A stretch of DNA of 51,538 bases, taken from the IMG/VR virus record IMGVR_UViG_3300048571_000060, positions 1 through 51,538 of that record; one strand, given 5' to 3'. Of this stretch, positions 1 to 51,538 are shown one piece after another. Each line of letters starts with the position of its first letter. The first letter of the stretch is position 1. Source of the DNA: a virus. Under the pieces are notes generated by a model. It did no database searches and was not told the DNA's origin. It saw nothing but the letters and a program-made list of their open reading frames with translations. The position numbers and the translations under genes are program-made.

Positions 1-591
1 TCGTACAGTCGCAGAGTCCGACGCTCGTACAGTCGCAGAGCCCCACGCTTCAACAGTCGCAGAGTCCGACGCTCGTACAGTCGCAGAGTCCGACGCTCGT
101 ACAGTCGCAGAGCCCCACGCTTCAACAGTCGCAGAGCCCCACGCTTCAACAGTCGCAGAGTCCGACGCTCGTACAGTCGCAGAGCCCCACGCTTCAACAG
201 TCGCAGAGTCCGACGCTCGTACAGTCGCAGAGTCCGACGCTCGTACAGTCGCAGAGTCCGACGCTCGTACAGTCGCAGAGCCCCACGCTTCAACAGTCGC
301 AGAGTCCGACGCTCGTACAGTCGCAGAGTCCGTAATTAAATAACCTATATTTGTTGAAATATTAACATAGATTAAATGCTCATTACATAATTCTTGCCCC
401 AATTCAGCTAATAATGGACAGTCAATAACCTTGTTGTCACAGCAATAATTGAAATTATCAGTTATGACTTTAAATAACTCAGCAAATGTTTCAGACTTAA
501 ATGCTCTTTGATATTCTGATTGACACGCAGAAGCTTCTTTTGCTCTTTTTACGATTTCAGACTTAAAGTCTATAAATTTTTGGTTTTCCAT
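1..591 (-). CDS. SATV octad-repeat protein, N-terminal part (continues at 51538)
   Basis: ATG at 589-591; the frame stays open to base 1 (197 codons) and continues in frame at 51538, ending with TAA at 51257, for about 290 aa in total. Residues 1-87 form a non-repetitive helical-looking domain rich in Cys, Lys and Glu. From residue 88 there are tandem octads of two types, RASDSATV and EAWGSATV, encoded by the 24-bp DNA repeat. Short-period repeats of this kind resemble polymer-forming beta-helical proteins seen in Bacteroidetes and their phages; that fold is inferred. It lies 11 bp after the 108-aa gene and 7 bp before the 143-aa gene, so it belongs to the early minus operon. Function unknown. 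The number of octads may be wrong if the assembly collapsed repeats. Confidence 0.85.
   Translation of the reverse strand, partial: MENQKFIDFKSEIVKRAKEASACQSEYQRAFKSETFAELFKVITDNFNYCCDNKVIDCPLLAELGQELCNEHLIYVNISTNIGYLITDSATVRASDSATVEAWGSATVRASDSATVRASDSATVRASDSATVEAWGSATVRASDSATVEAWGSATVEAWGSATVRASDSATVRASDSATVEAWGSATVRASDSATVR
6..332. repeat. 24-bp tandem repeat array, left part
   Basis: Thirteen full 24-bp units and one partial, all starting CAGTCGCAGAG and ending in one of two 13-bp versions: A (TCCGACGCTCGTA) or B (CCCCACGCTTCAA). The order from position 6 is A B A A B B A B A A A B A. The array lies inside the minus-strand octad-repeat gene, each unit encoding eight residues. Confidence 0.98.
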
Positions 592-602
592 TGGTTCTAT
601 TT

Positions 603-929
603 TTATTTTGAGTTAATTATTTCTTCAATTGTGTCGTCTTTTTGTGGTATTTCTGTTTTAGGACATTCTCTATAGAAATAATGCAATGCGTGGTATAGTT
701 CAAAAGTTGCTTCTTCGCTTAAGGAGAGTCCTGTTGTTTTTACTTTTCCTTTGCAGGATAGATGGCTTTTGATTATACCTTTTCCAACTTCTTTAGTCAA
801 CGCCTTAAAAATCAAAACATTCTTTTTAGACAGATTACCAGTTTTCTTATTTGAAATTGGTTTAATAATATCAATACGTCTGTTGCTTGATTTTATTTTA
901 ACTCCATTATTGCTTACAGTTATTTTCAT
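603..929 (-). CDS. hypothetical early protein, 108 aa
   Basis: Lys-rich, basic in its first 60 residues with a short acidic C-terminus, and no membrane segment or family I recognise. It starts 2 bp after the stop of the upstream 129-aa gene and ends 11 bp before the octad-repeat gene, so the three are probably co-transcribed from the promoter at 1347-1386. Being among the first genes read from that promoter suggests an early host-takeover role, which is inference only. Confidence 0.75.
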   Translation of the reverse strand: MKITVSNNGVKIKSSNRRIDIIKPISNKKTGNLSKKNVLIFKALTKEVGKGIIKSHLSCKGKVKTTGLSLSEEATFELYHALHYFYRECPKTEIPQKDDTIEEIINSK

Positions 930-931
930 GA

Positions 932-1321
932 TTAATACATTATTAGTTTAACATTATTTAAAGCGCAGAACACTTCTGCCTGGCTATGTAACTGGTCAAT
1001 GTAGAATTTGTCGTCTCCGTAGTCAACGTCTTTGTTGCTGAACTTTTGCACGTAAGATAAAAAACCTTGCAACTCGTCATTGATACAAAGCACACCAATA
1101 ATATCAATACCAGCGATTTCAATTAGATGGTTAGTGTTTGATAGGTTTACTGTTAGATTTAGGTAAAAGAATTTGTCTTTTAGAGTTGCAAGTGCGCCGC
1201 TCTTAAATTCTACTTGTTTTATAATAACGCGGTTTTCGTCATATTCAATGAATGCTAACAGACCGCCATACCAAGCATATAAGCTAATGGTTCGTTCGTC
1301 AAAATTGTGGTTTACTTTCAT
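932..1321 (-). CDS. hypothetical first early-operon protein, 129 aa
   Basis: The frame is open from an ATG at 1381, but a perfect Bacteroidetes promoter (-7 box at 1347-1354) lies inside that upstream stretch. I therefore choose the ATG at 1319-1321 (protein starting MKVNHNFDER), about 25 nt downstream of the -7 box. The product has a hydrophobic beta-rich middle and two cysteines. No family recognised. It is the first gene of the leftward early operon. Confidence 0.7.
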   Translation of the reverse strand: MKVNHNFDERTISLYAWYGGLLAFIEYDENRVIIKQVEFKSGALATLKDKFFYLNLTVNLSNTNHLIEIAGIDIIGVLCINDELQGFLSYVQKFSNKDVDYGDDKFYIDQLHSQAEVFCALNNVKLIMY

Positions 1322-1331
1322 AATGTTTTTA

Positions 1332-2036
1332 GTTATATCTACGGAGCAAATGTAAGACGTTTTTTCGTTCCACCAAAACATTTCGCAAAAATCTGATAAA
1401 AAATGTGAAAGTTATATCAATTGCGGTTTTTTTATCGAGTTAAAAACACTTCACGACGATATAACGATTCAGTGTGATTGATTGCGAAGATGACTATAAA
1501 GTTATATCGTGTTTTTAAAACCATGTCAGATTCACAATACCACAATTCCGACGCTTGGCAAAGGTTTTTTTGTTATATCGTTAGTCTGGGTCGATTTTTG
1601 AACCTTTCACAACGCCGGCAATCAACCGGAAATACCCGGCAAGAAGACGTTACATAGCAGTTGATGTAGTGAAATGGAGTTGCGTGGCCATCTACTACTA
1701 CGACATCCGGCCGCTAGGCACGGTACCGGAAGGCGTTACATAGCAGTAGGTGGAGTGAATCTCTAGAGAAGTTACCAGGCTAATACTATAGGTAGAATCT
1801 CCACTACTACTCCACTGACCAACCCCTCCATAACCGCACACACAGGCCTGGTGTCGTAGTAGTTGAACAAAACGCCTACTCCACTAACTACAACAACTCA
1901 TTGATACCTAGATAGATAGATGACTTAAACCTACTACTACCTACTCCACTGATGAGTTATATCTATCACGACCGATATAACTAATAAGACGACTGACTCA
2001 GTGGCAAGTGTTGTCTTATTGTCTGAATGATATAAC
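1332..2036. repeat. eight copies of octamer GTTATATC in both orientations
   Basis: Plus-strand copies at 1332, 1411, 1501, 1572 and 1956; inverted copies (GATATAAC) at 1458, 1974 and 2029. Most are flanked by CG or by A/T runs. The pair at 1956 and 1974 is a head-to-head inverted repeat. Such density in about 700 bp fits binding sites for a regulator or replication initiator; the binding protein is unknown. Confidence 0.75.
1347..1386 (-). promoter_or_regulatory. strong Bacteroidetes-type early promoter
   Basis: On the minus strand TTTG (1377-1374), 19 bp, then TACATTTG (1354-1347) exactly match the TTTG-N19-TAnnTTTG consensus of the Bacteroidetes primary sigma factor. The -33 box overlaps a half-palindrome GCGAAATGTTTTGG (1373-1386) related to the operator-like sequence at four other early promoters. 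It would drive the 129-aa gene and the genes leftward through the circular junction. Confidence 0.8.
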
Positions 2037-2261
2037 TATCACAACTAACTGTCTGAATCGTTTAGTTACTTTGCTCGATTTCCTGTTTGGTCGCAATATG
2101 TTACGCACTTCAATTCACATCAACTGAGCACAGATTTCAGCCTTGTTATGTAGACCGTTAAGAATTTTTGTATATTTGTAAAAATAACAAAATTATCAAC
2201 GTCCGGCACGCCTTTAACCACGAGTCTTCCGGTCATTACGTAACCAAACATAACCAAATCA
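1387..2261. other. noncoding control region between divergent arms
   Basis: About 880 bp with no convincing gene. It holds the octamer repeats; a direct repeat GTTACATAGCAGT at 1649 and 1735; three copies of TACTCCACT(G/A)A at 1808, 1877 and 1942; a reverse-orientation GTGGAGT at 1750; palindromes CGGTACCG (1721), CTCTAGAG (1761) and CAGGCCTG (1843); and a GATA microsatellite near 1910. The part from 1600 to 1880 is clearly more GC-rich than its surroundings. Its position between divergent arms fits an origin or a regulatory hub; neither is proven. Confidence 0.65.
2171..2178 (+). promoter_or_regulatory. candidate late-arm -7 box
   Basis: TATATTTG matches the TAnnTTTG -7 element and lies 84 nt before the first late gene. 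The nearest upstream TTG (2143-2145) is 25 bp away, longer than the ideal 19-21, so the -33 element is poor; a phage factor might activate it. Confidence 0.4.
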
Positions 2262-2933
2262 ATGGCAGACTTGAATAAAGAAGAGTTCGCGGCAATGTGT
2301 CATACCACTGTTGCAATCATCAACACAAACATCAATCGTGAAAAGATTGTGTATGATAAAAAGGCAAAATTAATTGATTCAGACGACCCATTAAACAAAG
2401 CATTTTTCAGAAAGTATATGTCAATGTCTGAACAGAAAAAGATTAGAGTTCCAAAAGATGAAGACATAGCAAAACTGTATGACAAAGTGGTTCAAAAAGC
2501 CACTGCTGATGTTGAAACACAACAAAAAGAAACCAAACGAGCCAAGCAACACGACAAGTCACAGAAGAATGTTGACATGGCTGAACGTAAATTGGCCGCT
2601 GATACGCTGTTACAGGAAGCGAAAGCAGAAAAGGAACAAATGAACCTTCAAAAACTGGCTGGTAAATTAATTCCGGTTGATTTAGTGTTTGCGATTTTAA
2701 ACATTCACAATCACGACATATTTGCCACTTTTCAAAACGACGTTGAAAACCTTGCATCAGTGTACTGCGATATCTTGGCAGGCGGTGACCGTAAAAGACT
2801 GGCAGAGATAACGGGTAAGTTGAGTGAAAAGCTAAATGATTCAGTAACTCGCGCAAAGGATGTGGCGTTATCAAGTTTAGAAAATGCAATTGAAGATTAC
2901 CGTGAAACAAGAAGCCGCGGTGAAAGTAAATAA
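2262..2933 (+). CDS. terminase small subunit-like protein, 223 aa
   Basis: Likely the DNA-recognition subunit of the packaging motor. The call rests on position (first late gene, two genes before TerL) and architecture: a short N-terminal segment, a charged coiled coil at about residues 70-130, and a helical C-terminal part with the hydrophobic pattern seen in Nu1/TerS-like proteins. I see no clear helix-turn-helix signature, so this is a family-level inference. The stop at 2931-2933 is followed directly by the 25-nt shared leader element. Confidence 0.55.
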   Translation: MADLNKEEFAAMCHTTVAIINTNINREKIVYDKKAKLIDSDDPLNKAFFRKYMSMSEQKKIRVPKDEDIAKLYDKVVQKATADVETQQKETKRAKQHDKSQKNVDMAERKLAADTLLQEAKAEKEQMNLQKLAGKLIPVDLVFAILNIHNHDIFATFQNDVENLASVYCDILAGGDRKRLAEITGKLSEKLNDSVTRAKDVALSSLENAIEDYRETRSRGESK

Positions 2934-2935
2934 AA

Positions 2936-2960
2936 GGAAAGCTGATGCCTGAAGTAAGCA
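2936..2960 (+). promoter_or_regulatory. shared 25-nt leader element, copy 1
   Basis: This 25-nt sequence (starts AGGAAAGCTG, ends GAAGTAAGC) is identical to the reverse complement of 47828-47852. In both places it follows a stop codon within a few bases and lies about 20 nt before the ATG of the next gene, here the Acb2-like gene at 2981. A role in translation or mRNA processing is inferred. Confidence 0.7.
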
Positions 2961-2980
2961 TAAATTTAATTTAAAAAATC

Positions 2981-3220
2981 ATGAGTAAAACTATTGGAGA
3001 AAAAAGGGTGAGAACAGATTTCAACCCTGGCAACAATGACACGGTTCAAAATTTAAAAGAAAAATTCGCTCATCTAATTAATGATGTTGAAGAATTAAAA
3101 TCATTTAAAGTACCTGGTCCAGGCCCAACAACTGACGGTGAAAAATTACGTTTGATTTCACTTGCTCAAACGGCGCTTGAAGAAGCGTGTATGTGGACAG
3201 TGAAAGCCGCTACGGCTTAA
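2981..3220 (+). CDS. Acb2-like anti-CBASS cyclic-nucleotide sponge
   Basis: At 79 aa it has the Acb2 size and pattern: RVRTDFNP near residues 9-16, a Lys-rich helix with LI at 32-33, a Gly/Pro linker (45-51), and a C-terminal helix with ALEEACMWTVKAAT (65-78). Acb2 (T4 Vs.4-like) proteins are small helical hairpins forming hexamers that sequester cyclic di- and trinucleotides and so block CBASS and sometimes Thoeris signalling. Assignment is by recalled sequence pattern, without an alignment. It is preceded by the shared leader element and followed by a terminator, so it may be regulated separately from the packaging genes. Confidence 0.75.
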   Translation: MSKTIGEKRVRTDFNPGNNDTVQNLKEKFAHLINDVEELKSFKVPGPGPTTDGEKLRLISLAQTALEEACMWTVKAATA

Positions 3221-3230
3221 TTGACTTTAA

Positions 3231-3264
3231 AGGGCGGGGTATATTACTCGCCCTTATTTTTTTT
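3231..3264 (+). terminator. intrinsic terminator after the Acb2-like gene
   Basis: GGGCG stem, TATATTACT-containing loop, CGCCC, then TTATTTTTTTT. It lies inside the upstream extension of the TerL frame, which argues that TerL starts at 3274 and that TerL is reached by read-through. Confidence 0.75.
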
Positions 3265-3273
3265 GAAGAAATT

Positions 3274-5331
3274 ATGGGAATAGAAGATATTTGGCTTGAT
3301 AAGATGCGTGATTTTCACGACAAACTATACCAATATAAGACGGTTAAAGCAGTACCGTCTGAGTGGGTTGAAAAAAACATTATACTAACAAATGAGGTTT
3401 CAAGATTCAGCGGACGATTTAGCTACGACCTGTCGCCATACGCTCGTGAAATTATTGACCATTTACATCCATCCAACCCGTCCAGAGTTGTGACGGTAAT
3501 GAAGGGGGCTCAATCAGGAATTACGCAAGGGGTAATCGTGCCTGGTATGGCGTGGATTATTGATGAGCATCCTGACAATTTTTTATTCACTGCTTCAGAC
3601 AAAGAGATAGCCAAAAAAACCATCGTACAACGTTTTGACCCACTGATGCGTTCAAGCGGACTAAGTCATTTGATTAGACCAAATGTCATACGAGCAAAAG
3701 GCCAGCGTTCAGGTGACACTGACTTTTCAAAAGAGTTTGCTGGCGGAAATGCAATCATCGAGGGAACGAACAATGCAGGTAAGTTCAGGTTCTTTTCTGT
3801 GAAAACTGTTTTTATGGATGATTTCGATAACGCACCTAGAGCCGATAAGACAGAGGGGTCAATTCGTAAGCTGGTTGAGGGACGTCAAACTTCATACGGT
3901 AATTTGGCGAAAACTTATTATGTGAGTACACCAACAATCACGCAGACATCAAATGTTTATGAGATGTATATGCAAGGCGACCAAAGGAAATGGCATTGGC
4001 CCTGTCCTGATTGTGGTGTTTATGTGCCAAGTGAATGGCAAATTAAACTTGAAGACGGCAGTTATGCTGGAATCGTTTGGGAATTGGACGAGCAAGACAG
4101 GTTAATTAAATCAAGTGTGGCGTTTAGATGTCCAGAATGCGGCTACAGAATCACGAATCAAGAGAAGCATGATTTGAATATATTGGGAAAATGGATACCT
4201 ACTGCTGAGCCAGAGGATGATACGATAATAAGTTACTACATGAACTCACTAATTATTCCGCCGGGCTTTATTAATTGGGTTGATTTGGTTAAGGAGTGGC
4301 TGAAAGCAGTACCGCCAAAGGGGAAAATCAATGTTGATTTGCTGAAAGTTTTCAACAACGTTCGTCTTGGTTTGCCGTTTGAGGAGATTGGTGAGATTCC
4401 AAAAATCATGCAGTTAATGGAAAACGTTCGTGATTATAAATTGGGTTACATTCCTGATGTGACTTCTGAAAAGGATGGCAACGGTGAGATTGTTTTGATA
4501 ACGTTAGCGGCTGACTTAGGTGGTATTATGAATAGTGAAGTTGAGGACGTTCGAATTGACTGGGAGATTGTAGCCTGGTCAGCCAACGGAGCAAGATACG
4601 GAATCAATCAGGGAAGCTGTGGTACTTTTAAACGTAACTTCAAGAAAAACAAAAAAGAAAAGGATGATGATTTTGACCGTGAAAGATATACTTATATGCA
4701 CGGAATGAAAAACAGCGTTTGGCCGTTGCTTGAGGAAATTATCAAAGGCGATATACCAAGTGAATCAGGTAATACCTACAATGTGAAGTTGAGTTTGGTT
4801 GATACCGGACACTTTACACAACAGGCCTATCAGTTTGTTAAGTCGTGTCACAGCGGAGCCAATTGGGTTTTTGGTGTTAAAGGTGTGCCTGAACAAAATT
4901 ACAGACGTGATTCAAAAGATGTGGCCGCTGTTAAGAAATCACCCAACGTTGCCAATTTATATTTGCTTGATGTTGAACAGCTGAAAGATAAATTAGCCGC
5001 CAATATGAAGTTACGTTTGAGTGATGACGGAACGCAAGAGGATGGCTTTATGAATTTCCCACAACCTGAAAAAGGAAAGTATTCGTTGAAAGGATATTTC
5101 AAACATTTTGAAAGTGAGACACGAAAAGAAAAAACTGAAAACGGAGAATCAGTTGGCTTTAAATGGGAAAAGAAAAACTCAACAGTTGAAAATCACTTTT
5201 GGGATATAAGTGTGTATAACGATGCGGCGCGATATGTGTTTATAGATTTAATCAAACGCACGAATCCAACCAAATACAAAGACTTGAATTGGGCCACGCT
5301 TGTTGAGTTGGTTTTAGGTTTTGCAAAATAA
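3274..5331 (+). CDS. terminase large subunit (GpA family)
   Basis: Packaging ATPase and nuclease, 685 aa. It has a Walker A-like motif MKGAQSGITQG (76-86), Walker B VFMDDFD (179-185), the coupling motif STP (218-220), a zinc ribbon formed by CPDC (244-247) and CPEC (286-289), and a C-terminal nuclease region with Asp-rich patches (AADLGG and SLVDTGHF). The open frame extends upstream to an ATG at 3187, but that stretch contains the terminator at 3231-3264, so I use the ATG at 3274. The GpA family usually pairs with a lambda-type head, which the following genes bear out. Confidence 0.95.
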   Translation: MGIEDIWLDKMRDFHDKLYQYKTVKAVPSEWVEKNIILTNEVSRFSGRFSYDLSPYAREIIDHLHPSNPSRVVTVMKGAQSGITQGVIVPGMAWIIDEHPDNFLFTASDKEIAKKTIVQRFDPLMRSSGLSHLIRPNVIRAKGQRSGDTDFSKEFAGGNAIIEGTNNAGKFRFFSVKTVFMDDFDNAPRADKTEGSIRKLVEGRQTSYGNLAKTYYVSTPTITQTSNVYEMYMQGDQRKWHWPCPDCGVYVPSEWQIKLEDGSYAGIVWELDEQDRLIKSSVAFRCPECGYRITNQEKHDLNILGKWIPTAEPEDDTIISYYMNSLIIPPGFINWVDLVKEWLKAVPPKGKINVDLLKVFNNVRLGLPFEEIGEIPKIMQLMENVRDYKLGYIPDVTSEKDGNGEIVLITLAADLGGIMNSEVEDVRIDWEIVAWSANGARYGINQGSCGTFKRNFKKNKKEKDDDFDRERYTYMHGMKNSVWPLLEEIIKGDIPSESGNTYNVKLSLVDTGHFTQQAYQFVKSCHSGANWVFGVKGVPEQNYRRDSKDVAAVKKSPNVANLYLLDVEQLKDKLAANMKLRLSDDGTQEDGFMNFPQPEKGKYSLKGYFKHFESETRKEKTENGESVGFKWEKKNSTVENHFWDISVYNDAARYVFIDLIKRTNPTKYKDLNWATLVELVLGFAK

Positions 5332-5400
5332 ATTTGGTTGAATGAAATCTTTTTGTAAATTAGCATTGAAGTAATAAAATTTTTTTCATGATGATGTGAA

Positions 5401-5435
5401 AAGACCCAGATAAAATTATTCTGGGTCTTTTTTTG
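5401..5435 (+). terminator. intrinsic terminator after TerL
   Basis: A perfect 10-bp stem AAGACCCAGA / TCTGGGTCTT (5401-5410 with 5420-5429), a 9-nt AT-rich loop, then a T tract. It separates the packaging transcript from the head operon. Confidence 0.9.
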
Positions 5436-5464
5436 ATTAGTTGATACCTTTTTTTGTAAGTTTG
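5432..5464 (+). promoter_or_regulatory. promoter of the head operon
   Basis: TTTG (5432-5435), 21 bp, TAAGTTTG (5457-5464) fits the Bacteroidetes consensus. Only 7 nt separate the -7 box from the ATG at 5472, so the transcript would be leaderless or nearly so. Confidence 0.7.
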
Positions 5465-5471
5465 TGAGATT

Positions 5472-5759
5472 ATGGAATGCACTGTCAAAGAATATATTCA
5501 ATCCAAAGCCAGTCTTGATTTAAAGATTGCCGCAATAACGTCGCTGATAGACAACATGCTACTTTCAGCCATTGACGCTATCGATACCAGCGGAACTGCT
5601 TCATATAGTATGGACGACGGTCAAATGAAAGTGACGACTGAATATCGTAGCATAGAACAAATCACGAAAGGAATTTTAGCTCTTGAAAAAATTCAACAAG
5701 TATATATCAACAGACGAAACGGATACGTTACGGTTCTACGAAGCCGCTTAAATTATTAA
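5472..5759 (+). CDS. gpW-like head-tail joining protein
   Basis: 95 aa between TerL and portal, the position of lambda W. The sequence is an amphipathic helix, a short beta segment (YSMDDGQMKVTTEYRS), then a helix with ALEKIQQVYINRR, as in the small gpW fold that plugs the portal ring before tail joining. Family assignment combines context and pattern. The first gene after the promoter at 5432-5464; portal follows after 3 bp. Confidence 0.65.
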   Translation: MECTVKEYIQSKASLDLKIAAITSLIDNMLLSAIDAIDTSGTASYSMDDGQMKVTTEYRSIEQITKGILALEKIQQVYINRRNGYVTVLRSRLNY

Positions 5760-5762
5760 AAT

Positions 5763-7391
5763 ATGAATTTAAAATTTTGGCAAAAAAAGCCCACAAAAGT
5801 AACAGCTGAATTGGTTGACGAGCAAATGTCGTCATCACAACCAAGTTCAGTCCTGTTTATAGGTGGAGGGCGGGTTGGATATAATCCAATTTTGCATGAC
5901 GTCTTTGATGGAGAAAAAACGCCAGGTGAACTTGGTGCCGTTTATGACACGTTGCCTGACCATTTAAGGTTGAGACTTCGTGCTTATGATATGAATTTGA
6001 AAACTGACATTATCAAAATCATAACAGGAAAATTCTTCAAATGGGTCATTGGTAGTGGCTTAAAACTTCAAGCCGAGCCAGATGAAAATGTTTTATCGAT
6101 GAGCGGTATTACAATTGATGCGGCAAAATTCAAAAAAGATGTTGAAGGACTGTTTAATTTATACTCAAGTTCTAAATATAGTGACTATCATCAAAAAGAT
6201 TGGCTTCATGAAAAGGCATCAGATGCTTTTAAAACCAGCTTTTTAGGTGGTGACTGTTTATGTGTAATTAGATTTAACAAATACGGACCAAACATTCAAG
6301 TAATTGACGGTCAACAAGTGTCGACGCCATTTGATGAAAAAGGAAAGGTAGAAGGAAATATTATTAAAGCCGGAATTGAGCTGGATAAGTCAGGAAAACA
6401 CGTGGCATTTTGGGTTTCGGCCTGTAAAGATGAAACTGGTTCCATTGGACATACTAGAATTGAAGCAGAAAACTCAAACGGGAACTTGGTGGCGTGGATG
6501 ATTTACGGAAACAAAGAACGTATTGACCATCACAGAGGTATTCCAATGATTTCGTCAATTCTTGAAAAAGTTGCCAAGCTGGACAGATTTGTTGAAGCGT
6601 CTGTAAGTAAAGCAGAGCAAACAGCGAATGTCGTTTACGCATTTAAGCACAAATCAGAATCAACAGGTGAAAACATATTAACTCAATCATTAAGTTCAAA
6701 AAGAAACGACGGTGATGCAGAGGAATCAGTGTATGAAAAATCAGGTCGTACGGCGGCAATGTTACGCCAAACAACTTCATCAACAGTTTTAAACTTAACG
6801 CCTGACAGTGAATTACAGGCTTTAGCTAATGCAGGTGAAACATCGTTTAATGAATTTTTTAGAGCGATTTTTGTGTGCTTATGTGCATCAATTGACATAC
6901 CTGAGGAAGTTGCTTTACAAAAATACGAACAAAATTATTCAAGTTCTCGTGCCGCGATTAACGGTTGGGAACATATTGTTGAAATCTATCGTCAAAAATT
7001 TTCAAAAAAGTTCTACGAACCGTTTTACAGAGCTTGGCTTGAATGGCAAATCCTTACTGATAAGATTTCAGACGACGGATTCTTACGTGCAAAAGCTGAA
7101 GATGATGTTATGGCGATGGAAGCTTATTTCAATGCACGATTTACAGGCAAGAAAATGCCACATATTGACCCACTAAAAGAAGCGAAAGCGATTAGAGCCA
7201 TGCTTGGTGAAGACGTTACTGCTTTAATCAGTTTTGAACAAGCTACTGAAATGCTTGGCGCTGGAGATTGGATGTCAAATTACAAAAAATTCCTTGAGGA
7301 ACGAAAAATCGCACCTTTACCAATAGTAGAAAATGAAACAGACAAAAACAACGGCAAAAAACCAAGCGTGGGCTCAGCACCTAAGAAGTAG
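5763..7391 (+). CDS. portal protein, lambda family
   Basis: 542 aa, the usual length for lambda-type portals that form the dodecameric DNA gate at one capsid vertex. The characteristic early segment is visible: LRLRAYDMNLKTDIIKIIT followed by KWVIGSGLKLQ, then a wing/stem region and a KYEQNYSSSRAAINGWEH motif (near 388-405) typical of the family. The C-terminus is Lys-rich and overlaps the next gene by 59 nt. Confidence 0.93.
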   Translation: MNLKFWQKKPTKVTAELVDEQMSSSQPSSVLFIGGGRVGYNPILHDVFDGEKTPGELGAVYDTLPDHLRLRLRAYDMNLKTDIIKIITGKFFKWVIGSGLKLQAEPDENVLSMSGITIDAAKFKKDVEGLFNLYSSSKYSDYHQKDWLHEKASDAFKTSFLGGDCLCVIRFNKYGPNIQVIDGQQVSTPFDEKGKVEGNIIKAGIELDKSGKHVAFWVSACKDETGSIGHTRIEAENSNGNLVAWMIYGNKERIDHHRGIPMISSILEKVAKLDRFVEASVSKAEQTANVVYAFKHKSESTGENILTQSLSSKRNDGDAEESVYEKSGRTAAMLRQTTSSTVLNLTPDSELQALANAGETSFNEFFRAIFVCLCASIDIPEEVALQKYEQNYSSSRAAINGWEHIVEIYRQKFSKKFYEPFYRAWLEWQILTDKISDDGFLRAKAEDDVMAMEAYFNARFTGKKMPHIDPLKEAKAIRAMLGEDVTALISFEQATEMLGAGDWMSNYKKFLEERKIAPLPIVENETDKNNGKKPSVGSAPKK

Positions 7392-7698
7392 AGTAGGCGA
7401 TACTGTATCGCATCTAGATTCGACTTGGATAAACTTGAACGGCAAAAATTCAGAACCAAGTATTGGTGATGATTGGTTAATGGTTGAACCGCCAGCCAGC
7501 GGTGCTGGTTTTGTGCAATATAAACAGACATTTGTATCAGCAGGTGCGCCATTCAACATAACTGCTGGAGCGACCGTCTTATTTGCAACTATAAACCAAG
7601 TACCAACATTTAATTTTAGTCAAGTAGGCGTCGTGGTAACAGTTGCTGACGCTATCGCAGATGATACTGTTGATTTTTACGGAACAATAAACATATAA
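7333..7698 (+). CDS. hypothetical head-region protein, 121 aa
   Basis: Overlaps the 3' end of portal by 59 nt in another frame. After a basic N-terminus it is beta-rich and Gly/Ala/Val-rich (ITAGATVLFATI, VGVVVTVADAI), like small virion decoration or fibre-base proteins. No family recognised. The long overlap leaves the start uncertain; there are no later in-frame Met codons before residue 49. Confidence 0.65.
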   Translation: MKQTKTTAKNQAWAQHLRSRVGDTVSHLDSTWINLNGKNSEPSIGDDWLMVEPPASGAGFVQYKQTFVSAGAPFNITAGATVLFATINQVPTFNFSQVGVVVTVADAIADDTVDFYGTINI

Positions 7699-7710
7699 AA
7701 CCAAAATAAC

Positions 7711-9588
7711 ATGAAAACAAAATTGATTTTTTTAATGCTTTTAACGAGCTTTTTGTCCTTATCGCAGAATAAACCTGCGAGATTTGTGAATGGCGTTCAA
7801 ACTCCCGGCGTCGTTCCTTCAACTATTGGAACGGGAGTTGGAATCAATACAACTGACCCGCAAGGAATTCTTGATATTCAATCAACTGATTTAACGCTGT
7901 TAATTCCAAGAATGACAACCGTTCAAAAAGCGGCCATCACACTTAAAGAGGAGTCATCATTGATTTATGACTTAACCTTACATTCATTTCAGTATTGGGA
8001 CGGAACTGTTTGGACCAATTTAGGCGGCGGAGGCTCACAAAACCTCGAGCAAGTGTTAACAGAGGGAAACGAAAGCACGACAAAAGATGCTATATTCCGT
8101 TTAGACGCTGATAAATATTTAAAGATAAACCGAGCAGACCAAAGAATTGAGTTTTGGGATGAAAGTATTGATGAGTTTAGTTCTGTTTCATCTTGGAACA
8201 AATCAGAGTTTATTTTAAACGACGGGACTATATCAAACACCATTACTACAAGTGGAATTGCCGTTACTGAAACTGGCGGTAACTCTATTGAAGTTACAAA
8301 AGATGTAATAGGTATTGTAGATGATTTAGGAAATTTAGTTAATTTAACTCCCGGAATATTAGCAATATCTAACGGAATTGATGTTTTAGAAATATCTACC
8401 ACAAAAATAACCCTAAACGGAGTAAATTACCCATTCCCAACAGGAGCAACAAGTCCTTTAGCAACTTTAGCGGATATAACGGGCGGAGCAACAAATTTAG
8501 GCTACACGGCATCCCCAACAAACGGAATAGTTACAAGCGATACAGGCACGGATGCAACGATTCTATTAGCAGACGGCACAAATTCGGGGTTATTAAAACC
8601 AGCTAAATACACCGTTTTAGAAAATACAAGCGGGACGAATACAGGTGATAACGCTACCAATACACAATATAGCGGATTAGCATCAAGCAAACAAGATACT
8701 TTAGTAAGTGGGACGAATATTAAAACCATAGAAGGAAATTCTCTTTTAGGTAGTGGAAATATTGATTTGTCAAAATCGGATGTAGGACTTTTAAACGTTG
8801 ATAATACAAGCGATGCAAATAAGCCTGTTTCAACAGCAACACAGACAGCTTTAAATTTAAAGTCAAACATCGCAAGCCCAACTTTCACAGGAACAGTTAC
8901 AACACCCGCTATAATTATAAGTTCAGAAACGGCTTCGAGAATAGCCTCGTTTGACGCTTCAAAAAACGTTAAAAGTTTAGATACCGCTACTTATCCAAGT
9001 TTAACAGAATTGGCTTACGTAAAAGGCGTTACAAGTGGTATTCAAACGCAAATAACCACAAACGCCACTAATATAGACACAAAGCAAAGCAAGATATCAA
9101 CAATGGCTTTAACAAGCGCATACGCACTCACAAACACAACGTCTTTGCAAAAAGCGTTTAACGTAGGGATTAGCGGTAATGGAGCTTTTAACGCAACCTT
9201 GAACAAGTTGTATCGTTTTAAAGCACTTATAAATATGACGGGGTTACCCGCTTCAGCATCAACTATATCATTTGGATTTTTAGGAACGGCAACAATCACA
9301 ACTACTTATACGGCTTTAGGAGCTAAAGCAAGTACTTTAGCGGGTGGCAACAACCCTAACTTATATGTTATTCAAACCACAGCAAGTTCAGTTGTGGCTT
9401 CAAGTTCAGGTGCAGTGACGGGCAAACTTATGATTGACGGTATTATAAGATGCACGGGAGCGGGTACGGTTATCCCCTCGATTTCTGTTTCGGTAGCTGG
9501 TGCAAGTATGCAGGCTGAAATTGATAATTTTTGTGCGTTTGAAGAGTTAGGCTCCAACACGCTAACAGCAACCAGCGATATTGATTAA
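7711..9588 (+). CDS. secreted fibre-like protein with Sec signal peptide, 625 aa
   Basis: Begins with a clear signal peptide (MKTKLIFLMLLTSFLSLS, cleavage expected near residue 19). The next part (VGINTTDPQGILDIQ ... LIPRMTTVQKAAI ... YWDGTVWTNLGGGG) resembles Bacteroidetes surface proteins and phage fibre shafts. The middle has Ser/Thr/Ala/Gly repeats typical of tail fibres (LLNVDNTSDANKPVSTATQTALNLK, written here as a pattern around residues 355-380). A Sec signal on a fibre-like protein in the head gene cluster is odd: virion proteins assemble in the cytoplasm. It may be exported to the host surface (superinfection exclusion or adhesion) or be a captured host adhesin. Confidence 0.75.
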   Translation: MKTKLIFLMLLTSFLSLSQNKPARFVNGVQTPGVVPSTIGTGVGINTTDPQGILDIQSTDLTLLIPRMTTVQKAAITLKEESSLIYDLTLHSFQYWDGTVWTNLGGGGSQNLEQVLTEGNESTTKDAIFRLDADKYLKINRADQRIEFWDESIDEFSSVSSWNKSEFILNDGTISNTITTSGIAVTETGGNSIEVTKDVIGIVDDLGNLVNLTPGILAISNGIDVLEISTTKITLNGVNYPFPTGATSPLATLADITGGATNLGYTASPTNGIVTSDTGTDATILLADGTNSGLLKPAKYTVLENTSGTNTGDNATNTQYSGLASSKQDTLVSGTNIKTIEGNSLLGSGNIDLSKSDVGLLNVDNTSDANKPVSTATQTALNLKSNIASPTFTGTVTTPAIIISSETASRIASFDASKNVKSLDTATYPSLTELAYVKGVTSGIQTQITTNATNIDTKQSKISTMALTSAYALTNTTSLQKAFNVGISGNGAFNATLNKLYRFKALINMTGLPASASTISFGFLGTATITTTYTALGAKASTLAGGNNPNLYVIQTTASSVVASSSGAVTGKLMIDGIIRCTGAGTVIPSISVSVAGASMQAEIDNFCAFEELGSNTLTATSDID

Positions 9589-9627
9589 TAATTAAATCAG
9601 AATTTTTAACCTTTAATATTTATAAAA

Positions 9628-10002
9628 ATGGAAAACTTTTTTCAAACAAAATGGGGCTCAATGCTCAAGGCTTTTTTAGGAATGATTCTTGCTTACATGA
9701 TGGCCAACGGAGGGACTTTGGCTGCATTAGGCTTGTCAGCTTGGCTTGGCGCACTTGGAGTAGGTGTCGTAGCACTTTTAATCAAATGGTTGACAGGAGA
9801 AACAACCGGATTTTTCAACACCTGGTACGGTGGTCTTTTGAAAACTTTTATTCTTGTCAGTTTAGGTTACATTGTTGAACATCAAGGATTTGTTGGATTG
9901 AATATTGGCGCATTATTGAACGCTGGTATTGTTGCAGTGATTACAGTTATTGTCAATCAGTCTAATCCAGGTGATACAAGATACGGAACCGTCAGAGCAT
10001 AA
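9628..10002 (+). CDS. holin candidate, 124 aa, several TM segments
   Basis: Short and very hydrophobic, with segments at about residues 13-30, 33-54, 66-85 and 90-109, and a short polar C-terminus (NQSNPGDTRYGTVRA). Size, topology and position just before a lytic-domain gene fit a holin that opens the inner membrane at lysis. Paired NxW/GGxL motifs (FFQTKWGSMLKAF and FFNTWYGGLLKTF) show that the protein is an internal duplication of a two-helix unit. A terminator follows directly. Confidence 0.65.
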   Translation: MENFFQTKWGSMLKAFLGMILAYMMANGGTLAALGLSAWLGALGVGVVALLIKWLTGETTGFFNTWYGGLLKTFILVSLGYIVEHQGFVGLNIGALLNAGIVAVITVIVNQSNPGDTRYGTVRA

Positions 10003-10008
10003 TTAATC

Positions 10009-10032
10009 AAACCGCCTTTCGGGGCGGTTTTT
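10009..10032 (+). terminator. intrinsic terminator after holin candidate
   Basis: AAACCGCC stem (10009-10016), TTTCGG loop, GGCGGTTT (10023-10030) and a T run. Confidence 0.85.
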
Positions 10033-10050
10033 AAAAACCTACTAAAAAAA

Positions 10051-10425
10051 ATGGAAGACACTTTTGATAAAAAACCATTCACTGTTAGTTTAAGCCTTTT
10101 AATCACAATAATATCATCAACAATTATGTTGACTTTTGTGATTGTGTCTTTTTATTTTGAATCAAAAATCGAACAATCAGAAGAAGTAACAGCAACAAGG
10201 CAAGAAGTTAGTCAAGTAAAACAGCAAATTGAAATCGTCTCAACAACCTTAACAAACGTCGTCAACAATCAAAATGACATGAAAAGCAAATTCAACTATC
10301 GATTTAAAATTGACAGTACTCAAATTCAAGGTTTAGTTGAAGATGTTCACGAGTTAAAATATTACGCACAAAGAAATCAAGGCTCTTTAAACAGTCAAAA
10401 AGGATATTCATATAACGATAAATAA
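10051..10425 (+). CDS. membrane-anchored coiled-coil protein, 124 aa
   Basis: One TM segment (about residues 13-35) followed by a long predicted coiled coil (EVTATRQEVSQVKQQIEIV onward to about residue 100). The topology suggests a lysis accessory protein (i-spanin-like, antiholin or pinholin). The call rests on topology and on its place between the holin candidate and the fused lytic protein. Confidence 0.6.
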   Translation: MEDTFDKKPFTVSLSLLITIISSTIMLTFVIVSFYFESKIEQSEEVTATRQEVSQVKQQIEIVSTTLTNVVNNQNDMKSKFNYRFKIDSTQIQGLVEDVHELKYYAQRNQGSLNSQKGYSYNDK

Positions 10426-10433
10426 ATAAAATC

Positions 10434-11381
10434 ATGGAATTAAACCTAAAAAGATTACACAAAACGGCACACGAAACAATTGGTGAGCTATATGTTGACG
10501 GAGTTTTTGAATGTTACACGCTTGAGGACAAAGAACGTGAAGTTAAAATTAAGAGCGAAACAGCTATTCCAAAAGGAACCTACAAAGTTATAATCAACAT
10601 TTCAAACAGATTCAAAAAAACAATGCCACTATTAGTTGACGTACCAAATTTTGAAGGAATTAGAATTCATTCAGGAAACACCAATCATGATACTGAAGGG
10701 TGTATTTTGGTTGGTAAAACAAGGGGTGATGATTACATTGGTGGCTCTAGAGTTGCTTTTGCTAAATTAATGGAAAAATTGAAAAAAGCAAAAAGCATTT
10801 CAATCACAATATCATGTTTTTTACTGTTTATGTTTTGTTCGTGCGGAGCTCGTAAACGTGACCAAACTAAAGTTGTTGAGGATTTAAAAACATCTTCACA
10901 AACAACAATGGTTGACACTACGAAAACCAAAAAAGCAAAAACCAAAAATATCAAAAAAACTGTTACAACCAAAAAGAACGACAAAACCAAAACAACGATT
11001 AAAACAACGGTTCAAGAACCTATTGACGGTTCAAAGCCAGGTATAATTGAAAATCCTGATGGAACCAAAACTGTTTTAAATAATTCAAAGCAAACAACAA
11101 CAAAAACAGAGGTTTTAAACGATAAAAAAGAAACCAAAGCAAAAGACATCAAGCAAGACGAATCAGACGGAGAAATTGAAGATAAAGGCCTGTCAGGCTC
11201 GACTGCTGATAAAAGCGACGGCAACAAGTCAGCCGAAGAAAACCATGTTGATAGAAAAGGCGTTTCGTTTTCAACTATTTTGTGGTTAATTTTGATAATC
11301 ATACTGTTACTGATATGGATTTTTAGGAAAAATATTCCGTATGTGAAAAATCTTTTCATAGATAAGTCTTTGAATCAATAA
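10434..11381 (+). CDS. DUF5675 lytic domain fused to a u-spanin-like lipoprotein
   Basis: Residues 1-112 are a DUF5675 domain: TLEDKEREVKIKSETAIPKGTY, IRIHSGNTNHDTEGCILVG and the expected spacing, a likely peptidoglycan-active fold with His79/Cys90-type residues. From Met113 (base 10770) a second protein seems to begin: MEKLKKAK, a hydrophobic stretch and Cys137 in FMFCSCG, i.e. a lipoprotein signal; then a Lys/Thr-rich linker and a C-terminal TM (278-297) with a basic tail. Lipobox at one end and TM at the other is the u-spanin design that bridges both membranes. Either a true fusion, or an internal start at 10770 makes the spanin separately. Confidence 0.75.
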   Translation: MELNLKRLHKTAHETIGELYVDGVFECYTLEDKEREVKIKSETAIPKGTYKVIINISNRFKKTMPLLVDVPNFEGIRIHSGNTNHDTEGCILVGKTRGDDYIGGSRVAFAKLMEKLKKAKSISITISCFLLFMFCSCGARKRDQTKVVEDLKTSSQTTMVDTTKTKKAKTKNIKKTVTTKKNDKTKTTIKTTVQEPIDGSKPGIIENPDGTKTVLNNSKQTTTKTEVLNDKKETKAKDIKQDESDGEIEDKGLSGSTADKSDGNKSAEENHVDRKGVSFSTILWLILIIILLLIWIFRKNIPYVKNLFIDKSLNQ

Positions 11382-11388
11382 TTTTATA

Positions 11389-11396
11389 TATATTTG
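11389..11396 (+). promoter_or_regulatory. candidate -7 box before the head protease gene
   Basis: TATATTTG lies 4 nt before the ATG at 11401; TTTG at 11369-11372 is 16 bp upstream, shorter than ideal. If used, the mRNA would be leaderless. Confidence 0.4.
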
Positions 11397-11400
11397 TGAT

Positions 11401-12672
11401 ATGATAAATTTTGCACTTGCCAAAGAGATATATGGCTTAACGCCGTGGATGATGGACTTACAAAGTCTTCCAGCCATGTCGTCAATTCTACAGGATATCA
11501 AACGTGGCGTAAGATTTGAACAGGTTGAAGAAAAACTGAACAGCATTCAATTGTATGACTTCAAAAATGACGTTAAAATAATTGATAGAGAATATCATTT
11601 AAACAATAATTTGGATTTTGAAGCGATTGCAATCGTTAATTTGAACGGACCAATTACTTTGAGCGGCGGAATGTCAACTGAAGGAATGGAGCAAATTTCA
11701 TCCAAAATGTTACGAATGAATCAAGATGATAGAGTTAAAGCGTTTTTGTTTCTTGGAAACAGTGGCGGTGGCTCAAGTTCGGCTGTTGAAGTAATGTCTG
11801 ACACTATAAATGAAGTCAAAAAAACGAAGCCAGTTTATATGTTAGTGACCAAGGGCGGAATGTTAGGTTCAGCCGCATATGGTATTGGCTCAGCAACTGA
11901 TAAGATTTACAGTGAGTCAGGAATGAATATTGTAGGTTCAATTGGAACAATGATTCAATTTGAAGGCAAGGAAGCAAACAGCACTGACAAGGACGGAACT
12001 AAAAATATCAGATTATATGCAACCAAATCAGTTTTGAAAAACAAAGGATTTGAGGAAGCTTTAAATAATGATAACTATACGGTTTTAATTGATGAACTTT
12101 TAGACCCAATAAACGAAAATTTTATTGAAATGATTTCAACAAACAGACCAGCAATCACATCAACAACGTTTGATGATGGCGCTGTTCACTTTTCAAAAGA
12201 TGTAGTTGGTTCATTTGTTGATGGCATTGCTTCATTTTCAGAAGTAGTTGAATTCATTAAAGCTGACACAAAATTTTCAAACAACAATAAGGAGGAATTT
12301 CGAACAAGTACTAATAATAAAAATAATGTAAAGATGACAAAAGCAGAATTCAAAACTGCCAATCCAACTGCTTACGCTGAAATCGTCGCAGAAGGAATCG
12401 CCCAAGAAAAAGACAGAGTTGGTGCGTGGATGGCTCATGCTGATACAGACATTGCGTCCGTTAAAGCGGGTGTTGAAGGCACCGAAACACTTTCACAAAC
12501 ACAAAGAGAAAAATTCTTTGTAAAACAGAACTCCAAAAACAAGGTTTCGGCTATTGTTGAGGAATCAGCTGATGACGTCAATCCTGACGAATCATTAACT
12601 GATGTGAAAAAAATTGCTAACCAGAAAAAGGACGCTGAAATAAAATCAGCATTTGGATTCGAATTAACTTAA
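11401..12672 (+). CDS. capsid maturation protease (S49/lambda C type) with scaffold tail
   Basis: 423 aa. Residues about 75-290 are a SppA/ClpP-like serine protease: oxyanion segment GNSGGGSSSA (119-128), nucleophile in MLGSAAYGIGS (Ser157) and probable general base Lys209 in YATKS. It processes the prohead. The C-terminal 110 residues are charged and helical and look like a scaffold; Met312 (base 12334) opens the sequence MTKAEFKTANPTAYAEI, which may be an internal start giving a separate scaffold, as with lambda C/Nu3. Decoration and capsid genes follow in lambda order. Confidence 0.88.
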   Translation: MINFALAKEIYGLTPWMMDLQSLPAMSSILQDIKRGVRFEQVEEKLNSIQLYDFKNDVKIIDREYHLNNNLDFEAIAIVNLNGPITLSGGMSTEGMEQISSKMLRMNQDDRVKAFLFLGNSGGGSSSAVEVMSDTINEVKKTKPVYMLVTKGGMLGSAAYGIGSATDKIYSESGMNIVGSIGTMIQFEGKEANSTDKDGTKNIRLYATKSVLKNKGFEEALNNDNYTVLIDELLDPINENFIEMISTNRPAITSTTFDDGAVHFSKDVVGSFVDGIASFSEVVEFIKADTKFSNNNKEEFRTSTNNKNNVKMTKAEFKTANPTAYAEIVAEGIAQEKDRVGAWMAHADTDIASVKAGVEGTETLSQTQREKFFVKQNSKNKVSAIVEESADDVNPDESLTDVKKIANQKKDAEIKSAFGFELT

Positions 12673-12677
12673 TCGCA

Positions 12678-13121
12678 ATGGCAAGAGTAATTAGAACAAC
12701 ACAGAGAAACGCTACTAGAAATCAATCTACTGTAGACTTTCAAAGAGAAAATCTGTTCCTGTTTGGTAACAGATATTCAGAAGCGGTTTTTAACAACAAC
12801 ACAGGTGATAACTTGAATGTAGAGTCAGGAATCCTTGTTATTAGAAACACGGCGGCGGCGGCGCAAATTTTGCCAACAACCAATTTAACTTTAGCGAGTA
12901 TCATTGGTATATTAAAATATGACGGTGAAAGCGTGTTGGAAGACGCAGATACTACCAATGTAAATTATTGCACGAGTGGTGATATTGACGCTGGTCTTAT
13001 TGTTTTTCCTGCTGGAGTGACTTTAAACACAGTCGTTGGCACCAAGATTTTAAAAGATGTATTAACTGACCTTGGATTCGTTTTGTTTAACGTTGAAGAA
13101 GGTTCAAATTTCGATAACTAA
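12678..13121 (+). CDS. capsid decoration protein (lambda D-like)
   Basis: 147 aa between protease/scaffold and major capsid protein, the position of lambda D. A beta-rich core with SGILVIRN, an Ala-rich stretch, GILKYDGESVL and GLIVFPAGVTL is typical of head-stabilising trimers sitting on the capsid threefold axes. The N-terminal 30 residues are basic. Separated by 2 bp from the next gene. Confidence 0.8.
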   Translation: MARVIRTTQRNATRNQSTVDFQRENLFLFGNRYSEAVFNNNTGDNLNVESGILVIRNTAAAAQILPTTNLTLASIIGILKYDGESVLEDADTTNVNYCTSGDIDAGLIVFPAGVTLNTVVGTKILKDVLTDLGFVLFNVEEGSNFDN

Positions 13122-13123
13122 TT

Positions 13124-14206
13124 ATGATATCAATTCAAGAACATAGTGCTACCATAGCCAAGAAAGTTGTTGGTAAATTTATTGAGGATATTCCGGTAAG
13201 AGCTGGATTTGCCGCATTGTTTCCAACAGTAACAACACCAACTCTATATGTAGATGTTGAAGTTGAAAGAGACAGTGACCTAATTTCAGTTGACGTACAG
13301 CGTTTCACTGAAGGAAACAAAAACAAATACACTAAATCAAGCGAACATACATACGTTCCGCCTTTTCACAAAGAGGACTATGACTTTGCACGTGATGAAG
13401 TTTATTTGAATACAGTTGCTTTAGGTGTTACAGATGCGGCAGGAGCCAACCAGGCTATTGCTCAAAACGCATTGAAAAACATCAGAAAAAACCGTAAGAA
13501 AATTGAACGTGCAATCCGTAAACAACAGGCTGACGTTTTACAAACAGGAATCGTGACGTTGAAAAACGGCGATAGTATTGATTACAGACGTAGAGCTGAA
13601 TCAATTGTTGATATTGATGTTGCTGGTATTTATTGGAATGTAGCTAACTCAAATCCAATGACGGATTTGGCCGCGGCTATGACGTTCTTACGTGACACCG
13701 GAAACTCAAACTCTGCCACTATCAATGTGGTAATGAGAACTGACGCCATGACTGCTTTCTTGGCCAACGCCAAGGTTAGAGAATTAGCTGAGGTTCGTAG
13801 AATCAACAGAATTGAAATCGATATGCCACAATTTAGTGAAGCTACCGGAATGGCATTCCATGGTCAAGTTAGTGCTGGTGACTGGGTTGTAAATCTTTGG
13901 ACTTATAATGAGAAGTACACTGATAAAACAGGCGCCGTCAAATATTACTTGACACGTGAAAACGTGATTGTATTGCCAGGTGATTTTGAAGGTAAAACAG
14001 TATTTGGTGGTCTTCCGTATATGCGTGAAACCAACATCGGAGGCGCGACAGTTAAAGTGCCAGGAGTTATGGAAGCTGATTTCCTTTTACGTGCTTACGA
14101 CGACGAGAAAACGATTTCAAGCACATTGGAATTGACTTCAGCTCCGTTGGTAGTTCCTTTCACGATAGATAAAATCTATACAATGAAAGTTTTAGCAACT
14201 GTATAA
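13124..14206 (+). CDS. major capsid protein (lambda E family)
   Basis: 360 aa, close to the usual lambda gpE size. Family features visible: basic extended helix (NIRKNRKKIERAIRKQQADVLQTG, a segment near residues 120-142), then SIDYRR, MTDLAAAMTFLRDTG, NVVMRTDAM and a C-terminal domain with VIVLPGDFEGKTVFGG. It builds the icosahedral shell with an HK97 fold. A hairpin follows the stop. Confidence 0.92.
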   Translation: MISIQEHSATIAKKVVGKFIEDIPVRAGFAALFPTVTTPTLYVDVEVERDSDLISVDVQRFTEGNKNKYTKSSEHTYVPPFHKEDYDFARDEVYLNTVALGVTDAAGANQAIAQNALKNIRKNRKKIERAIRKQQADVLQTGIVTLKNGDSIDYRRRAESIVDIDVAGIYWNVANSNPMTDLAAAMTFLRDTGNSNSATINVVMRTDAMTAFLANAKVRELAEVRRINRIEIDMPQFSEATGMAFHGQVSAGDWVVNLWTYNEKYTDKTGAVKYYLTRENVIVLPGDFEGKTVFGGLPYMRETNIGGATVKVPGVMEADFLLRAYDDEKTISSTLELTSAPLVVPFTIDKIYTMKVLATV

Positions 14207-14219
14207 AACAAGTTTAATC

Positions 14220-14241
14220 AAAGGCGGTGAAAGCCGCCTTT
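14220..14241 (+). terminator. hairpin after the major capsid gene
   Basis: AAAGGCGG, loop TGAAAG, CCGCCTTT. The T run is short, so it may attenuate transcription or protect the 3' end of the abundant capsid mRNA. It overlaps an upstream ATG (14227) of the next frame, which is thus unlikely to be used. Confidence 0.7.
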
Positions 14242-14256
14242 AAATACCTAAAAACC

Positions 14257-14718
14257 ATGTCAAAGTTAAGAAAATTTAAAGTTTTAGTGATTCAACATTT
14301 GTTGAAAAACAACAAAACAGCAAAAAGTGGCGACATCATCGATGAAACCAAATTTATCAATCTTGAAGATTCATTAAAAGGCAACTATGTTGTTGAAGTT
14401 TTTGAAGATAATAGTGAAAAAGCTGATAAGTCAAAAGACAAGTCAAAATCGAAAGATAAAGACAAAACAAAGGACAAGTCAAAGGACAAGAAAGCTGACA
14501 AAGGCGATAAGAAAAACACTGATTCTGACGCTAATGTTGACGATGCCGGCGACAATACTGCTACAGAGCTTGAAAATGAGTTGAAAAAAGTAAAAAGAAT
14601 GAATAAAGAAACGTTGATTGGATATGCAACAGAGAACAAATTAAGTTTTGACCCTGAAGCCAACAAACAAGTAATTCTTGATTCAATCGTTGAACAGCTA
14701 ACAACAGCTAAATCTTAA
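14257..14718 (+). CDS. head-region protein with Lys/Asp/Ser-rich linker, 153 aa
   Basis: ATG chosen at 14257 because the earlier ATG at 14227 is in the hairpin. A small N-terminal beta domain (FKVLVIQHLL ... GDIIDETKF ... YVVEVFED), an extremely charged KxKDKDK linker (about residues 55-95), and a C-terminal helical segment (NKETLIGYATENKLSFD) like a SAP/HeH motif. The position after the capsid gene matches lambda FI-type packaging accessory proteins, which also have charged linkers; that equivalence is inference. Confidence 0.7.
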   Translation: MSKLRKFKVLVIQHLLKNNKTAKSGDIIDETKFINLEDSLKGNYVVEVFEDNSEKADKSKDKSKSKDKDKTKDKSKDKKADKGDKKNTDSDANVDDAGDNTATELENELKKVKRMNKETLIGYATENKLSFDPEANKQVILDSIVEQLTTAKS

Positions 14719-14731
14719 AAAATGAACTATT

Positions 14732-15136
14732 ATGGGTGGAAATTTGCTTGATAGAGCAAGAAGAGATTCAAAGAAGTACATAACTAAAGGCGGTTTCCAA
14801 GATGACATTATTTTGGAAACCGTTGATGGTTTAACCACTATTGAAACCACAGGCTTTGTTTCAAAGCATTGGATTAATTTTGGTTCAGATGGATTGCCGA
14901 TGAATTCAAAAAATGCACACATCACACTTGATGAAAGTGCTTTAATACTATTAAACTACCCTGTCAGAAATAATGATAACGAAGTTCATTTACAAAACCA
15001 TAGAGTTCGCACAAAGGACAGTACTGGTCAATTGAAAACTTATGTTATAAAAGAATGGTATCCTGATGAAACATTGGGCTTGATTGCCTGCATTTTGGGA
15101 GATTTTGAAGAAACAATAATAGAAGAAGAGCCATGA
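14732..15136 (+). CDS. head-tail connector protein, 134 aa
   Basis: A beta-rich protein located where head completion or joining proteins lie. Features: LLDRARRDSKKYITKGGFQDDI at the N-terminus (as positions 5-26), then alternating hydrophobic strands, HVRTKD-like loop and an acidic tail. Such genes precede the tail terminator in Mu-like and lambda-like maps. It overlaps the next gene by 4 nt (ATGA), so translation is coupled. Confidence 0.6.
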   Translation: MGGNLLDRARRDSKKYITKGGFQDDIILETVDGLTTIETTGFVSKHWINFGSDGLPMNSKNAHITLDESALILLNYPVRNNDNEVHLQNHRVRTKDSTGQLKTYVIKEWYPDETLGLIACILGDFEETIIEEEP

Positions 15137-15735
15137 GTTTGATACCAGGAATTATACCGCCACAAGGATTTGAAGTCGTCAGAGATGCGATTGGCGCCAT
15201 TTTGAAAACAGAATTGGAAGCTCAAAAAGTTAGACAAACGTTGACTGAAAACATAGCAGTATTCAACGCACGAAGCACACCATTTCAACATTCTGAAAAG
15301 CTGATGATTAATGTGCTTTGTGATTCAGCTGATTATGGCAGTATTAATGAAAAGTCAGCCAGCGGAATGACTAATTTTTTTATTGACATATATGTTTCAG
15401 CAAAAGAAAAAGAATCAGTTGATGGCGGCTATGCCGCAACCGTTTTAAAAGATAAGTATCTAGGTATGATAAGGTTTATACTGCAAGACCATCACTATAT
15501 GATTTTAGGCTTACCTGTTGGTTCTATTTTGGGAACTTATGTTACAGGATGGGAAAATTTTGAACCAAATAATACGCAAGACACATCGTTTGTAAAGATG
15601 GCAAGACTCACTTTTTCAGTAAGAATTTGTGAAGACCAAACTTTATGGGCTGGTATTGAAATAAATACTATATTTACAAAAGTAAAATTAGACCTAACAG
15701 ACTTAGGCTATCAATATGAATTAACAACAAATTAA
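15133..15735 (+). CDS. tail terminator/completion-like protein, 200 aa
   Basis: Coupled to the upstream connector and directly before the sheath gene, the usual place for the protein capping the tail at the neck. It has an alternating alpha/beta pattern with MINVLCDSADYGS, FIDIYVSAKEK and VKMARLTFSVRI strands like the tail terminator fold. No signature motif seen; mostly contextual. Confidence 0.6.
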   Translation: MSLIPGIIPPQGFEVVRDAIGAILKTELEAQKVRQTLTENIAVFNARSTPFQHSEKLMINVLCDSADYGSINEKSASGMTNFFIDIYVSAKEKESVDGGYAATVLKDKYLGMIRFILQDHHYMILGLPVGSILGTYVTGWENFEPNNTQDTSFVKMARLTFSVRICEDQTLWAGIEINTIFTKVKLDLTDLGYQYELTTN

Positions 15736-15747
15736 AAAAAGAAAATT

Positions 15748-17274
15748 ATGACTGCAATCTCAACAGCCATTGGTTTAGAACGGAAATCAAGAGTTTCCGG
15801 CTATAAAATCAAGAAAGGCTTTTTCGACAATGCAACTCCAAACCTTAGACAAGTTATTGCGATTTTTGGAGAAGCGAACACGGCTAATCAGGCGACGCTT
15901 GATTTAGACAAATATGAAGCCACATCAGAACAAGAAGTGGCTGAAAGATATGGTTACGGTTCTCCGCTTCATCAAATGATGAGGATTTTAAGACCTAGAA
16001 CCAGTGACGGTATTGGTGGAATTCCAACTATTATTTTTCCTCAGGCAGTTGAGGTTGGCGCTACTGCTACGACACACACTTGGACGGTAACAGGAAACGC
16101 AACGAAAAACGCGACTCATACCGTAGTGATTGCCGGAAGAAGAAGTCTTGATTTTCAAAATTATTCGTATAACGTTGTTATTGGCGATACAGCTATTGAA
16201 ATTGCCACAAAAATGGCTGACGCTGTTAATGGTGTTTTATCAAGCCCTGTTACTGCTGACGCAGACGACGAAGCTGTTGATTTAGTAACAAAATGGAAAG
16301 GATTGACATCAGCCAATTTGGTAACAAGAATTGATAATGGCGGAGTTGATGCTGGAATCACATACGTTCAATCAGCAACTGTTGATGGTGCTGGAACTGT
16401 TGATTTATCAGGTGCTTTGGCTCAATTTGGTGACGATTGGAATACTATTGTTATAAATCCTTATGGTGACAACGAAACTATTTTAGCCACTCTTGAAGCG
16501 TTTAACGGATTTCCGTTCGATGAAAATCCAACAGGACGATATGAAGGAAGAATTTTCAAACCGTTTGTTGCTTTGTTTGGTAGCACATTGGATGATAAAG
16601 ATGATTTAGCTGCTATCACAGACGACGAAGCAAGAATCAATGAAGTAACCAATGTATTATGTTCAGCACCAAAATCTGAAGGTTTTCCGGCAGAAGCGGC
16701 GGCCAATGTTGCTTACTTGTTGGCGAGAACAGCACAAGACACGCCTGAGTTAGATGTTTGTGGTAAATCTTACCCAGATATGCCTATTCCTGATGATAGA
16801 CTAATTGGTGACATGGCCAACTACAATAACAGAGACTTACTTGTTAAGAAAGGATGTTCAACAGTTTCGCTTGAAAATGGTAGATATTTAATTCAAGATT
16901 TGGTAACCACTTATCATCCTGAAGGCGAGATGCCATTGCAATATGCTTATCCAAGAAACTTGATGATTGATTGGAACATCAAAGATGGCTATATCATTCT
17001 TGAAAAACAGAATGTCAGAGACCACGTTTTAGTTGCTGACGGACAAGTTACTGATGTAGCCAAAAGCGTTAAGCCAAAACAATGGAAAGCAGTTTTATAT
17101 GATTATTTTGAAGACTTGGGCGTTAGAGCTTTAATCAAAGATCCAGACTTTTCAAAAGGAAGTTTGACCGTTCAAGTAAGTCAAGATAATCCAGACAGAT
17201 TTGAAACGTTTTTCAGATACAGAAGAACAGGAGTTGCGAGAATTCAATCAACAGACGCTGAAGCTGGTTTTTAA
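15748..17274 (+). CDS. contractile tail sheath protein
   Basis: 508 aa. The order (connector, terminator, sheath, tube, frameshifted chaperone, tape measure) is that of myoviruses. The N-terminal GLERKSRVSGYKIKKGFF, a central inserted beta domain (about 100-220, Ala/Thr/Val-rich) and a C-terminal domain ending in RYRRTGVARIQSTDAEAGF match the Mu gpL/DUF2586-like sheath layout. It surrounds the tube and contracts on infection. It is the clearest evidence for a contractile tail. Confidence 0.85.
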   Translation: MTAISTAIGLERKSRVSGYKIKKGFFDNATPNLRQVIAIFGEANTANQATLDLDKYEATSEQEVAERYGYGSPLHQMMRILRPRTSDGIGGIPTIIFPQAVEVGATATTHTWTVTGNATKNATHTVVIAGRRSLDFQNYSYNVVIGDTAIEIATKMADAVNGVLSSPVTADADDEAVDLVTKWKGLTSANLVTRIDNGGVDAGITYVQSATVDGAGTVDLSGALAQFGDDWNTIVINPYGDNETILATLEAFNGFPFDENPTGRYEGRIFKPFVALFGSTLDDKDDLAAITDDEARINEVTNVLCSAPKSEGFPAEAAANVAYLLARTAQDTPELDVCGKSYPDMPIPDDRLIGDMANYNNRDLLVKKGCSTVSLENGRYLIQDLVTTYHPEGEMPLQYAYPRNLMIDWNIKDGYIILEKQNVRDHVLVADGQVTDVAKSVKPKQWKAVLYDYFEDLGVRALIKDPDFSKGSLTVQVSQDNPDRFETFFRYRRTGVARIQSTDAEAGF

Positions 17275-17278
17275 TTAT

Positions 17279-17286
17279 TAACTTTG
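17279..17286 (+). promoter_or_regulatory. candidate -7 box before the tail tube gene
   Basis: TAACTTTG fits TAnnTTTG, 15 nt before the ATG at 17302. The -33 position holds GCTG, only a partial match. With the terminator at 17722 it would make a separate tube mRNA. Confidence 0.4.
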
Positions 17287-17301
17287 TAAAAAATAAACAT
17301 T

Positions 17302-17712
17302 ATGGCAAAATATTCAGGTGGTGATTTGATTGAAATAACTTGCAATCACCCAACTTTAGGAAGTTTCAAATTCGCAACTAAATCAAATGAAAGTTATACG
17401 CTTGACCCAGGCGGGAATCGTTCAAACGACGACGCGAATGGTGTTACAGGTGATGGAACTTTTATTGACCAAGTAAATAGAGTTCGTTGGGGATTTGAAG
17501 GTCCTTTAATGGCTGACTTTACTTCAGGAAATGAAATGGACAATCTTCCAAAATTGGCCGCGAGTGCTGAATTGGGAACTTGGACATTCACACATATCAC
17601 AGGCGTGGTTTGGAGAGGTCGAGGAAAGTTTGTTGGAGATATCCAAATTGACACAAACACGGCACAACTAACAGCGAAGTTGGCAGGTGGCGGAATTCTT
17701 GAAAAATTATAG
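17302..17712 (+). CDS. tail tube protein, 136 aa
   Basis: Follows the sheath gene. A compact beta-rich protein with LDPGGNRSNDDANGVTGDG (near residues 34-52), TFTHITGVVWRGRGKFVGDIQIDTNTAQLTAKLAGGG at the end, resembling the beta-sandwich tube proteins that include a mobile loop. It lines the tail channel. The gene is bracketed by a candidate promoter and a strong UUCG hairpin, consistent with high expression. Confidence 0.8.
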   Translation: MAKYSGGDLIEITCNHPTLGSFKFATKSNESYTLDPGGNRSNDDANGVTGDGTFIDQVNRVRWGFEGPLMADFTSGNEMDNLPKLAASAELGTWTFTHITGVVWRGRGKFVGDIQIDTNTAQLTAKLAGGGILEKL

Positions 17713-17721
17713 TATTTAATC

Positions 17722-17745
17722 AGCGGGACTTCGGTCCCGCTTTAA
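17722..17745 (+). terminator. UUCG-capped terminator after tail tube gene
   Basis: AGCGGGAC (17722-17729), TTCG loop, GTCCCGCT (17734-17741), then TTAAC. A very stable tetraloop hairpin with a weak T tract. Confidence 0.8.
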
Positions 17746-17766
17746 CATTTTAAAATTAGAGCAGAA

Positions 17767-18204
17767 ATGAAAACAGAAAACAAAGTATCAAGAGAGGTTG
17801 CAATTCAAGAAGTAACAGTCTTTTTGAAAAAATACAAATCAAAAGAGTTTAGCAGAGGAAAATTGACTGATGATGTGATTGAAGAAGATTACATTGATGT
17901 TATTGAAGCCATCGAAGAAGGCTTACTTGTTTTTGACGATAAAGGAAAACCAAAGTACACGTTAAGAAATCCACTTTATGCGACAGCAGAAGACAAGAGT
18001 TTAACTGTTACAGAAGTCACTTTTAGAGCCCGAATCAAGGAATCTGATAAAAATATGTTAATGGATAACCTAGACATCAAGAAACAGATGGGAACCTACA
18101 CGTTAAAATACATATCATTTATCACCCAATTAAGCATGACTGAAGTCAAAGAGCTTGAAAAGGATGATTTTGAAGTACTTAATCAAATCTGCTCGGTTTT
18201 TTAG
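17767..18204 (+). CDS. tail assembly chaperone, zero-frame product, 145 aa
   Basis: An alpha-helical acidic protein between tube and tape measure, the G/GT position. It ends CSVF-stop at TAG 18202-18204, and the last codons lie in GGTTTTTTAG, a slippery run. A -1 slip on TTTTTT reads through into the 56-codon extension described below. Chaperones of this type coat the tape measure during tail assembly, with the two products made in a fixed ratio. Confidence 0.85.
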   Translation: MKTENKVSREVAIQEVTVFLKKYKSKEFSRGKLTDDVIEEDYIDVIEAIEEGLLVFDDKGKPKYTLRNPLYATAEDKSLTVTEVTFRARIKESDKNMLMDNLDIKKQMGTYTLKYISFITQLSMTEVKELEKDDFEVLNQICSVF

Positions 18205-18371
18205 GTCGGTGGTCACTCGGTACTCATGACGCTGAAATCAAAAGCATCGTCAATGAGTACCATTGGTCACCAGAAATTATAGGAAATTTGTACTGCGATG
18301 ATTTAGATTATGAAGGATTGCTTTTTTGGTACAAAAACCTAGAAGAATTACACTCAAAAATACCCAAATAA
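18201..18371 (+). CDS. -1 frameshift extension of the tail chaperone
   Basis: After a slip on the T run (18197-18202) the -1 frame reads LGRWSLGTHDAEIKSIVNEY and continues through HWSPEIIGNLYCDDLDYEG to an end at TAA 18369-18371, adding 56 residues and no start codon of its own. The W...WSPE...LY.DD.DY..L.FWY pattern is typical of the T part of GT chaperones. The joint product would be about 200 aa. The stop is 11 bp before the tape measure ATG. Confidence 0.82.
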   Translation, partial: LGRWSLGTHDAEIKSIVNEYHWSPEIIGNLYCDDLDYEGLLFWYKNLEELHSKIPK

Positions 18372-18382
18372 CAAAATAATAA

Positions 18383-20296
18383 ATGCCGGCATCAATTAAA
18401 ATACCAACTATATTTACAGCAGTAGACAAGTTTTCAGACATTGTTTCGAGAATGTCGAAAAATGTTAAAAAATTTGGTTCAGACGGCATTGGTGCGGTAA
18501 AAAGATTTGATAATACTATCACTTCTTCATTCAAAAGATTAAGCAATTTAAGTCAATTGGCATTGGGTCTTGGATTTGGCGCGATATTTATGTCCGCCAT
18601 TAACAACAATATAGCCTACGAGGACAGCCTCGCTTCAGTCGCCGCAGTGACTGGCGCCACCGGAAAAGATTTGGCCTTTTTAGAACAGCAGGCCATGAAA
18701 ACGGCTAAATCTCAAAAAATGCTTGGTGCTGATGTATTTAAAGCCTATGAATTAATTGCAAGTGCGAAGCCTGAATTATTAACCAATACAAAACTACTTG
18801 ACGAAGTTACCAACGCCGCTGTTACATTATCAAAAGCGGCAAGGATGGAACTTGGTCCAGCGTCAGACTCATTAACAACTTCATTAAATCAATTTGGACT
18901 TGGTGGTGAGAAAGCATTATCGGTGATTGATAACTTGGCGGCTGGTACCGTCTATGGTGCATCAAGCATTGTTCAAACATCAGATGCCTTGTCTAAATTT
19001 GGTACTATTGCCGCGGCCACAGGTACGAAAATAGATGAATCAATTGCTTTGATACAGTTAGTGTCGCCGTTTGAAAAAGGTGCTGAAGCTGGAACAAAAT
19101 TAAGAAACGTTTTATCAAATATGGCATCAGCCAAAATACTACCTCCTGACGCCATTAAAGCGATGGAAAAATATGGAGTTAGAACTTCAATCTTAACAAG
19201 CAAAACAGCAACTTTAGATGAAAAGTTGAAAGAAATGTCTAAAATTGGAAAAGACACTACGGCAGTGATTCAAGTTTTTGGAAAAGAAAATGCTGGTTTG
19301 GCTCAAGGACTTTTAAATAATGCTGACAAGTTTGATGAAATGCTTATAAACGTTAACAAATCAGGAGCCGCGATGGATATGGCTAAAACAAATACCAATA
19401 CATTTAAATTCGCACTTGACAGCATTAAAACTTCGTTTTTAAACACAACAACTGCAACTCAAAGCAACAACGCGACTCTAGATATGTTTAAATCACTTCT
19501 GTTTTCGGTTGGAGATAATATGGATACGATTGTCACCGTAGTTTTAAGCCTTGTCGCGGCGTATGTCTTGATGAAAGCAATTATTATCACGACAACCGCA
19601 TTGACTTGGGCTTATAATGTGGCTTTAGGGGTTTCAACAGCAGTGACGAACACAAATAATATGGCTTTGATTGGTAATGTGACGGCTCAAAATGCTTACA
19701 AAGTTGCTATGGCAATCAGCACCGCTGTTACTTGGTTAGCCACTTCAGCTTTTGGAGCTCTTGCAATCGCTATTTGGTCTGGTTTATGGCCTGTATTGGC
19801 AATCATAGCCGCAGTCGTGGCAATTGTCGCAATCTTCTTATATTGGGATGAAATTTGTGCTTGGTTTGGAGCACAATGGTCTAAATTTACTGGCTGGATT
19901 AGTGAGCTTTGGGGTAAAATTGTATCATTCTTTCAAGAATTTGATCTTAAATCATTTTTTATCGGTATTGGACAAGCCATAATAGAATGGATATTATTTC
20001 CTTTAAAAATGGTTCTTCGATTGGTTGCTTTGATACCTGGAAAAGTTGGAAAAGCGGCTCAGAGTGGTTTAGATAAATTAAACGAGATGACTGACTTGGA
20101 AGCAATGGTTGGTGATAAAAAAGCAGAAGTCCTACCAAGTACTGGTCAAGCAGGAAGCGAAGCGGTAATTAATTCAAAAACCCAAAACAATGTAGCTATA
20201 TCAATAAAAGATAAAGGTAAAAACGTTGAAAGCGTTGACCAAAAAGGTCAAAATAATATTCCTATATTTATGTCAAACACTCAAAACGCTTTTTAA
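18383..20296 (+). CDS. tape measure protein
   Basis: 637 aa, sets tail length; at about 1.5 angstrom per residue this implies a tail near 95 nm. N-terminus with a helical scaffold-binding part, then the TP901-type segment (INNNIAYEDSLASVAAVTGA, near residues 72-91) and LGADVFKAYELIASAKPELL. Hydrophobic segments at about 376-400 and 455-492 would enter the membrane during DNA injection. The last 70 nt overlap a spurious upstream ATG of the next gene. Confidence 0.9.
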   Translation: MPASIKIPTIFTAVDKFSDIVSRMSKNVKKFGSDGIGAVKRFDNTITSSFKRLSNLSQLALGLGFGAIFMSAINNNIAYEDSLASVAAVTGATGKDLAFLEQQAMKTAKSQKMLGADVFKAYELIASAKPELLTNTKLLDEVTNAAVTLSKAARMELGPASDSLTTSLNQFGLGGEKALSVIDNLAAGTVYGASSIVQTSDALSKFGTIAAATGTKIDESIALIQLVSPFEKGAEAGTKLRNVLSNMASAKILPPDAIKAMEKYGVRTSILTSKTATLDEKLKEMSKIGKDTTAVIQVFGKENAGLAQGLLNNADKFDEMLINVNKSGAAMDMAKTNTNTFKFALDSIKTSFLNTTTATQSNNATLDMFKSLLFSVGDNMDTIVTVVLSLVAAYVLMKAIIITTTALTWAYNVALGVSTAVTNTNNMALIGNVTAQNAYKVAMAISTAVTWLATSAFGALAIAIWSGLWPVLAIIAAVVAIVAIFLYWDEICAWFGAQWSKFTGWISELWGKIVSFFQEFDLKSFFIGIGQAIIEWILFPLKMVLRLVALIPGKVGKAAQSGLDKLNEMTDLEAMVGDKKAEVLPSTGQAGSEAVINSKTQNNVAISIKDKGKNVESVDQKGQNNIPIFMSNTQNAF

Positions 20297-20297
20297 A

Positions 20298-20795
20298 ATG
20301 GCAATCACTAAAGACCTACATATTTACGAAAGTGGTAATGGCGGAGAAATGCTGTTATTGAACGGTGATTTAACAATGGCTGAAACTCTTTATCAAACCA
20401 TATACATTGCTTTATTTGGCGGAAATGTTGAACAATCTACATTGGGTAATGAAAATGAAAATGATGAAATAGTTAGTGTTGAGCGATTTGACTATTGGGC
20501 CAACGCTTTACTTTGGAAAGATTCAAAATCAAAACAATTTAATTCTGAAACCGAAAAAACGTTGCGAAACGTAACAACCAACAGTCTTGGAAGATTAAAG
20601 GTTAAAAGTGCCGTTGATAATGATTTGGTTTTCTTAAAAAAAATCGTCAACTTCGAATCTAATGTATTAATTTTAGGAGTTGATAAAATAAAAATTCAAA
20701 TTATAATTAACGAAATACAAAATCAATCTAACAGGATTTTTCAGTTTGTTTGGGATAACGCAAAACAGGAATTGATTTTAGACAAAACTATATAA
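20298..20795 (+). CDS. baseplate wedge protein, Mu gp46-like
   Basis: The ATG at 20298, directly after the tape measure stop, is preferred over the ATG at 20226 inside the tape measure gene. 165 aa. ISMDDLHIYESGNGGEML-type opening, ETLYQTIYIALFGGNVE, then DYWANALLW resembles GP46-family small baseplate proteins that lie before baseplate J. Overlap-free; next gene begins 1 bp later. Confidence 0.75.
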   Translation: MAITKDLHIYESGNGGEMLLLNGDLTMAETLYQTIYIALFGGNVEQSTLGNENENDEIVSVERFDYWANALLWKDSKSKQFNSETEKTLRNVTTNSLGRLKVKSAVDNDLVFLKKIVNFESNVLILGVDKIKIQIIINEIQNQSNRIFQFVWDNAKQELILDKTI

Positions 20796-20796
20796 A

Positions 20797-21972
20797 ATGG
20801 CTTACATACCAACTATTCTTGAAATATATCAAAACATTGCAAATGATTTGAAGAACAAATTGAATTTATCTGACGATGAGTTGAAAAAGGTTCTAGATGC
20901 TTTTGCGGCCGTCATAGCGGCTCAAGTAAAATTAAATTATTTGTTTTTAGCTGATATTCAAAACAATGTTTTTCCTGATACTGCTGATTCTGAATTAAAT
21001 GGTGGAACATTAAATCGCCACGGTCTAATACAGTTAAACAGATTGCAACTACCAGCAACAAATGGCGTTTTCACAATTAAAGTGAATTCAGTCGTTGGTA
21101 GTGTATTAAGAGCTGGTTTAACATTTAAGTCAAATGACGACAGTTTAAATCCTGGTAAAATATATATATTAGATGTTGAGCAAATTACAGCCAATGCAGA
21201 ACAGGAAATTGATGTTAGGTCTATTGATGGCGGAGTTGATTATGCTTTAAGAATTGGTGACGTCTTAACAATAACTGAACCAGTGATAGGTGTTGAGCAA
21301 ACTGTTGAAGTAACTACAATCGTTGAACAACCGTTAGCGGCTGAAAGCGAAGATGTTTACAGACAACGAATAATTGACAGTATTCAGCTTGAACCACAAG
21401 GCGGAGCAAAAACAGATTATAGACTTTGGGCTTCAGACGCTCAAGGTGTTAGAAATGTTTATCCGTATGTAAAAGATTTTGAAGCTGGAACGGTGCAGGT
21501 TTTTGTTGAAGCAACTGAAATAGACAGTACTGATGAACACGGAACACCAACGCCTGAAATTTTGCAAGAAGTTGAAGATGTTATTCGTTTTGACCCAGAT
21601 GAAACCAAACCAACATACGAAAGAGGTCGTTTGCCAATTCAAGCAGGATTGGAAGTTTTACCAATTGCCACAAATCCGGTTGATGTTACAATTACAGGGC
21701 TTGAAACTGATACAGTTGATATTCGTAATGCAATAGAATCTAATTTGAAAGAATATTTACTTCAAATTAGACCATTTGTAGCTGGTGGGGATTTGGCTCG
21801 AAACAAAAGTGACATCTTGTATTCTGCCAGACTTCAAGCAGTTGTTACAGACGTGATTTCATCATCGAACTTTTTTGTCGATTTTTCTATGCAGGTAAAT
21901 GGTAATGATTTGTCAAGTTATTTGTTTTCTAAAGAAAATATTCCATATTTAAGAAATTTAGTATTTAATTAG
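20797..21972 (+). CDS. baseplate wedge protein J-like (Mu gp47)
   Basis: 391 aa. Typical features: ADIQNNVFPDTADSELNGGTLNR (near 48-70) with the DTA..LD..A..-like start region, AESEDVYRQRIIDSIQ (residues 177-192), GGAKTDYRLWASDAQGVRNVYPYV-like segment, and EILQEVEDVIRFDPDE before a C-terminal beta domain. Forms the inner baseplate with gp46 and gp48 proteins. Confidence 0.9.
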   Translation: MAYIPTILEIYQNIANDLKNKLNLSDDELKKVLDAFAAVIAAQVKLNYLFLADIQNNVFPDTADSELNGGTLNRHGLIQLNRLQLPATNGVFTIKVNSVVGSVLRAGLTFKSNDDSLNPGKIYILDVEQITANAEQEIDVRSIDGGVDYALRIGDVLTITEPVIGVEQTVEVTTIVEQPLAAESEDVYRQRIIDSIQLEPQGGAKTDYRLWASDAQGVRNVYPYVKDFEAGTVQVFVEATEIDSTDEHGTPTPEILQEVEDVIRFDPDETKPTYERGRLPIQAGLEVLPIATNPVDVTITGLETDTVDIRNAIESNLKEYLLQIRPFVAGGDLARNKSDILYSARLQAVVTDVISSSNFFVDFSMQVNGNDLSSYLFSKENIPYLRNLVFN

Positions 21973-21973
21973 T

Positions 21974-22738
21974 ATGAGCGAAAAGACAGTACATAGTTTA
22001 GGAACGCCACACGGATTGAACACTCCGCACAAAAACCCATACGAAGTAAATCTTGATTTACAGAATTTGGGTATTTTGTCAAGTCAATTGTATCCAACGG
22101 GTAGAGCTTGGTATGGTCCTGAAAATGGAATTTTTGAAAACTTACACGCGGCAATTAATCTGTCTTTTGCCAGGTTAATTAAAGATTCTAGACTGTTTTT
22201 AGATTCTTTGTTTCCTGATAACCCAAATTTTACGTCAGCAGATGCAACTCTTTGGGAATATAGACTTGGGTTAATTACAAATGAAAGCCTCGATTTAGAA
22301 TTACGAAAATCAGCAATCAGAAGAAAACTTGGCCATCCAAACAATGTTAAAGCCAGACAAAGTGCTTTATTTATCGAACATCAGTTACAGTTAGCAGGTT
22401 TTGACGTTTACATTCATGAAAACACACAACCATATCAAACGCCTGGTGATATTATAGCTATTTCGTTGAATAGCGTTCAGCATGGCGAACCAACACAACA
22501 CGGAAGCGGAACACAACACGGAAGTGATGGGTATTCGGTTATTGCAAATAGTATAAGGGAAATTGAATCTTACGCTGTTGGCTCAGCAGATAATCTTTGG
22601 GCAACATTCTTTATCGGAGGACAGGTTTTAGGCGATATGGCGACAGTTCCTTACAACAGATTAAAAGAATTCAAGGAATTAGTAATTAAACTGAAGCCAG
22701 CTCACTTGGTGGCTTTTACATTTATAAATTATGTATAA
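21974..22738 (+). CDS. baseplate protein, Mu gp48-like (DUF2313)
   Basis: 254 aa. QLYPTGRAWYGPENGIFENLHAA-type opening (near residues 37-59), DATLWEYRLGL, RKSAIRRKLGH, and a C-terminal YNRLKEFKELVIKLKPAH are marks of the YmfQ/gp48 family, which links the baseplate to tail fibres. It carries an unusual HGEPTQHGSGTQHGSDGY insert, a His/Gly-rich loop near residues 171-188. TAATG overlap with the next gene. Confidence 0.88.
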   Translation: MSEKTVHSLGTPHGLNTPHKNPYEVNLDLQNLGILSSQLYPTGRAWYGPENGIFENLHAAINLSFARLIKDSRLFLDSLFPDNPNFTSADATLWEYRLGLITNESLDLELRKSAIRRKLGHPNNVKARQSALFIEHQLQLAGFDVYIHENTQPYQTPGDIIAISLNSVQHGEPTQHGSGTQHGSDGYSVIANSIREIESYAVGSADNLWATFFIGGQVLGDMATVPYNRLKEFKELVIKLKPAHLVAFTFINYV

Positions 22739-23793
22739 TGAGAAATAAAGGAACTTTAGTAAACATTGACAATTCAGATTTAGCCAAATATCCAGCTGGT
22801 AGAATCAAAAATCAAACCGGAGCCGGTGATGGAACTCCTGTAAATGAAGAGGTTTACGGTGATTTGCACGAGGCAAAAGACAAATTAATGCGTTTATATG
22901 GAATTGCTTATAATGGATTGCCTGATAATGAGACGAATGGATATCAATTAATTGACGCCTTGATTGCTTTGGCATCAAAAAATGATTTTATTGTAGGTCT
23001 TGGCGTCACCGGAGTTGTTTTGAACGTTGCTCTGAAACTTGGAAAACTAAAAGATAACGAAGCATTCATTTTAAAAGCAGGAGTTGATTTTGATGAATTA
23101 AATGTAACAATCAAAGGTTCTGATAACGTGACAAAACCAGTCACTGTTTTGGGTGAATTTAAAGTTGATGAATATGTAAGAATGATAAGTACTCCTGGCT
23201 CAATAGTCTTAATTAGAATGGTTGACTCGTTTAATCTTGATTTGATGGTTAATGAATTAGCTTACTTAAAAGCGGCCTCGATTCCTGAAGACATTGCCGG
23301 AGTGCTACTAACCAAAGCCTGTACACCTGGTTCAGCTTTGGCGGCCTTTGTGAATAGAGTAATTGGTGATGATTCAGATGATTTTTTAGCGACAGCAATT
23401 AGAAACGGATTGTATCCAAAAGAGCATTGGACAATTGTCAATGCCATTGGGGCAAATAAAGTTAGAAATATAGGAACTTTATCAAGTTGGAATGTTGAAG
23501 TTCCAATAGTTGGAGCTACTTTTCCGGTCACTGGCGATATCGCATCAGCAACCGTAACAGTAAAAAGTGACAATACGAACGTCATTAGAGTTGTGGTTAA
23601 CAACACGATGACTGATTTAGCTTATTATGTTAGAACTTTTATTGAAGGAAATAGTGGTGACATAAGAAATGATAACTCAGTTGGTTCATTAATCTTTAAA
23701 CCAATTAATGAAACGACATTTGACATTACTATGAGAGAATTTACAAGTCAGACGCAAAGTTTAAAAATCCATTTTGAAGTGGTTAAAATATAA
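22738..23793 (+). CDS. tail fibre/receptor-binding protein 1
   Basis: 351 aa. Residues about 18-78 (AKYPAGRIKNQTGAGDGTP ... EVYGDLHEAKDKLMRL ... ETNGYQLIDAL) form a domain shared with the next protein, probably the baseplate attachment. The C-terminal half is beta-rich with Asn/Val/Thr content as in adhesins. The position after gp48 fits a fibre. No enzymatic motif seen. Confidence 0.75.
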   Translation: MRNKGTLVNIDNSDLAKYPAGRIKNQTGAGDGTPVNEEVYGDLHEAKDKLMRLYGIAYNGLPDNETNGYQLIDALIALASKNDFIVGLGVTGVVLNVALKLGKLKDNEAFILKAGVDFDELNVTIKGSDNVTKPVTVLGEFKVDEYVRMISTPGSIVLIRMVDSFNLDLMVNELAYLKAASIPEDIAGVLLTKACTPGSALAAFVNRVIGDDSDDFLATAIRNGLYPKEHWTIVNAIGANKVRNIGTLSSWNVEVPIVGATFPVTGDIASATVTVKSDNTNVIRVVVNNTMTDLAYYVRTFIEGNSGDIRNDNSVGSLIFKPINETTFDITMREFTSQTQSLKIHFEVVKI

Positions 23794-23799
23794 AAAGAA

Positions 23800-24972
23800 A
23801 TGAGAACAATTAAAGGACAAGGGTTTCCACAAGACGGTGATGACGTAAAATTTCCTGATGGACAAATTAGAAATGAAACAGTATCTGAATCAGGCACTCC
23901 GGTTGTTAGAGAATTGTATGGCGATATTGTCACAAATGTCTACAAAATTTTGCGTGATGCCGGAATTGAAGCTAACGAATTAGAGGATAGCGAAACGGCT
24001 GGATATCAACTTCTTGAGGCATTGAAAAAATTTGCCAATTCATTAAATGATATCAGACAGATTTTAACCGTAGATGATTTAGACATCACAGCAGTCTTTA
24101 ATTTTGATTCATTGCCTGATAATTACGTTTTTATAGGACAAATCACTGAAGATATTTTGGCTGGAGAAAACTATACGATAAAGGGTGCTGGTGATGATGA
24201 ATTTCCTTTAACATCTTCAGTCACTATTTTAGCGTCAAGCCTTGTTTTGGTGACTTTAAATGAAGATGGCTGTAGTATTACTCAATTAAACCAAGTTTCG
24301 ACGTTGGCTGACAAATATATCGCCATACCATTTGGAACGCCATTAAGTTTTAATGACTCAAAAAATTTATTATATTATTCAGACGGCGTTTTGTTCAATG
24401 ATAGTCCAATGTCATGGTTGATTGAAAACAGGATTCAAACCTTTGCAGGTACAACAGATGTTAAAATCTGCGATGTTATTTTTCACAAAAAACATCTAAT
24501 TTGCTTAACGAAAAACATAGATACTGAAGCATATCAAATCTATGCTTTTCATCAAGATGATTTTAATACCGTTGTAGGTACTCCAGACATTTTAATAACC
24601 AATGCTGGTGATAATGTACCATATATGTATTGTGATGGTCAATTTGTTTATTTTTCAAATTCAACTGATGAAGTGAATGATACTGAAGAAGATTGGTTTT
24701 TTGCAAAATTCTTATTTGACCCAGACAATTTTGAATTAAACTATTCAGGAAATTTTCAAATAGAAAATGGATTTGTAAAAACCACAAATGTATTTATCAC
24801 AGATGAAAAATTATTTACATTTATTTTAGGAGTTTTAACTCGATTTGAGTTTGGTGGTCTTTTGGCTAATGATAATTTAGGTTTTTTCAACACCATTAAC
24901 GGTGTTGTCTTTAAACTTAATGGCTCGACGTATTATAGTAATGGTGAAATTGGTGCGAAATGGCAATATTAA
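23800..24972 (+). CDS. tail fibre/receptor-binding protein 2
   Basis: 390 aa. The N-terminal domain is paralogous to that of the preceding gene (VKFPDGQIRNETVSESGTP ... ELYGDIVTNVYKILRD ... ETAGYQLLEAL), whereas the rest is unrelated, with repeated aromatic strands (FFAKFLFDPDNFELNYSGNF) like a beta-propeller or carbohydrate-binding head. Suggests two adhesins on one attachment module. Overlaps the next gene by 13 nt. Confidence 0.75.
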   Translation: MRTIKGQGFPQDGDDVKFPDGQIRNETVSESGTPVVRELYGDIVTNVYKILRDAGIEANELEDSETAGYQLLEALKKFANSLNDIRQILTVDDLDITAVFNFDSLPDNYVFIGQITEDILAGENYTIKGAGDDEFPLTSSVTILASSLVLVTLNEDGCSITQLNQVSTLADKYIAIPFGTPLSFNDSKNLLYYSDGVLFNDSPMSWLIENRIQTFAGTTDVKICDVIFHKKHLICLTKNIDTEAYQIYAFHQDDFNTVVGTPDILITNAGDNVPYMYCDGQFVYFSNSTDEVNDTEEDWFFAKFLFDPDNFELNYSGNFQIENGFVKTTNVFITDEKLFTFILGVLTRFEFGGLLANDNLGFFNTINGVVFKLNGSTYYSNGEIGAKWQY

Positions 24973-25703
24973 ACGTCAACGACAGCGAAATGATTGGCTT
25001 AACTGCTAAATTAGAAAGATTGAATAAATCAGCCTTTCCGAACGCTGTTAGAAATACGTTGAATAAAGCTGGATTTGAAACAAAAAAGCAAATTCCAAAG
25101 TCAGCTGAAAAGGTTTTTACAACCAGGGACAAGACGTTTTTTAAACGCTTTTCAATTGTGAATAAAGCAAAAGGATTTGATGTCAATAAAATGATTGCAA
25201 CAGTCGGAATCAACGCAAATTTAAATCACGAATTGGCTGAAAACCTTGAAGCTCAAGAGTTTGGCGGTTTAGTAAGAGCCAAAAAACTTATTCCGCATGA
25301 TAAAGCGAGGGTTTCAGGCAGTCAATCTAAACGAATAGCGGCACAGAATAAAATGCCAAAGGTTCAAATCCACAATGCCACTACGGCCTTTAAAGCACAC
25401 AAAGGAACTCGTAAAAGCAAATTTATTGCCGCGGTTATGAGTACTGCGAAAAGTGGTAAAAAACATATGATGTTGAAAACCGGAACAATTGGTATGGTTT
25501 ACGAAGTTACATCAATCAACAAAGGCAGAGAGAAAGTTAGTTTTAAAATCAAAAAACTATACGCTGTTAGAGATAAAAAGAATCATCAAGTACGTGGCAG
25601 ACATTTTATGCTTGATGCGGCAACCGTTGCTTCAAAAGATATGGAAAAATATTATATTGAAAATGCACAATATCAATTTGACAAAGAACTAAAGAAAAAA
25701 TGA
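24960..25703 (+). CDS. minor tail protein Z-like, 247 aa
   Basis: A basic protein with KSAFPNAVRNTLNKAGFETKKQ near its start, the pattern of prophage minor tail protein Z (a run of alanine/asparagine helix before a basic region), and many Lys throughout. The function in the tail is poorly known. The start codon is inside the previous gene, and it is coupled to the next by ATGA. Confidence 0.6.
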   Translation: MAILNVNDSEMIGLTAKLERLNKSAFPNAVRNTLNKAGFETKKQIPKSAEKVFTTRDKTFFKRFSIVNKAKGFDVNKMIATVGINANLNHELAENLEAQEFGGLVRAKKLIPHDKARVSGSQSKRIAAQNKMPKVQIHNATTAFKAHKGTRKSKFIAAVMSTAKSGKKHMMLKTGTIGMVYEVTSINKGREKVSFKIKKLYAVRDKKNHQVRGRHFMLDAATVASKDMEKYYIENAQYQFDKELKKK

Positions 25704-26911
25704 GCTGGAAAGAAAGGTTAGAGAACATAAAATTTACGATTACCACAGGTGATGGCAAGTCGTTTTATCCGCTTTGGAAAGTTGCTGAAAAGGAACTTGA
25801 CTTTAACGTATCTAGATATGATTTTATAGATGTTGAAGGAAGTTTTGTTGATAGAAAAAAAGCTCAAGGCAGTAAATTTCCTTTGGTGTTTTATTTTCAA
25901 GGTGATGATAATATTGAACAATGCAACGACTTTGAAAAATCAACAAAAGACAACAGGCTTTGGACTATTGAGCATCCGTTTTATGGCACGTTAAAAGGTC
26001 AGCCAACAAACTTAAAACGAAACGATTCATTCTACAACGTGACTGAAATAGTTGTTGATTTTTGGGAAAGTCTTACTGATGATTTTCCAATGTCAAAAAC
26101 TTCTGTGAAAGATAATGTTCGCGCAAAAGTAACTTCAATAAATGAATTAACTGCAAGACAGATAGTTGAAAACACACAACCATCAACAAGTGATATTTCA
26201 GCACTTAAAAATCAAACCACTTTAACAGCGGCCAAATTTAAGCCTGACGCACTTTCTTTCAACGACTATGTTAATATTGTAAAAACAGGAATCAAAACCA
26301 CAGACGACTTGATTACTGATACGCAAACGTCAATTGAAAACCTGCAAAAAATTGTTTCGGCACCAGCTGATTTTTATACTTCAGTAAATGATAAAATAAA
26401 ATCATATAAAGATTCGTATTTGTTGATGAAAGCTTCAATCACAAGTTTGTTTGATAAGTACTTCTTTGAAGGACAGGCATCAAGTGTTATTTGCGGGATG
26501 TGTCTTGCCGCAGTTAATCCTGGTGATGATGAATACACTACAAGAAATGAAGTTGAAGCAGTGAGTGATTTGATAAATGAAATTTATGCTGATTACTTAA
26601 CCACTCTAGATGCCAACCAGGTTTCGATATACGATGTTGACAATACTTGGACGCCAAATATTAATATACAGTTAAGTCTAACCAACTTGGTTTCAGAAAC
26701 GTTAAATGGTTTATTTTCATTATCTTTCGACGCAAGACAGGAACGGATATATGAACTGCTTGATGACAGCAATTTAATCATTTTAACTCACAGATTTGTT
26801 GGCTTGGATGCTGATGACAAAAACATTGAAAATTTCAAAAAAATCAATGGAATTAAAAATGATGAAAATTTCATAATTAGAAAGGGCAGACAGATTAAAT
26901 ATTTTGTATAA
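25700..26911 (+). CDS. Mu N-like (DNA circulation family) baseplate/tail protein
   Basis: 403 aa. The N-terminal W-K-x-RLENIKFTITTGDGKSFYPLW..., FIDVEGSFVDRKKAQGSKFPL and TIEHPFYGTLKGQPTNL segments match the DNA circularisation N-terminal domain present in Mu gpN-like tail proteins, followed by a helical middle and a C-terminal domain. It sits before the hub gene, as in Mu. Adjacent genes share start and stop bases. Confidence 0.72.
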   Translation: MSWKERLENIKFTITTGDGKSFYPLWKVAEKELDFNVSRYDFIDVEGSFVDRKKAQGSKFPLVFYFQGDDNIEQCNDFEKSTKDNRLWTIEHPFYGTLKGQPTNLKRNDSFYNVTEIVVDFWESLTDDFPMSKTSVKDNVRAKVTSINELTARQIVENTQPSTSDISALKNQTTLTAAKFKPDALSFNDYVNIVKTGIKTTDDLITDTQTSIENLQKIVSAPADFYTSVNDKIKSYKDSYLLMKASITSLFDKYFFEGQASSVICGMCLAAVNPGDDEYTTRNEVEAVSDLINEIYADYLTTLDANQVSIYDVDNTWTPNINIQLSLTNLVSETLNGLFSLSFDARQERIYELLDDSNLIILTHRFVGLDADDKNIENFKKINGIKNDENFIIRKGRQIKYFV

Positions 26912-27927
26912 TGAAGATAAAAATAGCTGGAGAATTTTATAGTTTTTTTGACAAAGTAATCATCAATGAAAAACTTGATTCGGTTGCTTCGTTATTTTCT
27001 TTTGATGCAAGATTTAATCCTGATAACGAACAGCATAAAAAAATCTTTAGACCGCTGTCATATTTGCCAGTCGAAATATATGACGACGCTGGTGCATTAC
27101 GTTTGACTGGCACTCTTGTAAATACTGCTTTAGGTAGCAACTCACAGAGGGATTTGCAAAATTTAAGTGGTTACAGCAAGGCCGGAGTTTTGGAAGACTG
27201 CTCAATACCTGTTTCGTCGTACCCGCTTGAAAGAATAAATGTTTCACTCACAGACATTGCTACTAGATTGTTGGCACCGTTTGGAATTTCGTTTATTGTC
27301 GAAAAATCAGCTGAAAGAAGCATGAAAGAAATCTATCCAAAAACTACGGCAGAACCCACTGATTCAGTCAAAGACTTTCTTTCAAAATTAGCTTCACAAA
27401 AAAATATCGTTTTAGGCCATACGGCGACTGGTAATCTACGTTTTTTTAAACCAGACATCCACGCAAAGTCTAAAGCATTTTTGACTGAGCAAAACACGAT
27501 AACCATGTCTTTGGGCATAAATGGCCAAGCTATGCACTCAAATATCTCAGTAATTAGACAGCCGTCAAAAGAAAACATATCATTATCAGCAGTAGATACA
27601 ATAACCAATCCAATGGTTTTAGCCAAACGAAGTATTGTAAAAACATTGTCGTCAGGCACTGAAACAGATACAAAAAACGCGGCTGATAATGTATTGGCAG
27701 ACGAGCTTAAAAATATCAGTATTGATGTTGAGTTAAGAAAATACATTGATGTTAGGTGTGGTGACATTGTTGATGTACACAACCACGAAATCTTTTTATT
27801 TAACAGGACTAGATTGATGGTTTCAGAATTAAATGTTTCGCAATCAAAAAATGAACAATCAATGAGTCTAAAATTAGTTTTGCCTGAAACATTTACAGGA
27901 CAAACACCAAAAAATATATTTGTATGA
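26911..27927 (+). CDS. baseplate hub protein, Mu gp44/P-like
   Basis: 338 aa with the two-domain hub pattern: an N-terminal beta domain (LDSVASLFSFDARFNPDNEQHK, near 16-37; LPVEIYDDAGALRLTGTLV), GYSKAGVLEDCSIP, SLTDIATRLLAPFGI, and a second domain around FLSKLASQKNIVLGHTATGNLRF. Forms the trimeric hub on which the spike sits. ATGA coupling to the spike gene. Confidence 0.85.
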   Translation: MKIKIAGEFYSFFDKVIINEKLDSVASLFSFDARFNPDNEQHKKIFRPLSYLPVEIYDDAGALRLTGTLVNTALGSNSQRDLQNLSGYSKAGVLEDCSIPVSSYPLERINVSLTDIATRLLAPFGISFIVEKSAERSMKEIYPKTTAEPTDSVKDFLSKLASQKNIVLGHTATGNLRFFKPDIHAKSKAFLTEQNTITMSLGINGQAMHSNISVIRQPSKENISLSAVDTITNPMVLAKRSIVKTLSSGTETDTKNAADNVLADELKNISIDVELRKYIDVRCGDIVDVHNHEIFLFNRTRLMVSELNVSQSKNEQSMSLKLVLPETFTGQTPKNIFV

Positions 27928-28409
27928 CAATCGCGGTAGTGAAAGAAATTTTGATAAAAGGCGCCAAGCGTTTTTTAAAAGTCCAAGAGTATGGCGTAAA
28001 GACTGCTGATGTAGTGGCTGACTTTGGTGACGACTCTGCTCCGTTAAAGGATATGATTGCTATATACAGCAAGACAGCCATAGCAGGTGAGGAAATTATT
28101 ATTGGATATATCAATTCAAACCAAATAGCACAACCAGGCGAAAAAAGAATTTTCAGCTTAATGCCTGACGGAAGTTTGTCTTTTGATATTTACTTGCGTA
28201 ATGATGGAACTTGTGAAATTGGTGGCAACGTTGATAACGCTGTTAGGTATTTGGCTTTAAATACTGCTCTGCAATTACAGGTACAGGCAATAAATGCTCA
28301 ATTAACTGCCATTTCTTTGGCGATTGCAGGTGTTGGCGGAACCTACACACCTGCGCCAATAACTCTAGATTTAACGTCAGCCAAAATTGAAGAAGTTAAG
28401 ACTTCTTAA
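27924..28409 (+). CDS. baseplate spike/assembly protein, Mu gp45-like
   Basis: 161 aa. An N-terminal OB-like region (VQEYGVKTADVVADFGDDSAPL), GEEIIIGYINSNQIAQPGEKRIFSL, then a short repeat-like strand part (NGDGTCEIGG-type) and a helical Ala/Leu/Gln-rich tail, as in gp45/gpV membrane-piercing spikes. It is the last gene of the late arm; its 3' end overlaps the converging early gene by 14 nt. Confidence 0.78.
   Translation: MTIAVVKEILIKGAKRFLKVQEYGVKTADVVADFGDDSAPLKDMIAIYSKTAIAGEEIIIGYINSNQIAQPGEKRIFSLMPDGSLSFDIYLRNDGTCEIGGNVDNAVRYLALNTALQLQVQAINAQLTAISLAIAGVGGTYTPAPITLDLTSAKIEEVKTS
28390..28407. terminator. hairpin at the convergence of the two arms
   Basis: AAGAAGT, loop TAAG, ACTTCTT spans the overlapping stop codons of both arms. 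There is no T tract on either strand, so a termination role is weakly supported. Confidence 0.4.
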
Positions 28410-28683
28410 AGTCCTTGATTAAATCAGCTCTAGACACGATAAGCACTTTTAGAACCGCATCTATTAAATCTGTTGGTTCTTTTGTGTACCCTTCTTTTTC
28501 AAAACGCCATAACTTTGTGTAAATAGATGACTCTGTTGAATCAGACATTAACTTCGCTTTGAAAATTTGTTTTGATAGTTGTCTTTTTGTTTTGGTTTTT
28601 TTTTCAGCTGGTTCTCTTTGAATTCTAACTGAATCATTTATGATAATACAGTTGTCAATATCTAAAAATTTTGTTGCCGCCAT
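28396..28683 (-). CDS. hypothetical protein, 95 aa
   Basis: A basic, helical C-terminal half (YTKLWRFEKEGYTKEPTDL) and many Lys residues; no recognised family. It is the last gene of the early arm, 3 bp after the VRR-NUC gene, so it may accompany the recombination module. Confidence 0.65.
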   Translation of the reverse strand: MAATKFLDIDNCIIINDSVRIQREPAEKKTKTKRQLSKQIFKAKLMSDSTESSIYTKLWRFEKEGYTKEPTDLIDAVLKVLIVSRADLIKDFKKS

Positions 28684-28686
28684 AGT

Positions 28687-29091
28687 TTAAAATTTTATTG
28701 TCTTTGTTTTGACGTTTTTAATTAGTTTTTTTACTTCTTTGATAGTCTTGCCCTTAAAATCTCCTTCGTAACAGGAAATCGCTTCTTCTACTGTTATACA
28801 CAGGCGCCAAATATTCCCTTCACGCTCCCAGGTTTTTGCCCATTCCAACTGCTTCCGAATGCGACTAATTTCATGTCTAGAGCCAGGTGTTTTTAATTCA
28901 GTAGCAACGTTGAATTTCTTGCTAAAAAATATAAAATCAGCCACACCAGGAATGATTCCAATAGCTCTGGCTTTAAATGCTTGAATGGCATGGTTTCGTT
29001 CATTTGAAATGTGAAACAGTTGCCCTGATTTGTCAGGATATAGCTCAGAGTGTTTCCGAGCTATATCTGACTGAAGCTTTTCCTCTCGCAT
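28687..29091 (-). CDS. VRR-NUC domain nuclease
   Basis: 134 aa, a minimal PD-(D/E)xK nuclease. Motifs: IIPGVADFIF (46-55, Asp52), ELK (65-67) and Gln81 in the following helix, which together form the metal site. Free-standing VRR-NUC proteins are common in phages near helicases and act on branched DNA or junctions. It starts at the TAATG overlap with the SSB-like gene. Confidence 0.85.
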   Translation of the reverse strand: MREEKLQSDIARKHSELYPDKSGQLFHISNERNHAIQAFKARAIGIIPGVADFIFFSKKFNVATELKTPGSRHEISRIRKQLEWAKTWEREGNIWRLCITVEEAISCYEGDFKGKTIKEVKKLIKNVKTKTIKF

Positions 29092-29600
29092 TAAAAAGGT
29101 AAATCATCATCTTCATCAATGTCGCCTTTTTTACCGGACGTATCATTTGCAGAACCTTGATGGTCTTCAAAATCTTTGATGTTACCCAAAATAGGCAAGG
29201 CTTTGAATTTTTCTTTTTCTTTTTCAGAACATTCGCTCCATTTTTTGTTTCCGTTTTGAGCGATAAATCCGTTCTGTCCAAAGTCGTCTTGTGGTGTTTT
29301 TGTAACCACTGACAATGCTAAATAAACAGCGTCTTCTTTTCCTTCAACCAAACAGTTTTCTTTGATTGGAATAAACAGTCCTTTAATCTTGTCGCCTTTT
29401 TTGTTTTTCTTCGTCATAATGACGTGAACCAACTTTGTTAGCGCAATACTACCTGAGAATTTCTTTTGAGTGAATTCAGTGTTTTTGTTGCTTGGTTTTT
29501 TGTCTTTTCCTTTCTCAGGTTTTTTTGTGTCTTTTTTAGAAGACTCTTTTGCTTTCGCTTTTTCAGGTTTTTTGTCTTTCGACTTTTCAGCTTTTGCCAT
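29091..29600 (-). CDS. ssDNA-binding-like protein with SSB-type C-terminal tip
   Basis: 169 aa. A Lys/Glu/Ser-rich N-terminal tail (1-50), a core (about 54-140) with beta-like segments (IALTKLVHVIMTKK, GLFIPIKENCLVEG, VYLALSVVTK), and an acidic C-terminus ending EDDDLPF. SSB proteins end in DDDIPF-like tips that recruit partner enzymes. The core resembles no textbook OB fold to me, so the SSB role is inferred from tip and context (helicase, SMC-like ATPase, nuclease). Confidence 0.65.
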   Translation of the reverse strand: MAKAEKSKDKKPEKAKAKESSKKDTKKPEKGKDKKPSNKNTEFTQKKFSGSIALTKLVHVIMTKKNKKGDKIKGLFIPIKENCLVEGKEDAVYLALSVVTKTPQDDFGQNGFIAQNGNKKWSECSEKEKEKFKALPILGNIKDFEDHQGSANDTSGKKGDIDEDDDLPF

Positions 29601-29618
29601 TTTTACATTGTTTAATTA

Positions 29619-31247
29619 TTAATATCTATTTCTGCAATCGTTAATCACAAATTGTGTTCTGCTCGGCTTCCAATTATTTGCCGCCGCATATTCTTTAATG
29701 GTTGTTTCACCATCTCTAATCCAAAGCATTCTATATAACCAATTCATATGGTGTTTTTTAATTGAACGGTAAGCAGTTAATTCATCAAAGTCCATATCCT
29801 TAAACGCTTTTGGCTTAATTGAATGTCCTTGTTCATCAACTAATTCAGCAAGAACCAAATCAACTTCTTTTGCTTTAGTTTTGTCTGGGTATTTGAACCC
29901 GCAAAATGGACAAAGTTTGTAAGCCGCCAAAATTAATCGTTTACAGCCTTTCTTGATTTTTGCGGCGCCCTTTATTCGTTCGCCTTTTGAATCCTCGCCA
30001 CATATTTTCATTGGCGGTATTCCTCCGCCTGGCTTGACCTCATCATGCCACAAACTCCAATCCCTATCTACATCGTATGGCCCAAAACGTGCTTTATTTC
30101 CGCCAAAATCCAAAACAGTGAAGTGAGTTTTAATAGGTTGATTTTTGTCCTTTAAAATTCTACCGCCACGTCCCAACATTTGCAGGTATAAAACCAGCGA
30201 CATTGTTGCTCTGTACAATGCAATGACGCGAACACTTGGGTCGTCAAAACCAGTAGTTGCAATATCTACATTCACTAAAACGGCGTCGTTATTGCTTTTA
30301 AACCACTTAAACACATCATCACGTTCTCCACTCAATTTGTGAAAATGCTTTTGATATAGCTTAAACGATTTAAAGCGTTCTTTGAACAATGCTTCGTTGG
30401 CTTGATTCCATTTTTTAGGTTCCTTTGGCGCTGTTTTTTTGCTTGATATAAATTTAGCGTTCACACCCTGTTTTTTTAGCTCTTTGGCTGTCTTAATAGC
30501 GTGTTCAACGTTACAACAGAACACCATCATTTTTTGTCCTTTGCAGTGAGTTAAATAGTTTTTTACTAACCCTCTGTAGAGTTTAGCGTTATCAAACTTT
30601 TTAAACATTGAAGTTTCAGAAAAATCACCCTTCATTTTGTTTACTGCTACATTTGTCAAGTCAGGTGTGCCGCAATCAAGAATGTCACAGTTCAAAAGAT
30701 AGCCTTTTTTAATTAGCCACTTGATTGGTTTTCCACGAACGATTGAATTATACTGAATACCAAGTTGAGTCATTTTTCCGGCCCTTGTTGGTGTCGCAGT
30801 AAAACCAATCACATATTTGTTTTCAAGAAAACTATCATCAAACATATGGTTGAATTCCTGTTTGTGTGCTTCGTCAATAATGATTAAGCCAACGTGGTCT
30901 CTAATAAAATTGTACCACATAGGAATTGTCATTCTGTTTCGTAACGTTTGTGACATTGCTATATAAATGCTCTTCGATTTGTCAATGAACTTGGTGCCGG
31001 CTTGAATGTAGTAAGGATTCATATCGAAGCTTTCTATCGTTCCGCCAGCTTGTGATAGAAGTTCAGTTCTATCTGTTATTATCAACACTTTTTTGTTCTT
31101 CAAAGATGTTTGTTTTGCAATATATGAAAACATTACAGTCTTACCTGAACCAGTCGGCGATTGCCCGATAACTCGTTTGTTGCCTTTTTTAAATTCCTTC
31201 AATATTTCTTTTACAAATTGTCCCTGGTGCTTATATAGTGTAATCAT
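29619..31247 (-). CDS. superfamily 2 DEAH helicase
   Basis: 542 aa. Walker A QSPTGSGKT (29-37), DEAH (125-128), motif III TATPTR (150-155), motif VI MLGRGGRIL (near 340), and a C-terminal zinc site with CPFC. This is the Ssl2/UvsW-like type that rewinds, reverses forks or branch-migrates. The start overlaps the SMC-like gene by 4 nt (ATGA), so translation is coupled. Confidence 0.92.
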   Translation of the reverse strand: MITLYKHQGQFVKEILKEFKKGNKRVIGQSPTGSGKTVMFSYIAKQTSLKNKKVLIITDRTELLSQAGGTIESFDMNPYYIQAGTKFIDKSKSIYIAMSQTLRNRMTIPMWYNFIRDHVGLIIIDEAHKQEFNHMFDDSFLENKYVIGFTATPTRAGKMTQLGIQYNSIVRGKPIKWLIKKGYLLNCDILDCGTPDLTNVAVNKMKGDFSETSMFKKFDNAKLYRGLVKNYLTHCKGQKMMVFCCNVEHAIKTAKELKKQGVNAKFISSKKTAPKEPKKWNQANEALFKERFKSFKLYQKHFHKLSGERDDVFKWFKSNNDAVLVNVDIATTGFDDPSVRVIALYRATMSLVLYLQMLGRGGRILKDKNQPIKTHFTVLDFGGNKARFGPYDVDRDWSLWHDEVKPGGGIPPMKICGEDSKGERIKGAAKIKKGCKRLILAAYKLCPFCGFKYPDKTKAKEVDLVLAELVDEQGHSIKPKAFKDMDFDELTAYRSIKKHHMNWLYRMLWIRDGETTIKEYAAANNWKPSRTQFVINDCRNRY

Positions 31248-32914
31248 TCATTCATCAATATTTCACCGTTTTCAATTAGTATCTCACCGTCTTTTAATTG
31301 TGATGCTTTGAAATCACCTGTCCAATTTATGAACAGCCACAAATCTAATTCTTTAGCCATTTTCTCTAACAGCGTTTTAGTTTTTGAATCAATAGGTACG
31401 TCGTCAATCCATAAATACGGCAACGTTTTGTTTTTCTTGCTCAATAAGTAATTTTGAATCAACAAACAAATCATTGGCTTTTGAGTGCCACTATATGCAG
31501 ACACTTTTCGCAGGTCTTTGTTTTCGTTGTTGAAATATTTCTTATCATAACTGCCATCGTACATTAAATAAATGTTTTCATCTTCATCATTGTTTTGGTC
31601 CGTGCAAATGTACAATCCTTTAACTCCGGTATCAATGTTAGTTAGCTTGTCATAATAGTCTTTTTTAATGTTGTTGACGACTTGGTTAGCGTCAGACCAG
31701 TCATGAAACGAATTTATAGCTTCACTGTCTTTGTTATATGTTTTGGCGCTGTTTAAAGCCTTTTCAGCCGTCTCAAGTTGTGATTTCAATTCAGTATCAT
31801 CAAACGCATTTTCAGAATCTTTTAATGTTTGATATTTTTCAGATACTTCTTTATGTTCTTTCAGTAGTTTAAACAGTACTTTGTTTGATTTGAATTCTTT
31901 TGCTTTTGATTTGATTTTTCCTTTATCGTTGAATTCAATTTCATCTTCAATTTCTCCAAGATTTGGAATGTGTTTTTTGATGAATGCTTTTATTGAGTCA
32001 AGATGCTCACCATTTTCGTTATCACGCCATAATTCAAAAAGTGCGTCATTTACTTTTTTAATATTTTCAGCTTGAAGTTTTCTTGCGGTATTTTTAAGAA
32101 CAATTTCACCGTTGATTTTGCGAACGTCTGCAACAATTTCAAAACCTCTAGAGCTCAATTTACTTAATTCAGCATCCCTTGTCTGCTCTAGACTCGTTTG
32201 TGCTAAAGTAATTTTAGACTCAATGGTATTGTAGTCTTTTTGCAGTTTTTCAACATCCTTTAATTTTCTACGGTCAGTAAATATCATGCCCTTTTTAGTC
32301 ATGTCGTCAGCAATTCCGCCAACTTCTTTACGCTTCATATCCTTGTGGTTTCTTTCGTTTTTAGCGATTTCAATTTTGTGGATAATTCCTTTGGTATAAT
32401 CAGGATGCTTTTTGTCGTAAATAACGCCCTCGGCTTCAAGTTCGTTTTTATATAGTTCCAGCAGTATGTTTCGTTGAACGGTTGGATTTTCACTTGTCAA
32501 CTCATCCAGGCGCCAAGTCAACGCTGTTTGCAATGACTTTAAATAACTGGCTGGTGTTGCTCGTTGTCCGTCTATCACAACGTCTTTAACTTTGTTGCCG
32601 TCTTTATCAATGCCATAAAGGAAATAACTGAGTGACTGATTTTTGTCAGTTCTGCAACCAACATAGATGCTCATATCTCCGTCAGAAAGTTGGGCAGTGA
32701 CGTCAATGTCACCATATAGGTTTTTGTCAGTTAAAACGCCGCTTCCTTGAGTAGTTAGCCGCATGGCTCTATTGAGTGTGGTTTTACCCGCACCAACTTC
32801 GCCCTTTACGATTGTTAGCCTGTTTTTTTCATTAAACGTCAAGTTGACGGCTTTTAAACCGCCAAACTGATGTTCAATTGAAAGGCCTATGATTTTAACT
32901 TGTTTCTGTTTCAT
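31244..32914 (-). CDS. SMC/Rad50-like ATPase
   Basis: 556 aa. Walker A GEVGAGKTT (38-46) at the N-terminus, a long charged coiled-coil middle (about 160-420), and Walker B LPYLWIDDVP near residue 500 followed by a D-loop-like segment. The layout is that of RecF/SbcC/Rad50 proteins shortened for phages. It probably works with the helicase and nuclease. Overlaps both neighbours by 4 nt. Confidence 0.85.
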   Translation of the reverse strand: MKQKQVKIIGLSIEHQFGGLKAVNLTFNEKNRLTIVKGEVGAGKTTLNRAMRLTTQGSGVLTDKNLYGDIDVTAQLSDGDMSIYVGCRTDKNQSLSYFLYGIDKDGNKVKDVVIDGQRATPASYLKSLQTALTWRLDELTSENPTVQRNILLELYKNELEAEGVIYDKKHPDYTKGIIHKIEIAKNERNHKDMKRKEVGGIADDMTKKGMIFTDRRKLKDVEKLQKDYNTIESKITLAQTSLEQTRDAELSKLSSRGFEIVADVRKINGEIVLKNTARKLQAENIKKVNDALFELWRDNENGEHLDSIKAFIKKHIPNLGEIEDEIEFNDKGKIKSKAKEFKSNKVLFKLLKEHKEVSEKYQTLKDSENAFDDTELKSQLETAEKALNSAKTYNKDSEAINSFHDWSDANQVVNNIKKDYYDKLTNIDTGVKGLYICTDQNNDEDENIYLMYDGSYDKKYFNNENKDLRKVSAYSGTQKPMICLLIQNYLLSKKNKTLPYLWIDDVPIDSKTKTLLEKMAKELDLWLFINWTGDFKASQLKDGEILIENGEILMNE

Positions 32915-33687
32915 ATTATTTTGAAATTAGTAACTTTGAAATATTGTTTCTCGTAGTCTTCATTGTGATTGTCTGTTGTGATAGTTAAAAGAGCTTTTTT
33001 GTTTTTGATTCTTTTACCAACACCATTAACAGTTGGAAGTCCGTATCTGTGACCATCATAATACATTTCTTTAAACATCCCATTGTTGAATCTTAAATGA
33101 CCGTAAACCAAATCGTTATAGTAAGCAAAATAATCAGCCACTGATAAGTTTTTAGCAAACTCAACTTCAACATCAATAGTTTTATCAATCAATTCAACAT
33201 ATAGTTTTTGACGAGCATCATAACGCTGTTGATTGTATTTGATTTCATCAGCTTGTTCTTGTGTTTGATAAACTTCGTCTTCAAACTTAACCCAATTATA
33301 TCTATCAACTAAAATTGATTCAATAAGTTCTTTTTGCTCACCTACTGCTTTGTTGGTTAAAAACCATGAATAATAGCTTTCATCATCAACGTCTGAAAAT
33401 TTTCTACCTGTATATTTACCAATTCCAAAAAAATCTGATGGAAAAGGCGATGCGTTGTTAGTTGACTTTTCAAATGAACGTGTGATACCTCTTAATTCTT
33501 CATTGATTGGAACGCCTGGATAAAGTGCTTTCACTTTGTCTAATGATATTGAAACGTTTTTGCAATAAAGATATTTATATGATGTGCCTGAGTGCCAATG
33601 CTTACCATAGGCGTCAGTGGTATAGTGCTCTTCCTGTAATACGTCCCACAATGTATAAAACTGATTAGCAAATCCTATTGTCGTCAT
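32911..33687 (-). CDS. DUF3820-like protein, 258 aa
   Basis: Residues about 86-111 hold FGIGKYTGRKFSDVDDESYYSWF, the pattern of DUF3820/exonuclease X C-terminal domains (G.y.Gk...dv...Y..W). The rest is not recognised; the C-terminal half has an RFNNGMFKEMYYDGHRYGLP segment. A role in DNA metabolism is inferred from this domain and coupling to the SMC-like gene. Driven by the promoter at 33719-33757. Confidence 0.65.
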   Translation of the reverse strand: MTTIGFANQFYTLWDVLQEEHYTTDAYGKHWHSGTSYKYLYCKNVSISLDKVKALYPGVPINEELRGITRSFEKSTNNASPFPSDFFGIGKYTGRKFSDVDDESYYSWFLTNKAVGEQKELIESILVDRYNWVKFEDEVYQTQEQADEIKYNQQRYDARQKLYVELIDKTIDVEVEFAKNLSVADYFAYYNDLVYGHLRFNNGMFKEMYYDGHRYGLPTVNGVGKRIKNKKALLTITTDNHNEDYEKQYFKVTNFKII

Positions 33688-33718
33688 TTTGTTGTTTTTT
33701 TATTGTTGTTCTACTCTG

Positions 33719-33757
33719 CGAATGTACGACAATAAATTAACCTGCAAAATTTTTCGC
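33719..33757 (-). promoter_or_regulatory. early promoter with GCGAAAAATTTTGC operator-like element
   Basis: Minus strand: TTTG (33748-33745), 18 bp, TACATTCG (33726-33719). The -33 box lies in the near palindrome GCGAAAAATTTTGC (33744-33757). Drives the DUF3820, SMC-like, helicase, SSB-like and nuclease genes. Confidence 0.72.
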
Positions 33758-34654
33758 AAACTTTTTTTCACTTATTTTCAATTTATCTTGATTCTGTTTG
33801 TAAAAATCAATTGACTTATACAGTATTTCCCGCAGGTTACCGCCTTTGGTTAAAAATTGATTTAATGCGTTTTCAGATATGATAATTCGTTTAAGCAATG
33901 CTTCCTGGTGCATTTTAGACGCTTTGATTACTTGAATTGTAATTGGACATTCCTTCAAAAAATCTTTGTATAAATCCATTATATCACCGTCATAGTACAA
34001 ATACTTTCTAATATCAATTGGCGGCTCAGATACCACATAGTAGGTGATTGGTACTTGCCAAGCAATCATCTGTCCTTGAACTTGCCAAAAGTCAATCCCC
34101 TTATCATCCATCATTTCAAAAGTTCTTTCGTAATGCGTTCCCCACGCCGTACAGGCTTTCATTTCAACACTTGCAAGAACAACACCTTTTTCATCTTCAA
34201 ATATCGAATCACTTGAAACTCCAGCGTTTGGCATCATTGGAAACTGTTTAAAACCAACACTTTTGATTCTTCCATGAATTCCCATTTCTTTCAATTTTCG
34301 CTTGGTAGCTTTTTGAATAAGTGGCTCGACTTTTGTGCCGTACTGCATTTCCTTTGTCCCTTGTCCCATATCAATATATCTGCCAGTCTTACGTTCCATC
34401 GCATTTTCGTAGATATACTTTAAAGCAGTATTTCCAAAGTGAAATAATTTATCAATTTCATTCCACGTAATACGTCCGCCTGACTGCGAACAAGACATTA
34501 GATTTTTAAGTTGTGCGCCAGTCCAACGTCCTAACCGCTCTAGACGCCACTTCTCTGTTCGTTGCAGGTCTTTTGGCTTTTTAGCTTTCTTTTCCTTTGG
34601 CAAATCAAGATTAATGTCTGATTGTTTTGGTTTTTTAAATTCACTTTTTGGCAT
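33737..34654 (-). CDS. YqaJ-type phage recombination exonuclease
   Basis: 305 aa with start at the ATG 34652-34654 (overlap of 14 nt with the annealing protein); an upstream ATG at 34753 would overlap it by 113 nt. Motifs: TEKWRLERLGRWTGAQL, YGTKVEPLIQKA (Glu of the helix), VSSDSIFED (Asp), SVEMKAC (E-x-K), WQVQGQMIAW. A lambda-exonuclease-fold 5'-3' exonuclease that makes 3' overhangs for the SSAP; the pair is the phage Red-like system. Confidence 0.9.
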   Translation of the reverse strand: MPKSEFKKPKQSDINLDLPKEKKAKKPKDLQRTEKWRLERLGRWTGAQLKNLMSCSQSGGRITWNEIDKLFHFGNTALKYIYENAMERKTGRYIDMGQGTKEMQYGTKVEPLIQKATKRKLKEMGIHGRIKSVGFKQFPMMPNAGVSSDSIFEDEKGVVLASVEMKACTAWGTHYERTFEMMDDKGIDFWQVQGQMIAWQVPITYYVVSEPPIDIRKYLYYDGDIMDLYKDFLKECPITIQVIKASKMHQEALLKRIIISENALNQFLTKGGNLREILYKSIDFYKQNQDKLKISEKKFAKNFAG

Positions 34655-35162
34655 CTTTCTTTGATTTTTTAGGTTCTGTTTTTGGTGCCATGCTATATCC
34701 GGCAGATACTGCTCGTCCAAGGTTTCGTCCAAATACATTTCCAAAAGTTGCAAGGGCGTTCCCTATTGCAGAAGTCCTGGCGTTTGGCGCACAATACTCA
34801 AGCGAGTTTGGGATTTTGCCCAGCGGAAACTTATGCACTAAAGACCCACTTTTTGCCGCTATAGGCTTTGCGCCTGTGCCGGATATTGTACGGTATTCAG
34901 CATTCGGATAGCTTGGCAAACATAGTATTTTTACAGTACACAAGATTTCATTTTCAATCTGTTCATACTGTTCATCAAACACATCGAATTGGTCAAACAG
35001 GATGTCGGCCAGCGCCTGTTGTATTGGAATTGGAATGTAGCTTGACGACTTGCCTGCTCCAAGGCTTCGTGACTTAATCCAGCTTTCTTTTGGTGCTTGG
35101 TTTATTGCATCACGCCAAGCGTCTTTTGATGCAAACCTGTACGTTTCTTTTGTTTCTGACAT
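34641..35162 (-). CDS. single-strand annealing protein (ERF/Rad52-like)
   Basis: 173 aa. N-terminal SKDAWRDAINQAPKESWIK and SSYIPIPIQQALADILFD, a central beta-sheet (CTVKILCLP), and CAPNARTSAIGNALATFGNVFGRNLGR, the hallmark helix of Rad52/ERF annealing proteins; a Lys-rich tail ends it. Together with YqaJ exonuclease it performs recombination, likely for concatemer formation. Gene order is SSAP then exonuclease. Confidence 0.8.
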   Translation of the reverse strand: MSETKETYRFASKDAWRDAINQAPKESWIKSRSLGAGKSSSYIPIPIQQALADILFDQFDVFDEQYEQIENEILCTVKILCLPSYPNAEYRTISGTGAKPIAAKSGSLVHKFPLGKIPNSLEYCAPNARTSAIGNALATFGNVFGRNLGRAVSAGYSMAPKTEPKKSKKDAKK

Positions 35163-35164
35163 AA

Positions 35165-35542
35165 TTATTTTTTATCTATAGTTTCAAATCTTCTAATTGG
35201 AATCAATACTTGTTCGTTATTTAACCAAACACCAAACTCTTGAACGTCTGTATTTTCAGTCAATATATAGCAGTCATTTTCAATATCATCTTCAACGCCA
35301 ATCATCCAATATGGTAATCCGTAACGAAGTTTCCAGATTTTTTTTCCGCCAGGACCATATTTGTCAAGTGTAAGAAAGTCACTTTTTACTGCGACCCTTA
35401 ACTTTATGTTGAACTCGAATATCTGCTGTCTTGTTCGCTTTTTTAGATTTTTTATTTCCTTTACTATCTTTTTTGACTGAATCGCCTCCTTTGCCTTTTT
35501 TTCCGGCTTTTTTGTCTTTTTTGCTTTTTGTTTTTTCATCAA
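35165..35542 (-). CDS. hypothetical protein, 125 aa, long overlap
   Basis: Shares 164 nt with the 128-aa gene in another frame, where both are Lys-rich. No later ATG, GTG or TTG was seen before residue 80, so either the overlap is real or a rare start codon is used. The unique part (KYGPGGKKIWKLRYGLPYW ... VWLNNEQVLIPI) looks globular. No family recognised. Confidence 0.5.
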   Translation of the reverse strand: MMKKQKAKKTKKPEKKAKEAIQSKKIVKEIKNLKKRTRQQIFEFNIKLRVAVKSDFLTLDKYGPGGKKIWKLRYGLPYWMIGVEDDIENDCYILTENTDVQEFGVWLNNEQVLIPIRRFETIDKK

Positions 35543-35765
35543 TTTCTGCTATAATTTTTTTAACTTCTTTTTTAGTATAGCCAATTCTATTGTTGTGAGC
35601 CATACAGCATATCCAACAACTTTCTATCGTGCTATGTCCAGCAAAGCCAGATTCAGTTGTAGTGCCGTCAGCATTTAAAAATGAACAAAGCCAACCTCTG
35701 TCTTTCGTCATGGCTGGCACTTTTATAGGGATTAATTCACCCTCAAACTTTCTTGAATAAGGCAT
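35379..35765 (-). CDS. hypothetical Cys-rich and Lys-tail protein, 128 aa
   Basis: N-terminal domain with a Cys/His cluster (CSFLN, HSTIESCWICCMAHNN), plausibly zinc-binding, and a C-terminal half of KxDKK repeats as in several proteins of this phage. No family known to me. It lies between the small genes and SSAP. Confidence 0.65.
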   Translation of the reverse strand: MPYSRKFEGELIPIKVPAMTKDRGWLCSFLNADGTTTESGFAGHSTIESCWICCMAHNNRIGYTKKEVKKIIAEIDEKTKSKKDKKAGKKGKGGDSVKKDSKGNKKSKKANKTADIRVQHKVKGRSKK

Positions 35766-35886
35766 ATGGTTTTTGAAAATCTATATTACTGTTATACTTT
35801 TCGCTTTCGACTGAAATACCACAGCCTTTTAATGCTGTGGTAACTCCAATCGCTTTCAGTGGTATTTGCCTTTTTTGCTTTTTCAT
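35743..35886 (-). CDS. small hypothetical protein, 47 aa
   Basis: ATG at 35884-35886 overlaps the TGA of the preceding gene (ATGA), and the protein starts MKKQKRQIPLKAIGVTTALK. It ends within the first codons of the 128-aa gene. Supported by the coupled overlap and its place behind a strong promoter; function unknown. Confidence 0.55.
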   Translation of the reverse strand: MKKQKRQIPLKAIGVTTALKGCGISVESEKYNSNIDFQKPYALFKKV

Positions 35887-36035
35887 ATTTTTTCAACGTA
35901 TAGTTTTGAAATTGGATATTTTGTTGGTTGCTCTTTTGATAGTTTTTTACGCATTCCATAAGCCAATGAAGCTGTTGAATAAGTGCCTACTATTTCGTAA
36001 TCTTTCTTATTTAATTTAAATCTTAATTGATACAT
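35883..36035 (-). CDS. small hypothetical protein, 50 aa
   Basis: First gene behind the promoter at 36065-36104; ATG 30 nt downstream of the -7 box. MYQLRFKLNKKDYEIVGTYS ... AYGMRKKLSK reads like a compact alpha/beta phage protein. Coupled by ATGA to the 47-aa gene. Function unknown. Confidence 0.6.
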   Translation of the reverse strand: MYQLRFKLNKKDYEIVGTYSTASLAYGMRKKLSKEQPTKYPISKLYVEKI

Positions 36036-36064
36036 TTTGCTGGTTTTATCGTTGTTCTACAGAA

Positions 36065-36104
36065 CGAATGTACGACAATATTTTTAGTCTGCAAAATTTT
36101 TCGC
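36065..36104 (-). promoter_or_regulatory. early promoter with GCGAAAAATTTTGC operator-like element
   Basis: TTTG (36095-36092), 19 bp, TACATTCG (36072-36065); near palindrome at 36091-36104. Drives the small genes and the SSAP/YqaJ module. Confidence 0.72.
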
Positions 36105-36124
36105 ATATTTTTTCAAGTTTTTTA

Positions 36125-36979
36125 TTAATACTTGATTCCATAGCTGTTGGCAATATAAAAAAACGTTGACAAAGATATTCGATTCATATTTCTACAACGG
36201 TCAAACTTCAAATCTGCGGCTTTTTGTTTATAGCCATGATTATATCTGCTTATTCTGTGAAAGTACTGCCTGCCTGTTTCACCAAAAGCATTGTACAAAG
36301 AACCAGCAATTTTTACCCAATCATTGTAATCAGTAGTGATGTCAACAGCATTCTGTTCAATTAACGAAACAACTGATTCAACTTTGTTTAGGTTTGATTT
36401 TGAAACTCCTGTAAATTTAACTTTTTTGAATTTTTTCTTTTTGGGTATTTGAAACAGTTTTGCGTCAGGATTATAGTAAGCAGTTTTGTCATAACTAAAA
36501 AACCGCAAACGAGTATAATCTTTACAACTTTCATCAATGTTAATTCCAATTGATTTAAGCGACTTTCTAAAATGTATAAAGTATTTTATCAGCTTATCTT
36601 TTTTGTCGATTTTAATAATAGCGTAGACGCCTTCATTACTGACTGAAAAGCCTGTGTACAATGTTGCCGGATGATGACTTAAATATTCCTTGACAGCGTT
36701 CATATCTGCAACCGGGTTTTCTTTCTTATCAATATCTAGACAGATTAGTTCGTTTTTTGATTTAATGTTGTCTAGATTCCTTACTTTTTTAAAAGTGGCT
36801 GAAACTGTTATGCACGGAATTTTCAGTTTGGCTTTTGGGTCTTTGGTTTTTCTGTAATTGACTATTTTGTTTTTGAGTTCATCAGGTGGGTTAATAGTGT
36901 CAGACAGCCATTTATCAAGACTGACGTCTTTTGGCTTTGTGTCTGACACGTTATTGAAATATGATACTTTTATTTTCAT
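36125..36979 (-). CDS. primase (VirE N-terminal / BT4734-like with PriCT)
   Basis: 284 aa. Residues about 60-160 match the BT4734-like VirE_N primase domain: NELICLDIDKKENP (acidic metal-binding Asp pair), LYTGFSVSNEGVYAIIKI, and CKDYTRLRFFSYD. The C-terminus (DYNDWVKIAGSLYNAFGETGRQYFHRIS) is a PriCT-2-like helix bundle. In many Bacteroidetes these are fused to the VirE helicase, here encoded apart at 44895-46118. Start abuts the clamp stop. Confidence 0.82.
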   Translation of the reverse strand: MKIKVSYFNNVSDTKPKDVSLDKWLSDTINPPDELKNKIVNYRKTKDPKAKLKIPCITVSATFKKVRNLDNIKSKNELICLDIDKKENPVADMNAVKEYLSHHPATLYTGFSVSNEGVYAIIKIDKKDKLIKYFIHFRKSLKSIGINIDESCKDYTRLRFFSYDKTAYYNPDAKLFQIPKKKKFKKVKFTGVSKSNLNKVESVVSLIEQNAVDITTDYNDWVKIAGSLYNAFGETGRQYFHRISRYNHGYKQKAADLKFDRCRNMNRISLSTFFYIANSYGIKY

Positions 36980-38067
36980 TATGCTTTGTCAAGCAATACC
37001 GGAGCAATTAAACCACGCATTTTCTTTTCACTAATACAGAATAGATTCTGTTTGCCAAGACTGAATTCAGCGTCTTTTTCAAATACACTTAAAACTTCAA
37101 TCAACATTTTTGAATTAAAACCAATTGTCAATTCTCCTTTGAATTTGATTGGTAAATCTTCCTTAACTCTGCTTGAGCTATTTATGTTATCACAACTTAA
37201 ATTCAAATTATCATTAGTGATGATTAATTTAATTGTTTGAACCTTTTCTTTTGACGACAATGCTGTTACACGTCTAATCGCTGTTAGGAACTTTTCTTTG
37301 TTAATTATAATTGGTGTGGCGTCGTCAACCGTGTCAACAATTTTTTTAAATATCTCAATAGGGAATTTTCCATTTTGTTGTATAGCCATTACCTTTTTAC
37401 GTCCAAATTTGAAGAAGATAGCATTTTCGTTATACTTCATTTCAACATTTGTATTTTCGTCAAGCAGGTTTTGAATGGCTGTTGAGGCTCTACCACTAAT
37501 AAGGATATCAAATTTGTCACCGCTACCTTTTACAACTTCTTGAAACAAACTAACTTTATTGGTTGAGCGTATTGTGATTTTTTTACCTATTTGAATTGAC
37601 AAGTTTGCCATTGGCTCCAAATCATTATCAATAACGAATTTGTTCGCAACCTTTAAAGTCTTTTTCAAATGTGTTGCATCAATTTCAGCAGTAAGTTTCA
37701 TTTTTTCGTCCTTTGCGTCTGGGTAAATAGCCGCATCTTCTAACGGGATTTTAAAATCACCACTCTTGTGCATAACGACACAATTCTTATCGTCAATTTT
37801 AAGCGTGATTTCCTGGTTCTTAATACTTTTCAATGCCGCTATAAACATCGAGTGGTTGATGCAAAAAACAACTAAATCTTCGTTCTTAATGTCAACTGAA
37901 TTTTCGCAACGAACTTCGTGATTGTCACCTGTTACGGTTAGTTCGTTTTTCTTGATATCAATCTTAACGCATTGTAAGATTGGCACCATGTGTCCGGGAT
38001 TGATTACTGCTTGAAGTGGCTCCAAAGCAGTAATCAGTGAGTCGCTGTTAATTTTTATTTTTGTCAT
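36979..38067 (-). CDS. dnaN: DNA polymerase sliding clamp (beta subunit)
   Basis: 362 aa, full beta-clamp length with three repeated domains. Opening KINSDSLITALEPLQAVI, ILQCVKIDI, LTVTGDNHEV and the C-terminal IGFNSKMLIEVLSVF ... ISEKKMRGLIAPVLL are typical. It tethers a replicase to DNA. No DNA polymerase is encoded in the window, so it probably loads host Pol III. It follows the 109-aa gene with a 20-nt overlap. Confidence 0.93.
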   Translation of the reverse strand: MTKIKINSDSLITALEPLQAVINPGHMVPILQCVKIDIKKNELTVTGDNHEVRCENSVDIKNEDLVVFCINHSMFIAALKSIKNQEITLKIDDKNCVVMHKSGDFKIPLEDAAIYPDAKDEKMKLTAEIDATHLKKTLKVANKFVIDNDLEPMANLSIQIGKKITIRSTNKVSLFQEVVKGSGDKFDILISGRASTAIQNLLDENTNVEMKYNENAIFFKFGRKKVMAIQQNGKFPIEIFKKIVDTVDDATPIIINKEKFLTAIRRVTALSSKEKVQTIKLIITNDNLNLSCDNINSSSRVKEDLPIKFKGELTIGFNSKMLIEVLSVFEKDAEFSLGKQNLFCISEKKMRGLIAPVLLDKA

Positions 38068-38377
38068 TTGATATGTTTTTAAATTTTACATTCAGTTTCA
38101 CTGCCGGATTTTGTGCAAGGTTTGAAAATGTTTTAGCAATTTTCAATCCCTCTTTTTCATCTTTAAACTCAACAGTTACATCAATTTCACCTTTGTAACC
38201 ATTCTCAACGACGCCTTCCATAAGTTCAGCGCATTGTGATTGAGTTAATTTTTTAACATTACCTTTCAAGTCAACAAGTGAGCCGCTGATTTTTGGATAA
38301 ATTCGTTCTTTTCTACCTAAATATCTATCGTGCATATGAATATCATGCAGTTGATTTGTGTTCATTGTTTTTTCCAT
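38048..38377 (-). CDS. hypothetical protein, 109 aa
   Basis: Between QueE and the clamp. Starts with EKTMNTNQLHDIHMHDRYLGR, then a beta-rich part (GEIDVTVEFKDEKEGLKI, KLNVKFKNI). No family recognised. It overlaps the clamp start by 20 nt, so co-translation is likely. Confidence 0.65.
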   Translation of the reverse strand: MEKTMNTNQLHDIHMHDRYLGRKERIYPKISGSLVDLKGNVKKLTQSQCAELMEGVVENGYKGEIDVTVEFKDEKEGLKIAKTFSNLAQNPAVKLNVKFKNISNDKNKN

Positions 38378-38378
38378 T

Positions 38379-39089
38379 TTATACGCCTGTTTTTTGGTTC
38401 CAAATTACTATGTGAAGTCTTTCTGAATATCTGATGCCTTGTTGAATACATAGCTCAGCAACTATTGGTCTTGTCACAGCTAATTTGTCTTGTGTTTCGC
38501 CAGCTGGCATTAAACAGACGTTTGCCATATTAAGATGGTCACCATAGTCCTGCAAGATATCTATAAAATCTTCTTTTTGTGCGATTACAAATTTGAAAAT
38601 TATCTTTTTTCTAATCTGCGGTAAATTGTTTAAGAATTGAATCACTAATGGCTTGACTCTGCGTTCATATGGTTCGCCACTGTTTGCAAGTTTTGGAGAA
38701 CAGTTCCAATATTCAACATTAGAAATCATACCATCATTTGGCATAAGAGTTCCATTGGTTTCAACTTCTATGATTGGAAGAAAACCAAATTGTTCAAAAA
38801 ACCATTCAATGAACTCAACTATTTTCTTTTGATGCATAAGTGGCTCGCCGCCTGTAAACACCAAGTGAGCACCATATTTTAAAATTTGAACCTCCTCATC
38901 AGTAAACACTTCACTGAATGGTGTTTTTGTGCCCTTGCGCCATACTTCAATAGTATCGCAGACCCAACTGTCAGATTGACATAATATGTTACATCCTGAT
39001 AGACGTACAAAAATTGCCGGAATGCCCATTGTTTGGCCCTCGCCCTGAATACTGTAAAATTTTTCTGAAATAAATAAGTTATCTTTCAT
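38379..39089 (-). CDS. queE: 7-carboxy-7-deazaguanine synthase
   Basis: Radical SAM enzyme converting CPH4 to CDG. The start at 39087-39089 (MKDNLFISEKFYSIQGEG) is favoured because the earlier ATG at 39146 would give a 68-nt overlap. Motifs: FYSIQGEG (11-18), the cluster motif C33-x3-C37-x6-C44 (GCNILCQSDSWVCDT), WRKG, and SAM-binding TGGEPL (79-84). The third spacing differs from the common CX3CX2C by four residues. Overlaps the ParB-like gene by 11 nt. Confidence 0.92.
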   Translation of the reverse strand: MKDNLFISEKFYSIQGEGQTMGIPAIFVRLSGCNILCQSDSWVCDTIEVWRKGTKTPFSEVFTDEEVQILKYGAHLVFTGGEPLMHQKKIVEFIEWFFEQFGFLPIIEVETNGTLMPNDGMISNVEYWNCSPKLANSGEPYERRVKPLVIQFLNNLPQIRKKIIFKFVIAQKEDFIDILQDYGDHLNMANVCLMPAGETQDKLAVTRPIVAELCIQQGIRYSERLHIVIWNQKTGV

Positions 39090-39570
39090 CTTCAAATGGA
39101 TTAAATTGTGGATTAAATTGCATTCTATTAAACTCGTCCCAATCAAAATGAAGCAAAGTCATGTATCTTTCAACTGTTTGTTGGTCAAGTCCTGTTTTGT
39201 TTGATATAGTGGTTGGTTTGATTTCTAATTCTTTCAACCTTGCAACTGCTTGAGCGATACCAAGATAATCAAGTCTTGACTGATGCACATTAAGGGCAAT
39301 TCTATAAAGCTCGTATTCGCCTGGTTTCAATTCACCTAAATTGTAGCATAAGATTTTTTTAAGTCTGAGAGCCTTTAGTGTTTTGAAATACTTTCCACCG
39401 TCAACAATTAAGTATTGGCCATCATGTTCACAAACAGTGATTGATTTATACTGCCCAAAATGATTGTTGATTCTGTTCATTGTCACTGCCACGTTTTTGT
39501 CAATTGGCTCAACAGTGTGAAAGTTTGGCTTAATTATTTTGTCAGTTTTTAAAATTTCAAATCTTCCCAT
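39079..39570 (-). CDS. ParB-like DNA-binding protein, 163 aa
   Basis: An N-terminal ParB/sulfiredoxin-like domain (FGQYKSITVCEHDGQYLIVDGGKYFKTLKAL) with the DGG nucleotide-binding pocket pattern and a C-terminal HTH (LEIKPTTISNKTGLDQQTVERYMTL). Such proteins lie beside dpdA in several phage and bacterial 7-deazaguanine clusters. Here it is between QueE and the DpdA-like gene; it may direct modification or be a regulator. Confidence 0.72.
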   Translation of the reverse strand: MGRFEILKTDKIIKPNFHTVEPIDKNVAVTMNRINNHFGQYKSITVCEHDGQYLIVDGGKYFKTLKALRLKKILCYNLGELKPGEYELYRIALNVHQSRLDYLGIAQAVARLKELEIKPTTISNKTGLDQQTVERYMTLLHFDWDEFNRMQFNPQFNPFEDER

Positions 39571-40349
39571 ACGATACCTTTTTTATTCCAAAGTTGTGTG
39601 ATATATTCTTGTGTTTTTTTTGTTTCAATAATTGCTTTTTCAAGCCGTTGCCAATCGTCGTCGTAACATTCGATTGATTTCGCTTTAAATATGTCGTCTC
39701 GTTCACTAAAAGCCATTATAGGACGCGAATATCGTCCGAAAATTACCGTGCTTAATGGCGACGTAGAATCGACGCTAAAAAACGGATATCGTTCAATCAG
39801 CCCTGTTTTTGTCATTGCCAAACCGTGAACCTTAACTTTGTCACGAGTAATTGAAAATATCTTATCTAGATACGGTAACGAATCGTTCGCGATTAAAATA
39901 TAATCTTGACCTTCATTAACCCAATCCTGTAAGACGGTAAAAGTAGCATTGTCTAACGTCGGATGATATACGCGACAAAATTTAGCAACCAAACCATCTA
40001 ACGCCTGGACTTTGTAATACATTTCATCAATCTGCTCTTTTGGTAAATCAAGATAAACGTCAAACTCAACAAATACGAGTTTTCTATGTTTGTTTGCTTT
40101 AATGTATTCAAAGTATTCATCAATAAATTCACCAGCTGGTTTCAATTTTGTTTTACGCTTCATACCTATTGGCGTCATAGCGGCTTTGTTCCAACTATGA
40201 GCACCACTATCAACCATTAAAAAATATTCGTCATTCCAAGTGTCAATCTGCTTTCTTTCGTTAAGCATTGAATAGAGTTTTGGAACGTTGTGTTTGTAGC
40301 AGTTCAATTCACTGCCTCTGGTATCGCTACCAGCCACCATGATTAACAT
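39549..40349 (-). CDS. dpdA: DpdA-like DNA-guanine transglycosylase
   Basis: 266 aa, TIM-barrel TGT superfamily. Motifs: VDSGAHSW (46-53), EFDVYLDLP (95-103), VYHPT (127-131), IANDSL (153-158), VHGLAMTKTGLIERYPFFSVDSTS (174-197), with Asp47 and Asp194 as likely catalytic residues. DpdA enzymes replace guanine in DNA with a 7-deazaguanine. The gene is shorter than bacterial DpdA, in line with phage versions. It overlaps the glycosyltransferase gene by 7 nt. The substrate here is uncertain. Confidence 0.8.
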   Translation of the reverse strand: MLIMVAGSDTRGSELNCYKHNVPKLYSMLNERKQIDTWNDEYFLMVDSGAHSWNKAAMTPIGMKRKTKLKPAGEFIDEYFEYIKANKHRKLVFVEFDVYLDLPKEQIDEMYYKVQALDGLVAKFCRVYHPTLDNATFTVLQDWVNEGQDYILIANDSLPYLDKIFSITRDKVKVHGLAMTKTGLIERYPFFSVDSTSPLSTVIFGRYSRPIMAFSERDDIFKAKSIECYDDDWQRLEKAIIETKKTQEYITQLWNKKGIVWEDLKF

Positions 40350-41488
40350 TTTTCAATCAGTTTAGATATATAATAATGTTCATGCCATACATTGAATTCT
40401 TGATTTCCTATATCGTTTAACATTATGTAGGTTTTAAGTTTTCTACCTAAATCACAAATATATGCGACATTATGATGTTGTTGACGCTTGTGAATACAAT
40501 CGTTTAAAACCTTAACAGCAGATTCAACTTTGAATGGTTGATACAATCTGTCAGGATTTAAGATTTCAGGAAAGCTTCTAAAGTCAGGATAACATACGTC
40601 ACAATCAAACAGCGTGGCTTCAATTAAAGTCCAACTCACATAGTCTTGCAAAGCTGAATTAAATTGTACTTTACTTTTTTGAAGTTCAGTATAATATTCC
40701 TCTTTTGACAGTCCGGCTTTTAAAATAAACCTATCATTTTCAGACGCTATGTATTTCATATAATCAACAAAGCCAGGTATCGAGCTTTTAAACTCACTTC
40801 CAGACGTTGTAACAACCCATTTATAATCAGTATTTTCACGTAAAAAACGCAAAGCAGTTTCAACCATAAAATAAGGATTTTTTTCCTTATCTAATCTAGA
40901 TGTATAAATAATTTGGTCGCGTTTTGCGTAGATTTTTTCGCAAGTCTTAACGGCTAATTCCGCATGAATTGGCAATCCAACCACGTGAATTGGTGCTTTA
41001 AATCCGGCTTCACGAAGTTGTTGTTTATGGATGCCGCTACCAACGAAGATTCCTTTATGATAAGCATCAATACCAAGTTCAAAATGACGCATCCATTTTC
41101 TCATTGGGTGAGTAAAGTCATATTCGTCTACGCTTTGAGCGTGAAGCATTGAATAGACGTCAACTTTGATGTTATACAAATCAAGCATATAAAAGACTGA
41201 TTCAATTCCCGGCGTCCAAAAGTCCTGTAAATACAAAATGTCTCCGGTTTTTACAATTCCTCCAGATATAGCATTCATAAGCTGTTGGCATTGACTCATT
41301 GAATAAACTCCCCGACCATAAGCATCTAAAACTGAACCAACCCTAATTTCGTTGGTTTCAATTTCACCACGTAATTGAATAAAATTGATTTTCTTGCTTT
41401 TAAATGTTTCAGGAATCCATTGTTCGCTGAGCTGATAAGTGTATCGCTCTTTAAGTGGTTCAAGACCAAAGTACCATAAATTTCTCAT
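40343..41488 (-). CDS. GT-B glycosyltransferase (GT4-like), 381 aa
   Basis: A two-Rossmann architecture: N-terminal acceptor domain and C-terminal donor domain with SRLDKEKNPYFMV (197-209) and an E-x7-E-like SWTLIEATLFDCDVCYP (285-301), where the donor sugar nucleotide binds. It is translationally overlapped with the DpdA-like gene, and so probably acts in the same pathway, perhaps on the modified base. A protein or cell-surface target is the alternative. Confidence 0.8.
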   Translation of the reverse strand: MRNLWYFGLEPLKERYTYQLSEQWIPETFKSKKINFIQLRGEIETNEIRVGSVLDAYGRGVYSMSQCQQLMNAISGGIVKTGDILYLQDFWTPGIESVFYMLDLYNIKVDVYSMLHAQSVDEYDFTHPMRKWMRHFELGIDAYHKGIFVGSGIHKQQLREAGFKAPIHVVGLPIHAELAVKTCEKIYAKRDQIIYTSRLDKEKNPYFMVETALRFLRENTDYKWVVTTSGSEFKSSIPGFVDYMKYIASENDRFILKAGLSKEEYYTELQKSKVQFNSALQDYVSWTLIEATLFDCDVCYPDFRSFPEILNPDRLYQPFKVESAVKVLNDCIHKRQQHHNVAYICDLGRKLKTYIMLNDIGNQEFNVWHEHYYISKLIEKC

Positions 41489-41501
41489 AAACTGCTCAGT
41501 T

Positions 41502-41945
41502 TTAAATGTCGTGACGGTCGTGAATGTAGTCTTGACGGGTTACTTTTTGTCCATTGTGAAGCGTGAAACAATACATTTCGTGACTTCTAGGACACACTTT
41601 TATAGAATCGCTACTCTTTAGCTCAGCCAACTCTGGAACGTCAATCCAAAGCAGGATATGACATTTTAAAATCATGCTTTTTGGAATCTCTTTAATGTTG
41701 TCAGGCTTTGCTTCAAGCGTAAACATTTTTTTATCCTCGTCAATTAGCTTTTCAATAATTTCCCAGGTGATTTTTTGTTGAGTGTTTGTGCCTGACATTT
41801 TTGAAATCAACGTTGGACCAATTAGTATGTGGTTAAACTTTTTAACAACTGTTTCGAAAGTGTCAAAATCATCACTCACAAACAGCGTTTCCAATCCAAA
41901 AAGACGTCCTTCAATCTCTTTGCCGTACCAATATTTTTTTCTCAT
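41502..41945 (-). CDS. unknown protein of the modification cluster, 147 aa
   Basis: Begins MRKKYWYGKEIEGRLFGLET and has IIEKLIDEDKKMFTLEAKP, a beta-rich core (LKCHILLWIDVPELAELK) and a basic tail (RQDYIHDRHD). No family recognised. Its start overlaps the stop of the QueD-like gene (ATGA), so the two are probably made together. Candidate accessory enzyme of the base-modification pathway. Confidence 0.7.
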   Translation of the reverse strand: MRKKYWYGKEIEGRLFGLETLFVSDDFDTFETVVKKFNHILIGPTLISKMSGTNTQQKITWEIIEKLIDEDKKMFTLEAKPDNIKEIPKSMILKCHILLWIDVPELAELKSSDSIKVCPRSHEMYCFTLHNGQKVTRQDYIHDRHDI

Positions 41946-42289
41946 AGTTCAATAATGATTTCAGCTCCGTTTTCATTGTCCTCAAGAACTTTGCAGTAAT
42001 TGAGCTGAAAAGTTTCAATCAACCTAACTGCTATCATTTCACAGCTCATTGAGTTAAAATCATGCACTGATTTTTCATTGCCATACATTTTTTTCAACCA
42101 CAATGTGATTTCACGCTTTAATTCAATAATCTCAACATCCCTGTCAAGGTGTGTGACTGCTTTTTTGCATTCGATGTGAAAGATGTGTCTGTGAGGAAAT
42201 TTCAAGAATGAAACTTCTTCGATAGGGCACTCAGGCCAATGGTGAATGCCCTCTACTTGAAGATTTACAATGATATTACTTTTTTGCAT
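41942..42289 (-). CDS. small QueD-like (T-fold) protein, 115 aa
   Basis: Start at 42287-42289 (MQKSNIIVNLQVEG); the frame is open farther upstream but that part is a shadow of the 209-aa gene. The layout parallels QueD: FPHRHIFHI (HxH zinc-type pair), SCEMIAVRL (the TSE/GCE helix), and CKVLEDNENGAEIII (terminal strand). It lacks the QueD Cys before the HxH. I infer a divergent T-fold enzyme in the 7-deazaguanine pathway; substrate unknown. The overlap with the upstream gene is 14 nt. Confidence 0.65.
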   Translation of the reverse strand: MQKSNIIVNLQVEGIHHWPECPIEEVSFLKFPHRHIFHIECKKAVTHLDRDVEIIELKREITLWLKKMYGNEKSVHDFNSMSCEMIAVRLIETFQLNYCKVLEDNENGAEIIIEL

Positions 42290-42905
42290 TCTTTTTTGAT
42301 TTTTTATTTGATTTTTTATCCGTTGCAGGTTTGTCAGATGCTGTTGGCTTGTCTGCCGCAGGTTTGTCAGCGCCTTTTTTGTTTTTAGTAGCATCTGTTG
42401 CCAATTTGGCTTTGTGCAATTTGATAACGCTCCAAATTCTACCGTAAGACACATCATGTTTAGTGGCGTAGGCGTTGATGTCAAATTTTGCCGGGTCTTT
42501 GTCGTAATCTGCACGAACTTTGTCAAAGAATTTTTTGTCCAATTTTTTGTGATTGCTTAAATTTGATTTAGCTTTCTTTACCTCTTTAGGCTTGTCAGCC
42601 GCTTTGTTTTTTCCTTTGTCAGCCGCTTTTGGCTTGTCTGCTGACTTATCTGTCGCAGTTGCTTTAGGCTTGTCAGCTGTTTTGTCAGCGGCTTTTGGTT
42701 TATCGTCTGCCGTTGCTTTTGGTTTGGCTGTTTGAAAATAGCGTTCTTTCAAAACGTCTACTTTAAATGCTTTTCTTTCTCCGTTCACAGTCAAACGAAC
42801 TGTTCCTTTGTTTGCTGTTACTGGTAATTTTGTCAATCTGTTTGTGATTGTTCCGTCCTCACTCATATCGTAGTTAGGCGCTTCTGCTAATTTTAATGTT
42901 TTCAT
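42276..42905 (-). CDS. NUMOD-like/HTH protein with DKPKA repeats, 209 aa
   Basis: N-terminal APNYDMSEDGTITNRLTK with a NUMOD/homing-endonuclease-associated look, a middle linker of repeated DKPKA/ADK units (about 65-115), a helix-turn-helix-like segment (FDINAYATKHDVSYGRIWSVIKLHKAKL, near 142-169), and a second Lys-rich tail. Probably DNA-binding; could regulate the module or mark sites. It lies between the small gene at 42935 and the T-fold gene. Confidence 0.65.
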   Translation of the reverse strand: MKTLKLAEAPNYDMSEDGTITNRLTKLPVTANKGTVRLTVNGERKAFKVDVLKERYFQTAKPKATADDKPKAADKTADKPKATATDKSADKPKAADKGKNKAADKPKEVKKAKSNLSNHKKLDKKFFDKVRADYDKDPAKFDINAYATKHDVSYGRIWSVIKLHKAKLATDATKNKKGADKPAADKPTASDKPATDKKSNKKSKKNAKK

Positions 42906-42934
42906 GATACTCGTTTTTTAAGTTTTTAAAATAT

Positions 42935-43180
42935 TTATTTAATTAATTTGCCACAAAGTGGATAGATTCTCGTATAGTAATTGGTACCTGGTTTGATGTG
43001 CTTTGTTCCTTTAAATGTGATTTTCTCTTCAGCGATGTGGTCTTGTCTACTTGCATATCCAATACAGCCTCTGTCGTTGCTTTCAACGTTTTTAGTCCCT
43101 ATCAGTTTTCCATCTACTATATATTCAATGAAAAAGCCTAATTCTTCAAACCTTGTTTCGTGTAATGTATTTGAATCCAT
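42935..43180 (-). CDS. hypothetical protein, 81 aa
   Basis: The upstream ATG at 43222 lies in the promoter; the ATG at 43178-43180 (MDSNTLHETRFEELGFF) is chosen. Beta-rich with GCIGYASRQDHIAEEKI and a CGKL end. First gene behind the promoter at 43208-43246. No family recognised. Confidence 0.6.
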   Translation of the reverse strand: MDSNTLHETRFEELGFFIEYIVDGKLIGTKNVESNDRGCIGYASRQDHIAEEKITFKGTKHIKPGTNYYTRIYPLCGKLIK

Positions 43181-43207
43181 CTTGTTTGTGTTTGTTGTTC
43201 TACTCTG

Positions 43208-43246
43208 CGAATATATGAACAATATTTTAACCGCAAAACATTTTGC
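43208..43246 (-). promoter_or_regulatory. early promoter with perfect GCAAAA-NN-TTTTGC operator-like element
   Basis: TTTG (43237-43234), 18 bp, TATATTCG (43215-43208). The palindrome (43233-43246) is perfect here, with spacer TG. Drives the modification, clamp and primase genes. Confidence 0.75.
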
Positions 43247-43267
43247 AAACTTTTTTCAAGATTTTTT

Positions 43268-43753
43268 TTATTCAGCTATGTAAATCGCTGAATTCTTATC
43301 GTGCTCTATACATTCCACTGAAAGCAATTTTACTCGATTTTCTATAAAATCACTTTCAATTTGCTGTTCGATGAAGTCAAATACATACTTTGCAAAAGCT
43401 TCACAACCAACATTTGGCATAGTTCTTAATTGAATTAACTGCATTGTATCGAAGTCGTCAAAATATTCATACATAGGGTCATCACTTGCGACAACTGTTG
43501 TATGGTCAAACATATAATTGAACCAGTCTTTAATGGTTACAACTTTTTTAGGTAGTTTTCCTGGCGTGTTTTCTTTCAGCTTTGTTTTTAAAAATCCAAA
43601 GTCTTGGACCCAATTTTTATCATCAAGTCCTTTGGCTTGAAAGGTAAGTTTGAAACTAACTGAATATCCGTGTAAAAAGTTGCAATGCGAATTCGCTCGC
43701 CATTGTCTAAAACAGGTACTAAAACCGTCTACTAATTTAGTTGATTGATACAT
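43268..43753 (-). CDS. queD: 6-carboxy-tetrahydropterin synthase
   Basis: 161 aa. Converts dihydroneopterin triphosphate to CPH4. FSTCFRQWRANSHCNFLHGYSVSF holds catalytic Cys24 and His28 as in the FRQWRA subfamily, where HGH is replaced by HGY; NWVQDFGFLK, MFDHTTVV, GCEAFAKYVF and ECIEHDKNSAIYI follow. A zinc ligand of classical QueD appears replaced (Tyr30). 2 bp after folE. Confidence 0.88.
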   Translation of the reverse strand: MYQSTKLVDGFSTCFRQWRANSHCNFLHGYSVSFKLTFQAKGLDDKNWVQDFGFLKTKLKENTPGKLPKKVVTIKDWFNYMFDHTTVVASDDPMYEYFDDFDTMQLIQLRTMPNVGCEAFAKYVFDFIEQQIESDFIENRVKLLSVECIEHDKNSAIYIAE

Positions 43754-43755
43754 AA

Positions 43756-44406
43756 TTATTTAGTGTTTAAAAATTCGTTTCTTACTTCTTGATTTTCTTT
43801 AAACGACCCGCCCAATTTTCTTGTTGTGGTCCAGCAGTTTTTATCCTCAATCCCTCTTGCTTTAACGCAATGGTGAACAGCTCGTATTTCAACAGCTACG
43901 TCTTCAGTTTCCAAAATTAAAACCAATGCCGCTTGTATCTGCAAAGTCAAACGTTCCTGAATTTGAGGTCGCTTACTAAAAAACCTGACAATCCTGTTTA
44001 ATTTTGAAAGCCCCAAAACTTTGTCCTTTGGAATGTAGGCAACTTTGGCGACACCTTCAATGTTTTGAAAGTGATGCTCACACACACTACTCACATCAAC
44101 ACCGCCCTCAATAACCATTTCGTCAGCTTTGAATTTGTTATGCACGTTGGTACATTTTGGAAAGTGGTCATAATTTAATCCTTCAAAAATCTCACAGCTG
44201 AACATCTTTGCAATTCGCATTGGTGTATCCTGCAGACTGTCGTCATTTAAGTCAAGGCCTAACGCTTTCATAATGTGCGTAAAACTTTCCTCAATAATTG
44301 TTTTTTGCTCTTCAGTTTTGTATTTACCATTCACAAATGGCGTTTCAATACCAAGTTCCTTCAAATGTTCGTGAACCTGTTTTCCTAATTCCTTGTCTGT
44401 GTTCAT
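43756..44406 (-). CDS. folE: GTP cyclohydrolase I
   Basis: 216 aa, standard length. It makes dihydroneopterin triphosphate from GTP, the first step to 7-deazaguanines. Zinc site and active-site motifs: SVCEHHFQN (Cys/His), LSKLNRIVRFFSKRPQIQERLT, and HHCVKARGIED (last Cys). It opens the pathway with QueD next. Confidence 0.95.
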   Translation of the reverse strand: MNTDKELGKQVHEHLKELGIETPFVNGKYKTEEQKTIIEESFTHIMKALGLDLNDDSLQDTPMRIAKMFSCEIFEGLNYDHFPKCTNVHNKFKADEMVIEGGVDVSSVCEHHFQNIEGVAKVAYIPKDKVLGLSKLNRIVRFFSKRPQIQERLTLQIQAALVLILETEDVAVEIRAVHHCVKARGIEDKNCWTTTRKLGGSFKENQEVRNEFLNTK

Positions 44407-44407
44407 A

Positions 44408-44647
44408 TTATTCTTCTTGATTTTCTGGTTTCTTTAGATTGTGTGTTTCAATAAGTTTTAACACTTTCATTTCAAGCCCTGTAAAAGTTTTGAATGAAAA
44501 GAATTCACCGTTAAACATTCCCTGAAATGGATTCATCCAATTAGGTCCTTTGGCTTTGTGCCAAATGTCAAGCCCGTTTTCTTCGTTGTTGAAAGTGAAT
44601 TCCTCACCGTCAATCAGTTGCTGTTTTGTGAAAAGTTGATTATTCAT
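44408..44647 (-). CDS. hypothetical protein, 79 aa
   Basis: First gene behind the promoter at 44675-44713 and 1 bp before folE. Short acidic protein with aromatic residues (GLDIWHKAKGPNWMNPFQGMF). No family recognised; co-transcribed with folE and queD. Confidence 0.65.
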   Translation of the reverse strand: MNNQLFTKQQLIDGEEFTFNNEENGLDIWHKAKGPNWMNPFQGMFNGEFFSFKTFTGLEMKVLKLIETHNLKKPENQEE

Positions 44648-44674
44648 TTTGTTGGTTTTAGTTGTTCTACTCTG

Positions 44675-44713
44675 CGAATATATGACAAGATTTCTAACCG
44701 CAAAATTTTTCGC
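44675..44713 (-). promoter_or_regulatory. early promoter with GCGAAAAATTTTGC operator-like element
   Basis: TTTG (44704-44701), 18 bp, TATATTCG (44682-44675); near palindrome 44700-44713. Drives the 79-aa gene, folE and queD. Confidence 0.72.
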
Positions 44714-44722
44714 ATATTTTTT

Positions 44723-44923
44723 TCAAATCTTACTAAAATATTTATCAATTGTCTTACTTATCATATAATGGCTTACTCCAAATTTTTGCTTCATCGCTTC
44801 ATATGTATTGTTCTTTTCCTTCAAATAGAACTCAATTATCTGTTCTTCAAGATATGGCGTTAACTCAACAGGCGAAAGCTTTGTTCCGTTATTATTAAAA
44901 CGGGAGGTCGTCTTGCTCTTCAT
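44723..44923 (-). CDS. small HTH protein, 66 aa
   Basis: A basic start, then ELTPYLEEQIIEFYLKEKNN and TYEAMKQKFGVSHYMISKTIDKYF, a typical winged or Trp-repressor-like helix-turn-helix. It overlaps the helicase stop by 29 nt. A candidate regulator for the shared operator elements. Confidence 0.65.
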   Translation of the reverse strand: MKSKTTSRFNNNGTKLSPVELTPYLEEQIIEFYLKEKNNTYEAMKQKFGVSHYMISKTIDKYFSKI

Positions 44924-46118
44924 TTATTTTTCCATTAAATTCATTCGCTTGATGCGAAGGTGATTCAGTACTTGCGGCTATTCCGTTATAGTCAACCCAA
45001 TAACGCTGAATGCCGCCCTTCATAATTTTGTGCTTGGTGTGTTTTGCCAATGCTTTGCCCATTGGAACTGAACTCATCTTTGATTGAAACGCTGGAACAT
45101 TAACCAATATTTTCTGTATCACTTCACTGCCTGAAAGCATCTCGCCATCACCCTTTGCATTGTTGCAAGTAAAGTATCGTAAAAACAATTCTTCCTCCAA
45201 ACTAACAGTTCTAAATTTTTCATTTGATTGGTTGATTTCACGGATTTCATCAATATTGAACCAATGCCTGTAACCGTCTTTCCATAGCTTATACGCTTGA
45301 GCCCAAATCATATCAGGGTTGATTTTATGTCTATAATCAATACTTTTTACCTTAAACACCAACCAACGTCTGTTTCCTGTTGTATCTGATAGAAACTTAT
45401 CCTCGTTGACTGAGCCTAAAAAAGATGCTCTTCTGACAAGATGTGACGTGTACCGCCCATAAGATTTACGAACGCTGATTCGTTGTCTTGTGATATATGA
45501 TTTAATTGCTGAAATGTCATTGCTTCGCAAAGTTTCAAGTTCGTCCAAGTGAATAAACCAATATTGACTCAAGTACATTGTGTGGTCCTTGTTTTTGGTG
45601 TCAATATTTCCTTCATACAGATATTCAGATTGAAATTGCTTTGGCAATAATGAACGCATCCACCTGGTTTTTCCAACTCCTTGTCCGGATTGAAAAACCA
45701 AACAAACGTCATTTACGCTGTCTGTTCGCAGTAGGCAGTCAATACATCCAACAAGATACCGTTCTAAAGTTTTTTCAAAGTGCTTATCATTATCAGTCTT
45801 GATAGTTTTTGAAATCTTTTTAATCCAATTTTTACCGTCCCATTTTGCAAGGTTGTCAAAGTATTCTTCAAATGGATTGTATTCTGTGGCAAAATCCATA
45901 CTTTCAATAAATATATCAACCTTGTCTGAGGGAACGTCTATGTGTTCAGCCATCAACTCAAGCAGTATTGATTTTCTATATCTATCGTCGTATTTTTTCC
46001 ATTTTGAATTCTTTTTGTTTTTCCTAAACTCATAGAAGTTGGTTACAACATTGAAACGAAATATGTATTTAGATGAAATGTAGTTGAAAGCATTGCTGTT
46101 CTTTCCATTAAATTTCAT
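44895..46118 (-). CDS. VirE/VapE-type replicative helicase
   Basis: 407 aa. Walker A QSGQGVGKTRW (143-153), Walker B YWFIHLDELE (186-195), and the sensor/arginine region RRASFLGSVNEDKFLSDTTGNRRWLVF (about 228-254), hallmark of VirE/VapE proteins. The C-terminus ends EEQDDLPF, an SSB-like tip. Likely works with the separately encoded primase at 36125-36979 to unwind and prime. Confidence 0.88.
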   Translation of the reverse strand: MKFNGKNSNAFNYISSKYIFRFNVVTNFYEFRKNKKNSKWKKYDDRYRKSILLELMAEHIDVPSDKVDIFIESMDFATEYNPFEEYFDNLAKWDGKNWIKKISKTIKTDNDKHFEKTLERYLVGCIDCLLRTDSVNDVCLVFQSGQGVGKTRWMRSLLPKQFQSEYLYEGNIDTKNKDHTMYLSQYWFIHLDELETLRSNDISAIKSYITRQRISVRKSYGRYTSHLVRRASFLGSVNEDKFLSDTTGNRRWLVFKVKSIDYRHKINPDMIWAQAYKLWKDGYRHWFNIDEIREINQSNEKFRTVSLEEELFLRYFTCNNAKGDGEMLSGSEVIQKILVNVPAFQSKMSSVPMGKALAKHTKHKIMKGGIQRYWVDYNGIAASTESPSHQANEFNGKINEEQDDLPF

Positions 46119-46319
46119 TTATTTTCTATTTTTTGTTGCTTTGGTAATTCTATGAATTTTTGCGCGGTTGTATCTTTGTTCGTCTATTTCATTAACTCTG
46201 CCTTTTTTGTCAGCTTCCCAAAATTTGAAGCCGTTTTTTGTTGTAAGTAGCACTCTGCCATCTTTTAATTCTATTTCACTGCTTATTAGGTTTTGATTTT
46301 TGAATTCGGTTAGCTCCAT
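46119..46319 (-). CDS. hypothetical protein, 66 aa
   Basis: Directly upstream of the helicase gene. ISSEIELKDGRVLLTTKNGFKFW suggests a small beta domain, then a basic tail (RYNRAKIHRITKATKNRK). No family recognised. Confidence 0.6.
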   Translation of the reverse strand: MELTEFKNQNLISSEIELKDGRVLLTTKNGFKFWEADKKGRVNEIDEQRYNRAKIHRITKATKNRK

Positions 46320-46321
46320 AA

Positions 46322-46693
46322 TTATTGAGTGGTTAATGTTATTGTTCCTTTTCTTACCTCTGCATGAATGACGTTCTTAACTACAATTCTTTGCGTGGCC
46401 GTCAATTGGCTTTGTTTTTGCATTATGAGGTTATATTCTTTTAAATATTCACCAAGCGTCTTAAATGGCATTTTAGGCACTTTGCTCATCAGCATTGGTT
46501 TCGTAAAATTCATAAATGCACTATACTCTTCATCAGTCTTGAATGACTCACGTGTTACAGGTATGGGTACTTTTTGAATTGGTTTTGGGACGATTACAGG
46601 TTTGACTGTTTGCTTATTAGCTCTAGATATTGCAATTGTTTTGCCGTGGTCTACGTGACCAATCGTGCCTAATGGTATTACTTTCTTTGCCAT
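46322..46693 (-). CDS. small protein with EF-Tu-like P-loop motif, 123 aa
   Basis: Starts MAKKVIPLGTIGHVDHGKT (motif at 10-19), identical to the G1 loop of translational GTPases; yet the rest (EEYSAFMNFTKPMLMSKVPKMPFKTLGEYLKEYN) has no G2-G5 motifs. It may be a cut-down nucleotide-binding or mimic protein. Promoter -7 box at 46699-46706. Confidence 0.65.
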   Translation of the reverse strand: MAKKVIPLGTIGHVDHGKTIAISRANKQTVKPVIVPKPIQKVPIPVTRESFKTDEEYSAFMNFTKPMLMSKVPKMPFKTLGEYLKEYNLIMQKQSQLTATQRIVVKNVIHAEVRKGTITLTTQ

Positions 46694-46698
46694 TCTTT

Positions 46699-46706
46699 CA
46701 AATGTA
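46699..46706 (-). promoter_or_regulatory. candidate -7 box before the GHVDHGKT gene
   Basis: TACATTTG ends 5 nt before the ATG at 46693; no good -33 at the usual spacing. Confidence 0.35.
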
Positions 46707-46722
46707 ATTAGTTAAGCAAATC

Positions 46723-46781
46723 AAGGACAGGTTGTAGATACAACGACAACAAGATGAAATTTGTGAAGATGTCCTGTCCTT
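46723..46781. other. inverted-repeat structure in intergenic region
   Basis: AAGGACAG (46723-46730) pairs with CTGTCCTT (46774-46781); nested GTTGT-AGAT-ACAAC (46731-46744). GTCCTGTCC is a small tandem. It sits between the 307-aa gene and the GHVDHGKT gene; there is no other gene in 46694-46881. A structured RNA, operator or terminator remnant. Confidence 0.55.
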
Positions 46782-46881
46782 TATTGCTATAAAATATTTT
46801 TTGAAATGTTTTTTGATTGCTTCATCTTATTATTGCATCTACATGAGCGAAGTAAAGCATAACATTTCGGATTGGCAAGAA

Positions 46882-47805
46882 TTATTTTTTCTTTTTGTCT
46901 TTTTTCTTATCCTTCTTTTTGCCGACTTCAGCCAACGCATCATTGTCAATGCCCTTGTCTTTCTTTTTGTCTTTGGATTTTTCAGATTTTTTATCTTTCT
47001 TTTTATCCCCTTTGACATGAGCTTCAACTTCTGCAACTACAACCGGATTATCCTTTGGCAAGTTTGCCAACAGTAAATCAACAATTCTGTTCACAACACC
47101 ATCCTCATCAGTGTCTGATGTAATGATTGGAAGTTTGTGTTTGTTGATTAGCTTGATAAGTTTTGTTAAACTCATACCTGCTAAATGCTCGTGAAATTCA
47201 CCAACCGTGTCATATCCGCTAACCATTTCGATAAGTTGTGCAACATCTATAGGTGGTTCGAAAGCTTCAGCCGGAGTTGCTGGCGTTAGAGTAGTCGCAT
47301 CTTCGTCCTCACTGCTGTCTTTATCTTTTTTCTTATCCTTCTTTTTGTCCTTGCCGTCTTTTTCAGACTTGTCCTTGCCCTTGTCAGCCTTTTTGTCTTT
47401 TTTAGCTTCTTTTGATTCGTTTGTTGGTGCTTCAACATCCATTTCAGCCGCGAATTTTTTCATGTCATCAACAATCGCTTTAACAAAATATGCACGACCT
47501 TTATTGGTTTGCTTAACATCCAAAGCATGAGTCAACAATGACTTGCCAAACGTTCTTGTTCTGATATCAAAATCAGGATTAATTTCCAATAATGCTTCCT
47601 CAATTTCTTTTGCAATCATGTAGGTTCCTTTTGAGTCACTGGCTTCAGCGAACACAATGTGGTCAATTACCAAAGAATCTTCTTGACTGCCTGGTTTTGA
47701 TTTTTGTTCAACAACTTTTTTTCCAACTGCTTCAGCAAAAGCGGCCACAACCTTTGGGTCGCCTAACGCTTCTAATACTGCTTTAACTACTAAATTCTGT
47801 TCCAT
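46882..47805 (-). CDS. large charged protein with KDKK linkers, 307 aa
   Basis: Two ordered parts separated by highly charged linkers: residues 1-120 (VKAVLEALGDPKVVAAFAEA ... TFGKSLLTHALDVKQTNKGRAYF) and 180-260 (VAQLIEMVSGYDTVGEFHEHLAGM ...). Linkers at about 125-170 and 265-307 are Lys/Asp repeats. Unknown function; perhaps a nucleoid- or virion-associated binder. Its leader carries the second copy of the 25-nt element, 22 nt before the ATG. Confidence 0.7.
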   Translation of the reverse strand: MEQNLVVKAVLEALGDPKVVAAFAEAVGKKVVEQKSKPGSQEDSLVIDHIVFAEASDSKGTYMIAKEIEEALLEINPDFDIRTRTFGKSLLTHALDVKQTNKGRAYFVKAIVDDMKKFAAEMDVEAPTNESKEAKKDKKADKGKDKSEKDGKDKKKDKKKDKDSSEDEDATTLTPATPAEAFEPPIDVAQLIEMVSGYDTVGEFHEHLAGMSLTKLIKLINKHKLPIITSDTDEDGVVNRIVDLLLANLPKDNPVVVAEVEAHVKGDKKKDKKSEKSKDKKKDKGIDNDALAEVGKKKDKKKDKKKK

Positions 47806-47827
47806 TTTAAATATTTATTTATTTTTG

Positions 47828-47852
47828 CTTACTTCAGGCATCAGCTTTCCTA
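47828..47852 (-). promoter_or_regulatory. shared 25-nt leader element, copy 2
   Basis: Exact reverse complement of 2936-2960. On this strand it follows the small CxxC gene's stop and precedes the ATG of the 307-aa gene by 22 nt. Confidence 0.7.
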
Positions 47853-47972
47853 TTAAATTATTTTTCTTTTTTTACAAATTTCACACTCTAATTCTCTTGA
47901 ATAACGACCATGCAAAAACGCAATCACTCTCCATTTACATCTATGCTTTGTTGGTTTTTCAATCTTCTTCAA
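47853..47972 (-). CDS. small CxxC zinc-ribbon-like protein, 39 aa, TTG start
   Basis: Begins at TTG 47970-47972 inside the 61-aa gene; no ATG. The sequence KKIEKPTKHRCKWRVIAFLH and RELECEICKKRK has a Cys pair and a lone Cys typical of tiny zinc ribbons, which argues that it is coding. Short length and rare start keep confidence low. Confidence 0.4.
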   Translation of the reverse strand: MKKIEKPTKHRCKWRVIAFLHGRYSRELECEICKKRKII

Positions 47973-48144
47973 TATCAGTTAATACATATCCTTTAGGTGG
48001 CAGATGAATCAAACATCTTCCATTTTCTTTATAGCACGTACAATCTTCTTCATCATCAACAATCATTGAAACTGAGTCTTCTTTATCTTCATAGTTTGTA
48101 AAAAAATCATTAAAGATTCCGGTTATTGTAAGCAGTTTTTTCAT
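47959..48144 (-). CDS. hypothetical protein, 61 aa
   Basis: MKKLLTITGIFNDFF start, then an acidic patch (EDKEDSVSMIVDDEEDCTCY) with CTC and a late Cys, GRCLIHLPPKGYVL. Overlaps its neighbour by 4 nt. No family recognised. Confidence 0.6.
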   Translation of the reverse strand: MKKLLTITGIFNDFFTNYEDKEDSVSMIVDDEEDCTCYKENGRCLIHLPPKGYVLTDIEED

Positions 48145-48479
48145 TTTGCTATATATATGGCCGTTGGTCTATCATATTTCTTTACAACACCAGCGTCAAC
48201 AGAGTAATCACCAACATCTTCAATGGTTGGTTCTTTATCACACTTAACAGCATAATGAATTTGACACCCTGCCACGATTACATGATTATCTTCAGGTCCA
48301 ACTTTTGCAAACCAATTTGATGACCTGATGTTTGTTTTGATACCTAAAAAGGAATCCTCAATGATTTTTACGTCACCCCAGACTGCTCTGTACTGTTTGC
48401 CGTCAGGTCCAAAAAACCAAGCGTCTGTGGTTATTAAATAGTTTCCTGTCATAATATTATGGATAAATAGGTTTTTCAA
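48141..48479 (-). CDS. hypothetical protein, 112 aa
   Basis: Beta-rich with aromatic residues (TTDAWFFGPDGKQYRAVWGDV) and a Cys/His segment (VAGCQIHYAVKC). Upstream gene overlaps by 23 nt. Function unknown, member of the small early gene string. Confidence 0.65.
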   Translation of the reverse strand: MKNLFIHNIMTGNYLITTDAWFFGPDGKQYRAVWGDVKIIEDSFLGIKTNIRSSNWFAKVGPEDNHVIVAGCQIHYAVKCDKEPTIEDVGDYSVDAGVVKKYDRPTAIYIAK

Positions 48480-48708
48480 TTAATAAAAAAGGCAACACAC
48501 AAAGCGCAATCATGACCAATGCAAAACAACAGAACGGCAACCACAATTTGAACACTTTCTTTTCGTAATCAAAATCCTTGGTTTGTGCTTTCATAATCCT
48601 GTATTCGTTGTTGGTCTTTATGTAAAAGCCAGTCAATACTGCTGTTGTTATTAAAATTATAATTGCAAACCAACTCAATGATTCACCACAGATTGCTAAT
48701 TGTTTCAT
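48457..48708 (-). CDS. two-TM membrane protein, 83 aa
   Basis: Hydrophobic segments at about 10-30 (LSWFAIIILITTAVLTGFYI) and 54-76 (LWLPFCCFALVMIALCVLPF) flank a charged loop. Could be an early membrane protein such as a superinfection-exclusion factor. Starts 1 bp after the Nudix gene. Confidence 0.65.
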   Translation of the reverse strand: MKQLAICGESLSWFAIIILITTAVLTGFYIKTNNEYRIMKAQTKDFDYEKKVFKLWLPFCCFALVMIALCVLPFLLIEKPIYP

Positions 48709-48709
48709 C

Positions 48710-49147
48710 TTAATAGTGCATTGTTATATAATGAAAATTTGATGAGTGACGCAGTCTATAAAGACACGTTTCAATCAACATTGGAACGTTTCCAATATGT
48801 TTAACTAATTTGACTCTGTTTGTTTGATATAAGTCAATTTTTTCAACCTCCATCGTTCTTAAAGTTTTGTCAGTTGTGCCTGTAAAGATAGTGACATTGA
48901 AACCTGTGCTATCATTATTGATACCTTTCATTTCGCCAACTTCAATAAGTTGTTCAGCACTGATGTCAAGACCAGATTCTTCTTTCAGTTCGCGAATCAC
49001 TGCCTGCATTGGAGTTTCGTCTTCTTCAATTTTACCACCAATACCATTCAAACAGCCTTTTTGCCATTCTGGTTTTTGCTTTTGGATTAACCATACCTTT
49101 TCAACATTATGTGTAAATAAAAAGGCGACTACATAATTTGTTATCAT
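48710..49147 (-). CDS. Nudix hydrolase
   Basis: 145 aa. Perfect Nudix box GX5EX7REUXEEXGU at residues 38-60 (GKIEEDETPMQAVIRELKEE...). Hydrolyses nucleoside-diphosphate-linked compounds; with the neighbouring MazG-like gene it could clear modified or unwanted nucleotides, or NAD/cyclic-nucleotide metabolites. Substrate not predictable from sequence. Confidence 0.92.
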   Translation of the reverse strand: MITNYVVAFLFTHNVEKVWLIQKQKPEWQKGCLNGIGGKIEEDETPMQAVIRELKEESGLDISAEQLIEVGEMKGINNDSTGFNVTIFTGTTDKTLRTMEVEKIDLYQTNRVKLVKHIGNVPMLIETCLYRLRHSSNFHYITMHY

Positions 49148-49461
49148 GATTTTATTGTTTTAGGTGCCGGTTTCAACGGCGTTAGATACTTTTCTTTTTT
49201 CTTTTGAAGCTTTTTATTCACTATACGATTGATTTTTCGTTTGTTGAATAACATTTCAGCTGAGCGCATCGCAATCTTCATATCAGCCAGCTCACTATAT
49301 ACGTCATTCAATAGCTTTTTCTTGTCGATCTTTGTTGGACATTTTAATTGGTGTAATGCAAGGCCCAATTCTTGAGACTCTTCCTGTATTTTGTCAACAG
49401 TTGCAACTTCTCCAAACTTCCTAATCAGTTGCTTGATTATCTTTAGGTTTTCAGCTGTCAT
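49144..49461 (-). CDS. MazG-like nucleotide pyrophosphohydrolase
   Basis: 105 aa, all-helical. KIQEESQELGLALHQL and VYSELADMKIAMRSAEMLF give the EExxE and ExxD metal-binding pattern of the MazG/dUTPase-like fold, and INRIVNKKLQKK closes it. Phage MazG-like enzymes act on (d)NTPs or ppGpp-related pools. ATGA coupling to the Nudix gene. Confidence 0.75.
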   Translation of the reverse strand: MTAENLKIIKQLIRKFGEVATVDKIQEESQELGLALHQLKCPTKIDKKKLLNDVYSELADMKIAMRSAEMLFNKRKINRIVNKKLQKKKEKYLTPLKPAPKTIKS

Positions 49462-49655
49462 TTTTTGGTTAGTGATTCAGGTTGGTTTAATTTTTCAAAC
49501 TCTATTAACTTGTCTAGATGCTCAACTTTCTTTTGATAAAATATAATCAGCAAATTTAAATAAACGGTCGCCTTATCAATCAATATCATTATAAAAATTG
49601 CCACACAAAATGCTGTCCAAGGATATTCAGCCAATACTGCAAAAAAGTATTTCAT
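49458..49655 (-). CDS. one-TM protein, 65 aa
   Basis: Hydrophobic segment at about 8-40 (WTAFCVAIFIMILIDK), then a charged coiled-coil-like end. Short overlap with the MazG-like gene. Unknown. Confidence 0.6.
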   Translation of the reverse strand: MKYFFAVLAEYPWTAFCVAIFIMILIDKATVYLNLLIIFYQKKVEHLDKLIEFEKLNQPESLTKK

Positions 49656-49658
49656 AAC

Positions 49659-49916
49659 TTAGGCGGTATAAAATTGTATGGTTACTTTGGTTTTGTCTTT
49701 TAATTCAAATCTCTTTTGATGAAAACCATTGACATTCATTATCTTTTGCTTGTCACCAATTTTAACTCTACCTGCTTCAATATATAAGCCACTAAAATTT
49801 TCTAATTGACGCATGGCATTACAAATTTTGTTGGCTATATAGATGGCTTGTTCTTTGCTTAATCCAGCGTCAACCATTTGAGCGGTGTATAATATATGAT
49901 ATTGAGTTGTTTTCAT
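49659..49916 (-). CDS. hypothetical protein, 85 aa
   Basis: A UBA/CUE-like helix pattern (MVDAGLSKEQAIYIANKICNAM) followed by beta strands (RVKIGDKQKIMNV, TKVTIQFY). No family recognised. Confidence 0.65.
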   Translation of the reverse strand: MKTTQYHILYTAQMVDAGLSKEQAIYIANKICNAMRQLENFSGLYIEAGRVKIGDKQKIMNVNGFHQKRFELKDKTKVTIQFYTA

Positions 49917-49958
49917 AAATCAAGTTTAAATAGTTTTCTTAATAGTTCAATGGTTGGG

Positions 49959-50516
49959 TTAAGACCTTTTAACCGTTGGTATTTTTCTAACGGTGTGCTT
50001 GGTTTTCTTTTTTGGGATTTCTTTTGCATATTTGCCCTTTATTAATGCTTTATATAATTTTTTTCCTTCCACAAATTCAGACACATAATTAGGCGTTGAA
50101 TTGTAAAAATCAATACACAAATCAATCACTTCGAGTTGCTTTTTTTGGTCTTCATATGATTCTTCAAGTAAAGTAACCCATCTTGAAATTCTTTCATTAG
50201 TCCTGTTGTCAATTGCCATTTGCTCAGCCATGTTTTTTGAGTTGTCAATAAACATTTGTTTGAGTATTTTTTTAACATCTCCGTGAACAAATAAAGAATC
50301 TCCATCAGCGTAATATATAGCATAGTCTTCGCTTTCTTGACATTGAAATGAAATGGTTGTTGAAACGTCTCCAATTATTATATCTCCTTCTTGATATATT
50401 GAAAGGTTTGGTATTGAATCCCACTCTATTAAATTTGGTTGAGGATTCTGACTCGCTGGTATGTTTGATTGAGCCACTGCTATAAAAGGCAACAATAATA
50501 AGATTATTTTTTTCAT
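49959..50516 (-). CDS. exported protein, 185 aa
   Basis: Sec signal peptide MKKIILLLLPFIAVAQSN (cleavage near residue 15-16). The mature part has YQEGDIIIGDVSTTISFQC and a helical, charged C-terminal part with a very basic end. Would act in the periplasm or outside of the infected cell. It starts 2 bp after the thioredoxin-like gene. Confidence 0.7.
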   Translation of the reverse strand: MKKIILLLLPFIAVAQSNIPASQNPQPNLIEWDSIPNLSIYQEGDIIIGDVSTTISFQCQESEDYAIYYADGDSLFVHGDVKKILKQMFIDNSKNMAEQMAIDNRTNERISRWVTLLEESYEDQKKQLEVIDLCIDFYNSTPNYVSEFVEGKKLYKALIKGKYAKEIPKKKTKHTVRKIPTVKRS

Positions 50517-50518
50517 AA

Positions 50519-50815
50519 TTATTTATATTCATTTAGTCGTTCAATAATTTCAAGTTCAGTCATTTCTCCTAACTGTCTAAACAGCATCTGTCCGTCTTTG
50601 TAAATCATAAATGTTGGCAGTCCTTTAATGCGTAAGGCGTCAGCTAATTCCTGGTTCTTATCAACATCTATCTTGACAACTTTTACAGTATCATTGGCAA
50701 TTGCTGAAACATTTCTAATCACCGGAAGCATTTGATTTGATGTGTCGTTCCAATCAGTGTAAAACATAATTAAGACGGCGACTTTGCTATTGATTAATTC
50801 TCCAAATTTTGACAT
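50519..50815 (-). CDS. thioredoxin-fold protein lacking both active cysteines
   Basis: 98 aa. LIMFYTDWNDTSNQMLPVI aligns with the thioredoxin strand and active-site helix, but WCGPC is WNDTS (Asn23 and Ser26). The cis-Pro segment IKGLPTFMIYKDG is preserved. Redox activity is thus unlikely; T7-style processivity or scaffolding is possible. Confidence 0.85.
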   Translation of the reverse strand: MSKFGELINSKVAVLIMFYTDWNDTSNQMLPVIRNVSAIANDTVKVVKIDVDKNQELADALRIKGLPTFMIYKDGQMLFRQLGEMTELEIIERLNEYK

Positions 50816-50817
50816 GG

Positions 50818-51249
50818 CTATTGATTTAAATTGTTAAGTATTTTTGAAACTACCATGAACGGTAGAGTGTTGGTTTGGTTGTTTGATTTCATGTAATCAA
50901 AATACATTTTAGCAACTTGTATCAAGTCAGGCGTCATCTCACAGGCCTTCATATCAGCACGTCTAACAAACAGCCCAACACATTTGCCGTTGGCGTCATT
51001 TAAATGTAAAATAGATTCTTTATCCTCTATCCAAGGCGCTGGCGAATGTGTGTGTACAACGACTGGTCTTGTTGTGTTGATGGCATCAGTCATTGACAAT
51101 CCTGAGCCAATTAAATTCAATATTACAATAATCTTATCAATTGAATTTACTTTTTGATAGATGAGTTTGATTTGTTCAAGGCTAAATGCAGTCGTAAATG
51201 ATAATGACTCAAGTAGTCTTTCCTCTGTGAATGTTAGTCTTTTTGGCAT
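50818..51249 (-). CDS. hypothetical protein, 143 aa
   Basis: A helical N-terminal half (FTEERLLESLSFTTAFSLEQIK), a His-rich stretch (VVVHTHSPAPW), and a C-terminal segment with LFVRRADMKACEM. Begins 7 bp after the octad-repeat gene stop. No family recognised. Confidence 0.65.
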   Translation of the reverse strand: MPKRLTFTEERLLESLSFTTAFSLEQIKLIYQKVNSIDKIIVILNLIGSGLSMTDAINTTRPVVVHTHSPAPWIEDKESILHLNDANGKCVGLFVRRADMKACEMTPDLIQVAKMYFDYMKSNNQTNTLPFMVVSKILNNLNQ

Positions 51250-51256
51250 GGCTTAA

Positions 51257-51538
51257 TTATTGGTTCTTTTGTTCAAATACCGCGATATTTTCAGCCAACA
51301 CAATTCTATTTTGATTTGTGTATCTTAAAATTACTTTGTCTGAAATTTTATGTTCAATCGTATTGTACGAATTAATATACGCAGAGTCCGACGCTCGTAC
51401 AGTCGCAGAGTTCCACGCTCGTACAGTCGCAGAGTCCGACGCTCGTACAGTCGCAGAGCCCCACGCTTCAACAGTCGCAGAGTCCGACGCTCGTACAGTC
51501 GCAGAGTCCGACGCTCGTACAGTCGCAGAGCCCCACGC
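51257..51538 (-). CDS. SATV octad-repeat protein, C-terminal part (continuation of 1-591)
   Basis: The frame enters at 51538 with AWGSATV, runs through six octads including a hybrid RAWNSATV, and continues as RASDSAYINSYNTIEHKISD and VILRYTNQNRIVLAENIAVF to TAA at 51257-51259. Codons at base 1 (cga, 3-1) and 51538 (gcg) join in frame, giving an octad RAWGSATV at the junction. The C-terminal 35 residues look like a beta cap. Confidence 0.85.
   Translation of the reverse strand, partial: AWGSATVRASDSATVRASDSATVEAWGSATVRASDSATVRAWNSATVRASDSAYINSYNTIEHKISDKVILRYTNQNRIVLAENIAVFEQKNQ
51381..51538. repeat. 24-bp tandem repeat array, right part
   Basis: Partial unit, a hybrid unit (51400-51423, TTCCACGC core with TCGTA end), then A, B, A, A and a truncated B to the window end. 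Continuous in phase with the left array if the molecule is circular. Confidence 0.97.

What the first reader, a model, noticed from the sequence alone, without database searches (positions are those of the whole stretch)
2981..3220. Acb2-like anti-CBASS gene between terminase subunits
The 79-aa product carries the Acb2 pattern. Its place in the late packaging genes with its own leader element and terminator suggests separate early expression.
Basis: partly seen in the sequence, partly recalled or inferred. Interest (0 to 1): 0.7.

Follow-up and report, generated by a model that had tools for sequence, protein, structure and literature searches.

The report
Acb2-like sponge gene between terminase genes
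A phage related to Cellulophaga and Flavobacterium phages carries, wedged between two DNA-packaging genes, a small gene for a divergent relative of proteins that soak up the alarm molecules of bacterial immunity; it is a real but ordinary new member of a known family, with an interesting twist in its binding pocket and location.

Summary
The 79-aa ORF at 2981-3220 is real and belongs to the Acb2/Tad1 hairpin family: PF24729, E 4.9e-12, 46.3 bits against a cut-off of 27. A profile of its relatives finds T4 Vs.4 (Acb2, PDB 7uq2) as best solved match. Profile-profile comparison with canonical Acb2 gives 97.1%. AlphaFold2 predicts the Acb2 protomer: short N-terminal helix plus two long helices, pLDDT 92.6.

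It is not canonical Acb2. It sits in a large, apparently uncharacterised subfamily with an invariant 'G-x7-F-N-P'-type leader. The ligand lysine (K26) and threonine (T64) are kept; the protein has no tyrosine, so Y8/Y11 is missing (F14 may replace it), and T4's stacking F82 is a threonine.

The position between TerS (probable) and TerL is confirmed. Same-lineage contigs L003-L005 have TerS and TerL 2-9 bp apart with no gene between, so this is an inserted cargo gene (moron). The terminator is supported (z -4.0). The 'own leader element' and 'separate early expression' are not: the 47-bp gap has no promoter box and no structure.

Most likely role: a cyclic-oligonucleotide sponge against CBASS, untested.

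The parts
2981..3220 (+). 79-aa Acb2/Tad1 hairpin protein, FNP subfamily
   Evidence: PF24729 E 4.9e-12; AF2 pLDDT 92.6; hhalign to canonical Acb2 97.1%
3020..3028 (+). codons F14-N15-P16: family-wide loop motif before helix 1; F14 invariant in 49 of 49 aligned members, candidate replacement for T4 Tyr8
   Evidence: replacement is inference
3056..3058 (+). codon K26, invariant in 49 of 49; aligned with T4 Acb2 K23 (PaP2 Acb2 K26)
3170..3172 (+). codon T64 (T in 44 of 49), aligned with T4 Acb2 T68, whose T68M change lowers binding (PMC12657230)
3191..3208 (+). codons M71-W72-T73-V74-K75-A76, core of helix 2; M71, W72, V74, K75, A76 invariant in 49 of 49
3230..3265 (+). intrinsic-terminator-like hairpin with T8 tail between the hairpin gene and TerL
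2262..2933 (+). probable small terminase subunit (223 aa)
   Evidence: phrog_5193; weak phrog_57 terminase small subunit; position before TerL here and in L003-L005 and L007-L009
3274..5331 (+). large terminase subunit, GpA type (685 aa)
   Evidence: PF05876, PF20454; phrog_15
2945..2974 (+). 9-codon ORF MPEVSINLI between TerS and the hairpin gene; probably chance, the only thing that could be called a leader
   Evidence: read from sequence; no structure
2171..2178 (+). TATATTTG, Bacteroidota -7-like box 83 bp before TerS; possible promoter of the TerS-hairpin transcript
   Evidence: the motif as a whole is not above chance in the window (79 against 76)

Best explanation
The gene is a phage counter-defence cargo gene (moron) inserted at the TerS-TerL junction. 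Its product is a small Acb2/Tad1-hairpin protein that assembles from helical hairpins, by analogy into a hexamer, and sequesters cyclic oligonucleotides made by the host's CBASS enzymes, so that the CBASS effector is not activated. Shown here: homology to Acb2, the predicted protomer fold, retention of K26 and T64, absence of the gene from the same junction in kin, and the terminator. Inferred: hexamer, ligand binding, CBASS as target, and transcription from a promoter before TerS. Because the dinucleotide-stacking tyrosine and T4's F82 are missing while the helix core is kept, the spectrum may lean to cyclic trinucleotides or to a different set of dinucleotides from T4 Acb2.
For: PF24729 46.3 bits, cut-off 27; 45 of 49 family members match PF24729 and no other Pfam family. 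Profile hits T4 Vs.4 first among all solved chains: E 0.001 and 1.5e-4. hhalign 97.1%, E 5.9e-11, with K26 on T4 K23 and T64 on T68. All 49 family members score 11.5-34.1 bits against a profile of canonical Acb2, window 25.4, against a maximum of 13.1 in 9760 shuffles. AF2: helices 5-9, 20-41, 52-78, the layout described for Acb2 (PMC12043709); best VIA-align match is 7uq2, Vs.4 with cGAMP, Z 7.3, 65 residues; the only BFVD match with E <= 0.001 is named Acb2/Tad1 hairpin domain protein. Cargo character: TerS and TerL nearly abut in L003, L004 and L005, and Cellulophaga phage phi3:1 carries two unrelated small genes there.
Against: No binding or phage data. The protein has no tyrosine; T4 Y8 is needed for binding (PMC12657218, PMC12657230) and is invariant in nine canonical or bridging Acb2. 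T4 F82 falls on T78. Fold match is moderate: Z 7.3 against 6.4-6.7 for unrelated helical proteins, and Foldseek alone gives no PDB match with E <= 0.001. Sequence alone cannot show oligomerisation. The host and its defences are unknown.
Confidence: 0.66

Rival explanations
1. A hairpin sponge whose main target is another nucleotide signal (Thoeris gcADPR, type III CRISPR cyclic oligoadenylate, or a Panoptes-type decoy nucleotide), the F-N-P loop making a new pocket.
For: The Pfam family covers both Acb2 and Tad1. The loop between the N-terminal helix and helix 1 is about 10 residues in the model and its F-N-P motif is nearly invariant across a subfamily that lacks the canonical leader. Acb2 and Tad1 are known to bind several signals (PMC12043709).
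Against: The Tad1 N-terminal beta-sheet domain described in PMC12043709 is absent from a 79-aa protein; K26 and T64 positions of Acb2 are kept.
Confidence: 0.14
2. A packaging accessory: a small helical protein that works with TerS or TerL, its Acb2 likeness reflecting ancestry only.
For: Relatives lie beside terminase genes in several unrelated phages: Aaphi23, Pmp11, DSL-LC05, L023 (2 bp before TerL) and L065; 27 of 116 loci have a detectable TerL in the held flank.
Against: Same-lineage contigs L003-L005 have TerS and TerL but no such gene between them, and tblastn found no relative in the Cellulophaga phages with 74% identical TerL. Other relatives lie next to ssb, Erf, Sak4, helicase, polymerase, baseplate hub or internal virion protein genes.
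Confidence: 0.1
3. A neutral or decaying passenger without present function.
For: The C-terminal aromatic found in most relatives is missing (W79 in 39 of 49; A79 here), and the loop 42-51 is longer and less confidently predicted.
Against: All 11 invariant columns of the family are intact, the frame is open and the fold confident. L020, from another virus contig, shares the same C-terminus (KAATA), so the missing aromatic is a subgroup trait.
Confidence: 0.06

Closest known systems
T4 Vs.4 (Acb2, PDB 7uq2) and Pseudomonas phage PaP2 p26 (Acb2, PDB 8h2j)
   Same: Short N-terminal helix plus two long helices; C-terminal core with lysine K23/K26 and threonine T68/T74 positions kept
   Different: No Tyr8/Tyr11; G-x7-F-N-P leader in place of the GY[KR] leader; F82 position is Thr; 79 aa against 88-94; low identity, so only profiles connect them
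Pfam PF24729 Acb2_Tad1_hairpin, F-N-P subfamily (Flavobacterium phages FCV-1 and elemo, Haemophilus phage Aaphi23, Pasteurella phage Pmp11, phage DSL-LC05)
   Same: Full-length similarity at about 37-50% identity, same F-N and M-W-x-V-K-A motifs
   Different: Genomic place varies; most have Trp or Tyr after the last Thr, the window protein has Ala
Tad1 (Thoeris anti-defence 1)
   Same: Shares the two-helix hairpin domain (Pfam family description)
   Different: Tad1 has an N-terminal beta-sheet domain (PMC12043709) that is absent here
Cellulophaga phages phi3:1 and phiSM (genome backbone)
   Same: TerL 74.5%, TerS 50% and portal 64% identical, same order
   Different: Two unrelated small genes at the TerS-TerL junction and no hairpin gene found

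Membership tests
Acb2/Tad1 hairpin family (PF24729) | match to the curated model above its gathering score | tested here: met
   46.3 bits against 27, residues 15-78 of the protein to 3-57 of 58
Acb2/Tad1 hairpin family (PF24729) | two long antiparallel helices | tested here: met
   helices 20-41 and 52-78, pLDDT mostly above 90; VIA-align 7uq2 Z 7.3, though other helical proteins come close
canonical Acb2 | detectable homology to proven Acb2 (T4 Vs.4, PaP2 p26) | tested here: met
   hhalign 97.1%; hmmsearch E 1.5e-4 to 7uq2; profile score above all shuffles
canonical Acb2 | dinucleotide-binding Tyr (T4 Y8, PaP2 Y11), invariant in nine homologues | tested here: not met
   no Tyr anywhere in the 79 aa; N-terminal region not aligned by hhalign; F14 is a candidate substitute only
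canonical Acb2 | conserved Lys of helix 1 (T4 K23, PaP2 K26) | tested here: met
   K26 aligned, invariant in 49 members
canonical Acb2 | Thr68 of T4, T68M lowers binding (PMC12657230) | tested here: met
   T64 aligned; T in 44 of 49
canonical Acb2 | Phe82 of T4 that stacks on the base (PMC12657218) | tested here: not met
   aligned residue is T78; next residue is A79 where most relatives have W
canonical Acb2 | hexamer that binds 3',3'-cGAMP and cA3 and inhibits CBASS | not testable with these tools
   needs protein and phage assays
Tad1 | N-terminal antiparallel beta-sheet domain | tested here: not met
   model has helices only
moron (cargo gene) | gene between two conserved phage genes that is missing from kin | tested here: met
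   TerS and TerL 2-9 bp apart without a gene between in L003, L004 and L005; different genes there in phi3:1
moron (cargo gene) | own promoter and terminator | tested here: inconclusive
   terminator supported; no promoter box found in the 47-bp gap, but consensus scans are weak evidence

The most novel reading that the evidence does not exclude
The F-N-P subfamily is a functionally distinct class of hairpin sponges: a longer N-terminal loop with an invariant Phe replaces the canonical Tyr site, giving a different ligand spectrum, and these genes are repeatedly carried beside terminase genes, where they would be made at the time that late products trigger host signalling.
Probability: 0.25. 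Interest if true: 0.62.

Novelty: new member of a known kind. Interest (0 to 1): 0.4.

Why it matters
Acb2-type sponges have been studied mainly in Pseudomonas and enteric phages. This gene and its kin show the hairpin family across phages and prophages of Bacteroidota, Proteobacteria and others (442 relatives from one pattern scan of viral contigs; 24 in genomes), with a changed binding leader. If it works, it widens the known range of phages that escape nucleotide-signal immunity and gives small, testable variants for learning which residues set ligand choice. The empty junctions in kin make it easy to recognise cargo at the TerS-TerL junction.

Tried and rejected
phmmer with the single sequence against solved chains found nothing real; the profile was needed. 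NCBIfam has no model for it. A direct tblastn link to T4 Acb2 was not seen; only profiles connect them. The MAFFT alignment of seven sequences misplaced T4's N-terminus and was not used. A papers search for the mutant names R67A, Y11A and K26A with Acb2 found nothing, so the role of PaP2 R67 in cyclic-trinucleotide binding, which I recall and which would fall on R57 here, stays unverified. Foldseek against PDB gave no significant match; the VIA-align Z of 7.3 is within the range of unrelated helical proteins and is used only together with the profile evidence. The neighbour tally shows mixed surroundings, so terminase adjacency is common but not a rule; the count of 27 of 116 uses four seed families, truncated loci and some redundant loci, so it is rough. 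CD-NTase (PF18144) was found over cut-off in 2 of 7 Bacteroidota genomes that carry a relative; too few for a conclusion.

Full report
What is there. The window is a whole IMG/VR virus record of 51,538 bp. The same 24-bp array stands at both ends (1-332 and 51380-51538), so it is probably a circular assembly. Main genes run rightward from 2262 to about 28.4 kb and leftward from about 51.2 kb to 28.4 kb. The right half encodes a beta clamp, a VapE-like protein and a helicase, the left end TerS, TerL and portal. The nearest named phages by TerL are Cellulophaga phages phiSM and phi3:1 (74.5%).

The observation. The ORF 2981-3220 is the second gene of the rightward unit. It matches Pfam PF24729 at 46.3 bits (cut-off 27). 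The terminator-like hairpin at 3230-3255 is better than all 200 shuffles. The supposed leader is not supported: no fold and no sigma-70-like or Bacteroidota promoter box in 2934-2980; only a 9-codon ORF. 'Separate early expression' has no support. The first box-like site upstream is TATATTTG at 2171, before TerS, but that motif is at chance level in the window (79 against 76), so even this is a guess.

What it is. tblastn finds relatives at 37-49% identity in Flavobacterium phages, Aaphi23, Pmp11 and DSL-LC05. An alignment of six reached 442 viral-contig stretches, of which 80 were fetched, and 24 genome loci. In 49 aligned members, G6, F14, V22, K26, A30, A69, M71, W72, V74, K75 and A76 are invariant. 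The profile finds T4 Vs.4 as the best solved chain (E 0.001 and 1.5e-4), and hhalign against nine canonical or bridging Acb2 proteins gives 97.1%. Every one of the 49 scores 11.5 bits or more against a canonical Acb2 profile, window 25.4 bits, where 9760 shuffles reach at most 13.1. AlphaFold2 gives helices 5-9, 20-41 and 52-78 at pLDDT 92.6, the layout described for Acb2 (PMC12043709). Structure search ranks 7uq2 (Vs.4 with cGAMP) first with VIA-align, Z 7.3, but unrelated helical proteins reach 6.7, and Foldseek alone finds nothing significant in PDB. In BFVD the only match with E <= 0.001 is an Acb2/Tad1 hairpin protein.

Binding residues. T4 Acb2 needs Y8 and F82 for dinucleotide binding (PMC12657218; Y8A also PMC12657230), and T68M lowers binding (PMC12657230). 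By the alignments, T68 corresponds to T64 (kept) and K23 (PaP2 K26) to K26 (kept, invariant in the subfamily). F82 corresponds to T78 (not kept). Y8 has no counterpart, as the protein has no Tyr. F14 lies about as far before helix 1 as Y8 does in T4 and is invariant, so it is the natural candidate for the stacking residue; that is inference. From memory, PaP2/PaMx33 R67 is part of the trinucleotide site; it would fall on R57 (R in 44 of 49), which I could not verify in a paper. This pattern is why I expect a sponge whose spectrum may differ from T4's.

Where it came from. In three contigs of the same lineage (L003, L004 and L005; TerS 47-50%, TerL 70-76%), TerS and TerL are 2-9 bp apart with no gene between (L004 and L005 are very similar). 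In phi3:1 two unrelated small genes sit there, and in FCV-1 two others. The junction is therefore a place where cargo comes and goes, and packaging does not need the gene. Other relatives also lie near terminases: L023 (2 bp before TerL) and L065 (TerL then portal) are in the same 'RVR' subgroup as the window protein; Aaphi23 and Pmp11 have it just before terS and DSL-LC05 shortly after terL. Yet FCV-1, elemo and others have it among replication genes, and L020 beside a baseplate hub gene. Position is thus recurrent, not fixed.

How it would work. Made from the rightward transcript with TerS and cut off by the terminator before TerL, the protein would accumulate, oligomerise and hold cyclic oligonucleotides, so that CBASS effectors stay off. 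A sponge acts by amount, so a promoter-proximal place with its own terminator would suit it. Every step after homology is inference. How TerL is then transcribed (read-through or a promoter not seen) is open.

Membership and novelty. It is a member of the Acb2/Tad1 hairpin family by the family's own test. I do not file it as canonical Acb2, since the Tyr and Phe82 features were tested and not met; it is Acb2-like. The family is known; the subfamily appears uncharacterised in the papers I could search, but the primary Acb2 papers are not in that library, so members of it may have been tested there.

Noticed in passing
window 1331-2037: The 9-mer AGTTATATC (or its complement) occurs six times in the 51.5-kb window, all in this stretch at the divergent gap before TerS, against 0.35 expected; inverted pairs such as 1404-1419/2028-2043. 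Looks like operator or origin iterons.
   Followed up: partly
window 1-332 and 51380-51538: 24-bp GC-rich tandem array (two unit types) at both ends of an AT-rich genome, about 20 copies across the circular join; the unit was not found in other viral contigs.
   Followed up: partly
window 1643-1673 and 1729-1759; 1807, 1876, 1941: Further direct repeats (31 nt twice; CTACTCCACTGAC three times) in the non-coding stretch 1382-2261.
   Followed up: no
window, whole: The two-box Bacteroidota promoter pattern TTTG-N17-23-TAnnTTTG occurs 14 times against 5.8 expected, no shuffle of 100 reaching it; one site (5432-5464) lies just before the gene at 5472.
   Followed up: no
L009:667-760 (Flavobacterium phage FCV-1.01): After TerS a terminator-like hairpin and then a TATATTTG box precede the unrelated cargo genes before TerL (sequence read), so cargo at this junction can carry its own promoter there.
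   Followed up: partly
window 2981-3220 against PHROG phrog_717: A 289-position phage family of unknown function matches the hairpin protein at positions 211-281, which suggests fusions of the hairpin domain to a longer N-terminal part.
   Followed up: no

What the first reader, a model, noticed from the sequence alone, without database searches (positions are those of the whole stretch)
38379..44406. 7-deazaguanine DNA hypermodification locus lacking QueC
FolE, QueD, QueE and a DpdA-like transglycosylase are present, but no QueC, which normally turns CDG into preQ0, is seen anywhere in the window. If the host QueC does not supply preQ0, the inserted base could be CDG itself or a product such as 7-deazaguanine. 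Known phage 7-deazaguanine DNA bases include several besides preQ0. Modified DNA would block host restriction enzymes.
Basis: partly seen in the sequence, partly recalled or inferred. Interest (0 to 1): 0.88.

Follow-up and report, generated by a model that had tools for sequence, protein, structure and literature searches.

The report
Phage deazaguanine locus with coupled glycosyltransferase
This virus of Flavobacteria-type bacteria carries the genes to swap guanine in its DNA for a 7-deazaguanine relative, and where its cousins carry the usual nitrile-making enzyme (QueC) it carries a QueD-like protein and a sugar-adding enzyme, a combination repeated in about a hundred unrelated viruses and probably used to make a sugar-coated DNA base that hides the virus from host restriction enzymes.

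Summary
In detail: FolE, QueD, QueE and a divergent DpdA lie at 38379-44406 (- strand), and the record has no QueC. Between QueD and DpdA is a translationally coupled run: a QueD-fold paralog (phrog_17812), an unknown 147-aa protein (U147), and a GT4-type glycosyltransferase (GT). Syntenic Cellulophaga phage phiSM has QueC+QueF there instead. phrog_17812 is in 147 distinct loci, 102 of them with the GT, none with QueC; 72 distinct QueC+ pathway loci have neither. GT+ loci include Xanthomonas X1, Acidovorax ACP17, Synechococcus BUCT-ZZ01 and Pseudomonas PA5oct-type phages. AlphaFold2/Foldseek put phrog_17812 on E. coli QueD (TM 0.72) and the GT on BshA/MshA; donor residues R198, K203, E290 are invariant. 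Only 1 of 80 genomes from the likely host family has full-length QueC. Best reading: CDG is diverted by phrog_17812 (probably decarboxylated), inserted by DpdA and glycosylated. A QueC-less CDG/deazaguanine phage is already known; the glycosyltransferase coupling I found in no paper held. No chemistry was shown.

The parts
43756..44406 (-). FolE, GTP cyclohydrolase I (GTP to H2NTP)
   Evidence: PF01227 7.6e-58, phrog_2197 1e-73
43268..43753 (-). QueD, 6-carboxytetrahydropterin synthase
   Evidence: PF01242 5e-14, phrog_2389 1e-42; 2 bp after FolE
41942..42289 (-). phrog_17812 family, QueD-fold (T-fold) paralog of 115 aa; proposed QueC-alternative CDG-processing enzyme, perhaps a decarboxylase
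   Evidence: phrog_17812 8e-22; AF2 pLDDT 96, Foldseek best match E. coli QueD 4ntk TM 0.72; H18, H35, H37, C85, E105 invariant; in 147 distinct loci, 0 with QueC
41502..41945 (-). U147, unknown 147-aa protein, recurrent GT partner
   Evidence: 4-bp overlap with phrog_17812; about 40 relatives, nearly all beside the GT or phrog_17812
40343..41488 (-). GT4-type (GT-B fold) glycosyltransferase
   Evidence: AF2 pLDDT 95; Foldseek best matches BshA, MshA, SenB E about 1e-11 to 1e-10; R198, K203, E290 invariant in 47 homologs; L001 relative hits PF00534 1.2e-8
39549..40349 (-). DpdA-like DNA guanine transglycosylase
   Evidence: phrog_887 4.8e-16; family profile hits DNA-guanine transglycosylase 7ui4 E=0.005; D47, D97, H175, D194 invariant; 7-bp overlap with the GT
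39079..39570 (-). ParB-like protein, probable DNA-targeting or DpdA partner
   Evidence: phrog_16545 2.5e-7; 22-bp overlap with DpdA; present in most loci with this DpdA type
38379..39089 (-). QueE, 7-carboxy-7-deazaguanine (CDG) synthase
   Evidence: phrog_2076 1.3e-55; 57% identical to phiSM QueE; overlaps ParB by 11 bp

Best explanation
The locus is a QueC-independent 7-deazaguanine DNA hypermodification operon. FolE, QueD and QueE make CDG (inferred from family membership). Instead of QueC turning CDG into preQ0, the QueD-fold phrog_17812 protein processes CDG, most simply by removing the carboxylate to give 7-deazaguanine (inferred). DpdA, probably guided by the ParB-like protein, exchanges guanine in phage DNA for this base. 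The GT4-type glycosyltransferase, with U147 in this lineage, then adds a sugar from a host nucleotide-sugar to the inserted base. The order of insertion and glycosylation, the sugar and the attachment atom are unknown. The product would be a bulky glycosylated 7-deazaguanine that blocks host restriction. Shown here: the genes, their coupling, folds, conserved catalytic residues, and the mutual exclusion of phrog_17812/GT with QueC. Not shown: any reaction or any modified base.
For: (1) Operon: phrog_17812, U147, GT, DpdA, ParB and QueE are co-directional with overlaps of 4, 7, 22 and 11 bp and one 13-bp gap. (2) Natural swap: phiSM, whose terminase and sheath are 75% and 68% identical, has QueC and QueF in this interval and no GT or phrog_17812 (whole-record QueC search). 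(3) GT homologs from very distant phages sit beside FolE/QueD/QueE/DpdA-type genes and no QueC: BUCT-ZZ01, X1, ACP17, Phosso, PAC2. (4) Of 147 distinct phrog_17812+ loci, 102 have GT and 0 QueC; of 72 distinct QueC+ loci with another pathway gene, 0 have phrog_17812 or GT; whole-record searches agree. (5) Each of three transglycosylase types (window type, phrog_10773 type, phiST type) occurs with QueC or with phrog_17812, never both, so phrog_17812 behaves as a QueC alternative. (6) phrog_17812+ loci carry either the GT (102) or the phiST-type transglycosylase (30), never both. (7) Structures and invariant residues. (8) Likely hosts nearly always lack QueC.
Against: No chemical or biochemical evidence. 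The GT acceptor is inferred only from genomic coupling. If phrog_17812 decarboxylates CDG, the product has no obvious O or N handle at C7, so glycosylation would have to be a C-glycosylation or use another atom; if it does not, the carboxylate could carry the sugar as an ester. The window GT has D282 where most homologs have the first E of the EX7E motif. The window DpdA is divergent and matches only the C-terminal part of phrog_887. Loci are phylogenetically related, so P-values overstate independence. PhiXhv-15 carries a distant GT homolog with a Gat-QueC, and Vibrio phage D479 carries phrog_17812 and a partial QueC-like hit far away.
Confidence: 0.55

Rival explanations
1. The DNA carries bare CDG or 7-deazaguanine (dCDG/dDG), and the glycosyltransferase modifies something else, such as host surface polysaccharide or a protein.
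For: FolE, QueD, QueE and DpdA without QueC would be enough for dCDG; with a CDG decarboxylase, for dDG. phiST-type loci have phrog_17812 and no GT. GT4 enzymes often work on polysaccharides, and Foldseek hits include such enzymes.
Against: The GT was on the same strand as phrog_17812 in all 102 loci holding both (median gap about 185 bp) and was absent from all 72 QueC+ loci. It is translationally coupled to DpdA in the window. Its N-terminal, acceptor-side residues are invariant across phages of unrelated hosts, unlike surface-glycan GTs.
Confidence: 0.25
2. Host QueC supplies preQ0 and the phage DNA carries dPreQ0; the phage genes merely boost flux.
For: Phages commonly encode partial pathways (PMC6884629); a host QueC could act on phage-made CDG.
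Against: Full-length QueC in only 1 of 80 genomes of the likely host family. The closest relative phiSM brings its own QueC. phrog_17812 and QueC never co-occur nearby.
Confidence: 0.06
3. phrog_17812 or U147 is an unrecognised analog of QueC that makes preQ0 (or an amide) from CDG, so the pathway is ordinary and only one enzyme is replaced.
For: phrog_17812 takes the place of QueC next to three different transglycosylase types.
Against: A 115-aa T-fold protein with no ATP-binding motif is an unlikely nitrile synthase; phiSM's QueF, which would use preQ0, is absent together with QueC; this leaves the GT unexplained.
Confidence: 0.07
4. The pathway modifies tRNA rather than DNA, giving a glycosylated queuosine-like base.
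For: Glycosylated queuosines exist in animal tRNA (general knowledge), and TGT is homologous to DpdA (PMC6884629).
Against: The transglycosylase belongs to the phage DpdA group and its profile hits DNA-guanine transglycosylase 7ui4. It travels with a ParB-like protein. No QueA/QueG-type enzyme appears among the locus annotations.
Confidence: 0.05

Closest known systems
Cellulophaga phage phiSM (KC821616) 7-deazaguanine cluster
   Same: Same phage backbone and the same FolE, DpdA, ParB, QueD, QueE set, followed by DNA polymerase III beta and VirE/primase.
   Different: phiSM has QueC, QueF and a CxxCxxCC protein and no phrog_17812, U147 or GT; the window has the reverse.
Cellulophaga phage phiST (NC_020842) cluster
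   Same: FolE, QueD, QueE and phrog_17812, no QueC. Recalled, not verified, as part of the dCDG/dDG work of Cui 2023.
   Different: phiST has no GT; it has a different TGT-like protein (CGPG_00065), an AAA_18 kinase-like protein and MazG.
Mycobacterium phage Bipper, QueC-less preQ0-group phage (Hutinet 2019, PMC6884629)
   Same: FolE, QueD, QueE and DpdA without QueC; CDG proposed as a possible base.
   Different: The tblastn searches with the window's phrog_17812 and GT returned no Bipper match.
Phage DNA glycosyltransferases of T4 type (5-hmC glucosylation)
   Same: Would be a post-replicative sugar on a modified base that blocks restriction (PMC13216743 abstract; PMC13390438).
   Different: Here the base would be a 7-deazaguanine; the GT is a GT4-type enzyme nearest BshA/MshA by fold. 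No paper held joins a GT with DpdA in this way.
E. coli QueD / 6-pyruvoyltetrahydropterin synthase (for phrog_17812)
   Same: T-fold, TM 0.72; zinc-type histidines H18, H35, H37 and glutamate E105 invariant.
   Different: By motif alignment an invariant Leu stands where QueD has its catalytic Cys, and the Asp-His dyad is missing; a new invariant S-C-E motif (S84, C85, E86) appears.

Membership tests
Phage 7-deazaguanine DNA modification (DpdA) systems | FolE, QueD, QueE homologs | tested here: met
Phage 7-deazaguanine DNA modification (DpdA) systems | DpdA/TGT-family transglycosylase with two catalytic-type Asp | tested here: met
   phrog_887 4.8e-16; D47 and D194 invariant; profile hits 7ui4 E=0.005; profile-profile match to the TGT-like phrog_10773 family E=5e-7
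Phage 7-deazaguanine DNA modification (DpdA) systems | Modified base present in virion DNA | not testable with these tools
   Needs LC-MS
preQ0 / preQ1 / archaeosine subtype | QueC, Gat-QueC or QueF encoded | tested here: not met
   No PF06508 hit in the record; no QueF found among the locus genes
dCDG/dDG subtype (Cui 2023) | QueC absent, CDG decarboxylase (DpdL) present for dDG | tested here: inconclusive
   QueC absent. phrog_17812 is the candidate, but the DpdL sequence could not be compared because the paper is not held
GT4 / GT-B retaining glycosyltransferase | GT-B fold | tested here: met
GT4 / GT-B retaining glycosyltransferase | Donor-site R, K and EX7E glutamates | tested here: met
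   R198, K203, E290 invariant in 47 homologs; first E of EX7E is D282 in the window
GT4 / GT-B retaining glycosyltransferase | Sugar transfer to a deazaguanine in DNA | not testable with these tools
   Inferred from coupling only
QueD (6-carboxytetrahydropterin synthase), for phrog_17812 | T-fold and zinc histidines | tested here: met
QueD (6-carboxytetrahydropterin synthase), for phrog_17812 | Catalytic Cys and Asp-His dyad | tested here: not met
   Not conserved in 45-54 relatives, placed by motif alignment; so a paralog, not a QueD

The most novel reading that the evidence does not exclude
A widespread, unrecognised class of phage DNA hypermodification: 7-deazaguanine made from CDG without QueC by a QueD-fold enzyme, inserted by DpdA and glycosylated by a dedicated GT4-type enzyme, giving a sugar-bearing (possibly C-glycosylated) deazaguanine in DNA.
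Probability: 0.45. Interest if true: 0.87.

Novelty: new variant of a known kind. Interest (0 to 1): 0.74.

Why it matters
Glycosylated pyrimidines are well known in phage DNA; I found no report of a glycosylated purine analog in the papers held. The cassette occurs in cultured phages (X1, ACP17, BUCT-ZZ01, PA5oct relatives), so the prediction can be tested at once by mass spectrometry. It would add a new base chemistry relevant to restriction and CRISPR evasion, a QueC-independent branch of the deazaguanine pathway with a candidate enzyme family (phrog_17812, listed as unknown function) present in more than 570 viral-contig stretches, and an explanation for phages that look as if they have an incomplete preQ0 pathway.

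Tried and rejected
Megablast of the 30000-51538 region against phage records: no match. A DpdA-only scan of IMG/VR found one relative because DpdA is too divergent; the GT and phrog_17812 scans worked. PF00534 misses the window GT (0.032; none in the record), so the GT assignment rests on homologs and structure. Three apparent QueC hits in phrog_17812+ loci (L076, L091, L094) are TilS-like by sequence; the PF06508 search agrees for the L076 record, L091 and L094 were not searched. A home-made phosphoribosyltransferase profile drifted (211-212 hits) and was not used. Raw QueC hits in the likely host family looked common (61 of 80) but nearly all are short hits to other PP-loop proteins; one is full-length. 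PHROGs gave no hit for U147 and Pfam/NCBIfam only weak sub-threshold ones. Cui 2023 and the 2024 MMBR review are not held. Chance occurrence was rejected: intact coupled ORFs and synteny with phiSM.
Full report
OBSERVATION. The window is an IMG/VR virus record of 51,538 bases. On the - strand, FolE (43756-44406), QueD (43268-43753), QueE (38379-39089) and a DpdA-like protein (39549-40349) are intact ORFs with clear family matches. QueC (PF06508) gives no hit anywhere in the record. The record is close in size to its nearest relatives, Cellulophaga phages phiSM/phi3:1 (54.0-54.6 kb; terminase 74.5% and tail sheath 67.9% identical), so absence through truncation is possible but unlikely.

Between QueD and DpdA lie a phrog_17812 protein (41942-42289), an unknown 147-aa protein U147 (41502-41945) and a 381-aa protein (40343-41488) that proves to be a glycosyltransferase. 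From phrog_17812 to QueE the genes overlap by 4, 7, 22 and 11 bp, with one 13-bp gap between U147 and GT, which indicates one translationally coupled operon. phiSM has the same backbone (FolE, DpdA, ParB, QueD, QueE, DNA polymerase III beta, VirE/primase) but carries QueC and QueF and no phrog_17812, U147 or GT. The window therefore does not merely lack QueC: a QueC+QueF version of the locus has a phrog_17812+U147+GT counterpart.

THE GLYCOSYLTRANSFERASE. Pfam scores it below threshold (PF00534, 0.032), but its homolog in the sibling contig L001 passes (1.2e-8; pairwise E=6e-33). AlphaFold2 with 47 homologs gives pLDDT 95. Foldseek against the PDB ranks GT4 enzymes BshA, MshA and SenB among the best, E about 1e-11 to 1e-10. 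R198, K203 and E290, the donor-site residues expected of GT4, are invariant, as are N-terminal, acceptor-side E10, R15, Y16, Q66, D89, D124 and E137. The window has D282 where most homologs have the first E of EX7E.

phrog_17812. AlphaFold2 gives pLDDT 96 and Foldseek puts it on E. coli QueD (TM 0.72) ahead of other T-fold enzymes. H18, H35 and H37 (zinc-type), C85 and E105 are invariant in 45-54 sequences. By motif alignment with E. coli QueD (residue roles from general knowledge), the catalytic Cys is replaced by an invariant Leu and the Asp-His dyad is not conserved. It is thus a QueD paralog with changed chemistry. The same invariants hold in members with and without an adjacent GT, which suggests one reaction.

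COMPARATIVE GENOMICS. I scanned viral contigs with the GT, phrog_17812, QueE and QueC alignments, one genome collection with phrog_17812, and read annotated phage records. After removing duplicates, 147 loci have phrog_17812; 102 of these have the GT, always on the same strand, and none has QueC. Independently, 72 distinct QueC+ loci with another pathway gene (67 with a dpdA) have neither phrog_17812 nor GT. Whole-record PF06508 searches agree. The exceptions are PhiXhv-15 (a Gat-QueC beside a distant GT homolog, no phrog_17812) and Vibrio phage D479 (phrog_17812 plus a partial QueC-like hit about 100 kb away, no GT). In the phrog_17812-selected sample the GT is in 49 of 76 distinct loci. phrog_17812+ loci carry either the GT or a phiST-type TGT-like protein, never both (102, 30, 0). 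All three transglycosylase types also occur in QueC+ loci, so phrog_17812 and QueC look like alternative consumers of CDG. P-values are not corrected for common descent and the samples were chosen by query, so the weight lies in zero co-occurrence from both directions and in the spread over unrelated phages.

HOST. The backbone points to Flavobacteriaceae. In 80 genomes of the family of a Flavobacterium MAG that carries the same cassette (L204), only one has a full-length QueC; other hits are short matches to other PP-loop proteins. If that is the host group, preQ0 cannot be borrowed. The exact host is unknown.

MECHANISM. Shown: gene content, order, coupling, folds, conserved residues, mutual exclusion with QueC. 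Inferred from families: GTP to CDG by FolE, QueD and QueE; insertion by DpdA. Inferred from coupling: phrog_17812 diverts CDG, most simply by decarboxylation to 7-deazaguanine; the GT adds a sugar to the base. Unknown: sugar, atom, whether the GT acts before or after insertion, and the roles of U147 and ParB. The order base-insertion-then-glycosylation is preferred by analogy with phage DNA glucosyltransferases.

COMPARISON AND NOVELTY. A QueC-less phage possibly carrying CDG was proposed in 2019 (Bipper; PMC6884629). From memory, Cui et al. 2023 (gkad657) found dCDG and dDG, new DpdA subfamilies and a CDG decarboxylase DpdL; I could only confirm that the paper exists, so phrog_17812 may be DpdL or a relative and may not be new. 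A carboxyl group as a handle for hypermodification has precedent for cytosine (PMC12783734). Searches of the held library for DpdA or deazaguanine together with a glycosyltransferase found nothing on this coupling, and the jumbo-phage review that lists PA5oct's deazaguanine system does not mention it in the passages found (PMC7824862). I therefore file it as a new variant of a known kind: DpdA-type 7-deazaguanine modification with a coupled glycosyltransferase.

VERDICT. Observation confirmed; interpretation partly supported; best explanation 0.55. The absence of QueC alone would deserve little, since it is precedented. The recurrent glycosyltransferase module raises the interest to 0.74.

Noticed in passing
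L037 (Xanthomonas phage PhiXhv-15) 1588-9993: A Gat-QueC fusion, a BshB2-like (PIG-L type) deacetylase, a distant relative of the GT and a leucyl/phenylalanyl-tRNA transferase lie in one run; this could be an archaeosine-type base carrying a deacetylated and aminoacylated aminosugar.
   Followed up: no
L228 8047-11424: Aurantimonas sp. VKM B-3413 contig carries a DpdA (phrog_10773-like), a weak Vut_1-type transporter match, phrog_17812 and the GT side by side, without FolE/QueD/QueE profile hits within 10 kb; a full-length QueC was not found in that genome.
   Followed up: partly
L001 8293-9009; also L017, L018, L020, L072, L203: A radical SAM/SPASM enzyme sits between phrog_17812 and the GT in several loci; it may be a further tailoring enzyme.
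   Followed up: partly
L032 5010-6350; also L076, L089, L104, L112: A second, different GT-family gene lies in the same cluster in some phages, as if a disaccharide were built.
   Followed up: partly
L036 10785-11740; L032 3093-3554: A sugar-nucleotide epimerase fragment and a phosphoribosyltransferase (PAC2), and a xanthine-guanine phosphoribosyltransferase (BUCT-ZZ01), lie beside QueE, hinting at nucleotide-level steps.
   Followed up: no
L116 9415-11577 (phiST), L122, L117, L119: phrog_17812 without GT goes with another TGT-like family (CGPG_00065), in several loci beside an AAA_18 kinase-like protein or MazG, suggesting a nucleotide-level route.
   Followed up: partly
Flavobacteriaceae genomes: Only 1 of 80 genomes has a full-length QueC, so the family seems to lack de novo preQ0 synthesis.
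   Followed up: partly
window 46322-46693: A 123-aa phage protein begins with an elongation-factor-like motif, GTIGHVDHGKT, and then diverges; origin unknown.
   Followed up: no
window 42276-42905 and L001 7325-7951: A K/A/D-rich low-complexity protein upstream of phrog_17812; in L001 it holds a long tandem TVKADK repeat.
   Followed up: no
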